Shown piece by piece: positions 1-47,956 of a DNA stretch of 47,956 nucleotides. A program made the position numbers and the translations under genes. The notes beneath the pieces were generated by a model. The model was not told the origin of the DNA. It saw nothing but the letters and a program-made list of their open reading frames with translations, and ran no database searches. Source of the DNA: an uncultured Bacteroidales bacterium (GTDB lineage Bacteria; Bacteroidota; Bacteroidia; Bacteroidales; UBA932). Numbering within the stretch: the first letter of the stretch is position 1; each line of letters starts with the position of its first letter. The stretch lies in NCBI GenBank assembly GCA_944322575.1, contig CALUPK010000013.1:1-47956 (forward strand), given 5' to 3'.

Positions 1-455
1 ACTATGTCGCCCACCTCCAGGACTACGATGTCGCCGGGCACCACGTCCTCCACATTGACGATGTAGGACTCCCCGCCTCGGATGACCTTGGCCATAGGAG
101 CCGCCATCTTCTTGAGAGCGTCCATCGACTTCTGGGCCTGGTACTCCTGGTAGGCACCGATAAAGGCATTGAGCAGCAGAATACCCATTATAATATAGGT
201 GTCTAAAAGGCCTTCGCCCGTCCTGACACCCATGACACCGGAAATCACGGCGGCTATGATCAGCAGAATGATGAGAAAACTCTTGAACTGCTCGAGGAAC
301 ATCACTATGAACGGACGTCCCTTCTTCTGCACCAGCGTGTTCTTGCCGTACTTCTCAATCCGTGCGGCTATCCCGTCGGGACTCAGTCCACGCTCCGCAT
401 CGGTCTGGAACTCCTTCGAGACTTCCTCGATGGAATGATTGTAGTATTGCTTCAT
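1..455 (-). CDS. P-type Ca2+-transporting ATPase, N-terminal part (cut by window edge)
   Basis: The minus-strand frame opens at ATG 455 and runs off the window at base 1, giving about 151 residues. It begins MKQYYNHSIEEVSKEF, a typical cation-ATPase N-terminal domain (residues about 1-45). A transmembrane hairpin rich in Ile/Leu/Val follows (about residues 55-100), then the start of the actuator domain, VVPGDIVVLEVGDI. That last motif is characteristic of SERCA/PMCA-like P-type ATPases, which pump Ca2+ or another divalent cation at the inner membrane using ATP. The phosphorylation site (DKTGT) lies outside the window, so substrate and integrity cannot be judged. The neighbouring AraC-type gene is divergent. 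Confidence 0.88.
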   Translation of the reverse strand, partial: MKQYYNHSIEEVSKEFQTDAERGLSPDGIAARIEKYGKNTLVQKKGRPFIVMFLEQFKSFLIILLIIAAVISGVMGVRTGEGLLDTYIIMGILLLNAFIGAYQEYQAQKSMDALKKMAAPMAKVIRGGESYIVNVEDVVPGDIVVLEVGDI

Positions 456-508
456 ATCTTAGGAATTAAATCGGCTGCAAAATTGGCACTTCATTCCGTA
501 TAAATTGT

Positions 509-516
509 TATGTTTG
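509..516 (+). promoter_or_regulatory. Bacteroidetes-type -7 box before the AraC-type gene
   Basis: TATGTTTG fits the TAnnTTTG -7 consensus of Bacteroidetes promoters. It lies 35 bases before ATG 552, with a weak ATTGG-like element about 23 bases further upstream. Confidence 0.45.
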
Positions 517-551
517 CAGCAGAAAAAATGTAGAAAAAGTCGGATTTAAGC

Positions 552-1310
552 ATGAATTCGGAGCAAAAGGGCTTTACCATAGGACTGTGCACCGCCGGAA
601 AGCGGGAACTGCGCATCAGCGGACGGACCTGGGAGATAGTTCCCGGCTGCCTCTTCATCCTGATTCCACAGCAGTTCACGGAGGACATATCCTGCTCCGG
701 GGACTTCAGCGCCAGGACTCTCAGCGCCTCTCTTGAAGCCATCTTAGAGCACCCCAGCCCGGTGGATATCAACATTCTAAACGTCACCTTCCTCCACCCG
801 GTCATCCGTCTCAGTGAAGAAAGGGCCGCCGGCCTCTTAGAATACTACGATTTCATCAGCAGACACACCGGAAGAAGCGACAATGTCTACGACAAGGAGC
901 TCCACAAGACCCTGCTCTACGCCCTCATGCTCGAGATCAGCGACATCTACCGGGGCATCTCCGGAGACCGGAGCGAGGTGACCAAGCCCCGTCAGGAACA
1001 GCTCACCGACGACTTCTTCAGACTGCTGACCGCCCACTACCGCAGCGAGCACAACGTGGCCTTCTATGCCGGCCGGCTCAACCGCACCCCGAAATATTTT
1101 TCCGAGGCCATCCGCCGCATCAGCGGACGCTCCGTATCCGACTGGATAGCCACCATGCTGCTGAGCGACAGCAAACTGCTGCTCCAGACCACAGACATGA
1201 CCATACTGGAGATATCGGAGGAGCTGGGATTTTCCAGTCCGTCGGTCTTCGTGCAGTTCTTCCGCCACCATACCGGCACCACCCCGCTGCAGTACCGCAA
1301 ACAGCTATAG
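552..1310 (+). CDS. AraC-family transcriptional regulator
   Basis: 252 residues. The C-terminal 100 residues form the AraC/XylS double helix-turn-helix: the first helix region is around NVAFYAGRLNRTPKYFSEAI, and the second has the hallmark ILEISEELGFSSPSVFVQFF followed by HHTGTTPLQYRKQL. The N-terminal part (about 1-145) is the usual cupin-like sensing region, with no recognisable ligand motif. It should act as a cytoplasmic DNA-binding activator; its target is unknown. The gene is divergent from the P-type ATPase gene and convergent with the cardiolipin synthase gene, whose stop it overlaps by 6 bp. An alternative upstream start is not supported. Confidence 0.9.
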   Translation: MNSEQKGFTIGLCTAGKRELRISGRTWEIVPGCLFILIPQQFTEDISCSGDFSARTLSASLEAILEHPSPVDINILNVTFLHPVIRLSEERAAGLLEYYDFISRHTGRSDNVYDKELHKTLLYALMLEISDIYRGISGDRSEVTKPRQEQLTDDFFRLLTAHYRSEHNVAFYAGRLNRTPKYFSEAIRRISGRSVSDWIATMLLSDSKLLLQTTDMTILEISEELGFSSPSVFVQFFRHHTGTTPLQYRKQL

Positions 1311-2798
1311 CAGAGGGCTTACCAGACGGGCCACGGACTCGTAGAATTTATTGCGCCCGGGACGCCTGTGCCACTTGGCCTTGGTTACCAAGGTACAGCG
1401 GGAAAGATCCTTGCGGAACTGGTCCTCTACCGTCCGGGCGCACTCCGGGTCGTAGATGACCGAAGTAACCTCGAAATGATGCTCTAAGCTGCGGTTGTCC
1501 ATATTGGCCGAACCGATGATGCAGTACTCCCCGTCGATGCTGAGCACCTTCGAGTGGTTGAACCCGCGCTTGAAGAGATACACCTTGACCCCGGCGTCTA
1601 TCAGTTCCGAGATATAGGACATCGTACCCCAGTTGGTCAGCCAGGTATCGGAGCGCTCAGGTATCATCAGCGAGACCTTCACGTCAGACAAGGCCGTTAT
1701 CTTTATCGCATTGAGAATCGTCTCGGACGGGATGAAATACGGGGTGATGATACAGATATGGTCCCGGGCCTTGGTGATGGCCGTGAAGTAGCACTGCATG
1801 ATGGCAGCCCAGTCGCTGTCCGGTCCCGAAGCGATGATCTGCGCATAGTAGCGGCTGCCTCCCGCCGTGCCGGCCGCCAGCAGTTCCTTGTCCTTCGCAT
1901 CGACGTAAGGGTAATATTTGCGGCGCCGTCCCAGATTCTTGTTCAGGATAAAATACCGGTCCAGCAGGAAGGTGGCCTGCAGCGACATCACCGACATCCC
2001 CTCTATGCGGACGTGGGTGTCCCTCCACTCGGGGAATTCCCCTCCGTCGAAGTAGCGGTCCGCGATATTGCACCCACCTAAGAAACCGATGCGTCCGTCC
2101 ACGACCAGGATCTTGCGGTGGTTGCGGTAATTGACAATGGGCGGAAGGAAGAAGAGCCGGAACGGGGAGAAATTGAGAATCTCCACCCCAGCCTCCTGCA
2201 GCTCCCCCAGGAACTTCTTGCCCAGACGCCGTCCTCCGAACCCGTCGTACATCATCCGGACCTCCACCCCCTCCCGGGCCTTGGCCATCAGCACCTCCTT
2301 GAAGGTATTGCCCACCCTGTCGTCCTCTATGATGAACGACTGCAGGTGGATATGGGTCTTAGCCCCGCGCATCGCCTCGAGCATGGCGGAGAGAGCCTCC
2401 TTTCCGGAAAAATAGATCTGCACGCTGTCATTGGCCGAGAGCAGGCTGTAGGCGCTGCGGATATTCTGCACCACGAGCTTGTGGTGGCGCCTCACCTCCT
2501 GCGGGATATTCTCCCTGTCCTCGAACTTCTCCAACATCTCCTTGCACAGCTCCTTCCTCAGCCCGAGGTCCCTCGCTCCCTTGCGGGAGAACATCTTGTC
2601 CTTGCGGAAATTGCGGCCGAAGAAAAAATACAGGATGATGCCGATATACGGCAGCATCATCATCACCATCACCCACGAGAGGGTCTTGACCGGATCCCTC
2701 TTGCTGGAAATCAACATAATGGAGGAGTACACCGCTATAGCAATGTTCAGCAGGTACAGAAGCGTGGTGAATACAGGCCAGAGTCTGGTGAATGTCAT
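1305..2798 (-). CDS. cls: Cardiolipin synthase (phospholipase D family)
   Basis: 497 residues. Two N-terminal membrane helices (about 8-30 and 38-60) are followed by two PLD domains, each with an HKD motif: HRKILVVDGRIGFLGG at about residue 227 and HSKVLSIDGEYCIIGSANMD at about 415. Members condense two phosphatidylglycerols (or PG with another donor) into cardiolipin at the inner membrane. The length and N-terminal helices fit ClsA-type enzymes. The ATG lies 3 bp downstream of the stop of the menaquinone methyltransferase gene, so the two are probably co-transcribed. The 3' end overlaps the convergent AraC gene by 6 bp. Confidence 0.93.
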   Translation of the reverse strand: MTFTRLWPVFTTLLYLLNIAIAVYSSIMLISSKRDPVKTLSWVMVMMMLPYIGIILYFFFGRNFRKDKMFSRKGARDLGLRKELCKEMLEKFEDRENIPQEVRRHHKLVVQNIRSAYSLLSANDSVQIYFSGKEALSAMLEAMRGAKTHIHLQSFIIEDDRVGNTFKEVLMAKAREGVEVRMMYDGFGGRRLGKKFLGELQEAGVEILNFSPFRLFFLPPIVNYRNHRKILVVDGRIGFLGGCNIADRYFDGGEFPEWRDTHVRIEGMSVMSLQATFLLDRYFILNKNLGRRRKYYPYVDAKDKELLAAGTAGGSRYYAQIIASGPDSDWAAIMQCYFTAITKARDHICIITPYFIPSETILNAIKITALSDVKVSLMIPERSDTWLTNWGTMSYISELIDAGVKVYLFKRGFNHSKVLSIDGEYCIIGSANMDNRSLEHHFEVTSVIYDPECARTVEDQFRKDLSRCTLVTKAKWHRRPGRNKFYESVARLVSPLL

Positions 2799-2801
2799 GA
2801 G

Positions 2802-3506
2802 CTACTTCCTCCCGATATAAAGGTAAGCCACTCCTCCGGTCATGGACCCGGCGGTCACCTCCCTGAATCCCCCGTCGGAAAGCTCCGCGCGGAACTTCTC
2901 CGGCGCGGGGAAATCGAACGAGGACTCCGGCAGATAGGAATAGGCATAAGCCTGCTTGGAGACAAGCCTGCCTACGGCCGGAAGAATATTCTTGAAGTAC
3001 AATGTGTAAATGCCCCGCCACAGTCTGTTGCGTGGTATGGAGAACTCCGCGATGGCAAGCATGCCCCCGTCCTTGAGGACACGGTGCAGCTCGCGGATGC
3101 ACTGCGCGCGCTTGTCGAAATTACGGATGCCGAAAGCTATCGTGACAGCATCGAAACTTCCGTCGGCGAAGGGCAGTTCCGAGGCGTCCCCGTAGCGGAA
3201 ATCTATTTCCGGTGCCTTCTTCCTGGCTATGGCCAGCATGTTCTCCGATATATCGGCACCTACTACATCGAGTCCATTCCGCTTCAGGGCTATGGAGACG
3301 TCACCTGTCCCGCAGGCCATGTCCAGGACCTTGACTTCTCCGCCTCTGAGAGCACAGAACGAGGATACTGCATGCACCAGACGTCTCCTCCAGGAACGGT
3401 CTATCCCGAAGGAGAGAAGATGATTCAGTCTGTCGTACACCGGGGCGATGGAATCGAACATCGAGGAGATCGTCTCCCGGCTCTTGTTAAGCTGTCTTTC
3501 CGGCAT
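2802..3506 (-). CDS. ubiE: Demethylmenaquinone methyltransferase (UbiE/MenG)
   Basis: 234 residues. The N-terminus MFDSIAPVYDRLNHLLSFG is the UbiE/COQ5 signature I. The SAM-binding loop VLDMACGTGDVSIAL starts at about residue 60, and a second family motif, VTIAFGIRNF, follows. The enzyme C-methylates demethylmenaquinone in the last step of menaquinone synthesis, as expected for Bacteroidales, which respire with menaquinone. The start overlaps the end of the upstream PurL-C-like gene by 20 bp, suggesting translational coupling; cls follows after 3 bp. Confidence 0.94.
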   Translation of the reverse strand: MPERQLNKSRETISSMFDSIAPVYDRLNHLLSFGIDRSWRRRLVHAVSSFCALRGGEVKVLDMACGTGDVSIALKRNGLDVVGADISENMLAIARKKAPEIDFRYGDASELPFADGSFDAVTIAFGIRNFDKRAQCIRELHRVLKDGGMLAIAEFSIPRNRLWRGIYTLYFKNILPAVGRLVSKQAYAYSYLPESSFDFPAPEKFRAELSDGGFREVTAGSMTGGVAYLYIGRK

Positions 3507-3897
3507 ATTCCGAGATAAAACCGTAGGAATGGTCGTCCATCCTCAGCTCACCCTTGGTGACATGGCCGAGGAGCGTGGTCTCAATCCCGTGGTTGAACAT
3601 AAAGTTGACGAAATCTCCTTCCTGGTCGTTGTTTACGGAGACGATAGCCACGTACTTCGTATTGCCGTAGAGAAACTCCTCGTCAGTGAGGTCGGAGTCT
3701 CCAGTAATATCGAAGCCAAGGGACTTGTCCCTGCAGCACTCGACCAGCGAATGAAAGATACCCTTTCCGGATATGCGGTGGAGGGAGGTGATAAAGCCCG
3801 AATCGATGCTCGAATTCAGGTAATCCACTGCCTCCGAGGACGTTACAAGATACAACGTGTCGCCCTTCTGTACAAAACTGCTGTTTGTCTCTTTCAT
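3487..3897 (-). CDS. Stand-alone PurL/AIR-synthase C-terminal-domain-like protein
   Basis: 136 residues, with no signal peptide. The stretch HRISGKGIFHSLVECC (about 40-55) lines up with the HDISDGGLAVALAE motif that opens the C-terminal half-domain (AIRS_C) of FGAM synthase PurL. LGFDITGDSD, EEFLYGN.KYVAIVSV and the closing LLGHVTKGELRMDD match the following strands and tail of the same domain. The nucleotide-contacting Asp and Gly-Gly of SDGG are changed to SGKG, and the N-terminal catalytic domain is absent, so catalysis is unlikely. It could be a domesticated ligand-binding domain or a relic of a purL copy. It is coupled to ubiE by a 20-bp overlap. Domain identity rests on pattern recognition only. 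Confidence 0.6.
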   Translation of the reverse strand: MKETNSSFVQKGDTLYLVTSSEAVDYLNSSIDSGFITSLHRISGKGIFHSLVECCRDKSLGFDITGDSDLTDEEFLYGNTKYVAIVSVNNDQEGDFVNFMFNHGIETTLLGHVTKGELRMDDHSYGFISEYAGKTA

Positions 3898-3976
3898 GGC
3901 CTTAGTGGTTTTGGTTCAAAATTGACGTAAATTTAAGAAAATTTTCAAAAAATGTTTCATTTTAAAAAAAACAATG

Positions 3977-3984
3977 TATATTTG
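3977..3984 (+). promoter_or_regulatory. -7 box for tRNA-Leu
   Basis: TATATTTG matches TAnnTTTG and lies 20 bases before the mature tRNA 5' end. A TTTC-like -33 element is in the A/T-rich stretch about 20 bases upstream. Confidence 0.55.
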
Positions 3985-4004
3985 CAGCCCGAAACCCAAA
4001 AAGA

Positions 4005-4089
4005 GCCCAGATGGTGAAATTGGTAGACACGCTACTTTGAGGGGGTAGTGCCTGTTTAAGGCGTGCAAGTTCGAGTCTTGTTCTGGGCA
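4005..4089 (+). tRNA. tRNA-Leu (anticodon GAG)
   Basis: An 85-nt class II tRNA. The acceptor stem is GCCCAGA/TCTGGGC, and the D-arm contains AAATTGGTAGA. The anticodon stem is CTACT/GGTAG with loop TTGAGGG (anticodon GAG, reading CUC/CUU). There is a long variable arm and a T-loop TTCGAGT. CCA is not encoded. The last 11 bases form part of a much longer perfect palindrome. Confidence 0.95.
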
Positions 4090-4138
4090 CAAAAAAAGTC
4101 TGAATCAGTTGATTCAGACTTTTTTTGTGCCCAGAACA
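4079..4138 (+). terminator. 29-bp-arm perfect palindrome serving as tRNA-Leu terminator
   Basis: Arms 4079-4107 and 4110-4138 are exact reverse complements around a 2-base centre. The inner part (A7-GTCTGAATCA / TGATTCAGAC-T7) is an ordinary intrinsic terminator. The outer part repeats the tRNA acceptor 3' end (TGTTCTGGGCAC) in inverted orientation, so the palindrome runs into the tRNA gene. Confidence 0.85.
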
Positions 4139-4386
4139 GAATTTTCATGGGAGCGGGAGCGCACAAGAATCGTAAGCGCCTAATTCACAAACATATAACA
4201 TATCAACCTGCTCCCAAAACGCCTTCACAACACCATTTGCGGAGCGCACCAAAAGAACAACACACTGACAATCAAGCATATTACTTTCAACCGCGCTCCC
4301 CTACTGAACATTACCGTATCCATCGGCACCACTTCGAAAGGTGAGCGGATGCTTCCTGCACCGTACGGCGTGGTTAGCAGCGCTGT

Positions 4387-4461
4387 GCTTGCTTTTCCCG
4401 CACTGAGACTGGAGCTATCTCGGCGGGATTAGCGAGCTGCGCTTGCTTTTCCCGCACTGAG
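4387..4461. repeat. 21-bp direct repeat, two copies 54 bp apart
   Basis: Identical 21-mers beginning GCTTGCTTTTCCCGC occupy 4387-4407 and 4441-4461. The bases just before each copy (TTAGCAGCGCTGT and TTAGCGAGCTGC) are also alike, so the real repeat unit is nearer 35-40 bp. Confidence 0.85.
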
Positions 4462-4465
4462 GCAG

Positions 4466-4519
4466 GCCTTATGAAGGCGTCCGCAGGAACAGAGTTCCTG
4501 CAATGTGGCTTTGCCACAT
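4466..4519. repeat. Three short perfect hairpins in tandem
   Basis: GCCTT-ATG-AAGGC (4466-4478), GCAGGAAC-AGA-GTTCCTGC (4483-4501) and ATGTGGC-TTT-GCCACAT (4503-4519) follow each other almost without gaps and lead into the larger hairpin at 4521. Confidence 0.85.
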
Positions 4520-4520
4520 A

Positions 4521-4582
4521 CTTTATATTAAAAGACAGACAGAAGGGAGTAAACTTCCTTCTGTCTGTCTTTTAATATAAAG
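4521..4582 (-). terminator. 26-bp-arm inverted repeat downstream of tRNA-Arg/rplS
   Basis: Arms 4521-4546 and 4557-4582 (from CTTTATATTAAAAG to CTTTTAATATAAAG) are perfect reverse complements with a 10-base loop. It lies downstream of the minus-strand rplS and tRNA-Arg, so it may terminate that transcript. The arms are much longer than an ordinary terminator needs. Confidence 0.7.
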
Positions 4583-4622
4583 GGACGCGCATTGCTGCCG
4601 TCCCTTACTGCCTTTATGGCTG

Positions 4623-4696
4623 TGACCTCGGCGGGATTCAAACCCACAACCTTCTGATCCGTAGTCAGATGCTCTATTCAGTTGAGCTACGAGGCC
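4623..4696 (-). tRNA. tRNA-Arg (anticodon ACG)
   Basis: 74 nt. Acceptor stem GGCCTCG/CGAGGTC; anticodon stem TCTGA/TCAGA with loop CTACGGA (anticodon ACG, expected to become ICG). No CCA is encoded. The D-loop reads AACTGAATA (A at position 19) and the T-loop TTTGAAT (T at 56), replacing the near-universal G19-C56 pair by A19-U56. All stems are intact, so the gene should be functional. It lies just downstream of rplS on the same strand. Confidence 0.93.
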
Positions 4697-4711
4697 AATA
4701 TGTCAGAAATA

Positions 4712-5098
4712 CTATTCTGCCTTTGCTGTTTCCTCGGCTACCACACCTGCGAACTTCTTCTCCTTGATGCGGGCCTTCTTACCTGTGAGGTTCCTGAGGT
4801 AGAAGATTCTTGCCCTGCGTACCTTACCGCTCTTGTTGAGCTCTATCTCAGAGATGAATGGTGAGTACAGAGGGAAAATCCTCTCGACACCTATTCCGTT
4901 GGAAATCTTGCGGACAGTGAAAGTCTGGGTAGTACCGGCACCTTTCCTCTGTATTACTACTCCACGGAACTTCTGGAGTCTCTCCTTGTTTTCTTCTTTA
5001 ATTCTATAAGTCACAGTCACTGTATCTCCGGCCTTAAACTCGGGATACTTTTTCTCGTTCTGTGCAAAAGCCTGTTCTGCAATCTTAATTAAGTCCAT
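4712..5098 (-). CDS. rplS: 50S ribosomal protein L19
   Basis: 128 residues, the usual L19 length plus a short C-terminal tail. The central signature is [20 protein letters not shown], followed by [20 protein letters not shown]-type sequence (here [15 protein letters not shown]) and [21 protein letters not shown]19 sits at the 30S-50S interface. The gene has its own consensus promoter (5175-5205) and is followed by tRNA-Arg on the same strand. Confidence 0.97.
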
Positions 5099-5174
5099 TT
5101 TCTTTCTTCACTTTTTGGCAACGTTGCTGTCATCATCGACATCTATGCAAGAGGTTGCTTATTTTTTGGGACTG

Positions 5175-5205
5175 CAAAGATATACAAAACAGAATACATT
5201 CCAAA
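5175..5205 (-). promoter_or_regulatory. Consensus Bacteroidetes promoter for rplS
   Basis: Reading the minus strand, TTTG (5205-5202) is followed by exactly 19 bases and TATCTTTG (5182-5175). This is a textbook -33/-7 arrangement, about 75 bases before the rplS ATG. Confidence 0.75.
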
Positions 5206-5217
5206 TTTTTTTAAAGA

Positions 5218-6387
5218 TTAACTGAACATTTTTTTCAATCTCTCAAAGAAGTTTCTGTCCATCTTGGTAGGCTGAGGAGCAAAATTATCTGATTTCCTGA
5301 GCTTTTCAAGCATCTCCTTTTCTTCTCGATCCAACTTCTTGGGAGTCCATGCCTGTACATACACGAGGAGGTCACCACGACCGTATCCGTTGATATCCGG
5401 CACACCCTTACCGCGTACTCTAAGGATGGCTCCGGACTGAGTACCGGCATCAACCTTTATTCTCACCTTGCCGCCGTCAGCGGACGGTATCTCGGCAGAT
5501 GTACCGAGAACAAGGTCGGGAATAGAGATGAACAGTGTATAGATCAGATCATTTCCATCCCTTTGAAGTTCGCCGTTCTCTTCCTCTTCTATCAGAACGA
5601 GGAGATCACCGTTTACACCATTGCCCTTGGCCGCATTGCCTTTACCGTGTACGGTAAGCTGCATGCCCTCCACGACTCCGGCAGGGACTTTGAAAGAGAC
5701 CTCTTCTGTCGCCTCCACGACCCCTGCTCCGTGACACTTGGAGCACGGCTTGGTAATCACTTTGCCCTCTCCGCCACATGTAGGACAGGGCGACGTAGTC
5801 TGCATCCTTCCCATGAAGGACTGCACTACGCGGGTTACTACACCAGTTCCGTGACAGGTTTCGCATGTATGAACATCCGCCTCAGACTCCGCACCGCGAC
5901 CACCGCACTGCGGACATCTGACTGCTTTCTTTATCTTGACTGTCTTGGTGACACCGTTGACTATCTCTGAAAGTGACAATTTGACACGTATCCGGATATT
6001 TGACCCCTTCTGAACTCTTGCGCCACCGCGGCCGGAAGAGCCGAATCCGCTGAAACCTCCGCCGAATCCTCCTCCGAAGATGTCTCCGAAACGGCTGAAG
6101 ATATCTTCCATCGAGAAACCTCCGAATCCCTCGTAACCACCTGCTCCGCCGGCTGCTCCCGACATTCCTGCATGACCGAACTTGTCGTAGCGTGCCTTCT
6201 TGTCAGGATTACTGAGCACATCGTATGCTTCTGCCGCTTCCTTGAATTTTTCTTCGGCCGTCGCGTCACCCGGGTTCCTGTCCGGATGATACTTTAAGGC
6301 CATCTTGCGGTAAGCTTTCTTTATATCCTCCGCAGAAGCGTCCTTAGACACTCCCAATACCTCATAATAATCTCTTTTCTCTGCCAT
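5218..6387 (-). CDS. dnaJ: Chaperone DnaJ (Hsp40)
   Basis: 389 residues. The J-domain (1-70) carries HPD in [10 protein letters not shown] Gly/Phe-rich linker follows (about 75-125). Four CxxCxGxG zinc repeats come next: [24 protein letters not shown] and CSKCHGAG. The C-terminal substrate-binding domains complete the protein. It delivers unfolded clients to DnaK and stimulates its ATPase. The start lies 3 bp after the grpE stop, so grpE-dnaJ is an operon; dnaK is separate at 13032-14954. Confidence 0.97.
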
Positions 6388-6390
6388 CGC

Positions 6391-6996
6391 CTACACCCCC
6401 ACTACCACTTTTGCAAAACGTATAACTTTGTCATTCAGCTTATAGCCTTGCTGAATCACATCGATAATCTTATTTTTCTTATCGCTTTCCTGCACCGGCA
6501 TCTGAGCCACGGCCTCATGGAAATCAGTATCAAGCTCCTTGCCGAGGGCCTCTATGACCGACAGGCCTCGGCCTTTGAGGAAAGCCATCAGCTTGCTGTA
6601 TATCAGCTCCGTGCCTTCTACTGCAGCTTTGTCCGAGCCAGACTCGCGCAGCACCTGAAGAGCTCTTTCGCAGTCATCTAAAACAGGGAGCATCCCTTTT
6701 ATGATATCCTCGCCTGCCGTGGATATAAGCTCAAGCCTCTCCTTGGCTGTACGGCGCCGGTAGTTGTCAAACTCCGCCGCAAGACGGACATACTTGTCAT
6801 TGACCTCGGCCACCCTGGCCTCCATTGCTTTAAGAGCCTCATCCTCTTCCACCGCCTCTGCCTTTTCGCCATCAGCAGCATCCTTTGACTCAAGGGTTTC
6901 CTGAGGTGAATCAGCGCCACCTTCCACAGGAGGAACGGCCCCTTTCTCCTTTTTCTTTATATCTTTCTCTTTCTCTTTCATAACCGTATTTTTCAA
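6391..6996 (-). CDS. grpE: Nucleotide exchange factor GrpE
   Basis: 201 residues. There is a charged N-terminal tail (about 1-60, rich in Lys/Glu), then a long helix, YVRLAAEFDNYRRRTAKERL. The C-terminal beta domain holds the GrpE signature, with DFHEAVAQMP and GYKLNDKVIRFAKVVV. GrpE releases ADP from DnaK. An internal Met at codon 6 is an alternative start. The gene is directly upstream of dnaJ. Confidence 0.95.
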   Translation of the reverse strand: MKNTVMKEKEKDIKKKEKGAVPPVEGGADSPQETLESKDAADGEKAEAVEEDEALKAMEARVAEVNDKYVRLAAEFDNYRRRTAKERLELISTAGEDIIKGMLPVLDDCERALQVLRESGSDKAAVEGTELIYSKLMAFLKGRGLSVIEALGKELDTDFHEAVAQMPVQESDKKNKIIDVIQQGYKLNDKVIRFAKVVVGV

Positions 6997-7068
6997 GTCG
7001 CAATCTCTACAGCAAAAACATTGCCAGAGGAGAGAATCGACAAAATGTCAGTATTCTCTCCTACTTCG

Positions 7069-8526
7069 TCACAACTTGATTATCTGAGGCTGGACACCGC
7101 GGTACTTAGGCATTGTGGCTCCGATAGGCGCACCTATATAAGTAGGATCACACATCACATAGCGGTCACCCTCAAAGTCAAAACCGTCTCCCTTGACACC
7201 CGCCGGGAGCACCACACCGCAGGCGACATGTCCTTTATAACAGAACATAGCCACATCCAAACCGAGCAGGTCCTTGACTATCCAGGAGAAGAGCAGCACC
7301 CGGTCCTTGCAGTTGTTGGATCCGTAGAAGAACGACTCCTCGACGAACAGCGGCTTGGCCCTGCCGAACATCTCGTAGTCTGTCTTGTAGTCAAAGCCTC
7401 TCTGAATCAAAGTCAACACAAATGAGACAGCCTGCTCCGGGCTCATACTGTCCTTGAGAATCTTGTACTTCACGACAGTAAACACAGCCTTGGTCAGCTC
7501 CGGGTCTACAGCCGAGCGGTGATACGTCAACAGATCGGACTGGGGATAATCAAGCGTGAACTTGACACAGGGTATATTGAGGGGCACCTTCACATCCTCA
7601 CCCACATACTGCGTCCACACCGGCAGAGTTTTGACCTGATAGAAATCATAACCGACCCTCAGCTGGGAGTCTATGACTAAATCCAGCTTCCTGTCGGCAG
7701 CAGAAAAGTCATTGGAGAAGGTATAAAGAGGATTCTGACTGTTGAGTCTGGAATAGCTGTAGATATAATAATCCTCGTCATTGGCAGTTATGTAGGACAC
7801 CTGGTAGATGGGTGCGGTAAACGGCAGCAATAGAATAAGCTCACCGCCAGAGGACCCGACTCTGGCCTTGTACTGCATCTGGCACAGCAGGAACATCTGC
7901 GTAAGTACCTTCTCGTTGACATACTCTTCAATATACACCGCATCCGTAAGTTTCTTGATCATGGTGTAAAGGGCCCAGTCACTTATGGAATGCTCCTTCT
8001 GAAAATCCGTCAGGGCGTCCACTGTGGACATGAAATCCGAATCAGAGAGGAACTTCCAGCCCGATGAGGCATCCTGCTCCGTAGCCTGAATCCGGGGAAG
8101 CCTCATGCTTTCAGGGAAAGGAATATCTGCAGATATTCCGAAAAAATCCACTGTCACAGACTCCCCTCCGCTATATACAGCCGCCACTGCCGGAACAGGC
8201 ACCGGGACCACAGGCGCGGTCATAAAGCCAGGACACGGCAGACCAGGCAGAGAAGAAGCGGCAGCAGCCTCGGCCGGATCGTAGAACACGGGCTCATCCG
8301 AAACAGGTCCTATGGGATCCTCTTTGCCCCTCTTTACCAAAAACTCCTCCCATGCGGCGGCGAGATACTGCGAGAACTCAGAGTTGGCCTTGGAACGCCA
8401 GTCCTTGAACTCCTGGTTCCTCTGCTTGTAGAATTCGAGGAACGACTCATCATTCTGGGCCCTGGCGACTGCAGACGAGCCGAGCGCCAAGGCAATAAGG
8501 AGGATAAATTTCAGTGATTTCGACAT
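7069..8526 (-). CDS. Secreted transglutaminase-like protein of unknown function
   Basis: 485 residues with a clear Sec signal peptide (residues 1-23, cleavage after ARA). The C-terminal 90 residues show a papain/transglutaminase-like triad in order: Cys in YGSNNCKDR (about 406), His in YKGHVACGV (about 433) and Asp in VMCDPTYIGAPIG (about 460). The middle region has no recognised domain. The protein probably acts in the periplasm or at the surface, as a protease-like or crosslinking enzyme, though many such bacterial domains have unknown substrates. It lies downstream of an LPP20-like lipoprotein gene, but a hairpin (8541-8579) separates them, so co-transcription is uncertain. Confidence 0.7.
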   Translation of the reverse strand: MSKSLKFILLIALALGSSAVARAQNDESFLEFYKQRNQEFKDWRSKANSEFSQYLAAAWEEFLVKRGKEDPIGPVSDEPVFYDPAEAAAASSLPGLPCPGFMTAPVVPVPVPAVAAVYSGGESVTVDFFGISADIPFPESMRLPRIQATEQDASSGWKFLSDSDFMSTVDALTDFQKEHSISDWALYTMIKKLTDAVYIEEYVNEKVLTQMFLLCQMQYKARVGSSGGELILLLPFTAPIYQVSYITANDEDYYIYSYSRLNSQNPLYTFSNDFSAADRKLDLVIDSQLRVGYDFYQVKTLPVWTQYVGEDVKVPLNIPCVKFTLDYPQSDLLTYHRSAVDPELTKAVFTVVKYKILKDSMSPEQAVSFVLTLIQRGFDYKTDYEMFGRAKPLFVEESFFYGSNNCKDRVLLFSWIVKDLLGLDVAMFCYKGHVACGVVLPAGVKGDGFDFEGDRYVMCDPTYIGAPIGATMPKYRGVQPQIIKL

Positions 8527-8540
8527 AACATTACATTTTA

Positions 8541-8579
8541 AAAGAAAGCTCCCTCCGAACTTTCCATCCAGGGGAGCTT
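8541..8579 (-). terminator. Hairpin between the lipoprotein and transglutaminase-like genes
   Basis: AAGCTCCC (8546-8553) pairs with GGGAGCTT (8572-8579). On the minus strand the stem is followed by TCTTTTAAAA, so it can act as a terminator or attenuator after the lipoprotein gene. Confidence 0.55.
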
Positions 8580-8601
8580 GATCGATTACGAGTATCGTAT
8601 A

Positions 8602-9177
8602 TTAACGGTTCTTCTGCATCTCGTTGGCCATCTCCTCATCGAATGTCTTCATGAAGAGGTGCTTGTCAAAATCCAATGCCAGCTTCTCGTCCTTGGAGAT
8701 AGCGTCCTCGAGTCCGTCCATAACCTTTGTACGGGGCATCTCGACATTTACCCAGAACTCATAAGAACCGTCCTCATTCTGATAGAGCTTGGTACCTCTG
8801 ACTACAGCTCCGTTGAGCTCCTGATTGACAACGAGTCTTACATTCTGCTCCACTTTCTGGGCGAACTCAGCCTTATTGGCCACATTCACCTGATTCATAT
8901 ACCTTTCAGTCACAGCCTTTACCACAGAGGAGATCTGGGTTCCGAGCTGTGTACGGGCATTCAGGTCTGCGATAGTTCTTGCCATCTCCTGATCGGGGCT
9001 GGTTCCGGAGGCTGTAGCGCGGAAATACTCCATGTCAGACTTGTCGGCAGGGGTGTTGAAAGGCATGATAATCTCTGTCTTACCGGCGTTCATGGCATTT
9101 TTCTGACCGCCACAGGATGAAACAGCCACCACCATTGCGATGACTGCGAAAACCATAGGGAAAAGTTTTGTTTTCAT
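8602..9177 (-). CDS. LPP20-like lipoprotein
   Basis: 191 residues. The N-terminus MKTKLFPMVFAVIAMVVAVS ends in a lipobox (VSSC, Cys 22), so it should be lipid-anchored. The body has an LPP20-type pattern: an Ala-rich helix (ARTIADLNARTQLGTQISSV), then VEQNVRLVVNQELNGAVVRG and a strand pair ending EFWVNVEMPR. Its function is unknown; LPP20 folds occur in envelope-assembly lipoproteins. The next gene downstream is a secreted transglutaminase-like protein. Confidence 0.65.
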   Translation of the reverse strand: MKTKLFPMVFAVIAMVVAVSSCGGQKNAMNAGKTEIIMPFNTPADKSDMEYFRATASGTSPDQEMARTIADLNARTQLGTQISSVVKAVTERYMNQVNVANKAEFAQKVEQNVRLVVNQELNGAVVRGTKLYQNEDGSYEFWVNVEMPRTKVMDGLEDAISKDEKLALDFDKHLFMKTFDEEMANEMQKNR

Positions 9178-9235
9178 ACGTTTAATGATTTAATAATTTA
9201 AAATACAAATTTAATATCTTTTTCAACAATTGCAA

Positions 9236-9271
9236 TAAAAATAGGAGTGCCATCAAAATGTGACACTCCTA
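9236..9271 (-). terminator. Intrinsic terminator after fba
   Basis: TAGGAGTG (9242-9249) pairs with CACTCCTA (9264-9271). On the minus strand the stem is followed by a TTTTTATT tract. Confidence 0.8.
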
Positions 9272-9292
9272 CTCACACTTTTTTTTTCAAAA

Positions 9293-10255
9293 TTACATCT
9301 TGTCGTTGCTGCCGAGCACGTTGTTGATCTTGTGGATGTACAGCTGCTTCAGTTTGTCGCGGGCAGGTCCGAGGTATTTTCTGGGATCGAACTCCTCAGG
9401 ATGCTCCACCATCACCTTGCGGATAGCCGCTGTCATGGCCAGACGTCCGTCGCTGTCGATGTTGATCTTGCAGACTGCGGACTTGGCGGCCTCGCGGAGC
9501 TGGTCCTCAGGGATACCGATGGAATCCTTCAGATGTCCGCCGTAATGGTTGATCTCAGCCACGATGTCCTGAGGCACTGAAGAAGAACCGTGAAGCACGA
9601 TAGGGAATCCGGGGATACGCTTCTCTATCTCGTGCAGGATGTCGAGACGGATCTCGGGCTTCTGACCGGGCTTGAACTTGTAGGCTCCGTGGGAGGTTCC
9701 GATGGATATGGCGAGTGAGTCCACACCTGTCTTGCTTACGAAGTCCTCGACTTCTTCGGGACGGGTGTAAGTGTGGCTCTCGGCCTTTACGTCATCCTCG
9801 ACGCCTGCCAGCACTCCGAGCTCACCCTCTACGGTAACATCATACTTATGAGCGTACTCCACCACCTTGCGGGTCAGCTCCACGTTCTCGTCATAGGGCT
9901 TGGAGGAGCCGTCAATCATCACGGACGAGAAGCCGTACTCGATGCAGCTCTTGCAGAGCTCGAAGCTGTCACCGTGATCGAGGTGAAGAACGATAGGGAT
10001 ATTACAGCCCAGCTCCTTGGCGTATTCCACGCCGCCCTGGGCCATATAACGGAGAATAGTCTGGTTCGCGTATTTTCTCGCACCGCTGGACACCTGCAGG
10101 ATCACAGGTGACTTAGTCTCCACACAGGCCTGAATGATAGCCTGCATCTGTTCCATGTTGTTGAAATTGAAGGCGGGAATCGCATATCCGCCGTTGATGG
10201 CCTTCTTGAACAGCTCTCTTGAGTTGACGAGGCCGAGCTCTTTGTAAGATACCAT
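9293..10255 (-). CDS. fba: Fructose-1,6-bisphosphate aldolase, class II
   Basis: 320 residues. Zinc-ligand and catalytic motifs of class II aldolases are present: IPIVLHLDHGDSFELC, VEGELGVLAGVEDDV, ISIGTSHGAYKF and PIVLHGSSSVP. It cleaves fructose-1,6-bisphosphate into glyceraldehyde-3-phosphate and dihydroxyacetone phosphate in cytoplasmic glycolysis. The length is typical of the shorter type B enzymes. The gene appears monocistronic, with a terminator at 9236-9271; the divergent gmk gene lies 75 bp upstream. Confidence 0.96.
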   Translation of the reverse strand: MVSYKELGLVNSRELFKKAINGGYAIPAFNFNNMEQMQAIIQACVETKSPVILQVSSGARKYANQTILRYMAQGGVEYAKELGCNIPIVLHLDHGDSFELCKSCIEYGFSSVMIDGSSKPYDENVELTRKVVEYAHKYDVTVEGELGVLAGVEDDVKAESHTYTRPEEVEDFVSKTGVDSLAISIGTSHGAYKFKPGQKPEIRLDILHEIEKRIPGFPIVLHGSSSVPQDIVAEINHYGGHLKDSIGIPEDQLREAAKSAVCKINIDSDGRLAMTAAIRKVMVEHPEEFDPRKYLGPARDKLKQLYIHKINNVLGSNDKM

Positions 10256-10290
10256 AATAAATATACCTTAGTTAAAGTTAAAATCCGACT

Positions 10291-10326
10291 TTATTGACTA
10301 AAGTCACGCAAATTTAGATAATTTTG
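10291..10326 (+). promoter_or_regulatory. Putative promoter immediately before gmk
   Basis: TTATTG (10291-10296), a 22-base spacer and TAATTTTG (10319-10326, fits TAnnTTTG) end only 4 bases before the gmk ATG. The expected transcription start therefore falls at or near the start codon, which suggests a leaderless mRNA. Confidence 0.5.
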
Positions 10327-10330
10327 TAAT

Positions 10331-10897
10331 ATGAACAAAAAAGTAATCATTTTCTCAGCTCCCTCCGGAGCAGGCAAAAGCACGGTGGTAGGCCACCTGC
10401 TTAAGACATTTCCATTTCTTGAGTTCTCCATCTCAGCCACTTCACGCTCTCCGAGGGGAAGCGAGAAGGACGGAGTCGAATACTACTTCTTCTCCGAGCA
10501 GCAGTTCCGCGACCTCATCGCCAGGGACGCATTCGTGGAATACGAGGAAGTCTATCCCGGCTCATTCTACGGCACCCTCCGCTCGGAAGTGGAGCGCATC
10601 TGGGCCAAGGGTCACGTAATCCTCTTCGACATCGACGTTAAGGGAGGTGTCAACCTAAAGCGGATTTTCGGGGACAATGCCCTCTCTGTATTCGTCCGCC
10701 CTCCCTCGGTGGAGGAGCTGCGCCGCAGACTCGTCGGCCGCGGCACGGACTCGCCCGAGGCAATAGAGAAAAGGGTCGCCAAGGCCCGCGAGGAGCTGGA
10801 ATATGAGTCCAGGTTCGACCGGGTACTGGAAAATGACCGCCTCGAGAAGACTCTCGCAGAGGCGGAAGAGATAGTAAAGACATTCACAGGACAATGA
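10331..10897 (+). CDS. gmk: Guanylate kinase
   Basis: 188 residues. The P-loop is FSAPSGAGKST at about residues 8-18. The GMP-binding segment is ATSRSPRGSEKDGVEYYF. The lid region RRRLVGRGTDSPEAIEKR and the C-terminal helix are also present. It phosphorylates GMP to GDP. The TGA overlaps the nadD ATG by 4 bp (ATGA), so the two are translationally coupled. Confidence 0.96.
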   Translation: MNKKVIIFSAPSGAGKSTVVGHLLKTFPFLEFSISATSRSPRGSEKDGVEYYFFSEQQFRDLIARDAFVEYEEVYPGSFYGTLRSEVERIWAKGHVILFDIDVKGGVNLKRIFGDNALSVFVRPPSVEELRRRLVGRGTDSPEAIEKRVAKAREELEYESRFDRVLENDRLEKTLAEAEEIVKTFTGQ

Positions 10898-11436
10898 CAA
10901 AGGCCCTCTACTTCGGTTCCTTCAACCCCGTCCACTACGGGCATGTCTCCATCGCACGGTACGTGGCGGCAATGGAGGAAGTCGACGCTGTGGTCATAGT
11001 CCCCTCCCCTCACAATCCCTTCAAGGACACCTCCATCCTCGCTGACCCGCAGCTCAGGTTAGAGCAGGTCCGCCGGGCTTTCGACGGCATCTCCCCGAAG
11101 ATAAGCGTCAGCGACATCGAGTACCGCCTCAGCGAGCCTCTCTACACCATCAACACCCTCCACGCCATACAGGATGCAGAACCTGACACAGAACTTATCC
11201 TCCTGATAGGCGCCGACAACATCGCAAGTCTCGAAAGATGGTACAAAGGGCCGCAGATACTCCGGGAATTCGAGGTATGGGTCTATCCGCGCAAGGGCTT
11301 CGACGGAGCCGCCCTCTGCCGGGAATGTGCGGCAAGGACAGATGCACGCCGCATACGATTCCTCAAAGGAGCACCCCTGCTTGACATATCTTCCACTCAG
11401 ATAAGAAACCAACTCAAAAACACTCAGACACCATGA
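10894..11436 (+). CDS. nadD: Nicotinate-nucleotide adenylyltransferase
   Basis: 180 residues. The nucleotidyltransferase signature GSFNPVHYGHVSIARYV lies at the N-terminus, and a C-terminal ISSTQIR replaces the ISST.IR motif of the family. A central LLIGADNIASLERWYK is also characteristic. It adenylates nicotinate mononucleotide to NaAD in NAD synthesis. The gene is coupled by 4-bp overlaps to gmk upstream and the M28 peptidase downstream. Confidence 0.95.
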   Translation: MTKALYFGSFNPVHYGHVSIARYVAAMEEVDAVVIVPSPHNPFKDTSILADPQLRLEQVRRAFDGISPKISVSDIEYRLSEPLYTINTLHAIQDAEPDTELILLIGADNIASLERWYKGPQILREFEVWVYPRKGFDGAALCRECAARTDARRIRFLKGAPLLDISSTQIRNQLKNTQTP

Positions 11437-12941
11437 AAACCAAAACTATCTTAATCTCCGCCATGGCCCTTCTCCTCGCCGCGGCATCCATTGCTCCCGC
11501 CTCAGCACAGAGACGTCAGATGCAGATGACAGACGAGCAGAAATACTTGGACGCCATGCACCGCAACATCACCTCCGACAAACTCTTCGGATACGTAGAA
11601 CAGCTATCGGACTCCACCCTCGAGGGACGGCTTGCAGGTTCCCCCGGCATGGCCAAAGCTGTCAACATCGTTGAAAACTACTTCAAAGAATGGGGGCTGA
11701 AACCGGCCGGAGACAACGGCTCCTACATTCAGGAATTCCCCCATCCCTGCGTAGAGGTCTTCCCCGGCAGCACCATGGAGATACTCTTTCCTGTGTACGG
11801 TCAGAAACGCAAGGACACCGTCTGGATCTCCAAGTCCTACCCCTGGGCTGACGGCTGGTTCGCCGGCGGCATGACCGGCAACGGCGACATCACCGCCGAG
11901 ATCGTCTACGCCGGATTCGGAGTCACCGCCCCCGAGCTCGGATACGATGACTATGCCGGCATAGACGTCCGCGGCAAGATAGTCCTCGTCGAGGGAGAGA
12001 CCCCCAACACCAGCCGCAACGACGACACCCTGCGCATGTGGTACGACCACACCCTGCACCAGACCAAGCTCAACAACGCAGTAGCCCACGGAGCCGTCGG
12101 CCTCCTCTACCTCTGGGTACCCGGTCCCAACGCACCATACAACGAGGGATTTGTCTACGCCCACGTCACCGACACAGTAGTCAACGACATCTTCCGCGGC
12201 ACCGGACGCACCTACGCCGAGACCGTCAAGAAGATCTACGAGACCAAAAAGCCCCAGTCATTCCACACCGGCAAGAAGGCCCATATCCGCATGAACGCCA
12301 CCTACAATCCCGATGCCACCGGTAAGAACATCGTCGGCATCGTGGAGGGCAGCGACCCCGTCCTCAAGAACGAGTACGTCATCATCTCCGCCCACTTAGA
12401 CCACCTCGGCATGATTCCCTACCACATCGCCGGAGCCAATGACAACAACGCCTCCTCCGCAGCCCTGCTCGGAGCTGCCGAGGCCCTCGCAAAGAGCCAG
12501 GTCAAGCCCAAGCGCACAGTCGTATTCCTCAGCCTCGACGGTGAAGAAGCCGGACTGACAGGAAGCACCTATTATACTACGCATCCGCTCTTCCCCAAAG
12601 AAAAGGTAAAGGCCGTCATCAATCTCGAGCAGGTAGGCGCCGGAGAGATGCTCTCGGCCAGCTACCCCTACAACTTCCCCGACCTGCCCAAGTACACCGA
12701 ACAGGCCAATGACAGATACATCCACCGCATCCTATTCCAGCGCGAATCCCGCTACGTCACCCGTCCCCGCACCGACGGCGTGGTATTCATGAAAGCCGGC
12801 TATCCCGTCCTCGACATCAGAGCTGCCGGCGGCGGCTACTACCACCACCCCAAGGACAACCCTTCGTCCATCAACCCTGAGATACTCCAGTCAGCCACCG
12901 AATGGCTCTACTGGACCGCCATAATGATAGCCGACGAATAA
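11433..12941 (+). CDS. Secreted M28-family zinc peptidase
   Basis: 502 residues. The signal peptide ends at the ASAQ site (about residue 25). A PA-like insert domain (about 150-290) precedes the M28 catalytic domain. That domain has ligand motifs SAHLDHLGM, GANDNNASSAALLGAAEAL and FLSLDGEEAGLTGSTYY, then INLEQVGAGEM and a late His in GGYYHHPKD. M28 enzymes are aminopeptidases or carboxypeptidases; the periplasm is the expected site here. It is translated as the third gene of the gmk-nadD unit (4-bp overlap), an unusual partner for cytoplasmic nucleotide enzymes. Confidence 0.9.
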   Translation: MKTKTILISAMALLLAAASIAPASAQRRQMQMTDEQKYLDAMHRNITSDKLFGYVEQLSDSTLEGRLAGSPGMAKAVNIVENYFKEWGLKPAGDNGSYIQEFPHPCVEVFPGSTMEILFPVYGQKRKDTVWISKSYPWADGWFAGGMTGNGDITAEIVYAGFGVTAPELGYDDYAGIDVRGKIVLVEGETPNTSRNDDTLRMWYDHTLHQTKLNNAVAHGAVGLLYLWVPGPNAPYNEGFVYAHVTDTVVNDIFRGTGRTYAETVKKIYETKKPQSFHTGKKAHIRMNATYNPDATGKNIVGIVEGSDPVLKNEYVIISAHLDHLGMIPYHIAGANDNNASSAALLGAAEALAKSQVKPKRTVVFLSLDGEEAGLTGSTYYTTHPLFPKEKVKAVINLEQVGAGEMLSASYPYNFPDLPKYTEQANDRYIHRILFQRESRYVTRPRTDGVVFMKAGYPVLDIRAAGGGYYHHPKDNPSSINPEILQSATEWLYWTAIMIADE

Positions 12942-12972
12942 ACATACACTGAAACGACGGATAACAAATAAA

Positions 12973-13004
12973 AAGGCCGCCCGGAGCACTTCCGAAGCGG
13001 CCTT
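12973..13004 (-). terminator. dnaK terminator
   Basis: AAGGCCGC (12973-12980) pairs with GCGGCCTT (12997-13004), with an inner CGGA/TCCG stem. On the minus strand it ends in GGCCTTTTTATTT. The M28 gene converges on it from the other side. Confidence 0.8.
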
Positions 13005-13031
13005 AACACTAATCAATACTATATGAAGTAA

Positions 13032-14954
13032 TTATTTTACTTCCTCGTAGTCCACATCCTTGACATTGTCATCACCGGAGTTGCCTGAACCGGAGGCGCT
13101 GCCGGTCTGTCCGCCGGGCTGACTGCCGGCACCTGCGGAAGGACCTGCCTGAGCGGCGCGGGCCATATCCTCGGAAGCGGCGTGCCATGCGTTGTTCAGG
13201 GCCTCGGTAGCACGGTCGATGTCGGAGATGTTCTGCGACTTGTGGGCTTCCTTCAGCTGGCCGAGGGCATTCTCGATGGCGCCCTTCTTGTCAGCGGGAA
13301 TCTTGTCACCGTACTCCTTGAGGTTCTTCTCGCTCTGGAAGATGAGGGCATCGGCACCGTTGATCTTATCGATCTTCTCGCGCTCGGCCTTATCAGCGGC
13401 CTCGTTGGCCTTGGCCTCGTCACGCATCCTCTTGATCTCGTCCTCGCTCAGTCCGGAAGAGGCCTCGATACGTATCTTCTGCTCCTTGCCGGTAGCCTTG
13501 TCCTTGGCGGATACGTTCAGGATACCGTTGGCATCGATATCGAAGGTAACCTCGATCTGAGGGATACCGCGGGGAGCGGGGGTGATGCCGTCGAGGTGGA
13601 AGCGGCCGATGGTCTTGTTGTCACGGGCCATGGAGCGCTCGCCCTGGAGGACGTGAATCTCCACTGAAGGCTGGTTGTCCGATGCGGTGGAGAATACCTC
13701 AGACTTGCGGGTAGGGATGGTGGTGTTGGCCTCGATCAGCTTGGTCATCACACCGCCGAGGGTCTCGATACCCAGGGACAGAGGAGTCACGTCCAGCAGG
13801 AGGACATCCTTCACGTCACCGGCAAGGACACCGCCCTGGATGGCAGCGCCGACAGCCACTACCTCATCGGGGTTGACACCCTTGTTGGGAGCCTTTCCGA
13901 AGAACTTCTCGACGATCTGCTGGATGGCGGGGATACGGGTCGAACCGCCGACGAGCAGCACCTCGTCTATATCGGATACCTTCAGACCGGCATCGGCGAC
14001 TGCCTTGCGGCAAGGCTCGATAGTCCTCTGGATCAGGTCGTCGCATATCTGCTCGAACTTAGCCCTGGTGAGGGTCTTCACAAGGTGTTTGGGCACACCG
14101 TCCACAGGCATGATGTAAGGCAGGTTGATCTCTGTGGAGGTCTGGCTGGAAAGCTCGATCTTAGCCTTCTCGGCTGCCTCTTTCAGTCTCTGCAGGGCCA
14201 TGGGGTCCTTCCTCAGGTCCACGCCGGGATTGTCGTTCATGAACTCAGTGGCCATCCAGTCGATGATCCTGTGGTCGAAGTCATCGCCGCCGAGGTGGGT
14301 ATCACCGTTGGTGGACTTAACCTCGAAGACACCGTCACCGAGCTCGAGGATGGAGATATCGAATGTACCGCCGCCGAGGTCGTAGACAGCCACCTTCATA
14401 TCGTTCTTCTTCTTGTCCATACCGTATGCCAGTGCAGCTGCGGTAGGCTCGTTGATGATACGCTTTACCTTCAGGCCTGCGATCTCACCGGCCTCCTTGG
14501 TGGCCTGCCTCTGCGAATCGCTGAAGTAGGCGGGCACCGTGATGACAGCCTCGGTCACCTCCTGTCCGAGATAGTCCTCGGCAGTCTTCTTCATCTTCTG
14601 AAGTATCATGGCCGAAATCTCCTGAGGAGAGTAGAGACGGCCGTCGATGTCTACACGTGCGGTGCCGTTGTCGCCGCGCACTACTTTATAAGGCACGCGG
14701 GATATCTCATTCTGAACTCTGTCATAAGGCTCACCCATGAATCTCTTGATAGAGAATATGGTCTTGTTGGGGTTGGTGATCGCCTGCCTCTTGGCGGGGT
14801 CGCCGATCTTCCTTTCCCCGTTGTCCGTAAATGCCACTACTGAAGGAGTGGTCCTCTTGCCCTCGCTGTTGATGATTACAGCGGGCTCGTTACCTTCCAT
14901 CACTGCTACGCAGGAGTTGGTGGTTCCAAGGTCTATACCGATAATCTTTCCCAT
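13032..14954 (-). CDS. dnaK: Chaperone DnaK (Hsp70)
   Basis: 640 residues. Hsp70 signatures are all present: [16 protein letters not shown] at the N-terminus, [19 protein letters not shown] and [21 protein letters not shown] substrate-binding domain and a Gly/Ser/Gln-rich C-terminal tail ending DVDYEEVK complete it. This is the ATP-dependent folding chaperone that works with DnaJ and GrpE at 5218-6996. It stands alone, with its own terminator. No CIRCE-like inverted repeat was seen in the 176 bp between it and panB. Confidence 0.98.
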
Positions 14955-15130
14955 AATTCTTATATTTTCTAATTATTTTCTACATTGCCGCCGCCTGATT
15001 TTCAAGCGGTCGAAACTCTCATACTCCAAGATTATGCCAAATGGCGGAAACTGACAACATGTCATATTGGAATTGTAATAATTATTCTCTTCCTTTGCAG
15101 GTCCAAATCCAAGATAAAACAGGCAAAGAC

Positions 15131-15946
15131 ATGTCAACAGAAGGCAACGTAAGGGTGATGACCACCCACAGACTACTGGAAATGAAGCAGAAAGGCGAGA
15201 AAATCGCCATGCTCACAGCATACGATTTCACATCGGCCCGCATCGTCGACGAGGCGGGGATAGACGTGGTCCTCGTCGGAGACTCGGCCGCCAACGTGAT
15301 GGCCGGACACGAGACCACCATCCCCATCACCGTCGACCAGATGATCTACCACGCCCAGAGCGTGACCCGCGCCGCCAAGAACCCTCTGATAGTGGTCGAT
15401 ATGCCCTTCGGCTCCTATCAGGGCAATTCCAAGATGGCAGTCAGCAACGCCATCCGCATCATGAAGGAATCGGAGGCAGACGCAGTGAAGATAGAGGGCG
15501 GAATGGAAATCCTCGAATCGGTCGAGCGCATCCTCTCGGCGGGCATCCCCGTCATGGGCCATTTAGGCCTCACCCCCCAGTCCATCCACAAGTTCGGCAC
15601 CTACGCCGTCCGGGCCAAGGAGGAGGAGGAGGCCGAGCGGCTGCTGCAGGATGCCGTGGCTTTAGAAAATGCCGGCTGCTTCGCCTTAGTGCTCGAGAAG
15701 ATACCGGCAATGCTCGGGAAGAAGGTCGCCGAGACTCTCAAGATACCGGTAATAGGAATAGGCGCGGGCAAATACGTCGACGGCCAGGTCCTCGTGATGC
15801 ACGACATGCTGGGACTGACGACCAAGTTCTCCCCCAGATTCCTGCGCCGCTACGCGGACCTGCACGACATCAGCCTCAAGGCCTTCCGCCAGTACATCGA
15901 AGATGTCAAATCCTGCGACTTTCCCAATGACAGCGAGCAGTACTGA
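15131..15946 (+). CDS. panB: 3-methyl-2-oxobutanoate hydroxymethyltransferase (ketopantoate hydroxymethyltransferase)
   Basis: 271 residues from ATG 15131, chosen because family members begin shortly before the [10 protein letters not shown]-type segment; the frame is open to an upstream ATG at 15041 that would add 30 unrelated residues. Motifs include [57 protein letters not shown] and [16 protein letters not shown]. It adds a hydroxymethyl group from methylene-THF to ketoisovalerate, the first committed step of pantothenate/CoA synthesis. It overlaps the following pseudouridine synthase gene by 20 bp. Confidence 0.96.
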
Positions 15947-16637
15947 ATACAGACCCCTCCCGAAAGAGGAATACGACGACATAGCCTCCCGCATCCTCTA
16001 TGAGGACAACCACGTACTCGTCTTCAACAAGCGCTCAGGCGAGATAGTCCAGGGGGACAAGACCGGGGACGAGCCTCTGTCCGAGACGCTCAAAGCCTTT
16101 ATCGCCGCAAGAGACTCCAAGCCCGGAAGGGTCTTCTTAGGAGTACCCCACCGCCTCGACCGCCCGGTAAGCGGAGCTGTCATCTTGGCCAAGACGTCCA
16201 AGGCCCTCGAGCGGCTGTCCGCCTCATTCAGAGAAGGCGGCGCCGGAAAGATATACTGGGCATTGGTGGAGAAAGCTCCCGAACCTGCAGAAGGGGAAAT
16301 CCGGAGCTGGCTCTTCCGCAATGAAAAACAGAACAAGTCCTACTCCTCACCCTCCCAAAGACCGGGAGCCAAGGAGGCCCTGCTGCGCTATCGCCTGCTG
16401 CGGCCCACCAAGAACTATTTTCTCGTGGAAATACAGCTTCTCACCGGCCGCCACCACCAGATACGCTGCCAGCTCGCATCCATCGGCTGTCCCATCAAGG
16501 GAGACCTGAAGTACGGAGCGCGCCGCTCGAACCCTGACGGCAGCATCTCCCTCCACGCCCGCAGCATAACATTTGTCCATCCCACTATTAGAAAGCAGAT
16601 TACTGTCACCGCGCCCACCCCGATGGAGGACATGTAG
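15927..16637 (+). CDS. RluA/RluD-family pseudouridine synthase
   Basis: 236 residues from ATG 15927 (an alternative start at 15903 lies deeper inside panB). The catalytic motif [20 protein letters not shown] carries the Asp of the RluA family. Later motifs, [19 protein letters not shown] and [11 protein letters not shown], match the same fold. It isomerises uridines in rRNA or tRNA; the exact site cannot be told. No S4 domain is present, so it is closer to the short RluA/TruC-type enzymes. Confidence 0.9.
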
Positions 16638-16639
16638 AG

Positions 16640-17710
16640 CTACCGCTTTATTACCGACAGATATTCTTCGTACTTGGACAGGACATCCTCGACATACTGT
16701 ATGGTCTCCCGGCCCCGGAACCTGCCGTGCCTGAGAAAATCGGCATCCTCATAGTACTCCGGCTCCGCCATCAGCGGAATCGTCTGAGCTACTGTCTCCC
16801 AGTCTGTAAAGTCCCGCCCCTGGTCGAGGGTAAAATTGATGCAGTCCTCGATGCGGCTCTCCCCGGCATTGTATGCCGCAAGGGTAAATTTCACCACATT
16901 GACCGAATCGAACCCCATATTCTGGTAGCGCTTTTCTATGCGCCGCAGATGCATTGTTCCGGCCTTGATATTGTCCTCCGGATCAAACAAGTCCGTAACA
17001 CCGTAAGTCGCGGCAGTAGAGCGCATCACCTGCATCAGCCCGGTAGCACCGCGCCGTGAGTACGCCCCGACAGAGAAACGCGACTCCTTAAATATCACGG
17101 CAGACAGCAGCCTCCAGTCCCAGCCGAGAAGAGGACTGTAAGTTCTGACTATCTCATCGTAGGGGGAGATGCGGTCGGTCATAGTACCGGCCTCTATGTA
17201 AGGTTCCAGACTGTAGGAACGGAAAAAACGGCTTTCCATACCGGCATATTCCGGCATGTGAGTCAACGTCCCGAGCCATCTGTTGAGAGCATACAGCAGA
17301 CTGTGGTCAGTCCGGCGCACGGCCCAGGCATAATCCCGGAACTGCATAGTCAGCGTCACACCGTCCGCATAACTGTCAGGGAGAGTATCTGACGCATTTA
17401 CTGCCACTATGTCCACTGTACTGTCCGCCAGCATCTGCCAGCAGTCCCTGCGCTCATATACCCCGGCAAAACCCATATCGACGCCAAGGGTATCCGCTAC
17501 GCCGGTAAGCATCGTGTACTGAAAGCCGGTAAGAAATCCTTTCGAGGTATACATCCCGCTGCGGATGTTTATACTGGCCGTAAGAGTATCCCTGTCCGGA
17601 GACAATCCGCGTATCAGAAACTCCGGCCGCATCCCTTCCCAGATACGGAAGATACAGCCTGTGAGGAATATTGCCGCTATAGATATGACTATCCTGCCTG
17701 CTCTTCTCAT
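16640..17710 (-). CDS. MltF-like membrane-bound lytic murein transglycosylase
   Basis: 356 residues. The N-terminus has a lipobox, LTGC (Cys 19). Residues about 35-180 resemble a periplasmic solute-binding (SBP_bac_3) domain, as in MltF. The C-terminal SLT domain shows the catalytic Glu in AVIFKESRFSVGAYSRRGA, with GLMQVMRSTAATYGV and FTLAAYNAGESRIED. It cleaves peptidoglycan glycan strands to 1,6-anhydroMurNAc products, probably at the outer membrane. It lies 12 bp downstream of a porin gene. The AmgK/MurU-like pair at 20395-22604 could recycle the sugars it helps release. Confidence 0.88.
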   Translation of the reverse strand: MRRAGRIVISIAAIFLTGCIFRIWEGMRPEFLIRGLSPDRDTLTASINIRSGMYTSKGFLTGFQYTMLTGVADTLGVDMGFAGVYERRDCWQMLADSTVDIVAVNASDTLPDSYADGVTLTMQFRDYAWAVRRTDHSLLYALNRWLGTLTHMPEYAGMESRFFRSYSLEPYIEAGTMTDRISPYDEIVRTYSPLLGWDWRLLSAVIFKESRFSVGAYSRRGATGLMQVMRSTAATYGVTDLFDPEDNIKAGTMHLRRIEKRYQNMGFDSVNVVKFTLAAYNAGESRIEDCINFTLDQGRDFTDWETVAQTIPLMAEPEYYEDADFLRHGRFRGRETIQYVEDVLSKYEEYLSVIKR

Positions 17711-17722
17711 ACCATCTCTGTC

Positions 17723-20341
17723 TTACTCGATGTAGAACGGCCAGTGGATACCGAACTTGAATCCACGGTACGGCCTCACGTAGTGATAAGCGGAGAACAT
17801 CATTCCCCCGTCAGGCCATCCCTGTCCCACATTGATGACCTTCAGGAAGATGTTGACTCTCTTCCACTGCATATTGAGAAAGACGTCGATGTACGGGTTC
17901 ATACCGATCTGTTCCCGCCTCTGAAGCTGGAACGTGCCCAAGGCCGGATTGTATGCCGGCGCATAGTAATCTGTGTTCATCGTGGCATCCGCTCCCAACT
18001 GGACGGTAAGCACATCCTTCACCGCCTCTATCTCGATGTAGTACCTCATGTGGAAGGTCAGCATGGGCAGGGGCAGGGTGTTGCGGTCCGAGGAGTACTG
18101 GAAGAGGACCTTGTTGTCTAAATGAAAAAGCCACAGTTTGAAGTCTTTCCGTAGATAACCGCTCATTACATTGATCAGTCCGGTATGCTGCCGGACGATG
18201 CCGAGGGTGTCGTGGTAAAGGTAATTGTTGATAAGTGCGTATCCGAAAGACGCTTCCATCCTCCACTTCGGAATAGTCAGCGAAGCCTCCACTTTGGTCG
18301 TGGATGTCTTCCCGAAATCGTTGTCCCAGACATAGTGGTTAGACCAGTAGTGCTGTGAGAACCAGTCAGGCTCCCGGAGCGAGGTATTGAAACGCCCGCT
18401 GAGAGTGATGGGCTCGGTCTTGTCCTTGAAGGGGTAGAACGAGAGTCCGACATGGGCATCCACATCGAAGTCGTTGCGGTAGTATCCTATAAGACTGTAA
18501 CGGGCGTCAGCTCCCCAGTTCAGGTACTTGCGGTACTGGCCGCCGGCACCTGCGTAGACATAGAAGTCATGCTGGCTGATGTTGCTGTTGCCGCTGAGGA
18601 ACATGTCGGGATTGAAAGCATAGATGCTGTTCCATCTGTATCCCACGCCTCCGCTGATTTCAGACACCACTGCTTCCCGGGCCCAGGGCTGCAGCTTGAA
18701 GAAGAGCTTGTTGTCTACCGAGAATACACGGGTTGAGTCCGCCGAGGAGGTGGGGTTGATGTAGAACATGTTGTTGTAGAAGCTGCGGCCGGCCTCGTCA
18801 TTGAGTCCTATCTCGTCAGTGTAGTAACGGTAGTAGCGGGAAACCTCGCCGACATGCCCTATGGACAGCATCGGTCCCTCTCCCTGATTACCGAAGAGCA
18901 TAGAGTCCGCAAGGACGGCAAGAAGGCTCTCGCGTGTAGGCGGAGGCATCCTCAGTATAGAGTCGTCTATAGGAGGAAGTGAATCCACTGCTATGCCTGT
19001 TCCGGGCAGGTCAAGACCCGCACCGAGCGAGTCGGCCGCCGTACCGGACGTATCCGGAGCAGCCGCCCTGAGGGTGTCCGCGGCAGCGAGCGCCAATAGA
19101 GAATCCCTCTCGGCCTTGGCTGCAAGCACGCCTGCCACAGCCTTCTCATAGGACGCTATACGGGCCGCCACGACCGAGTCTACCTTAGCCGCAAAAACCG
19201 TATCCTGCTCCATTGCCCGTTCGAGACGCTTCGTCTTGGTGTCCAAGTGGATATTGTACGAATGATCTATGAAGAAGGTATTTCTCGAAAGTTTGTTCTT
19301 AGCCTCCTGCAGATTTATCGGTATCGTCTTGCCGTCGACCGTGGTGTCGCGCACCATACGGGAGTCCTGCACTCCGCCGTTCTCCTCCCGGGATATATTG
19401 TGATGGATGAGTCCGGCATGGGCGACATAGTTGCGGCCGAGATAGTTGGCCCCGACTTCAAGGGAGTTGTTGGCCGTAGCCTCGCGGTTGAGCATACCCG
19501 CCGTCTTCCACCCCTGGAAAAGCACTGAGAGGTTGAGTTCAGGGGTGATGTTCTGGGTGTGCATGAAACGGACATTGGTCTCCTCTTTCTCCTTGTATGC
19601 GAAGAGGGTTCCCCAGTAAGCCAGCTCTGTATAAGGTGCCTTGACATTGAAGAAAGGCATGTTCTCCGGTATATGCGAATAGGTGAGGTATGGAGCGTAG
19701 GCCTTGAACTGCCCGAACTCATGACGCCGGAAAAAGTTGACATTCTGAGCCGCAGAACCTATGGTTCCGAGATATACCGCATCGATATCCTCCTTATAGA
19801 AAGGGTATTCGCTGTACCAGTCATTGAAGGTGGTATCTATGTCCGCGTGACGGTATTCATTGATATAAGGGCCTGTATTCCATGACAGTATCCTCTGGAA
19901 ATAGAGACTGTCAGGGACAAAACCCGTCTCCAGTACCCTCGGCTTGGACCAGCGGATGCTGTCCCGGACAGACTTCACACTGTCCCTGACATGCCGGGCA
20001 CTGTCGCGTACCGCCTGTTTGACTGCAGCGACACTGTCGAGATAAGCGTCCTTCTGCTTTCTGATACTGTCCTTCTCCATCTGCCTGCGCTGCCTCGGGG
20101 TCAGCACCACAGTATCAGCGGCAGTAGAATCCGTCATAGAGAGCGTATCGGAAGGGAGCTCCGGCATATCCGCCGGCGCAGCACTGTCCCGGACAGGGAT
20201 CGTATCCTGAGACAGGGTGAGCATGGACGGCAGAGAAGACATAGCCATACCCCTTATAATAGAAGCACCGCACGGCAACATCAGAATGATGACGCATGCG
20301 CACAGTATGTCCCTTAACCTTTTTCTGCTCATAAGCTGCAA
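17723..20341 (-). CDS. Putative outer-membrane porin (Bacteroidetes 'putative porin' family)
   Basis: 872 residues. A hydrophobic N-terminus (about 9-30) is followed by an Asp/Ser-rich region with repeated xVRDSx heptads (about 110-130). A long beta-barrel part begins with YINEYRHADIDTTFNDWYSEYPFY. It ends with an aromatic C-terminus (FGIHWPFYIE), typical of barrel proteins. Within the barrel, about residues 375-480, lies an Ala/Asp/Ser/Pro-rich insert of helical character. The family is widespread in Bacteroidetes with no defined substrate. The start could also be Met 4. It is probably co-transcribed with the lytic transglycosylase gene 12 bp downstream. Confidence 0.75.
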   Translation of the reverse strand: MQLMSRKRLRDILCACVIILMLPCGASIIRGMAMSSLPSMLTLSQDTIPVRDSAAPADMPELPSDTLSMTDSTAADTVVLTPRQRRQMEKDSIRKQKDAYLDSVAAVKQAVRDSARHVRDSVKSVRDSIRWSKPRVLETGFVPDSLYFQRILSWNTGPYINEYRHADIDTTFNDWYSEYPFYKEDIDAVYLGTIGSAAQNVNFFRRHEFGQFKAYAPYLTYSHIPENMPFFNVKAPYTELAYWGTLFAYKEKEETNVRFMHTQNITPELNLSVLFQGWKTAGMLNREATANNSLEVGANYLGRNYVAHAGLIHHNISREENGGVQDSRMVRDTTVDGKTIPINLQEAKNKLSRNTFFIDHSYNIHLDTKTKRLERAMEQDTVFAAKVDSVVAARIASYEKAVAGVLAAKAERDSLLALAAADTLRAAAPDTSGTAADSLGAGLDLPGTGIAVDSLPPIDDSILRMPPPTRESLLAVLADSMLFGNQGEGPMLSIGHVGEVSRYYRYYTDEIGLNDEAGRSFYNNMFYINPTSSADSTRVFSVDNKLFFKLQPWAREAVVSEISGGVGYRWNSIYAFNPDMFLSGNSNISQHDFYVYAGAGGQYRKYLNWGADARYSLIGYYRNDFDVDAHVGLSFYPFKDKTEPITLSGRFNTSLREPDWFSQHYWSNHYVWDNDFGKTSTTKVEASLTIPKWRMEASFGYALINNYLYHDTLGIVRQHTGLINVMSGYLRKDFKLWLFHLDNKVLFQYSSDRNTLPLPMLTFHMRYYIEIEAVKDVLTVQLGADATMNTDYYAPAYNPALGTFQLQRREQIGMNPYIDVFLNMQWKRVNIFLKVINVGQGWPDGGMMFSAYHYVRPYRGFKFGIHWPFYIE

Positions 20342-20394
20342 ACATACGGAAAAATCTCCAATTTTGCTTACTTTTGCTCAAAACTCACTACCGC

Positions 20395-21834
20395 ATGGAA
20401 AGGTTACAGACACTATTCGAGAAGTACTCCGGCAAAAAGGAGTACAGCATCAGCCCCCTCCCCTCCTCCGGAGGCAACCGGCAGTATTTCAGGATTATCT
20501 GGGACAGCGGCAGCTGCATCGCCGTAGCCGGGACGAGTCTGCGGGAGAACAGCGCATTCCTATACTTGGCCGGACATTTTTCCCGCCTCGGGCTGCCGGT
20601 GCCGGAGATTCTCGCCGTAAGCGGGGACGGAATGTACTACCTGCAGGAGGACCTCGGGGACACTACCCTCTTCGACGCGGTAGCGGCAGGGCGCAGAAGC
20701 GGAGAATACAGCCCCGAGGAGAAGACTCTGCTGCGGGCGGCGGTGGAGGCTCTGCCGGCCTTCCAGTATGTCGGGGCCCAGGGACTGGACTTCTCGCAAT
20801 GCGGCCCGGTGTCCTGCTTCGACCGGACGAGCGTGATGTTTGACCTCAACTATTTCAAATACTGCTTCCTCAAGCCCTCCGGCGTGGAGTTCGACGAGGT
20901 GGCGATGGAGGAGGATTTCGTCCGGCTGTGCGACCGGCTGCTGATATGCAGTTCCGAGAATTTCCAGTACCGGGACTTCCAGGGCCGGAACATCATGCTC
21001 ACACCCTCTGGGGAGATGAAATTCATCGACTTCCAGGGCGGAAGGATGGGACCGGTCCACTATGACCTGGCCTCCTTCGTATGGCAGGCGCGGGCTCGCT
21101 ACCCGTCTGAGCTCAAGGCCGAACTGACCGAGGCATATCTCGAGGCACAGTCGCACTATGAGGTGGTGCGCCGGAAGGACTTTCTGACCGACCTGAGGCA
21201 GTTCGTCCTCTTCAGGACACTCCAGGTGCTCGGGGCCTACGGGTTCAGGGGTATGTTCGAGCGACGGCCGCATTTTCTCGAAAGCATTCCATACGCGATG
21301 GACAACCTTCAGGAGCTCTTCTCCTCAGGCACCTTCCCCGAATACCCCTGCCTGTACCGGGCACTCGAGGAGCTGATACCGCTCTACGGGCACAGAACGC
21401 CCAGGCAGGATGGCAAGCTGCTGATAAGGATTTTCAGTTTCTCGTATAAAAAAGGAATACCCGAGGATGAGGGAGGAAACGGCGGAGGGTATGTCTTCGA
21501 CTGCCGCGGAGTGCCCAACCCGGGCCGGCAGCCGGAGTACCGGGGGCTGACGGGAATAGACGGTCCTGTGATAGAGTACCTGCAGCGGTATTCCGAGACA
21601 GAGGAATTTGCACGGCACACCGCAGCCATAGCTGACATGCACGTAGACAACTATCTTGAGAGAGGATTTACTGACCTGATGTTCTGCTTCGGATGCACCG
21701 GAGGCCGGCACAGGTCCGTATACTTCGCCGAAAGGCTGGCCGACCACCTGGCAGAAAGATACGGCAGCTCTTCCGACCGGCTCAGCATCACCCTCGTACA
21801 CCGGGAACAGAACCTCGAAAGACAGGTACTATGA
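20395..21834 (+). CDS. AmgK-like amino-sugar kinase fused to a RapZ C-terminal domain
   Basis: 479 residues from ATG 20395. Residues about 1-330 are an APH-fold kinase: the catalytic loop YRDFQGRN is at 192-199, then FIDFQGG (Asp 212), MGPVHYDLASFV. This pattern is closest to AmgK, which phosphorylates MurNAc/GlcNAc at the anomeric carbon. Residues about 342-479 match the C-terminal half of RapZ/YvcJ: FDCRGVPNPGRQPEYRGLTG, then CFGCTGGRHRSVYFAERLAD (431-450) and ITLVHREQNLER. In E. coli that half binds glucosamine-6-phosphate. The P-loop half of RapZ is absent. The stop overlaps the next gene's ATG (ATGA), so the two proteins should be made together. Kinase substrate is inferred from context. 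Confidence 0.85.
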   Translation: MERLQTLFEKYSGKKEYSISPLPSSGGNRQYFRIIWDSGSCIAVAGTSLRENSAFLYLAGHFSRLGLPVPEILAVSGDGMYYLQEDLGDTTLFDAVAAGRRSGEYSPEEKTLLRAAVEALPAFQYVGAQGLDFSQCGPVSCFDRTSVMFDLNYFKYCFLKPSGVEFDEVAMEEDFVRLCDRLLICSSENFQYRDFQGRNIMLTPSGEMKFIDFQGGRMGPVHYDLASFVWQARARYPSELKAELTEAYLEAQSHYEVVRRKDFLTDLRQFVLFRTLQVLGAYGFRGMFERRPHFLESIPYAMDNLQELFSSGTFPEYPCLYRALEELIPLYGHRTPRQDGKLLIRIFSFSYKKGIPEDEGGNGGGYVFDCRGVPNPGRQPEYRGLTGIDGPVIEYLQRYSETEEFARHTAAIADMHVDNYLERGFTDLMFCFGCTGGRHRSVYFAERLADHLAERYGSSSDRLSITLVHREQNLERQVL

Positions 21835-22604
21835 AAGCAGACAGACTCAGAACGGCAATGATACTGGCGGCAGGGTTAGGCACCCGGCTCAAGCCGCTGA
21901 CCGACACTATGCCCAAGGCACTGGTACCATACGAGGGCGTGCCGATGATACAGAGACTTATGCTGCAGCTGAAGAAGGCCGGCTTTACCCGGGCCGTAAT
22001 CAATGTCCACCACTTCGCGGACATGATAGAAGAGTTCGTCCGCTCCCATGACGGTTTCGGGATAGACGTGGCATTTTCGGATGAGCGGGACCTGCTGCGC
22101 GACACCGGAGGGGGCATCCGCCATGCCGTCATGTCAGGGCTGCTCGGAGAAGAACCGGTGCTGGTACACAATGTGGACATCATCGCCTCCGGGATAGACC
22201 TCAGGGCCTTCTGCCGACAGGCCCTCGGCGGGCCGGACGACACTCAGGCATCCGCATCACTTCTTGTAAGCAGCCGTACCTCCTCACGCTATCTGCTGAC
22301 CGACAGCGACGGCCTCCTCCGCGGCTGGGTGCATCCCGCCAAAGGCCTCCTCAAAGGCACCGGCCCCGCTGCCGCCGTTCCGGCCGAATATACTGCACCG
22401 CTTCCATCCTCCCTCATTCCCCGTGCTTTCAGCGGCATCCACATCCTCACCCCTACAGCTTTGCAGCTGCTGCGGCCCTGGCCGGAGACATTTTCCATCA
22501 TCGACTTCTACCTCACCGTCGCCGCCTCCCATACAGTCCGGTGCATGGATGCCCCCGCAGGAGCCGTCATCACCGACATCGGCAAGCCCGCACAGCTCCG
22601 CTGA
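21831..22604 (+). CDS. MurU-like sugar-1-phosphate nucleotidyltransferase
   Basis: 257 residues from ATG 21831, which overlaps the kinase stop codon. The signature AAGLGTRLKPLTDTMPKALV (residues 13-32) is the NTP-binding loop. DTGGGIRHA and VHNVDIIA (metal Asp) follow, and the C-terminal FSGIHILTP and SIIDFYL fit the family. With the upstream kinase it mirrors the AmgK-MurU pair, which turns recycled MurNAc into UDP-MurNAc while bypassing de novo synthesis. Another sugar (glucose-1-P, mannose-1-P) is possible; sequence alone does not decide. Confidence 0.85.
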   Translation: MKADRLRTAMILAAGLGTRLKPLTDTMPKALVPYEGVPMIQRLMLQLKKAGFTRAVINVHHFADMIEEFVRSHDGFGIDVAFSDERDLLRDTGGGIRHAVMSGLLGEEPVLVHNVDIIASGIDLRAFCRQALGGPDDTQASASLLVSSRTSSRYLLTDSDGLLRGWVHPAKGLLKGTGPAAAVPAEYTAPLPSSLIPRAFSGIHILTPTALQLLRPWPETFSIIDFYLTVAASHTVRCMDAPAGAVITDIGKPAQLR

Positions 22605-22618
22605 CACCGCACCTGTTC

Positions 22619-23866
22619 TCAACTCACCTTGATGGTGCGGTCAGGAGACACTCTGGCTATGAAAAGCGACGGGACGACCATGATGAACAGCATCAGGACG
22701 AAGGCTGCGATATCCACCGCTATGATATGCAGGGGATTAAGTTCCACCGGCACGAAATTGACGAAATAGTTTACAGGATTGAGCGTGAAGGGCTTCAGCC
22801 ACTTCTGTACAGCCAGCAGGACGATGGCCGCGGCATTGCCCCAGAGCATACCCTTGAGGACTATTGCCCCGCCGCGGTAGATGAACACCTTGCAGATGTT
22901 CGAAGTCCTCATGCCCAGCGACTTCAGCAGGCCTATCATGGATATGCGCTCGAAGAGGATGATCAGCAGGCCGGAGATCATATTGAAACCGGCCACCGCC
23001 ATCATCAGCACCATCACCACCAGCACATTGAGGTCCAGCAGGGCCAGCCAGTCGAACAGTCCCGGATATATCTCGTCTATCCTCTGAACCACCACCGGCG
23101 CATCTGCAGTGATGTCTCTCTCCATTATGACATCGCCTATCTCATTGTATACCCTGTTCCGGGCACGCTCCGATGCCTTGCCGCCGTCCCCACCGAGAGA
23201 CACCTCGAGACATGACGACTCATGGTCCTCCCAGCCGTTGAGCCTGCGTATCTGACGGATATCCATCACCGCCAGCTTCTCATCTATATTTTCCAGCTGT
23301 ATGTCGTACAGGCCGGTCACAGTCAGTCTGCGGGCCCTCACCTGCTCACCTATAAAATACACAGTCATCCTGTCCCCCGTACTCAGGCCCAGCATCGTTG
23401 CTAATCTTTTGGAAATCAGCACTTGGTCACTCATACGCCTTCCCGAGAAATCCGGCAGCGTACCCTCGGTCAGAAAATCCGCGAAGAAATCCAGCGAGTA
23501 AGTCGAGTCCACCCCCTTGAACATCACCCCATGTACATCCTTGTCCGACTTGACCATCCCGGGCTTGTAAGCCGTCTCGCTCACCGACCGTATCCCAGAT
23601 ATCTTCTCTATCTCGGGCAGATAAGACAAGTCCGCCTGCAGAGGGTAGACATCGTTCATATAGTCCATCCCCGGCACCGTTATCAGAATCTCTCCTGTAA
23701 ACCCGGCTGCCCTCTTTCCTATCTCCTTCTTGAAGCCCTCCGAAATCGCTACTGCCATCAATATCACGCCGATACTGACAGCCACCGACACACATGCTAT
23801 CGCGTTGCCGGTCGTACTCACTCCCCGTCCCTTGATTTTTTTGGCTATAAATAAATTTAAATTCAT
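22619..23866 (-). CDS. LolC/LolE-type ABC transporter permease
   Basis: 415 residues. The N-terminus MNLNLFIAKKIKGRGVSTTG and the first membrane helix (about 20-45) are followed by a MacB-like periplasmic domain (about 50-265) and three C-terminal helices of the FtsX domain, with FERISMIGLLKSLGM. This is the layout of lipoprotein-releasing permeases, which detach lipoproteins from the inner membrane. The partner ATPase (LolD) is not in the window. The gene's start codon region overlaps the promoter of the divergent tRNA-Gly. Confidence 0.87.
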   Translation of the reverse strand: MNLNLFIAKKIKGRGVSTTGNAIACVSVAVSIGVILMAVAISEGFKKEIGKRAAGFTGEILITVPGMDYMNDVYPLQADLSYLPEIEKISGIRSVSETAYKPGMVKSDKDVHGVMFKGVDSTYSLDFFADFLTEGTLPDFSGRRMSDQVLISKRLATMLGLSTGDRMTVYFIGEQVRARRLTVTGLYDIQLENIDEKLAVMDIRQIRRLNGWEDHESSCLEVSLGGDGGKASERARNRVYNEIGDVIMERDITADAPVVVQRIDEIYPGLFDWLALLDLNVLVVMVLMMAVAGFNMISGLLIILFERISMIGLLKSLGMRTSNICKVFIYRGGAIVLKGMLWGNAAAIVLLAVQKWLKPFTLNPVNYFVNFVPVELNPLHIIAVDIAAFVLMLFIMVVPSLFIARVSPDRTIKVS

Positions 23867-23873
23867 ATCTTTG
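23840..23873 (+). promoter_or_regulatory. Promoter of tRNA-Gly
   Basis: TTTG (23840-23843), a 22-base spacer and TATCTTTG (23866-23873) lie 33 bases before the mature tRNA. The -7 box touches the start codon of the divergent permease gene. Confidence 0.65.
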
Positions 23874-23906
23874 CAGTCCCAGACCCTGCAAAGGTAAAAA
23901 TTTTTC

Positions 23907-23979
23907 GCGGAAATAGCTCAGTTGGTAGAGCGTCGGCTTCCCAAGCCGAAGGTCGCGGGTTCGAACCCCGTTTTCCGCT
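23907..23979 (+). tRNA. tRNA-Gly (anticodon CCC)
   Basis: 73 nt. Acceptor stem GCGGAAA/TTTCCGC, D-arm GCTCAGTTGGTAGAGC, anticodon stem TCGGC/GCCGA with loop TTCCCAA (anticodon CCC), T-loop TTCGAAC. CCA is not encoded. Confidence 0.96.
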
Positions 23980-24003
23980 CAATAAAGTTTCTCAAGAACC
24001 ACC

Positions 24004-24035
24004 GACCGCAGCACCCCACCGCGGTCTTTTTTTTT
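24004..24035 (+). terminator. Intrinsic terminator after tRNA-Gly
   Basis: GACCGC (24004-24009) pairs with GCGGTC (24021-24026), followed by nine Ts. Confidence 0.88.
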
Positions 24036-24076
24036 ATACTGCCACCAACAGCAGAGCGAAAATTCACATTTTTGCG

Positions 24077-24084
24077 TATCTTTG
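24077..24084 (+). promoter_or_regulatory. -7 box for the M16 peptidase gene
   Basis: TATCTTTG matches TAnnTTTG, 28 bases before ATG 24113. No clear -33 TTTG is seen. Confidence 0.5.
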
Positions 24085-24112
24085 TTGAATACAAATCTCA
24101 AAAAACAACCCT

Positions 24113-27016
24113 ATGAGGAATACAACCTTATTTGCAGTTATCATCGCACTGTTCACACTATCTTCCTGCTCACAGTACAAGTACGAGCAGGTGGCCGGAG
24201 ATCCGGCCAAGACCAGGATCTACACCTTAGACAACGGTCTGAAGGTATTTCTGAGCGTCAATGACGACGAACCCAGAATCCAGACCTACATTGCAGTCCG
24301 CGTCGGCGGCAAGAACGACCCGGCCCAGACCACCGGCCTGGCCCACTACTTCGAGCACCTGATGTTCAAGGGCACGGAGCAGTTCGGCACCTCCGACTAC
24401 GCGGCCGAGAAGCCCATGCTTGACGAGATCGAGCGCCTCTTCGAGGTCTACAGGACCACCACTGACGAGGAGGAGCGTGCGGCTATCTACCGCACCATCG
24501 ACTCCATAAGCTACGAGGCATCCAAGCTCGCCATCCCCAACGAGTACGACAAGCTCATGTCCATCATCGGAGCTACAGGAACCAACGCCGGTACATCCAC
24601 CGACATGACAGTCTACATCGAGGACATCCCCTCCAATCAGGTGGAGAACTGGGCCATGATCGAGGCCGACCGCTTCAAGAACCCCGTCATCAGACTCTTC
24701 CACACCGAGTTAGAGACCATCTATGAGGAGAAGAACATGTCCCTCACCCAGGACTCGAGAAAGGTGTCCGAGGCTCTGAACGCAGCTCTCTTTCCCAACC
24801 ATCCCTACGGCAAGCAGACCGTCCTCGGAACCCAGGAGCACCTCAAGAACCCCTCCATCACCAACGTCAAGAACTACCACAAGACCTACTACGTGCCCAA
24901 CAACATGGCCATCTGCATGGCCGGTGACTTCAACCCGAACGAGGTGATCCGCATCATCGACAAGTATTTCGGTGACATGCAGCCCAATCCCGACCTGCCC
25001 AAGCTCGAGTTCGAGCCTGAACAGCCGATTACCGAGCCCATAGTCAAGGAAGTCTACGGTCTTGAGGCCGAGAACATCACCATCGGCTGGAGACTTCCCG
25101 CCACTACCGACCCCTCCAGCGACATCGCACAGATGGCCTCCTTCATCATCAACAACGGCTCCGCCGGACTTATCGACTTAGACCTGATTCAGGAACAGAA
25201 AGTCCTCTCCGCATACGGATACGCCAGCCTGATGCCCGACTACGGCAGCTTTGTGGTATCCGGAAGACCCAAACAGGGACAGACCTTAGATCAGGTGAAG
25301 GACCTGCTGATGGCCGAGGTAGCCAAGCTGCGCAGCGGTGACTTCGATGAGGACCTCATCGAGGCCACTGTCAACAACCTCAAGCTCTCCCACATGAACT
25401 CCTTGACCAGCAACTCTTCAAGAGCCATGATGTACGTCAGCGCATTCATCAACGGCGAGGACTGGGCCACTGTAGTCAATCAGCTCGACAGGATGGCCAA
25501 GGTCACCAAACAGGACATCATGGACTGGGCCAATGAGTATCTTACACCCCACAGCTACGTAGTCATCTACAAACGTCAGGGCCAGGATAACAACATCCAG
25601 AAGATATCCGCTCCCGAGATTACTCCCATCGTCACCAACAGGGACAAGCAGAGCGAGTTCCTCACCAAGATTCAGAATACCCCCGTCAAGGACATCGAAC
25701 CAGTATTCGTAGACTATCAGAAAGAGATGTCCATCCTCGATGCCGGCAAGGACATAGACGTGCTCTACAAGCAGAACGAGGTCAACGACTTGGCCTATAT
25801 CGCCTACGTCTTCGACAAAGGCACCAACAGCGACCCTGCACTGTCATTGGCTTTCACCTATCTGGGCTACCTCGGCACAGCCGACAGGAGTGCCGCCGAC
25901 ATAGCCAAGGAGATGTACAAAATAGCTTGCAGCTTCAGCTTCTCCTCCGGCACCGAACAGACAGCCATAACAGTTTCCGGTCTGAGCGAGAACCTGCCCT
26001 ACGCTATGGATATCGCAGAGGACCTCATCTACAACGCCGTACCTGACGAGGCCGTACTTGCCAACATCAAGAACGACATTCTTCAGAGACGCCGTAACAG
26101 CAAGCTCAGCCAGGGCAGCTGTTTCGGAGCCCTTCAGAACTATACAATGCTCGGCAAGGAGACCATCGACAGGCTGACACTCGACAACCGCGAGCTCGCC
26201 GCCCTGACTTCCGAAGAGCTGCTGGCCAAGATCCGTGAGCTGATGGACAAACAGCACGAGATACTGTACTACGGTCCTCAGAACAGCAAGGAGCTTTTAG
26301 CCACCGTCGCCGGACATCACCGCATAGCCGACAACCCCGAGCCCCTGCAGAAAGAGATTATCCAGTTCCGTATGCCAGGCAGTAAGAGCAAGGTATACTT
26401 GGCCGAATACGATGCAAACCAGCTGTACTACATCCAGTACTCCAACCGCGGCGAGAAGTTCGACCTGAACTCAGTGCCCGCGAACACCCTGTATAACGAG
26501 TATTTCGGCGGAGGCATGAACGCGATAGTATTTCAGGAGATGCGTGAGGCCAGGGGTCTGGCTTACACTGCTCAGGCCTATCTGGGCACCCCGTCCAGCT
26601 TAGATGAATCCTACACCTATATAGCCTTCATCGCAACCCAGAACGACAAGATGCAGCAGGCCATAGAGGCATTCGAGGAGATTATCAACGACATGCCTGT
26701 CTCCCAACCCGGATTTGACATAGCAAAGAAGGCCGTCATCTCCCGCCTCAGGACCTACAGGGTCACCGGTGACGGTGTGCTGTGGGACTACCGCAGATCC
26801 CGCGAGCTCGGTCTGACAGAGCCCATGGAGAAAATAATGTTCGAGAAGATTCAGAATATGACTCTCGATGATGTCATCGCGACCCAGCAAAAATGGGTCA
26901 AGGGCCGCACCTATGACTTCGCCATCCTCGGAAGAACCAAAGATTTGGATATCAATTATCTGAAGACCCTCGGCGATGTCGAGCGCGTTTCATCCGAAGA
27001 TATGTTCGGATACTAA
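24113..27016 (+). CDS. M16-family zinc metallopeptidase lipoprotein (two-domain)
   Basis: 967 residues. The signal peptide ends in the lipobox LSSC (Cys 19). The inverted zinc motif HxxEH appears as HYFEHLMFKG (residues 78-82), with the downstream Glu in ETIYEEKNMS. Two tandem M16 halves follow, as in pitrilysin-like PqqL/YhjJ proteins; the second half lacks the zinc motif, as usual. It should degrade peptides in the periplasm while anchored to a membrane. The gene stands alone, behind tRNA-Gly. Codon use matches the core genes. Confidence 0.93.
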   Translation: MRNTTLFAVIIALFTLSSCSQYKYEQVAGDPAKTRIYTLDNGLKVFLSVNDDEPRIQTYIAVRVGGKNDPAQTTGLAHYFEHLMFKGTEQFGTSDYAAEKPMLDEIERLFEVYRTTTDEEERAAIYRTIDSISYEASKLAIPNEYDKLMSIIGATGTNAGTSTDMTVYIEDIPSNQVENWAMIEADRFKNPVIRLFHTELETIYEEKNMSLTQDSRKVSEALNAALFPNHPYGKQTVLGTQEHLKNPSITNVKNYHKTYYVPNNMAICMAGDFNPNEVIRIIDKYFGDMQPNPDLPKLEFEPEQPITEPIVKEVYGLEAENITIGWRLPATTDPSSDIAQMASFIINNGSAGLIDLDLIQEQKVLSAYGYASLMPDYGSFVVSGRPKQGQTLDQVKDLLMAEVAKLRSGDFDEDLIEATVNNLKLSHMNSLTSNSSRAMMYVSAFINGEDWATVVNQLDRMAKVTKQDIMDWANEYLTPHSYVVIYKRQGQDNNIQKISAPEITPIVTNRDKQSEFLTKIQNTPVKDIEPVFVDYQKEMSILDAGKDIDVLYKQNEVNDLAYIAYVFDKGTNSDPALSLAFTYLGYLGTADRSAADIAKEMYKIACSFSFSSGTEQTAITVSGLSENLPYAMDIAEDLIYNAVPDEAVLANIKNDILQRRRNSKLSQGSCFGALQNYTMLGKETIDRLTLDNRELAALTSEELLAKIRELMDKQHEILYYGPQNSKELLATVAGHHRIADNPEPLQKEIIQFRMPGSKSKVYLAEYDANQLYYIQYSNRGEKFDLNSVPANTLYNEYFGGGMNAIVFQEMREARGLAYTAQAYLGTPSSLDESYTYIAFIATQNDKMQQAIEAFEEIINDMPVSQPGFDIAKKAVISRLRTYRVTGDGVLWDYRRSRELGLTEPMEKIMFEKIQNMTLDDVIATQQKWVKGRTYDFAILGRTKDLDINYLKTLGDVERVSSEDMFGY

Positions 27017-27025
27017 CCTGAGTTG

Positions 27026-27110
27026 ATATTGTCCAAATATTGGACAATATTCAAAAAATTAGACATATTCTGTAAAATTACTTTACAATTAAGGATTTTA
27101 CAGAATATGT
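27026..27110. repeat. Two consecutive AT-rich inverted repeats
   Basis: First: ATATTGTCCAA (27026-27036) with TTGGACAATAT (27040-27050). Second: ACATATTCTGTAAAAT (27063-27078) with its exact reverse complement at 27095-27110, around a 16-base loop. Both lie in strongly AT-rich DNA between the M16 gene and the broken permease gene. The first may act as the M16 terminator, but neither has a proper T-run. Confidence 0.85.
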
Positions 27111-27196
27111 TTTTTATTGATAATCAATTAATTATGTGCAATGGCACGATTTTGGATACAATCTGACAGCAACAGGAAACATTTAAACGACATACC

Positions 27197-28383
27197 ATGT
27201 TCAGACTAGTTCTCCGGAATCTGGCCCATACCCTCAGGCGGTATCCCCTGCCCTCGTGCTCAAGGGGGACTTCGGCCTGTCCAGGGGCGGACGGACTTTC
27301 CGCAGCGTGATGAGCGGCATCCAGTACGTCGTGGCCTTCGTCACCTTAGTGTTCATGACCTTCGTACTGCTGCAGAACCACCGGATGCGCAACTCCATGC
27401 TCGGCTTCGACAAGGACATGATAGCCGTGGCCAATGCTCCCGCGGTAGACGGCGCAAGCATAGAGATGCTTCGGAACGAGGCGCGGAAATATCCTTCGAT
27501 AGCCGGCATCGCCGTGGCTTCCGAGAAGGTCGGCGCACAGGACTCCTACAGCACGGCGGGAATGGACTTCGACGGGCAGGAAGTTCAGACGTTCGTAATC
27601 GGAGTGGACCAGGAGTTCTTCAACGTGATGGGCATCAGGATAGTGGAAGGCCGCGGGTTCAACCAGTACGACTCGACCGGGACGACTGTCGTGAGCCGGT
27701 ACTTCATGGACCTGTATGGAGTCAACCTCGGAGACATCCTGCCTCAAGGCACCGGAGAGGTCATAGGCATCTGTGACAATGTCCGGTTCAACTCGGCCCG
27801 CGAGCCCAGCACCCCCATTGCCTTCGTCCCGATGGACATCTTCGACCTGTATGGTGTGCTGTACTTCCGCCTCAGTCCGGGGGCCGACAAGGCTCAAGCC
27901 GCGCGGGACATCGAGGCGCTCATCAGGGTGGCCGACCCCTACTGGCCCTCTCAGGTGGAATTCTACGACACCCTGCAGGGCAATCTCTACCAGAATGAGA
28001 TACGCACCTCCCGCCTCGTGGTGGCCTTCAGCGTCATCGCGGCCATCCTGGCCCTCTGCGGAGTCATCGGCCTGGTGCTCTTCGACACCGAGTACCGCCG
28101 GAAGGAGACTGCAGTGCGCAAGATATTCGGGGCCAGCGTCGCCTCCATCCTCGAGCGGGCAAACATCAACTACGGCACTGTGGTCCTGATCTGCTTCGCC
28201 CTGTCCTGCCCCGTGGCCGCCGTCATCGTATCGCGCTGGCTGCAGAACTTCACCGACCGCGTCCCGATTTACGTGTGGGTATTTGCCCTCGCCCTCGTGG
28301 CCGTACTGACCGTCACCGTCCTGATAGTCACTGCCGTATTCTACCGCCGCGCCACTGCCAATCCCCGTGACGGACTGCAATAG
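27197..28383 (+). pseudogene. FtsX/MacB-type ABC permease, first half deleted
   Basis: ATG 27197 opens MFRLVLRNLAHTLRRYP, the start of a large Bacteroidetes permease, but that frame stops at 27310. From about 27245 a different frame continues with SPALVLKGDFGLSRGGR and the whole second half of such a permease: one membrane helix, a MacB-like periplasmic domain, three FtsX helices, and the usual ANPRDGLQ-type end (stop at 28381). About 250-400 residues, covering the first membrane helix, first periplasmic domain and first FtsX block, are therefore missing. The 375-residue remainder (from GTG 27256) could still be translated. Full-length relatives have about 750-800 residues. No ATPase subunit lies next to it. 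Confidence 0.75.
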
Positions 28384-28389
28384 CACAGA

Positions 28390-29595
28390 TTAATACAGGA
28401 AGCCGAACAGCCACAGCGGGATACGGTTGCCGTACCCCACATCTGTATCATCTACTGCGAGGAAACTGTCGGAAACTCCGGCTATCTGCTCAAAGGACTT
28501 TCCCTTGCCACCGACTTCAAACATGTACTTTCCATCTATGAGAAAGTCCCCGCGATTGGGGAAACTGATATCATGACCGACACGGAGCTGACTGAGGAAG
28601 AAAGTCTCGCGCTCGTTTCCGATATCAACTTGCGGACAGAGGGCGTGCATCAGATTGGGATTGGCCAAGTATATCTTGTCCGGCTTTGTCAGATACTTAT
28701 AGCTCTTTGCCTTAACGTTGAGAAGAGTAAGTATCTGCGCTTTGTCAAGGGCATAGAGCATTTTAAGACCCGATTCGTTGTCCGTGGACAGCTGCCGCCA
28801 CAGCTCCGCCATGTTTGGTTCGAAAGGAACGTTCTCACTGATAATCATCAGCAGCCTTCTGACTTTCTGCAATGTTTCGTATGCAACTCTTTCCACGGAG
28901 GGAAGGTCGGAGTCAATCACAGCAGTAACGGTCTCACGCAGACGCATTGGAAAATCTTCAGGAGACTCTCGGTAAAACGGATAGTATCCCTGTGAGAGGT
29001 ACCGTTCGAAGATAGGGGCAATCTTGATGCGCCCGATGATATCCATCGCAATCCTGACATGACTGCCAAGTAAATCCTCCAATGGAACCGGCTCATAACT
29101 AAGGATTCCCTCCAGTTCAAGATATTCCCGCAATGACATACCGTAGAGAGTGTAGGATGTCTGCCTTCTGGACATATCCGCTACGGCATTGTCTATCACT
29201 AGCAGCGAGCTGCCCGTATAGACGATGCTCATGTCCGGATAATTGTCATATACATTTTTCAGAACCTGAGACCAACCTTCACAGCGGTGCACCTCATCCA
29301 GATATAGCCGGGATATACCGTGCCTGTCAGCCCAGGCCACCAGGTCAATCAGACTATGGGTAGCGAACCACAGGTCATCCAGAGAGGCATAAAGCGTTCG
29401 GTCTATATCATCATAGTTCTCTAAGATATGCTGAAGGAGCATTGTCGTCTTGCCTACGCCACGCGCGCCCTTGATACTGATAATACGGGACTTCCAGTTT
29501 ATACGTCCATAAAGATATCGCTTGAAGCGGAGGTCTGTCTTCGCTATTTTGCGATGATAGTTGTCGTACAAAGGCTGAGGATCTATCTGTGCCAT
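28390..29595 (-). CDS. AAA-family ATPase with C-terminal DUF4143 (nuclease-like) domain
   Basis: 401 residues from ATG 29595; an in-frame upstream Met at 29691 would place the promoter inside the coding region. Walker A is KGARGVGKTT (42-51), Walker B RLYLDEVH (96-103), followed by YTGSSLL. A middle helical region leads to the C-terminal DUF4143 part, where FLID (Asp 354) and MFEVGGKGK (Glu 360, Lys 364/366) recall a PD-(D/E)xK core. Such ATPases are numerous and sporadic in Bacteroidetes and archaea, with no settled function; mobile or toxin-like roles have been suggested. Here it lies alone between direct repeats. Confidence 0.87.
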   Translation of the reverse strand: MAQIDPQPLYDNYHRKIAKTDLRFKRYLYGRINWKSRIISIKGARGVGKTTMLLQHILENYDDIDRTLYASLDDLWFATHSLIDLVAWADRHGISRLYLDEVHRCEGWSQVLKNVYDNYPDMSIVYTGSSLLVIDNAVADMSRRQTSYTLYGMSLREYLELEGILSYEPVPLEDLLGSHVRIAMDIIGRIKIAPIFERYLSQGYYPFYRESPEDFPMRLRETVTAVIDSDLPSVERVAYETLQKVRRLLMIISENVPFEPNMAELWRQLSTDNESGLKMLYALDKAQILTLLNVKAKSYKYLTKPDKIYLANPNLMHALCPQVDIGNERETFFLSQLRVGHDISFPNRGDFLIDGKYMFEVGGKGKSFEQIAGVSDSFLAVDDTDVGYGNRIPLWLFGFLY

Positions 29596-29618
29596 AATAT
29601 TGTTCTCTCTTTTCGCTA

Positions 29619-29684
29619 CAAAGATAACAAAACTTATGGTTGTAACCGTAAAAATATCTTCAGATTTTACGGTTGCAACCATAA
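29619..29684 (-). promoter_or_regulatory. Palindromic promoter/operator of the ATPase gene
   Basis: On the minus strand a -7 box TATCTTTG (29626-29619) lies 23 bases before ATG 29595. Upstream, 29634-29653 and 29665-29684 form a 20-bp inverted repeat (TTATGGTTG-T/C-AACCGTAAAA) with one mismatch. Each arm holds a near-palindrome, GGTTGTAACC or GGTTGCAACC. The nearer arm covers the expected -33 position, so a protein bound there would control the promoter. Confidence 0.65.
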
Positions 29685-29732
29685 ACACCATACCACTGCC
29701 AATCCCCGTGACGGACTGCAGTAGGCCATACG

Positions 29733-29762
29733 AAAAAAGCCGGCGGAGAATGTCCGTCGGCT
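29733..29762 (-). terminator. Terminator after the TlpA-like gene
   Basis: AGCCGGCGGA (29738-29747) pairs with TCCGTCGGCT (29753-29762) with one wobble. On the minus strand it is followed by a T6 run. Confidence 0.8.
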
Positions 29763-29789
29763 ATACAATCTGATGACGCGGTGAGAATG

Positions 29790-30386
29790 CTACTTGGCGA
29801 GCTCCTCGTTGATGAGCTTGACCATGGAGGCAAACTCGGCCTCGTCGTAGAGGCGGGTCAGCATGATGATCTTGCCGGTACGGTCGAGGATGATGTTGCG
29901 GGTCACGCCGGCGCCCTTGTCGCAGAAGAGGGCGAAGCGCTCACCTTCGGGGTCGAGGGTCAGGGGGTAGGTCACGGGGATGGCCTTTGCGAATTCGGCT
30001 GTAACCTCGGGCGTCTCCTTGAGATCGATACCGTAGAGGGCAAACTCGGGGTTGTCTTTCAGCTTCTGCCATATCTCGCTCTCAATGTGGGGCATCTCCT
30101 TGCGGCAGACCCCGCACCAGCTGGCAGTGAACTGGAGCATTACGACCTTGCCCTGAAGCTCCTTGATGTTCAGGGTAGTACCGTCCATCATCATAAGATC
30201 GAAGTCGGGAACCTGATCTCCGACCTTCACGATATAGCCTCTCTCGTCAGCCTGTACGGCCTCCGCAGCAGCTGCCTCGGCGGAGCTGTCCTCCGACTTG
30301 GACGAAGTGTTCTTATTGTTGCCGCAGCTGACGGCCGTCATCATGGCTACGGCGGCAAATACGGGAATCGCAAATCTGATTTTCAT
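29790..30386 (-). CDS. TlpA/ResA-like thioredoxin-fold lipoprotein
   Basis: 198 residues. The signal sequence ends in a lipobox (AVSC, Cys 21). A Ser/Glu/Ala-rich linker (22-48) leads to a thioredoxin domain with active site SWCGVCRKEM and the AhpC/TSA-like segments VPDFDLMMMDG and VVMLQFTASWC. The Cys-Gly-Val-Cys motif suggests a reductant or disulfide exchange role in the periplasm, such as cytochrome maturation or stress repair. It is monocistronic, with a terminator at 29733-29762 and promoter at 30416-30423. Confidence 0.92.
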   Translation of the reverse strand: MKIRFAIPVFAAVAMMTAVSCGNNKNTSSKSEDSSAEAAAAEAVQADERGYIVKVGDQVPDFDLMMMDGTTLNIKELQGKVVMLQFTASWCGVCRKEMPHIESEIWQKLKDNPEFALYGIDLKETPEVTAEFAKAIPVTYPLTLDPEGERFALFCDKGAGVTRNIILDRTGKIIMLTRLYDEAEFASMVKLINEELAK

Positions 30387-30415
30387 AATCCGTAGATGTT
30401 AAAATTTTCTGCCTG

Positions 30416-30423
30416 CAAAGTTA
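30416..30423 (-). promoter_or_regulatory. -7 box of the TlpA-like gene
   Basis: Reads TAACTTTG on the minus strand (TAnnTTTG), 30 bases before the ATG. Confidence 0.5.
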
Positions 30424-30433
30424 GAAAAAAAAA

Positions 30434-30470
30434 TTCATCCGAAATTATCGTCATTTCATCCGAAATTATC
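30434..30470. repeat. 16-bp direct repeat, two copies 5 bp apart (possible operator)
   Basis: TTCATCCGAAATTATC at 30434-30449 and again at 30455-30470. The 21-bp period places both copies on the same face of the helix. They sit between the divergent -7 boxes of the TlpA-like and GH97 genes. Confidence 0.8.
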
Positions 30471-30502
30471 TGTACTGCCAGAAATATGTCTCAGATTTGT
30501 AA

Positions 30503-30510
30503 TATCTTTG
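30503..30510 (+). promoter_or_regulatory. -7 box of the GH97 gene
   Basis: TATCTTTG fits TAnnTTTG. The start of transcription would fall near 30517, giving a leader of about 205 bases before ATG 30723. No -33 TTTG is visible. Confidence 0.5.
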
Positions 30511-30552
30511 TTAGCAGTTAGCCATACGTTATTTGAACTGTGGCACTGCCGC

Positions 30553-30662
30553 TCGGGAAAATATTTGCCGGAGAAAAGACTAGCCGCCCTCGGCTCAAGA
30601 GGGAGGGGCCCGCCGCGAAGCGGTGGGAGGGCCTGGTCTTTTCGAGGCAAATATTTTCCCGA
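30553..30662 (+). repeat. Long imperfect hairpin in the GH97 leader
   Basis: Outer arms TCGGGAAAATATTTGCC (30553-30569) and its exact reverse complement (30646-30662) are extended inward by GAAAAGAC-T/C-AG pairing and CCCTC/GAGGG. The apex is a G+C-rich stem around CCGCCGC-GAA-GCGGTGG. The whole 110 bp folds back on itself, like a MITE, a REP-type repeat or a structured RNA leader. Confidence 0.8.
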
Positions 30663-30722
30663 ACGGCCGGAACCACAGACCGACAAGACAAAACAATCAC
30701 TAATAGACAAACACATACTGAA

Positions 30723-32984
30723 ATGAAACGACTGCTTGCAATGAGCGCGGCTGCAATGATGGCAGCCACTGCAATGGCGGCCCCCGAAGTCGGGACACCC
30801 GCCAAGAGCGACAGCCTGAGCCTGCTGTCACCCGACAAGAGAATAGAACTCAACTTCTACCTGACCGACAAGGGCGAGCCCTTCTACTCCCTGAAATTCA
30901 ACGGCCAGAGCGTCATCGACGACAGCCGCCTGGGCTTCGAGATCCGCCACGAGGGCGGAGTCAGCGACATCCAGCCCTTCATGAACGGTTGGGAAACCAA
31001 GGAGACCAACACCGTCCTCCGTCCCTCCCAGATGCGCGAGGGTTTCATCCTCGACAGCTCCGCCCGCACAACAGTAGACTACACCTGGGAGACTGTCTGG
31101 GGCGAGGAGAGCCACATCCGCGACCACCACAACGAATTAGCCGTCTACCTCCGCCAGCCCATGAGCGCTGCATTCGGCACAGAGACAGACGGAGACCGCA
31201 CGATAGTCATCCGCTTCCGCCTCTTCAACGACGGCCTCGGCTTCCGCTATGAGTTCCCCAAGCAGAATACCCTCGGCTACTTCATTGTCCGCAACGAACT
31301 GACAGAGTTCACCTTCCATGAAGACCTCACCACCTTTTGGATAGCCGGTGACTACGACTCCAACGAGTTCATCCACGAGACCTCGCCCATGAGCCGGATC
31401 GCCGCCCTCTACCCGGACTTCGACCGCAGCGGCAACGCCTGCATCTGCCCCATGCCCGTACCCGGAGTCCAGACCCCGGTGATGTTCAAGCGTGACGGCG
31501 GCGGACTCTATGTCAATATCCATGAGGCAGCCTTAGTCAACTTCCCCGCCATGCAGCTTGAGGTACAGGACGCCGGTGAGGGCCGCACCAAGTTCGTCTC
31601 CCACCTCGTACCCGACGCCCTCGGCAACAGAGGCCACGTCCAGACACCCCAGACCACCCCCTGGAGAACCATAATCGTCACTGACAACGCTCCCGCCATC
31701 CTCGAGAGCCGTCTGATCCTCAACCTCAACGAGCCCTGCGCCATCGAGGACACCGACTGGATCCGTCCCCAGAAATTCGCAGGAGTATGGTGGCAGATGT
31801 TCGCCCCCGGACGCGGAACCTGGAGCTACACCAACGAGCCCAACGTCCAGCTCGGCATCACCGACTACACTAAGACCACCCCTAACGGCACCCACGCCGC
31901 CAACACCGAGAACGTCAAGAAATACATCGACTTCGCAGCCGCCAACAACATCCAGGGAGTCCTCGTCGAAGGCTGGAACCAGGGCTGGGAAGACTGGTTC
32001 GGCCAGTTCAAGGAATTCGTCTTCGACTTCCTCACCCCCTACCCCGACTTCGACGTAGTGGAGCTGAGAGAATACGCTAAGAGCAAGGGCGTCCAGCTCG
32101 TCATGCACCACGAGACCTCCGGCTCTACCCTCAACTACGAGCGCTACCTCGACCGCGCCTACCAGTTCATGAAGGACAACAACTACTCAGTCGTCAAGAG
32201 CGGCTATGTGGGTCCCATCATCCCCCGCGGCGCCCACCACTACGACCAGTCTACGGTCAACCACTTCCTGCACTGCATCAGGCGTGCCGCTGACTACGAA
32301 ATCATGATTGACGCCCACGAGCCCGTAAGGCCCACCGGACTGCACCGCACCTGGCCCAACTACTTAGCCGCCGAGTCCGCCCGCGGCACCGAATTCGAGT
32401 CCTCCGACGCTATAGGCAACCCTCCCGAGCACACCACCATCCTGCCCTTCACCCGCATCATGGGCGGCCCGATGGACTACACCCCCGGCATCTTCCAGCA
32501 GGATATGAAATACTACGACGAGAACGCCAAGGGCCACATTCACACGACCCTCGTCAAGCAGCTGGCCCTCTACGTAGTGCTCTACTCCCCCCTGCAGATG
32601 GTAGCCGACTTGCCAGAGAACTATGAGCGCTTCCCCGACGCCTTCACCTTCATCCGCAACGTGCCCACCGACTGGGACTACACCAAGGTGCTGGAGGCCG
32701 AGCCGGGTGACTACATCACCACCGCCCGCAAGGCCAAGGGCGAAGATAAATGGTACATCGGCGCCATCACTGACGAGAACGCCCGCACCGCCGTCATCGA
32801 CTTCTCCAAGCTCCCCCTGACCAAAGGCAAGAAATACAGCGCCACCATCTACGCTGACGGCGAGGACGCTTCCTGGGACGAGAATCCCCAGAGCTACAAG
32901 ATTTCCGAGACACTCATCACCTCGGACTCCAAATTGGAGATTCCCTTAGCCCGCAGCGGCGGAGTCGCTATCGAACTTCGTTAG
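30723..32984 (+). CDS. GH97-family alpha-glucosidase (SusB-like)
   Basis: 753 residues from ATG 30723, chosen because a signal peptide follows (MKRLLAMSAAAMMAATAMAA). The N-terminal beta-sandwich (about 30-290), the central TIM barrel with GVLVEGWNQGWEDWFG, and the C-terminal beta domain are those of GH97. DAHEPVRPTGLHRTWPN and the ESARGTEFES segment correspond to the Glu-bearing motifs of the inverting SusB subgroup, which releases glucose from alpha-glucans in the periplasm. No susC/susD pair or other carbohydrate gene is nearby. It overlaps the convergent peptidase gene by 17 bp. Confidence 0.93.
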   Translation: MKRLLAMSAAAMMAATAMAAPEVGTPAKSDSLSLLSPDKRIELNFYLTDKGEPFYSLKFNGQSVIDDSRLGFEIRHEGGVSDIQPFMNGWETKETNTVLRPSQMREGFILDSSARTTVDYTWETVWGEESHIRDHHNELAVYLRQPMSAAFGTETDGDRTIVIRFRLFNDGLGFRYEFPKQNTLGYFIVRNELTEFTFHEDLTTFWIAGDYDSNEFIHETSPMSRIAALYPDFDRSGNACICPMPVPGVQTPVMFKRDGGGLYVNIHEAALVNFPAMQLEVQDAGEGRTKFVSHLVPDALGNRGHVQTPQTTPWRTIIVTDNAPAILESRLILNLNEPCAIEDTDWIRPQKFAGVWWQMFAPGRGTWSYTNEPNVQLGITDYTKTTPNGTHAANTENVKKYIDFAAANNIQGVLVEGWNQGWEDWFGQFKEFVFDFLTPYPDFDVVELREYAKSKGVQLVMHHETSGSTLNYERYLDRAYQFMKDNNYSVVKSGYVGPIIPRGAHHYDQSTVNHFLHCIRRAADYEIMIDAHEPVRPTGLHRTWPNYLAAESARGTEFESSDAIGNPPEHTTILPFTRIMGGPMDYTPGIFQQDMKYYDENAKGHIHTTLVKQLALYVVLYSPLQMVADLPENYERFPDAFTFIRNVPTDWDYTKVLEAEPGDYITTARKAKGEDKWYIGAITDENARTAVIDFSKLPLTKGKKYSATIYADGEDASWDENPQSYKISETLITSDSKLEIPLARSGGVAIELR

Positions 32985-34572
32985 CCCACCAGGCGGCAGT
33001 GAGCTTTTCGCCCGTGGCACGGCTGATCATCTCGTTCCAGGGATACAGCTTGCCAGGGGCGAAAATGTTTTCTGTCAGCCAGCGGCCGACTTCGGGGCAG
33101 CCGGTGTAGGAGTCGAAGGCCATATCTCCGCTCCTGGTGATGTTCTCCACGATGTAATGGTGCATCTGCGAGGCGAAGAGCTCGCCCATCTGGTAGTTAT
33201 GGTAGTAGCAGGGATAGAGGGCAATGTGGATCTTCGCGGCCCAGTCCGGCTCGTCGCGGCCATTGGGGTACGTGAGCTGCTGATATTTCTCAACTAAGCT
33301 GCGCCACAAGGCATTGAGGTCCTGCTCCGGGTCAGCGTACATGGCCTTCTCAAAGCGGTAGACCACCTGCATGAAGCGGGACTGAACGAGCTGGCTCAGG
33401 CGGGCCGAGCGGCGGCAGTCAGGAGCAATGCGCTCTGCTTCCTCGGCCGGTATTCCGAGGTTGAGCCGCATCCACTCCGGGTTGCGCGACAGGCGGCCGA
33501 ACATCATGGCCACGCCCTCGGTGGTGAAAATACCGGCGGCCTCCCTCAGCAGGAAAGGCAGTTCGGGGTTGGCATCATGCCCGGCACTGTAGGCGGCATG
33601 GCCGAACTCGTGCAGCATGGTCTCCATCCACCGCTCGTTGTCGGTAAGGTTGCACAGCACCCGCACATCCCCCATGCAGTCCATGTCGATACAGAAGGCG
33701 TGCTGGTTCTTGCCCTCGCGGGGATAGAGGTCGCTGCGGCGGAGCATAGGCTCCACATCTATGCCGATACTGCGGTAATAGTCCACAGTCAGCCGCTCTA
33801 TGTCCCTGCCCTTGTAGTAACTGTCGAAGTCCACCGGATACAGATCCGGCGCCTCCTGGAAGAAGCGTCCCTGATAATGCCAGGGCCTCAGTTCACTCCG
33901 GTCAATGCCGCAGCGCCGGGCCATCGCCCCGTCCAGCTCCTCCTTCACGGCGGCGAAGCTGTCGCGGGAGAGGGCTTCCACCTCGTTCATAAGCAGCTCC
34001 ACCTCCCGGGGCTTCTCCCCGCTGAGCATCAGGCTCATCGAGTGATAATTGGTAAATCCGAGGGCATCCGCAAGCTGATTGCGCAACCGCACGACTTCTA
34101 TGATATCGCCTGCCACCTCCCGGCCCACCGCCTTGTGCGCCTCCCAGACATCCCGCAGCTCCGCTGAATCAGCGGAGGTCCGCAGCAGCCGTTCCACCTC
34201 ATTGTCATTGATCCTGCTGCCGCGGAAATCCGCCCGGAAGGCGGCATACTTCCGCTCGAGGACCGTCTCCTTCTCAATGATGGCACAGAGGAGGGACTTG
34301 TCGGCCTGACGGGCGAGAAAACTGCTGTACAGCTCATCTATCTGCCGCCGCAGCAGAGGCTCCGTAACACTCCCCGACTCCTTGATCCGGTGCAGTTCCT
34401 CAAAGGTCCTGCTGTCTGAGAAGAGTTCCGCTATTTTCTTGTTTATCTCCGTATACCGGTCGAATGCGGCGGGACTTCCTGTAGTCGTCCCCTCCCAATA
34501 AGCCTCGGACGAGGCCCTGACTAACGGTGCATACGCAGCCACTGTCCTTTCGATAATTTCCTGTAACTCCAT
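32968..34572 (-). CDS. M3/M2-type zinc metallopeptidase
   Basis: 534 residues from ATG 34572; an earlier Met at 34608 would add 12 unrelated residues. The zinc motif is HEFGH at 321-325 in ETMLHEFGHAAYSAGHD, with the third ligand Glu 352 in GIFTTEGVAMMF. The largely helical body and the NLGIPAEEAERI and YNHNYQMGELFASQ-like (here YYHNYQMGELFASQ) segments fit the gluzincin group of M3 oligopeptidases and M2 ACE-like enzymes. No signal peptide, so cytoplasmic cleavage of short peptides is likely. It is the last gene of the minus-strand ribosomal-protein block. Confidence 0.85.
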   Translation of the reverse strand: MELQEIIERTVAAYAPLVRASSEAYWEGTTTGSPAAFDRYTEINKKIAELFSDSRTFEELHRIKESGSVTEPLLRRQIDELYSSFLARQADKSLLCAIIEKETVLERKYAAFRADFRGSRINDNEVERLLRTSADSAELRDVWEAHKAVGREVAGDIIEVVRLRNQLADALGFTNYHSMSLMLSGEKPREVELLMNEVEALSRDSFAAVKEELDGAMARRCGIDRSELRPWHYQGRFFQEAPDLYPVDFDSYYKGRDIERLTVDYYRSIGIDVEPMLRRSDLYPREGKNQHAFCIDMDCMGDVRVLCNLTDNERWMETMLHEFGHAAYSAGHDANPELPFLLREAAGIFTTEGVAMMFGRLSRNPEWMRLNLGIPAEEAERIAPDCRRSARLSQLVQSRFMQVVYRFEKAMYADPEQDLNALWRSLVEKYQQLTYPNGRDEPDWAAKIHIALYPCYYHNYQMGELFASQMHHYIVENITRSGDMAFDSYTGCPEVGRWLTENIFAPGKLYPWNEMISRATGEKLTAAWWANEVR

Positions 34573-34635
34573 AAGCGTAAAACAAAAACAGGGTGTCGTT
34601 ACCGGCACCCCGTCTATGATATTAACCCATTAAAA

Positions 34636-34797
34636 TTATTTCTTCTCGAAAAATTCCTTTGTACGGTCGGTAGCTACGAAATCCTCTTTGAAGATGTAGG
34701 CACCGGTACGGTCAGATTTTTCCATTCTGATACATTTGACAAATGTCCTCTTGGAGGCCTTGTCGCCGCTGAAGGTTGCAACCGCTTTCTTTGCCAT
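34636..34797 (-). CDS. DUF4295 small protein (ribosome-associated context)
   Basis: 53 residues, starting MAKKAVATFSGDKASKRTFV and ending KEFFEKK. It matches the small basic DUF4295 family found in Bacteroidetes directly after rpmB and rpmG, as here (11 bp after rpmG). The Lys-rich composition and conserved operon position suggest a ribosome-associated role; this is inference. The gene is too short for ordinary ORF thresholds. Confidence 0.88.
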   Translation of the reverse strand: MAKKAVATFSGDKASKRTFVKCIRMEKSDRTGAYIFKEDFVATDRTKEFFEKK

Positions 34798-34808
34798 ATG
34801 CTTATAAT

Positions 34809-34997
34809 TTATTTAATTTCTTTGTGAACTGTTACTCTGCGGAGGTAAGGATTGTATTTCTTACGCTCGAGACGGTCAGGAGTGTTCTTTTTGTTCTTGG
34901 TGGTGATATAACGGGAGATTCCGGGAACTCCGCTGTCCTTCTGCTCGGTGCACTCGAGGATCACCTGTACTCTGTTGCCTTTTGCTTTCTTTGCCAT
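34809..34997 (-). CDS. rpmG: 50S ribosomal protein L33
   Basis: 62 residues: [20 protein letters not shown], then [29 protein letters not shown]. That is the full L33 pattern. The paired zinc cysteines of the C+ form are absent (one Cys only), so this is a zinc-free type. It lies between rpmB (15 bp) and the DUF4295 gene. Confidence 0.97.
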
Positions 34998-35012
34998 GAT
35001 AAGTATCCTCCG

Positions 35013-35255
35013 TTAATAAATGTCGATTAAACCTTTTTCCTGAGCGGCCTTCAGAGTGGCTGCGAGACCGTTCTTGTTGATGGTCCTCATGCCGGCAGCA
35101 GAGACCTTCAGAGTGACAAATCTGTTCTCCTCCTCGAGCCAGAAGCGCTTAACCTTCAGGTTGGGAGCGAACTCGCGTTTCGTACGACGCTTGGAGTGGG
35201 AAACGTTGTTTCCGATCACCCTCTTCTTTCCAGTTACTTGACAAACACGTGCCAT
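35013..35255 (-). CDS. rpmB: 50S ribosomal protein L28
   Basis: 80 residues: [38 protein letters not shown] and a C-terminal [16 protein letters not shown]. These are the normal L28 features. First gene of the rpmB-rpmG-DUF4295 trio. Confidence 0.97.
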
Positions 35256-35331
35256 ATATTTTTTCCTATTTTATTTCTAATTTTTCAAAGGGCTGCAAAT
35301 ATCCCCTTTTTTTCTTTAAATTCCAAATTTT

Positions 35332-36669
35332 TTATACAAACTTCAACAATCGGTTCCATCTGATATTCCGAGGGAAAGGTTTGTTGAGATCCTTCGAGAA
35401 CCATACCACGCGGGGTTTACCGACTATGTGGTTCTCGGGAACGAAGCCCCAGTAGCGGGAGTCGAGAGAGTTGTGCCTGTTGTCACCCATCATGAAATAG
35501 TAATCCATCTCAAATGTGTAGGTCTCAGCAGGCATCCCGTCAATCAGGATGGTACTGTCCTGAACCTCAAGTGTATGTCCCTCATAGACGCTGATAATCC
35601 TGCGGTAGAGGGGGAGGTTCTCCAATGTCAGGGTCACGCTGTCACCTTTTGCCGGAACATAAATGGGACCGTAGTTGTCCCTCGTCCACCGGAAGTTCTC
35701 CGCAAAGGGGAAAAGCATCAGGTAAGAGTCCGGATAATCGGGAGGATATACATCCACGTTGCGCGTACACTGCTTGACATTGGCGACAGCCTGTATCTTC
35801 CGTACACCTTCAGCAGTCAGGGACATTGCCGGATAACCCGGCAGATCCGCATCGAACCAAAGGCCTGCCGCCTGTACTCCGGCATCCTCGAGAATCTTGG
35901 GATTGATAGAGGAGCCTGTAGTCTCGACCGCGTAGGTGTTCTGTATTCCGGGGTATGTGTCGATGGACTCTCCGTTGACGAAAGCCTCTCCGTCACGCAC
36001 CGTAAGGGTGTCCCCGGCGACAGCCACACATCTCTTCACATAGTTGTCCTCCTTGTCCACGGGCCTTACGATCAAGGGACCGTAGGTCTTCTCGGTGTAC
36101 TCCCTGCCGTTGAACCGCACGTGCGTGTAGTAATCATCGGCGGGCAGTTTGGAGAGGACCGTATCTCCGTGAGGGAAGTTGAACACCACGATATCTCCGC
36201 GCTTAACGTGTCCGAAACCGGCTAAACGTCTGTAATCGCGCTTGATGAGGTCGGAATATGACTTCTTCCCGAATATCGTGTTGTGGACAAAAGGTATGGA
36301 AAGAGGTCTCTCGGGCAGTTTGGGGCCATAGGCCAGCTTGCCTACAAACAAGTAGTCACCTGTCATCAAGGTACTCTCCATCGACGAGGAGGGTATCCGG
36401 AATGCCTGAAGGATGAAGATGTTGAGAGGTACTACTACGATGACGGCGAAGATGATGGCATCGAGCCAGTCAAGCCAGACATTGTGCTTTTCCCCCTCCT
36501 TGTAGTTCTTCTTCCAGAATGCCCACTTTACCTTTTTGGTGATAAAGATATCGAAAATCACTATCAGGCCTAAAAGCCACCAGTAATTTCCGAGCCATAT
36601 CACCCATAGGAGATAGAGGACACCCCAGACTCCGAAACGGAACCACTTATTATGCAGGAGCTCTTTCAC
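35332..36669 (-). CDS. lepB: Signal peptidase I (long Bacteroidetes form)
   Basis: 445 residues. Two or three N-terminal membrane segments (about 12-42 and 70-90) precede the catalytic Ser 96 in RIPSSSMEST. The general base Lys 212 is in YVKRCVAVAGD, and box E is MGDNRHNSLDSRYWGFVP. Between the Lys region and box E is a large insert (about 225-365), which makes the enzyme longer than the E. coli protein. It removes signal peptides from Sec substrates at the outer face of the inner membrane. The gene starts 15 bp after rplT, so it belongs to the translation operon. Confidence 0.94.
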   Translation of the reverse strand: MKELLHNKWFRFGVWGVLYLLWVIWLGNYWWLLGLIVIFDIFITKKVKWAFWKKNYKEGEKHNVWLDWLDAIIFAVIVVVPLNIFILQAFRIPSSSMESTLMTGDYLFVGKLAYGPKLPERPLSIPFVHNTIFGKKSYSDLIKRDYRRLAGFGHVKRGDIVVFNFPHGDTVLSKLPADDYYTHVRFNGREYTEKTYGPLIVRPVDKEDNYVKRCVAVAGDTLTVRDGEAFVNGESIDTYPGIQNTYAVETTGSSINPKILEDAGVQAAGLWFDADLPGYPAMSLTAEGVRKIQAVANVKQCTRNVDVYPPDYPDSYLMLFPFAENFRWTRDNYGPIYVPAKGDSVTLTLENLPLYRRIISVYEGHTLEVQDSTILIDGMPAETYTFEMDYYFMMGDNRHNSLDSRYWGFVPENHIVGKPRVVWFSKDLNKPFPRNIRWNRLLKFV

Positions 36670-36684
36670 GTGCTGTTAAGGCTG

Positions 36685-37032
36685 CTACTTCTTCACAGAG
36701 TTGATCACTGCCTCGAAAGCCTGAGGATTGTTCAGGGCGAGGTCAGCCAGCACCTTACGGTTGAGACCCACGTTCTGCTTTGCGAGAGCGCCGATGAACT
36801 GGGAGTAGTTCATACCGTGCTCGCGGGCAGCGGCATTGATACGCTGAATCCAAAGCGAACGGAAGTTGCGTTTCTTAGCTTTACGGTCGCGGTATGCGTA
36901 ACCCAAACCTTTCTCATAGGTATTCTTGGCTACGGTCCAGACATTCTTCCTGGCGAGGAAGTTACCGCGGGTCTGTTTGAGAATTTTCTTACGGCGTGCT
37001 CTTGAAGCCACCGAATTCACTGATCTTGGCAT
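36685..37032 (-). CDS. rplT: 50S ribosomal protein L20
   Basis: 115 residues, with the L20 pattern: [40 protein letters not shown] and [20 protein letters not shown]. It binds 23S rRNA early in 50S assembly. Third gene of the infC-rpmI-rplT series, where L20 often represses its own operon. Confidence 0.98.
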
Positions 37033-37123
37033 ACTACACTTTTGATTTTTAAGAATGTCAGCGCTCCCCCCTTACGGGAGACTTATTCTGCTGTGCATTC
37101 AGTTAAACAATAAATTAATGAAC

Positions 37124-37318
37124 TTAGGCGACAATCATTTCTTTGATCCTCTTGGTGTCACATGCATCTGCAATGACCACCTTGTTGAGGTTCCTTTTCT
37201 GCTTTGTCGTCTTCTTGGTGAGAATGTGGCTGTGGTAAGCGTGTCTTCTCTTCACTTTTCCAGTTCCGGTAAGCACGAAGCGCTTTTTGGCACCGGAGTT
37301 GGTCTTCATTTTGGGCAT
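37124..37318 (-). CDS. rpmI: 50S ribosomal protein L35
   Basis: 64 residues: [40 protein letters not shown] and [20 protein letters not shown]. Typical L35. It sits between infC (45 bp) and rplT (91 bp). The latter gap includes a small CTCCC/GGGAG hairpin at 37064-37080. Confidence 0.98.
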
Positions 37319-37363
37319 TGTTACAATAAATTTAGTTAAACTATTAAAAACGTTACAAAACGG

Positions 37364-37996
37364 TTATTTCTTCTTTACAGGAGCGATCATCATTATCATC
37401 CTCTTTCCCTCCAACTTGGGCATCTGCTCTGCCTTGCCGTACTCCTCGAGCTCGAGGGCGAAGCGCAGCAGGAGCTTCTCGCCCTGCTCGGAGAAGAGAA
37501 TCGAGCGGCCGCGGAAGAACACATAAGCCTTGACCTTCGAGCCTTCCTGCAGGAAGTTGATGGCGTGCTTGAGCTTGAACTGGAAGTCGTGCTCGTCTGT
37601 GTTCGGTCCGAAGCGGATCTCCTTTATCACCACCTTGGAGGCGTTGGACTTCATCTCCTTCGCCTTCTTTTTCTGCTGATAGACATACTTCTGGTAGTCT
37701 ATGATCTTGCAGACCGGGGGATCCACCTTGGAGGAGATCTCCACCAAATCCAGTTCGAGGCTCTCAGCCAGCCTCAGGGCCTCCCGCAATGGATAGATAC
37801 CGGGCTGGGGAATATTGTCTCCCACGAGCCTTACCTTAGGTGCCGTGATCTCGTCATTGACCTTGGGACCATCGTCTTTCCGGTTGTCTGACTGACGGTT
37901 GCCCATTCCATTGTTGTTACGGCCCTCATTGTGCTGCTGCGGTGCAGCGGGCCGAGGAGCGCCCGTAAAGGGGCGCTTTTTGACTGGTGTTGCGAT
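37364..37996 (-). CDS. infC: Translation initiation factor IF-3, probably with an AUC start
   Basis: 210 residues if started at ATC 37996. The conserved body (from [16 protein letters not shown] to the C-terminal [11 protein letters not shown]) includes [10 protein letters not shown] and [20 protein letters not shown]. The first ATG (37906) has no ribosome-binding site. Thirty codons earlier in frame, ATC 37996 lies 8 bases after a perfect AGGAGG (38010-38005 on the minus strand) and would add a Lys/Pro/Asn-rich extension, [15 protein letters not shown].... Rare AUU/AUC starts let IF-3 control its own synthesis in E. coli. It lies 20 bp after thrS. Confidence 0.93.
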
Positions 37997-38004
37997 AAAG
38001 TTGT

Positions 38005-38010
38005 CCTCCT
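38005..38010 (-). promoter_or_regulatory. Strong Shine-Dalgarno for infC
   Basis: AGGAGG on the minus strand, 8 bases before the proposed ATC start. Such a complete SD is rare in Bacteroidetes genes and decides the start codon. Confidence 0.75.
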
Positions 38011-38016
38011 AAACTT

Positions 38017-39951
38017 TTAGTTAATCATATTTTTTACTTCCTCGTTGACTTTCGCAGCGAACTCTTCGGGAGTCATCGAGCCCTGATCGCCCTCGCCCTG
38101 ACGGCGTACAGAGACGGTTCCGTTCTCGGCCTCCTTCTCGCCGACCACCAGCAGGAAGGGGATGCGCTTGAGCTCGTTCTCCCTGATTTTCTTGCCGATA
38201 GTCTCGTTGCGTTCGTCAATCGAGGCGCGAATATCGTAATTATTAAGCAATTCGCAAACTTTTTTTGCGTAATCGTTGTATTTTTCGCTGATGGGCAGCA
38301 CCACTGCCTGCTCGGGTGTGAGCCACAGAGGGAACTTGCCGCCGGTGTGCTCGATGAGCACTGCCACGAACCTCTCCATAGAGCCGAAGGGGGCGCGGTG
38401 AATCATCACGGGGCGGTACTTCTTGTCATCGGCACCGGTGTACTCGAGCTCGAAGCGCTCGGGCAGGTTGTAGTCCACCTGGATGGTACCCAGCTGCCAG
38501 CGGCGGCCGATGGCGTCCTTGACCATGAAGTCCAGCTTGGGACCGTAGAATGCGGCCTCACCGTACTCCACGATGGTCTTCAGGCCCTTCTCCTCGGCGG
38601 CTTCGATGATGGCCCGCTCGGCCTTCTCCCAGTTCTCGTCGGTACCTATATACTTACTGCGGTCGTTCTTGTCGCGCAGGGATACCTGAGCGATATACTC
38701 GTCGAAATTGAGGGTCTTGAAAATGTAGAGCACGATGTCGATTACCTTGCAGAACTCCTCCTTGAGCTGGTCGGGACGGCAGTAGATGTGTGCGTCGTCC
38801 TGTGTGAAGCCGCGCACGCGGGTCAGACCGTGCAGCTCGCCGCTCTGCTCGTAGCGGTACACCGTTCCGAACTCGGCTAAGCGGATGGGCAGATCCTTGT
38901 ATGAATGGGGCTTGCTGCGGTATATCTCGCAGTGGTGAGGGCAGTTCATGGGCTTCAGGAGGAACTCCTCTCCCTCCTGGGGTGTGGTGATGGGACGGAA
39001 GGAGTCAGCTCCGTACTTGGCATAGTGGCCGGATGTCACGTAAAGCTCCTTCTGACCGATGTGGGGAGTGATTACAGGCAGATAGCCGTAGTCCTTCTGC
39101 ACCTTGCGCAGGAACTGCTCGAGACGCTCGCGGAGAGCGGCGCCCTTAGGCAGCCACAGAGGCAGACCGGCTCCCACTCTCGAGGAGAATGTAAAGAGCT
39201 CCAGCTCCTTGCCTATCTTGCGGTGGTCCCTCTTCTTAGCCTCCTCCATCAGGGCAATGTACTCGTCGAGCAGCTTCTTCTGGGGGAAGGTGATACCGTA
39301 GATACGGGTGAGCATCTTGTTGTGCTCGTCACCCCTCCAGTAAGCTCCGGCGATGGAGGTCAGCTTGACGGCCTTGATGACCGAGGTGTCCCTCAGATGG
39401 GGTCCGCGGCACAGGTCGGTGAAGCTGCCGTTGGTATAGAAGGTGATAGTACCGTCCTCGAGACCTCCGATAAGGTCACACTTGTACTCGTCGCCTTTCT
39501 TAGTATAGGTGTCCATGGCCTCGGCCTTGGATACTTCCTTTCGTACGAAATGCTGTTTCTGGCGGGCCAGCTCTATCATCTTGTCCTCGATCTTCTTGAG
39601 GTCCGAGTCGGTGATGGTCCTGTCTCCCAGATCCACGTCATAGTAGAATCCGTTCTCGATCGAAGGACCGATACCGAACTTGATGCCGGGATAGAGCAGC
39701 TCTAAGGCCTCGGCCATCAGATGGGACGACGAGTGCCAGAACGTGGACTTGGCCTCCTGGTCCTCCCATTTGTGCAGCTTGAGCTCTCCGCTCTCGTTCA
39801 GGGGAAGCTCAAGGTCGATTATCTTTCCGTTGAATGATGCTGCAAGTACCTCGCTTGCAAGGCGCGGAGAGATCTGCTCCGCGATCTGAAAAGGAGTGAT
39901 ACCCTTCTCGTAACTTCTGACACTGCCGTCAGGAAATTTTATATCTATCAT
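38017..39951 (-). CDS. thrS: Threonyl-tRNA synthetase
   Basis: 644 residues from ATG 39951, giving the usual TGS domain start [17 protein letters not shown]. The editing domain has the [17 protein letters not shown] motif. The class II catalytic core has [20 protein letters not shown] and RHEH-type loop, with Cys/His zinc ligands and a C-terminal anticodon domain. It charges tRNA-Thr. First gene of the thrS-infC-rpmI-rplT-lepB series. Promoter elements overlap those of the divergent DUF4199 gene. Confidence 0.98.
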
Positions 39952-39976
39952 AATAGGATAAATTTTCGGTTCACTG

Positions 39977-40026
39977 TTGTTTTTCCAAACTGCAAAATTA
40001 CTAAATTTGCAGTCAAATCCAACAAA
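39977..40026. promoter_or_regulatory. Overlapping divergent promoters of thrS and the DUF4199 gene
   Basis: Plus: TTG near 39977, 22 bases, TAAATTTG (40002-40009). Minus: TTTG (40026-40023), 22 bases, TAATTTTG (40000-39993). The two -7 boxes are one base apart, so polymerases could exclude each other. Confidence 0.6.
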
Positions 40027-40033
40027 TTCCACA

Positions 40034-40567
40034 ATGAACTACAAACTTAACTGGTCCGAAGCCGCCAAATACGGCCTGATACTCGCAAGTGTCTCCGTTG
40101 TAATAAATCTTGTCCTTAGCCTGTTCCAGCTTCCCGGCTTCCTCAGCACCCTTCTCAAAGCTGTAAAACTCTGCGCATCCGTCTATATCGTATACTATGC
40201 CATGAGGCGCAACGCAGACTCCTGGGACTATGTCAGATACGGCCAGTCCTTCGGCTACGGAATGGTGGTCTGCACCCTCTCCGCTATAGTATGCACCCTG
40301 TTCGTACTGCTGACCTATACCGTATTCATCCCAGGCTCACTCACCGAGATGCTCGACCAGATATTCCAGACATACGAGTCGATGGGCATAGCCGGCATGA
40401 TGGACTACGACGCCTTAGCCCGTTCGATGCCAGTCATTCTGGTCGTATCCCAGCTCATAGGATGCATCATCTGTGGCCTCATCGTATGCGCCATAGTGGC
40501 CACGATAGCCAAGAAGACCGACTCCAACCCTTTCAGTGACTCAGGCTCTACTGACTCAGAAGAATAA
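40034..40567 (+). CDS. DUF4199 membrane protein
   Basis: 177 residues from ATG 40034. Four hydrophobic segments are visible (about 12-33, 38-56, 78-102, 140-163), with the family-type [19 protein letters not shown] between the second and third. DUF4199 proteins are common in Bacteroidetes next to polyprenyl-phosphate glycosyltransferases, as here (6 bp to the next gene). A membrane partner role is possible; the function is unknown. Confidence 0.8.
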
Positions 40568-40573
40568 ACCGAC

Positions 40574-41536
40574 ATGGATCTCTCGATAGTTATCTCCCTG
40601 TACAACGAGGACGAGTCTCTCCGCGAACTCGTGGAGTGGATCGACCGGGCCATAGCCCAGTCCCCGATAGCCGGCATCGAATACGAGATACTGATGATAG
40701 ATGACGGAAGCGACGACGGCTCATGGAACACCATAAAGGAGCTCTCAGTCACCAACCCGCACATAAGGGCCTACAGCTTCCGCCGCAACTACGGCAAGTC
40801 AGCCGCCCTCCAGACCGGCTTCCGCGAGGCTGCCGGGGACGTGGTCATCACCATGGACGCCGACCTGCAGGACAGCCCTGACGAGATTCCCGCACTCTAC
40901 AGGATGATCCGGGAAGACGGGTACGATCTGGTCTCTGGCTGGAAAAAAGTACGCCACGACAACACATTTACCAAGAACATCCCGTCCAAGATATACAACT
41001 TCACCGCCCGCAAGGTCACCGGCCTCAAGCTGCACGATATGAACTGCGGCCTCAAGGCGTACCGAAGCGAGGTGGTCAAAGAGATAGAGGTCTATGGAGA
41101 CATGCACCGCTACATCCCCTACATCGCCAAGAATGCCGGATTCACCCGCATCGGAGAGAAGGTGGTGGTACACCGCAAGCGCAAATACGGGAAGAGCAAA
41201 TTCGGAATGAGCCGCTTCTTCAACGGCTTCCTCGACCTGATGACGATATGGTTCCTCTCCGGTTTCGGCAAGAAGCCCATGCACATCTTCGGAGTCTGGG
41301 GCATCGTCTCCTTCCTCATCGGCTTCGTCATCGCCCTCTGGCTCATCATAGACAAGGTCGTCTCCCAGGTAGGCGGGCTGCGCTTCCGTCCAGTCACCGA
41401 CCAGCCCCTCTTCTACCTCGCGTTAGTGGCTATCCTCGTTGGAGTCATGCTCTTTCTCACCGGCTTTCTCGGGGAGTTGGTATCAAGGAACAGTGCCACG
41501 CGCAACGAGTACAAAATCAAGGATTCGGTAGAATAA
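40574..41536 (+). CDS. Family 2 glycosyltransferase, DPM1/ArnC/GtrB-like
   Basis: 320 residues. GT-A domain motifs: SIVISLYNEDESLRELVEWI at the N-terminus, MIDDGSDDGSWNTI and MDADLQDSPDEIPAL (DxD-like), then DMNCGLKAYRSEVVKEI. Two membrane helices close the protein (about 235-260 and 275-297). Such enzymes move a sugar from a nucleotide donor to undecaprenyl or dolichyl phosphate on the cytoplasmic face. It is co-transcribed with the DUF4199 gene. Confidence 0.92.
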   Translation: MDLSIVISLYNEDESLRELVEWIDRAIAQSPIAGIEYEILMIDDGSDDGSWNTIKELSVTNPHIRAYSFRRNYGKSAALQTGFREAAGDVVITMDADLQDSPDEIPALYRMIREDGYDLVSGWKKVRHDNTFTKNIPSKIYNFTARKVTGLKLHDMNCGLKAYRSEVVKEIEVYGDMHRYIPYIAKNAGFTRIGEKVVVHRKRKYGKSKFGMSRFFNGFLDLMTIWFLSGFGKKPMHIFGVWGIVSFLIGFVIALWLIIDKVVSQVGGLRFRPVTDQPLFYLALVAILVGVMLFLTGFLGELVSRNSATRNEYKIKDSVE

Positions 41537-41781
41537 AGAAGGGCATCACTTTTATCAGCGGCAGCGCGGCACTGTCGTTTCACATGGTTCAGCACGTGTT
41601 ATTCTGGAGTTCTGGAGTGTTGCTTTGCACTATGTAACTTACTGACAACGCGTTACCATACAACACTGCTCCCGAAGCGCCTTTAGAACTACGCTTCGGG
41701 AGCAGGTCTTCATTATACATCATTGATTATCAGACAGATGTAATTTCAGCATTCTCCCGCATATACTCAGGATGCGTGAGC
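41537..41781. other. Intergenic region with a strong hairpin
   Basis: No gene seen in 245 bp between two convergent genes. It contains a 14-bp perfect hairpin at 41666-41705. Confidence 0.7.
41666..41705. terminator. 14-bp-stem hairpin between convergent genes
   Basis: CTGCTCCCGAAGCG (41666-41679) pairs exactly with 41692-41705 around a 12-base loop. No T-run on the plus side beyond TCTTCATT. It may stop transcription from either side. Confidence 0.6.
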
Positions 41782-42234
41782 TTACTTAGCGGCGGCGGTA
41801 TGCACTGCTGCGGCGGGTGCGGCTGCCGGCTTAGGAGCGGCGTCCTTGTTCAGCTCGGGGATCTCGTGAAGGTGCTTGTTGTACTCCTCCTTAGTGATGA
41901 TGTGGCACGAGCCGTTGAAGATTACACCTACCTCTATGCTAAGCTTGGGAGTCTTGAGGTCTCCGGCGAAATTGGAATTGGCCTTGAAATTGATGATATC
42001 CTCAATATAGATATCTCCCTGCACATGTCCCCAGACATCACAGCTCTGGGCGAAAATCTTACCCTTGATATTGGCGGACTCGCCTATGACAAGTTTGCCC
42101 TTGGTATACACTGTACCTTCGAAGGTACCGTCGATGCGGATGTCCGCAGACGATGTCATGACACCGGAAATCTTGGTGCCCTTGGATATCCTGCACAGCT
42201 CGTTGGTCTGAGGGATTATTTCTGTTTTTGCCAT
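41782..42234 (-). CDS. Bactofilin (polymer-forming cytoskeletal protein)
   Basis: 150 residues from ATG 42234. The repeated beta-helix pattern of DUF583/bactofilin is clear: ADIRIDGTFEGTVYTKGKLV, IGESANIKGKIFAQSCDVWG and HVQGDIYIEDIINFKANSNF. The C-terminal tail is Ala/Pro/Lys-rich and probably unstructured. Bactofilins polymerise without nucleotide at the membrane and shape or anchor envelope machinery. It is the third gene after secA and lpdA (22 bp gap). Confidence 0.93.
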   Translation of the reverse strand: MAKTEIIPQTNELCRISKGTKISGVMTSSADIRIDGTFEGTVYTKGKLVIGESANIKGKIFAQSCDVWGHVQGDIYIEDIINFKANSNFAGDLKTPKLSIEVGVIFNGSCHIITKEEYNKHLHEIPELNKDAAPKPAAAPAAAVHTAAAK

Positions 42235-42256
42235 AATATTACTGTTTTTACTGTCT

Positions 42257-43654
<1,398 letters not shown>

Positions 43655-43665
43655 ATCGTTGAGTT

Positions 43666-46600
43666 TTAATTGTTTTCTAACCTTCCATGACAGTTCTTGT
43701 ACTTCTTTCCCGAACCGCAGGGACAGGGATCGTTGCGTCCTACCTTCTTCTCTACCCTGACAGGGGCATTGCTCTTGGGCTCCCCGCTGTTGGTCACCAT
43801 ATCTGTCCTCGACGTACGCATATTGCTCATATCGGTGCGGCGGCGCTCGCTCTCGCGGACATCCCCGGGAGCATTCTCCCTCATGGGGATACGGGCACGG
43901 AGAAGGAATGTAACCACCTCACGGCTGATACGCTCGATGACACTCTTGAAGAGATTGAAGCTCTCGAACTTGTAGATAAGCAGAGGATCCTTCTGCTCGT
44001 AAGTGGCGTTCTGCACGGACTGCTTGAGGTCATCCATATCCCTCAGGTGCTCCTTCCATGCCTCGTCGATCATGATGAGTGTGATAGTCTTGCTGACAGC
44101 ACGCACAAGCTCGCGGGCCTGGGTCTCATAAGCTTTCTTGAGATTGACGATTACACGCATCACCTTAGTGCCGTCTCCTACCGGCACTGCCACATTCTCA
44201 AACTGCTGTCCCTGACGCTCGTAGATAGTCTTGATGATGGGCCATGCCTGGGTCACCATAGCCTCGCTGCGCTGGTCATACTCCCGACGGAGCTGAGCTG
44301 TGAGGGCCTCGGATATCTTGTCCCTCGAGGCATTTCTGTAGAACTCCGCATCGAAGTCGGGATCCACAGACAGAGTTCTCATAACCTCTATCTTGAAATC
44401 ATCGTACTCCATATCTTCCGACTTGTCCGCCAGTACCTCGCAGCAGTCTCCTATCATGTTCATCACATCCACGTCTATACGCTCGCCGTAGAGGGCGTTG
44501 CGGCGCTTATTGTAGATAACCTCCCTCTGGGAGTTCATCACGTCGTCATACTCGAGCAGGCGCTTACGGATACCGAAGTTGTTCTCCTCGACCTTGCGCT
44601 GGGCCCTCTCGATAGAGCTGGACAGCATCGGGTGCTGCAGGGGCTCCCCTTCCTTGAGACCCATCTTGTCCACGAGGGAAGCCATTCTCTCACCGCCGAA
44701 GAGACGGAGAAGATTGTCCTCGAGAGACACGTAGAACACTGACGAGCCGGGGTCACCCTGACGTCCGGCACGGCCTCGCAGCTGACGGTCCACACGGCGG
44801 CTGTCGTGACGCTCCGTTCCGATGATAGCCAGACCACCCGCATCCTTGACACCGGGCCCGAGCTTGATGTCGGTACCACGGCCGGCCATGTTGGTCGCGA
44901 TAGTTACCGTCGAGGCCTCTCCGGCATGGGCCACGATCTCGGCCTCACGGGCATGCTGCTTGGCATTGAGGACATTGTGCTTGATTCCGCGCATCCGGAG
45001 CATCTTGCTCAGCAGCTCGGATATCTCGACGGAGGTGGTACCCACGAGGACTGGACGTCCGGCGGAGGTAAGCTCCACTATACGCGCTATGACAGCGTTA
45101 TATTTTTCTTTCTTGGTCTTGTAGATGATATCGTCCTCGTCCTTGCGGATGACGGGACGGTTGGTGGGGATGACCACTACGTCCAGCTTGTAGATGGACC
45201 AGAACTCGCCCGCCTCCGTCTCGGCCGTACCGGTCATACCGGCCAGCTTGTGGTACATCCTGAAATAGTTCTGGAGGGTGATGGTGGCGAAGGTCTGGGT
45301 GGCGGCCTCTACCTTCACGTTCTCCTTGGCCTCGATGGCCTGGTGGAGTCCGTCGGAGTAGCGGCGTCCCTCGAGGATACGGCCGGTCTGCTCGTCGACG
45401 ATCTTAATCTTGTTGTCCATGACCACATACTCGACGTCACGCTCAAACATGGCGTAAGCCTTGAGCAGCTGGGTGACCGTATGCACGCGCTCGGACTTGA
45501 GGGCATAGTCAGAAAGCAGGGCGGCCTTTTTCTCCTGCTTCTCCTCTGCAGAGATATCGGATTTCTCAAGCTCAGCTATCTCGTTTCCTATATCGGGAAG
45601 AATGAAGAACTTATCGTCGGATACGCTGGCAGCGATGAGGTCGTTGCCCTTGTCGGTCATCTCGACTGTCTTGCTCTGCTCCTCGATGACGAAGAAAAGG
45701 TCATCGGTGATAAGGTGCATCTGCTTGTTGTTGTCCTGCATGTAGAAATTCTCAGTCTTCTGCAGGAGCTGCTTCATGCCGGGCTCGGAGAGGAACTTGA
45801 TCAGGGGGTTGTACTTGGGAAGTCCTTTGTGGGCTCTCAGAAGGAGCTTGGCACCCTCTGTCTCCTTGCCTTCGGCGATGAGCTTCTTGGCATCAGTCAG
45901 GAGCTTGGTCACGAGCTGCTTCTGGGCGTTGTAGAGTCTTTCCACGTAAGGCTTGAACTCTGCGAACTGCTGGTCGTCTCCACGGGGCACAGGACCGGAT
46001 ATGATAAGGGGAGTACGGGCATCGTCGATCAGCACTGAGTCCACCTCGTCGACTATGGCATAATGATGCTTGCGCTGCACGAGGTCGTTGCGGTCGATGG
46101 CCATGTTGTCACGCAGGTAGTCGAAACCGAACTCGTTGTTGGTTCCGAATGTGATGTCGGCCCGGTAGGCTGCGCGGCGTGCGGCCGAGTTGGGCTGGTG
46201 CTTGTCGATGCAGTCCACTCTCAGGCCGTGGAACTGGTAGAGAGGCCCCATCCACTCGGAGTCTCGCTTGGAGAGGTAGTCGTTGACGGTGACTACGTGG
46301 ACTCCCTTGCCGGCGAGTGCGTTCAGAAAGACGGGAAGGGTCGCCACGAGGGTCTTTCCCTCTCCGGTGGCCATCTCGGATATCTTTCCCTGGTGCAGGA
46401 CGATACCTCCGATGAGCTGCACGTCGTAGTGGACCATGTCCCAGGTTATCGGGTTACCTCCGGCTATCCAGGTATGGTTCCAATAGGCCTTGTCGCCCTC
46501 GATACGGACGTAATCGTGCTTGGCGCTGAACTCGCGGTCCATGTCGGTGGCGGTCACTTCGATGACCTCTTTCTCCTTGAACCTGCGGGCTGTGGACTTC

Positions 46601-46950
46601 ATCACGGCGAAGGCGTCGGGCAGCACCTCATTGAGCACTTCCTCTATCTCCTCGTCAATCTTCTTGGTCAGCTTGTCCACCTCGGTGGCCAGCGCCTCTT
46701 TTTTCTCGACGGGGATGGTGACGTCCTCAAGCTGTTCACGAAGCGATTTCTTGCGCTCTTCGTCCGCCGCTATCTTACTGTGTATTACTCCTTTTATTCT
46801 TTCAGTCTCAGCTCTGAGCCCATCGTCCGAAAGCTTGTCAATCCTTTCATAGGCAGCCAGTATCTTCTCCAGTACCGGCCTTATCTGCTTCATGTCCCTC
46901 TCGGCTTTCGAACCGAAAATTTTCTTCAAAAATCCATTAATTGATGCCAT
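43666..46950 (-). CDS. secA: Preprotein translocase ATPase SecA
   Basis: 1094 residues, longer than E. coli SecA (901) through inserts in the first half (about 330-470) usual for Bacteroidetes. Walker [25 protein letters not shown]-like [17 protein letters not shown], helicase motif [16 protein letters not shown]. The C-terminus carries a zinc-binding SEC-C tail ([16 protein letters not shown]). It drives Sec-dependent export. The gene precedes lpdA and bactofilin. A -7 box lies at 46976-46983. Confidence 0.98.
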
Positions 46951-46975
46951 CTAAAAACATATTTTGTACAGCCTA

Positions 46976-46983
46976 CAAAGATA
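46976..46983 (-). promoter_or_regulatory. -7 box of secA
   Basis: Reads TATCTTTG on the minus strand, 25 bases before the secA ATG. Confidence 0.5.
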
Positions 46984-47008
46984 TGGATTATTCAGAATAT
47001 TTCAAATA

Positions 47009-47956
47009 TTAGAGGCCGAAGAGGTAGAAAATGCTGCCGATGAGGATGGCGAAAAGGGCATTGAGAACTTTGGCGACAAAGAAACTGCGGGTGCTGGAGG
47101 CCAGCAGCGGCAGGGAGGTGTGGCCGTCCTGGGACATGGAGCTGGTGAGCAGGACAGAGAACGGGACATAGCCGCCGGCAAAGAGGGTGATGAATACCAT
47201 GTGCGGACCCGACTCAGGAATCATGCCGACTAAAGCTGCCAGGATAAGCAGATAATAGGTGTTGTCCCGCAGCCAGTCGCCCATGTCCACATAGTGCATC
47301 ACGACGGTGATGACCGCTAAGGCTCCCGCCGTCCACAGAAACGTCTTGAGGGCATGCTTGCAGATGACATGGTGCCAGAGATGTTCCTTGACGAAATGCT
47401 CGGACGATGCCGCCACCTGCAGGGCCACGAAGAGGCTCAGAATCGCGAACAGCACGTTCATCCACCTCTCGCTCAGAAAATTGAAGGGCAATGCGTGAGA
47501 TACCGCCTCCGTTGCAGCCGCAGCAGCCGCCTCCTCCCCCACATGCTCATGCTCAAGGACACCTGTGAACACCGCAACCGCGAAAATCAGGATAGCGCCT
47601 ATCAGCACTATCCTCTCCCACCCCGCAGAGCGCATTCCCCTGTATGAAGAGAGGCGGAATATCCGCGGGAACTCCCCCTTATTGGCCTCATGAAGCTCGA
47701 AGCCCGGGTCGCAGCTCACCCTTATCGGGTGCTTCCGGAAGATGAGATCAGTCAGAAGACCGCATCCGACGGCCAGTACGAAGAGTACGGCGAAGAGGAT
47801 CAGGGCCTGGCGCGGTATCATGGCCAGCATCACGAACGACTCGTCCCCCGAAGAGGAAATCATCGCAGCCACTAAGGCTCCCATGCTGATGATGCCGTGC
47901 GAATACAGCGACACCGCCGCGAAGCCGCCGATACAGCCCGGTATCAGGCCCAGCAG
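47009..47956 (-). CDS. Putative heavy-metal exporter permease (ArsP_2/DUF2899-like), cut by window edge
   Basis: At least 315 residues; the frame is open at the window's right edge, where it reads LLGLIPGCIGGFAAVSLYSHG, so the start lies outside. Two repeated halves are visible: LLGLIPGCIGGF with ISSSGDESFVMLAMIP at the N-terminal end, and ALVGMIPESGPHMVFITLFA in the second half. About 8 membrane helices, with a His/Glu-rich loop (EHEHVGEE, then HFVKEHLWHH) between them. This layout fits 10-TM putative metal exporters. The substrate is unknown. It follows no partner within the window. Confidence 0.8.
   Translation of the reverse strand: MLGLIPGCIGGFAAVSLYSHGIISMGALVAAMISSSGDESFVMLAMIPRQALILFAVLFVLAVGCGLLTDLIFRKHPIRVSCDPGFELHEANKGEFPRIFRLSSYRGMRSAGWERIVLIGAILIFAVAVFTGVLEHEHVGEEAAAAAATEAVSHALPFNFLSERWMNVLFAILSLFVALQVAASSEHFVKEHLWHHVICKHALKTFLWTAGALAVITVVMHYVDMGDWLRDNTYYLLILAALVGMIPESGPHMVFITLFAGGYVPFSVLLTSSMSQDGHTSLPLLASSTRSFFVAKVLNALFAILIGSIFYLFGL

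What the first reader, a model, noticed from the sequence alone, without database searches (positions are those of the whole stretch)
28352..29724. A self-contained ATPase/DUF4143 cassette inserted exactly at a gene's stop codon, flanked by 28-32-bp direct repeats of the target
The 3' end of the permease gene (encoding TANPRDGLQ and stop) occurs twice, before and after a 1309-bp block that holds only one AAA-ATPase/DUF4143 gene and its palindromic promoter. The repeats match over 28 bases, then differ at one synonymous base, then share TAG. The insert is tight: 6 bases separate one repeat from the ATPase stop codon, 8 separate the other from the promoter palindrome. DUF4143 ATPases are patchily distributed and multi-copy in Bacteroidetes, and their C-terminus has a nuclease-like core, so the gene could be a self-moving unit without a known transposase. 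The 28-bp repeat is far longer than usual transposon duplications, and resembles an attachment site that restores the target gene end.
Basis: partly seen in the sequence, partly recalled or inferred. Interest (0 to 1): 0.78.

Follow-up and report, generated by a model that had tools for sequence, protein, structure and literature searches.

The report
One-gene jumping cassette at gene end
A single ATPase gene with its own switch region sits in this gut bacterium as what looks like a compact mobile insert that copied the last 32 letters of the neighbouring gene when it went in, and several related ATPase genes show the same kind of mark.

Summary
In detail: 28352-28383 and 29693-29724 are a 32-bp direct repeat (31/32) of a permease 3' end, flanking 1309 bp with one AAA_14 ATPase gene and a palindrome pair. 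Two congeners have one repeat copy and no insert. Of 197 ATPase loci surveyed, six (window included) have repeats of 26-46 bp that start 1-10 bp after the ATPase stop and end 79-112 bp before its start. One of these also has a 56-bp exact repeat around two ATPases. A second insertion, in congener G008, has its single-copy empty site in the window's own genome. Similar cassettes sit in unrelated flanks with sharp edges. I read this as a single-gene cassette inserted with a long, variable target duplication, as described for restriction-modification genes. Against it: 191 of 197 loci show no such repeat, including a 98.6%-identical pair in unrelated flanks; remnants of the same family near this site in relatives leave the age and the direction (gain or loss) open. 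What drives the movement is not shown.

The parts
27197..28383 (+). Target gene: MacB/FtsX-type permease, a pseudogene with an internal deletion near 27246; intact 777-aa homologue in G016
28352..28383 (+). Left copy of the 32-bp target duplication (last 32 bp of the permease incl. TAG; CAATAG)
28384..28389 (.). 6-bp spacer between left repeat and ATPase stop
28390..29595 (-). ATPase gene (401 aa, AAA_14; C-terminal part only weakly like DUF4143)
29619..29626 (-). TATCTTTG, like a Bacteroidetes -7 box (motif recalled, not from a call)
   Evidence: recalled motif
29633..29652 (.). Palindrome 1 of the operator-like pair
29666..29685 (.). Palindrome 2 of the operator-like pair; outer edge of the conserved cassette
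29693..29724 (+). Right copy of the target duplication (CAGTAG), contiguous with the intergenic sequence seen at the single-copy sites
29725..29789 (.). Intergenic region with a terminator-like hairpin, 98.5% identical to that of the single-copy sites in G002 and G006

Best explanation
The block is a single-gene mobile cassette: an AAA_14 ATPase gene with its own paired operator-like promoter, inserted at the 3' end of the permease gene with a long target duplication (about 32 bp). Shown: the repeat; single-copy sites without insert in relatives; cassette edges that stay put between copies in unrelated places; the same hugging duplications, of different sequence and length, at five other ATPase loci. 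Inferred: the insertion joined the cassette to a break whose two nicks lay about 25-55 bp apart, so that fill-in duplicated the target. Insertion at gene ends survives because the duplication restores the end. The palindrome pair is probably an operator for the ATPase itself. What cuts the target (the ATPase with its nuclease-like end, another element or the host) is not known.
For: Single-copy sites in G002 and G006. Survey: 6 of 197 loci hugging (window 31/32, L111 44/44 bp, L081 41/43, L065 40/43, L317 41/46, L356 24/26), plus a 56/56 bp repeat around a two-ATPase block in L356. Controls: mispaired flanks reached at most score 16 in 1500 and 20 in 800; with positions restricted (limits set after the first cases were seen), 2 of 4000 scored 80 and the rest at most 13; four pairs of neighbouring ATPases in the set share flanks and probably explain the two. 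Non-P-loop genes: 0 of 230 at score 20 or more with the downstream copy within 12 bp of the stop. L081: 43-bp repeat in G008, a single copy at the site in the window's own genome, flanks 96 and 98% identical. L111/L103 cassettes are 91.4% identical and their homology ends within 1 bp of the L111 repeat edges; L098/L099 98.6% over 1326 bp with unrelated flanks. At least one palindrome upstream in 162 of 197 ATPases against 99 of 242 other genes.
Against: 191 of 197 loci have no hugging repeat. Of 13 related cassette loci looked at first (at least three are the same contigs twice), 12 had no repeat of 11 bp or more within 700 bp and one had 11 bp. The most alike pair in unrelated flanks, L098/L099, shows none and carries pieces of neighbouring genes along, so edges are not always clean. 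Palindromes of this family without the ATPase lie near the same site in G004, G008, G011 and G014, and G010 has the ATPase after a permease fragment without repeats. So the cassette may be old here, and the single-copy sites in G002/G006 may be losses. The left repeat copy looks like the G016 allele (CAATA.CAC), which a recombination origin would also explain. The genomes are drafts in many contigs.
Confidence: 0.74

Rival explanations
1. Homology-facilitated illegitimate recombination: donor DNA carrying a permease end plus ATPase recombined by homology in the permease and joined illegitimately on the other side a little upstream, leaving one donor and one recipient copy of the gene end.
For: Left copy resembles the G016 allele and right copy the G002/G006 allele at CAA/CAG. 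The permease is 97% identical to G016 but 77-78% to seven other congeners (82% to G017 over a part). The process is described in naturally competent bacteria (abstract of PMC3240628 in a search listing; passages of PMC2884548).
Against: It needs a donor that already has the cassette beside the same gene, so it spreads but does not found insertions. Both window copies share a T absent from the ten other genomes in which I read this permease end. The L111 (44/44) and L356 block (56/56) repeats are identical.
Confidence: 0.15
2. Site-specific integration by a recombinase acting in trans, the repeat being an attachment site.
For: Repeat at a gene end that restores it; one relative of another cassette (G468) lies near a tmRNA gene and carries a short piece that looks like an integrase end.
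Against: Repeats at different loci look unrelated and have lengths from 26 to 56 bp. No recombinase in the insert.
Confidence: 0.05
3. No mobility: an ordinary old gene with its promoter, and the repeat here is a leftover of a duplicated permease end.
For: Family remnants at this interval in several congeners; deletions in this permease in the window and in G010.
Against: Hugging repeats at five other ATPase loci beside unrelated genes and near-identical cassettes in unrelated flanks.
Confidence: 0.06

Closest known systems
Insertion with long target duplication of restriction-modification genes (Nobusato et al. 2000; original not read, known from passages in PMC3031569, PMC1643837, PMC2749054, PMC4978471)
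   Same: Genes without transposase inserted in one genome and not in its relative, flanked by long, variable direct repeats of the target
   Different: Here a lone AAA_14 ATPase gene with its own palindrome pair, not restriction-modification genes; repeats 26-56 bp; at or just behind gene 3' ends in the cases found
Insertion sequences and MITEs
   Same: Sharp edges, target duplication, internally deleted remnants that keep both ends (G445, G013)
   Different: No transposase, duplication much longer and variable; no terminal inverted repeats noticed (not searched for systematically)
AAA_14/DUF4143 ATPase families (Pfam PF13173, PF13635)
   Same: Sequence family; 19 AAA_14 matches in the own genome, 14 of them over the cut-off
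   Different: The Pfam descriptions shown say nothing of mobility

Membership tests
Insertion with long target duplication | Long, variable direct repeats of target sequence flank the insert | tested here: met
   Window, L111, L081, L065, L317, L356
Insertion with long target duplication | Related genome has one repeat copy and no insert | tested here: met
   Window site in G002, G006; L081 site in the window's genome. No clean empty site found for L111 or L065; L317 and L356 not looked up
Insertion with long target duplication | Insert carries restriction-modification genes | tested here: not met
   Only an AAA_14 ATPase. One passage read says the pattern is 'frequently associated' with such genes (PMC1643837), so this may not be a defining feature
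Insertion sequence / transposon | Transposase encoded | tested here: not met
   Single AAA_14 ORF
Insertion sequence / transposon | Short target duplication of fixed length | tested here: not met
   26-56 bp, variable
Integrase-type cassette | Common attachment core | tested here: inconclusive
   Repeats look unrelated by eye; no motif search was run
AAA_14 (PF13173) | Match over curated cut-off | tested here: met
   89.5 bits, cut-off 27
DUF4143 (PF13635) | Match over curated cut-off | tested here: not met
   13.3 bits, cut-off 28.1 for the window protein; L065 also below, L111 not listed; met by L081, L317, L356

The most novel reading that the evidence does not exclude
AAA_14/DUF4143 ATPases are a large class of autonomous single-gene mobile elements. 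The ATPase, with its nuclease-like C-terminus, recognises its own palindromes and opens targets at gene ends with offset nicks 25-55 bp apart.
Probability: 0.25. Interest if true: 0.9.

Novelty: new variant of a known kind. Interest (0 to 1): 0.7.

Why it matters
These ATPases are numerous in the genomes looked at (19 AAA_14 matches in the window's genome; 22-40 in seven genomes chosen for high counts; weak matches included), and I found no known role for them. If they are mobile cassettes, their patchy spread is explained, and the question of how genes insert with long target duplications but no transposase gets a compact system: one gene, defined edges, and filled and empty sites in close relatives.

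Tried and rejected
Dispersed repeat element: in the search of 19 genus genomes (11 with any hit) both halves of the palindrome pair were found together in four, each at one place; the further hits are single, most of them with 3 mismatches, so this is not a REP-like repeat. Loci with long repeats that I did not count as hugging: L180 (dispersed intergenic repeat), L211 and L190 (simple repeats), L167, L173 and L191 (palindrome copies on both sides of the gene), L168 (30 bp exact but 74 and 286 bp away), L353 (sequence repeated along the locus), L347 (17 bp, promoter-like).

Structure prediction was useless (mean pLDDT 41.5, six close sequences), so no fold search was made. No close solved relative by sequence (single match, E 0.021). 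A scan of viral contigs by six peptide patterns of the window protein found no relative. PHROGs: none for the window protein. PADLOC was not searched (one search failed). L111: the region after the second repeat holds a further piece of the same small gene, so G553 is not a clean empty site. L065: relatives are only about 65% identical.

Literature: searches showed no paper on mobility of these ATPases; the library holds open-licence papers only.

Full report
What is there. The window is contig C13 of a draft genome. Its genus is that of Candidatus Coprenecus stercoripullorum, judging from G010: placed in the same genus, it has a contig of the same length (12527) and the same 89% match as that named record. 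The insert holds one gene, 401 aa, AAA_14, read towards the permease. Two 20-bp palindromes with centres 33 bp apart lie upstream, the nearer one just before a TATCTTTG box (recalled as the Bacteroidetes -7 element).

Single-copy sites. In G002 and G006 the permease end runs straight into the same intergenic sequence that follows the right repeat here, 98.5% identical. The two window copies share a T that the ten other genomes in which I read this permease end do not have, which fits a copy made in this lineage. Other congeners differ. G004 and G008 have, after the permease, a short piece that looks like the ATPase 3' tip followed by two palindromes and one; G013 has only what looks like the tip. 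G011 and G014 have the palindrome pair but no permease beside it. G010 has an 85% identical cassette after a permease fragment and before eno (recognised from its sequence, not annotated), without repeats. So cassettes of this family have been at or near this site for some time, or arrived more than once; I cannot tell which.

Is the mark general? A first look at 56 loci showed two more long repeats (L065, L111). I then compared the flanks of 118 loci of the window's subfamily (the window is one of them, L065 and L111 too) and 79 of other AAA_14 families. They are not a random sample: the first set follows the ranking of the searches, the second is the own genome, a few congener loci and part of the matches in seven genomes chosen for high counts; loci without usable flanks, with repeated proteins or missed by the ORF filters were dropped. 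With the downstream copy starting 0-12 bp after the stop and the upstream copy ending 60-130 bp before the start, limits set after the first cases were seen, 6 of 197 score 20 or more: L111 (44/44 bp), L081 (41/43), L065 (40/43), L317 (41/46), the window (31/32), L356 (24/26). Three more at 14-15 are a simple repeat (L190) or palindrome copies (L191, L173). Of 4000 mispaired controls two scored 80 and the rest at most 13; four pairs of neighbouring ATPases in the set share flanks and probably explain the two. Among 230 other genes none reached 20 with the downstream copy within 12 bp; three reached 17 or more: a simple repeat, a 17-bp match, and the other ATPase of L356, which my filter had let through. 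In L356 a 56-bp exact repeat flanks a block of two ATPases, and a third, partial copy lies between them, as if two cassettes had entered the same target one after the other.

What is duplicated. In the window, L065, L111, L081 and the L356 block the repeat covers or reaches the 3' end of a neighbouring gene; in L317 it is a terminator-like hairpin behind a gene. This may be choice of target or only survival, since elsewhere an insertion would break a gene. The small gene used by L111 in G163 carries, in G370 and G235, what looks like the remnant of a different ATPase cassette directly after its stop (by eye).

Second filled and empty pair. L081 in G008 sits between a gene that looks like an ABC-2-type permease (not scanned) and tRNA-Leu. 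The window's own genome has the same place with one copy of the 43-bp repeat and no cassette, flanks 96 and 98% identical. G016 shares the cassette (its far side is rearranged), G013 has an internally deleted form, and G004 also lacks the cassette but looks like a recombinant scar. Whether the single copy in the window's genome is the original state or a loss through the repeats cannot be told from this.

Edges. In all-against-all comparison, several pairs in unrelated flanks keep the same limits, about 50-115 bp before the start to 0-12 bp after the stop: L098/L099 98.6% over 1326 bp, L111/L103 91.4% with limits within 1 bp of the repeat edges of L111, L236/L235 90.3%, L213/L215 89.6%. Many other pairs in that list share one or both flanks. 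Against a clean unit: L098 and L099 show no hugging repeat, and their group carries along pieces of neighbouring genes. Palindromes are enriched upstream of the ATPases: at least one in 162 of 197 against 99 of 242 other genes and 45% of shuffles; two or more in 72 of 197 (58 of 118 and 14 of 79 in the two sets) against 16 of 242 and 9%. Different families have different motifs (by eye).

Known background. Long, variable target duplications have been described for restriction-modification genes; I read passages in PMC3031569, PMC2749054, PMC1643837 and PMC4978471, not the original papers (PMC2853133 not held). Homology-facilitated illegitimate recombination is a real rival for this one locus. 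I found nothing in print on movement of AAA_14/DUF4143 ATPases in the searches named in Tried and rejected.

Verdict. A mobile single-gene cassette with long target duplication, confidence 0.74. Self-encoded movement is plausible and unproven.

Noticed in passing
27197-27260: The permease is a pseudogene: an internal deletion joins codon 20 to the middle of the gene out of frame; G016 has the intact 777-aa gene. G010 has a different deletion in the same gene.
   Followed up: partly
L287, L288, L098, L099, L286, L290: A cassette group (G373, G292, G445, G442, G468) carries about 20 to 150 bp of a sequence that looks like the 3' end of a tyrosine integrase; in G468 the other side lies near a tmRNA gene. 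The integrase call is by eye.
   Followed up: partly
L286 around 781-974: A 194-bp internally deleted cassette that keeps both ends, like a miniature element.
   Followed up: partly
L173, L191, L181, L167: Palindrome motifs of the ATPase promoter also occur downstream of the gene.
   Followed up: partly
L356 (complement) 266-3087: Array of two ATPase genes with three copies of the target repeat, as if inserted one after the other.
   Followed up: yes
G071, G087, G114, G309, G034, G077, G324: 22 to 40 AAA_14 matches per genome at E 0.001 (weak ones included); 19 in the window's genome.
   Followed up: no
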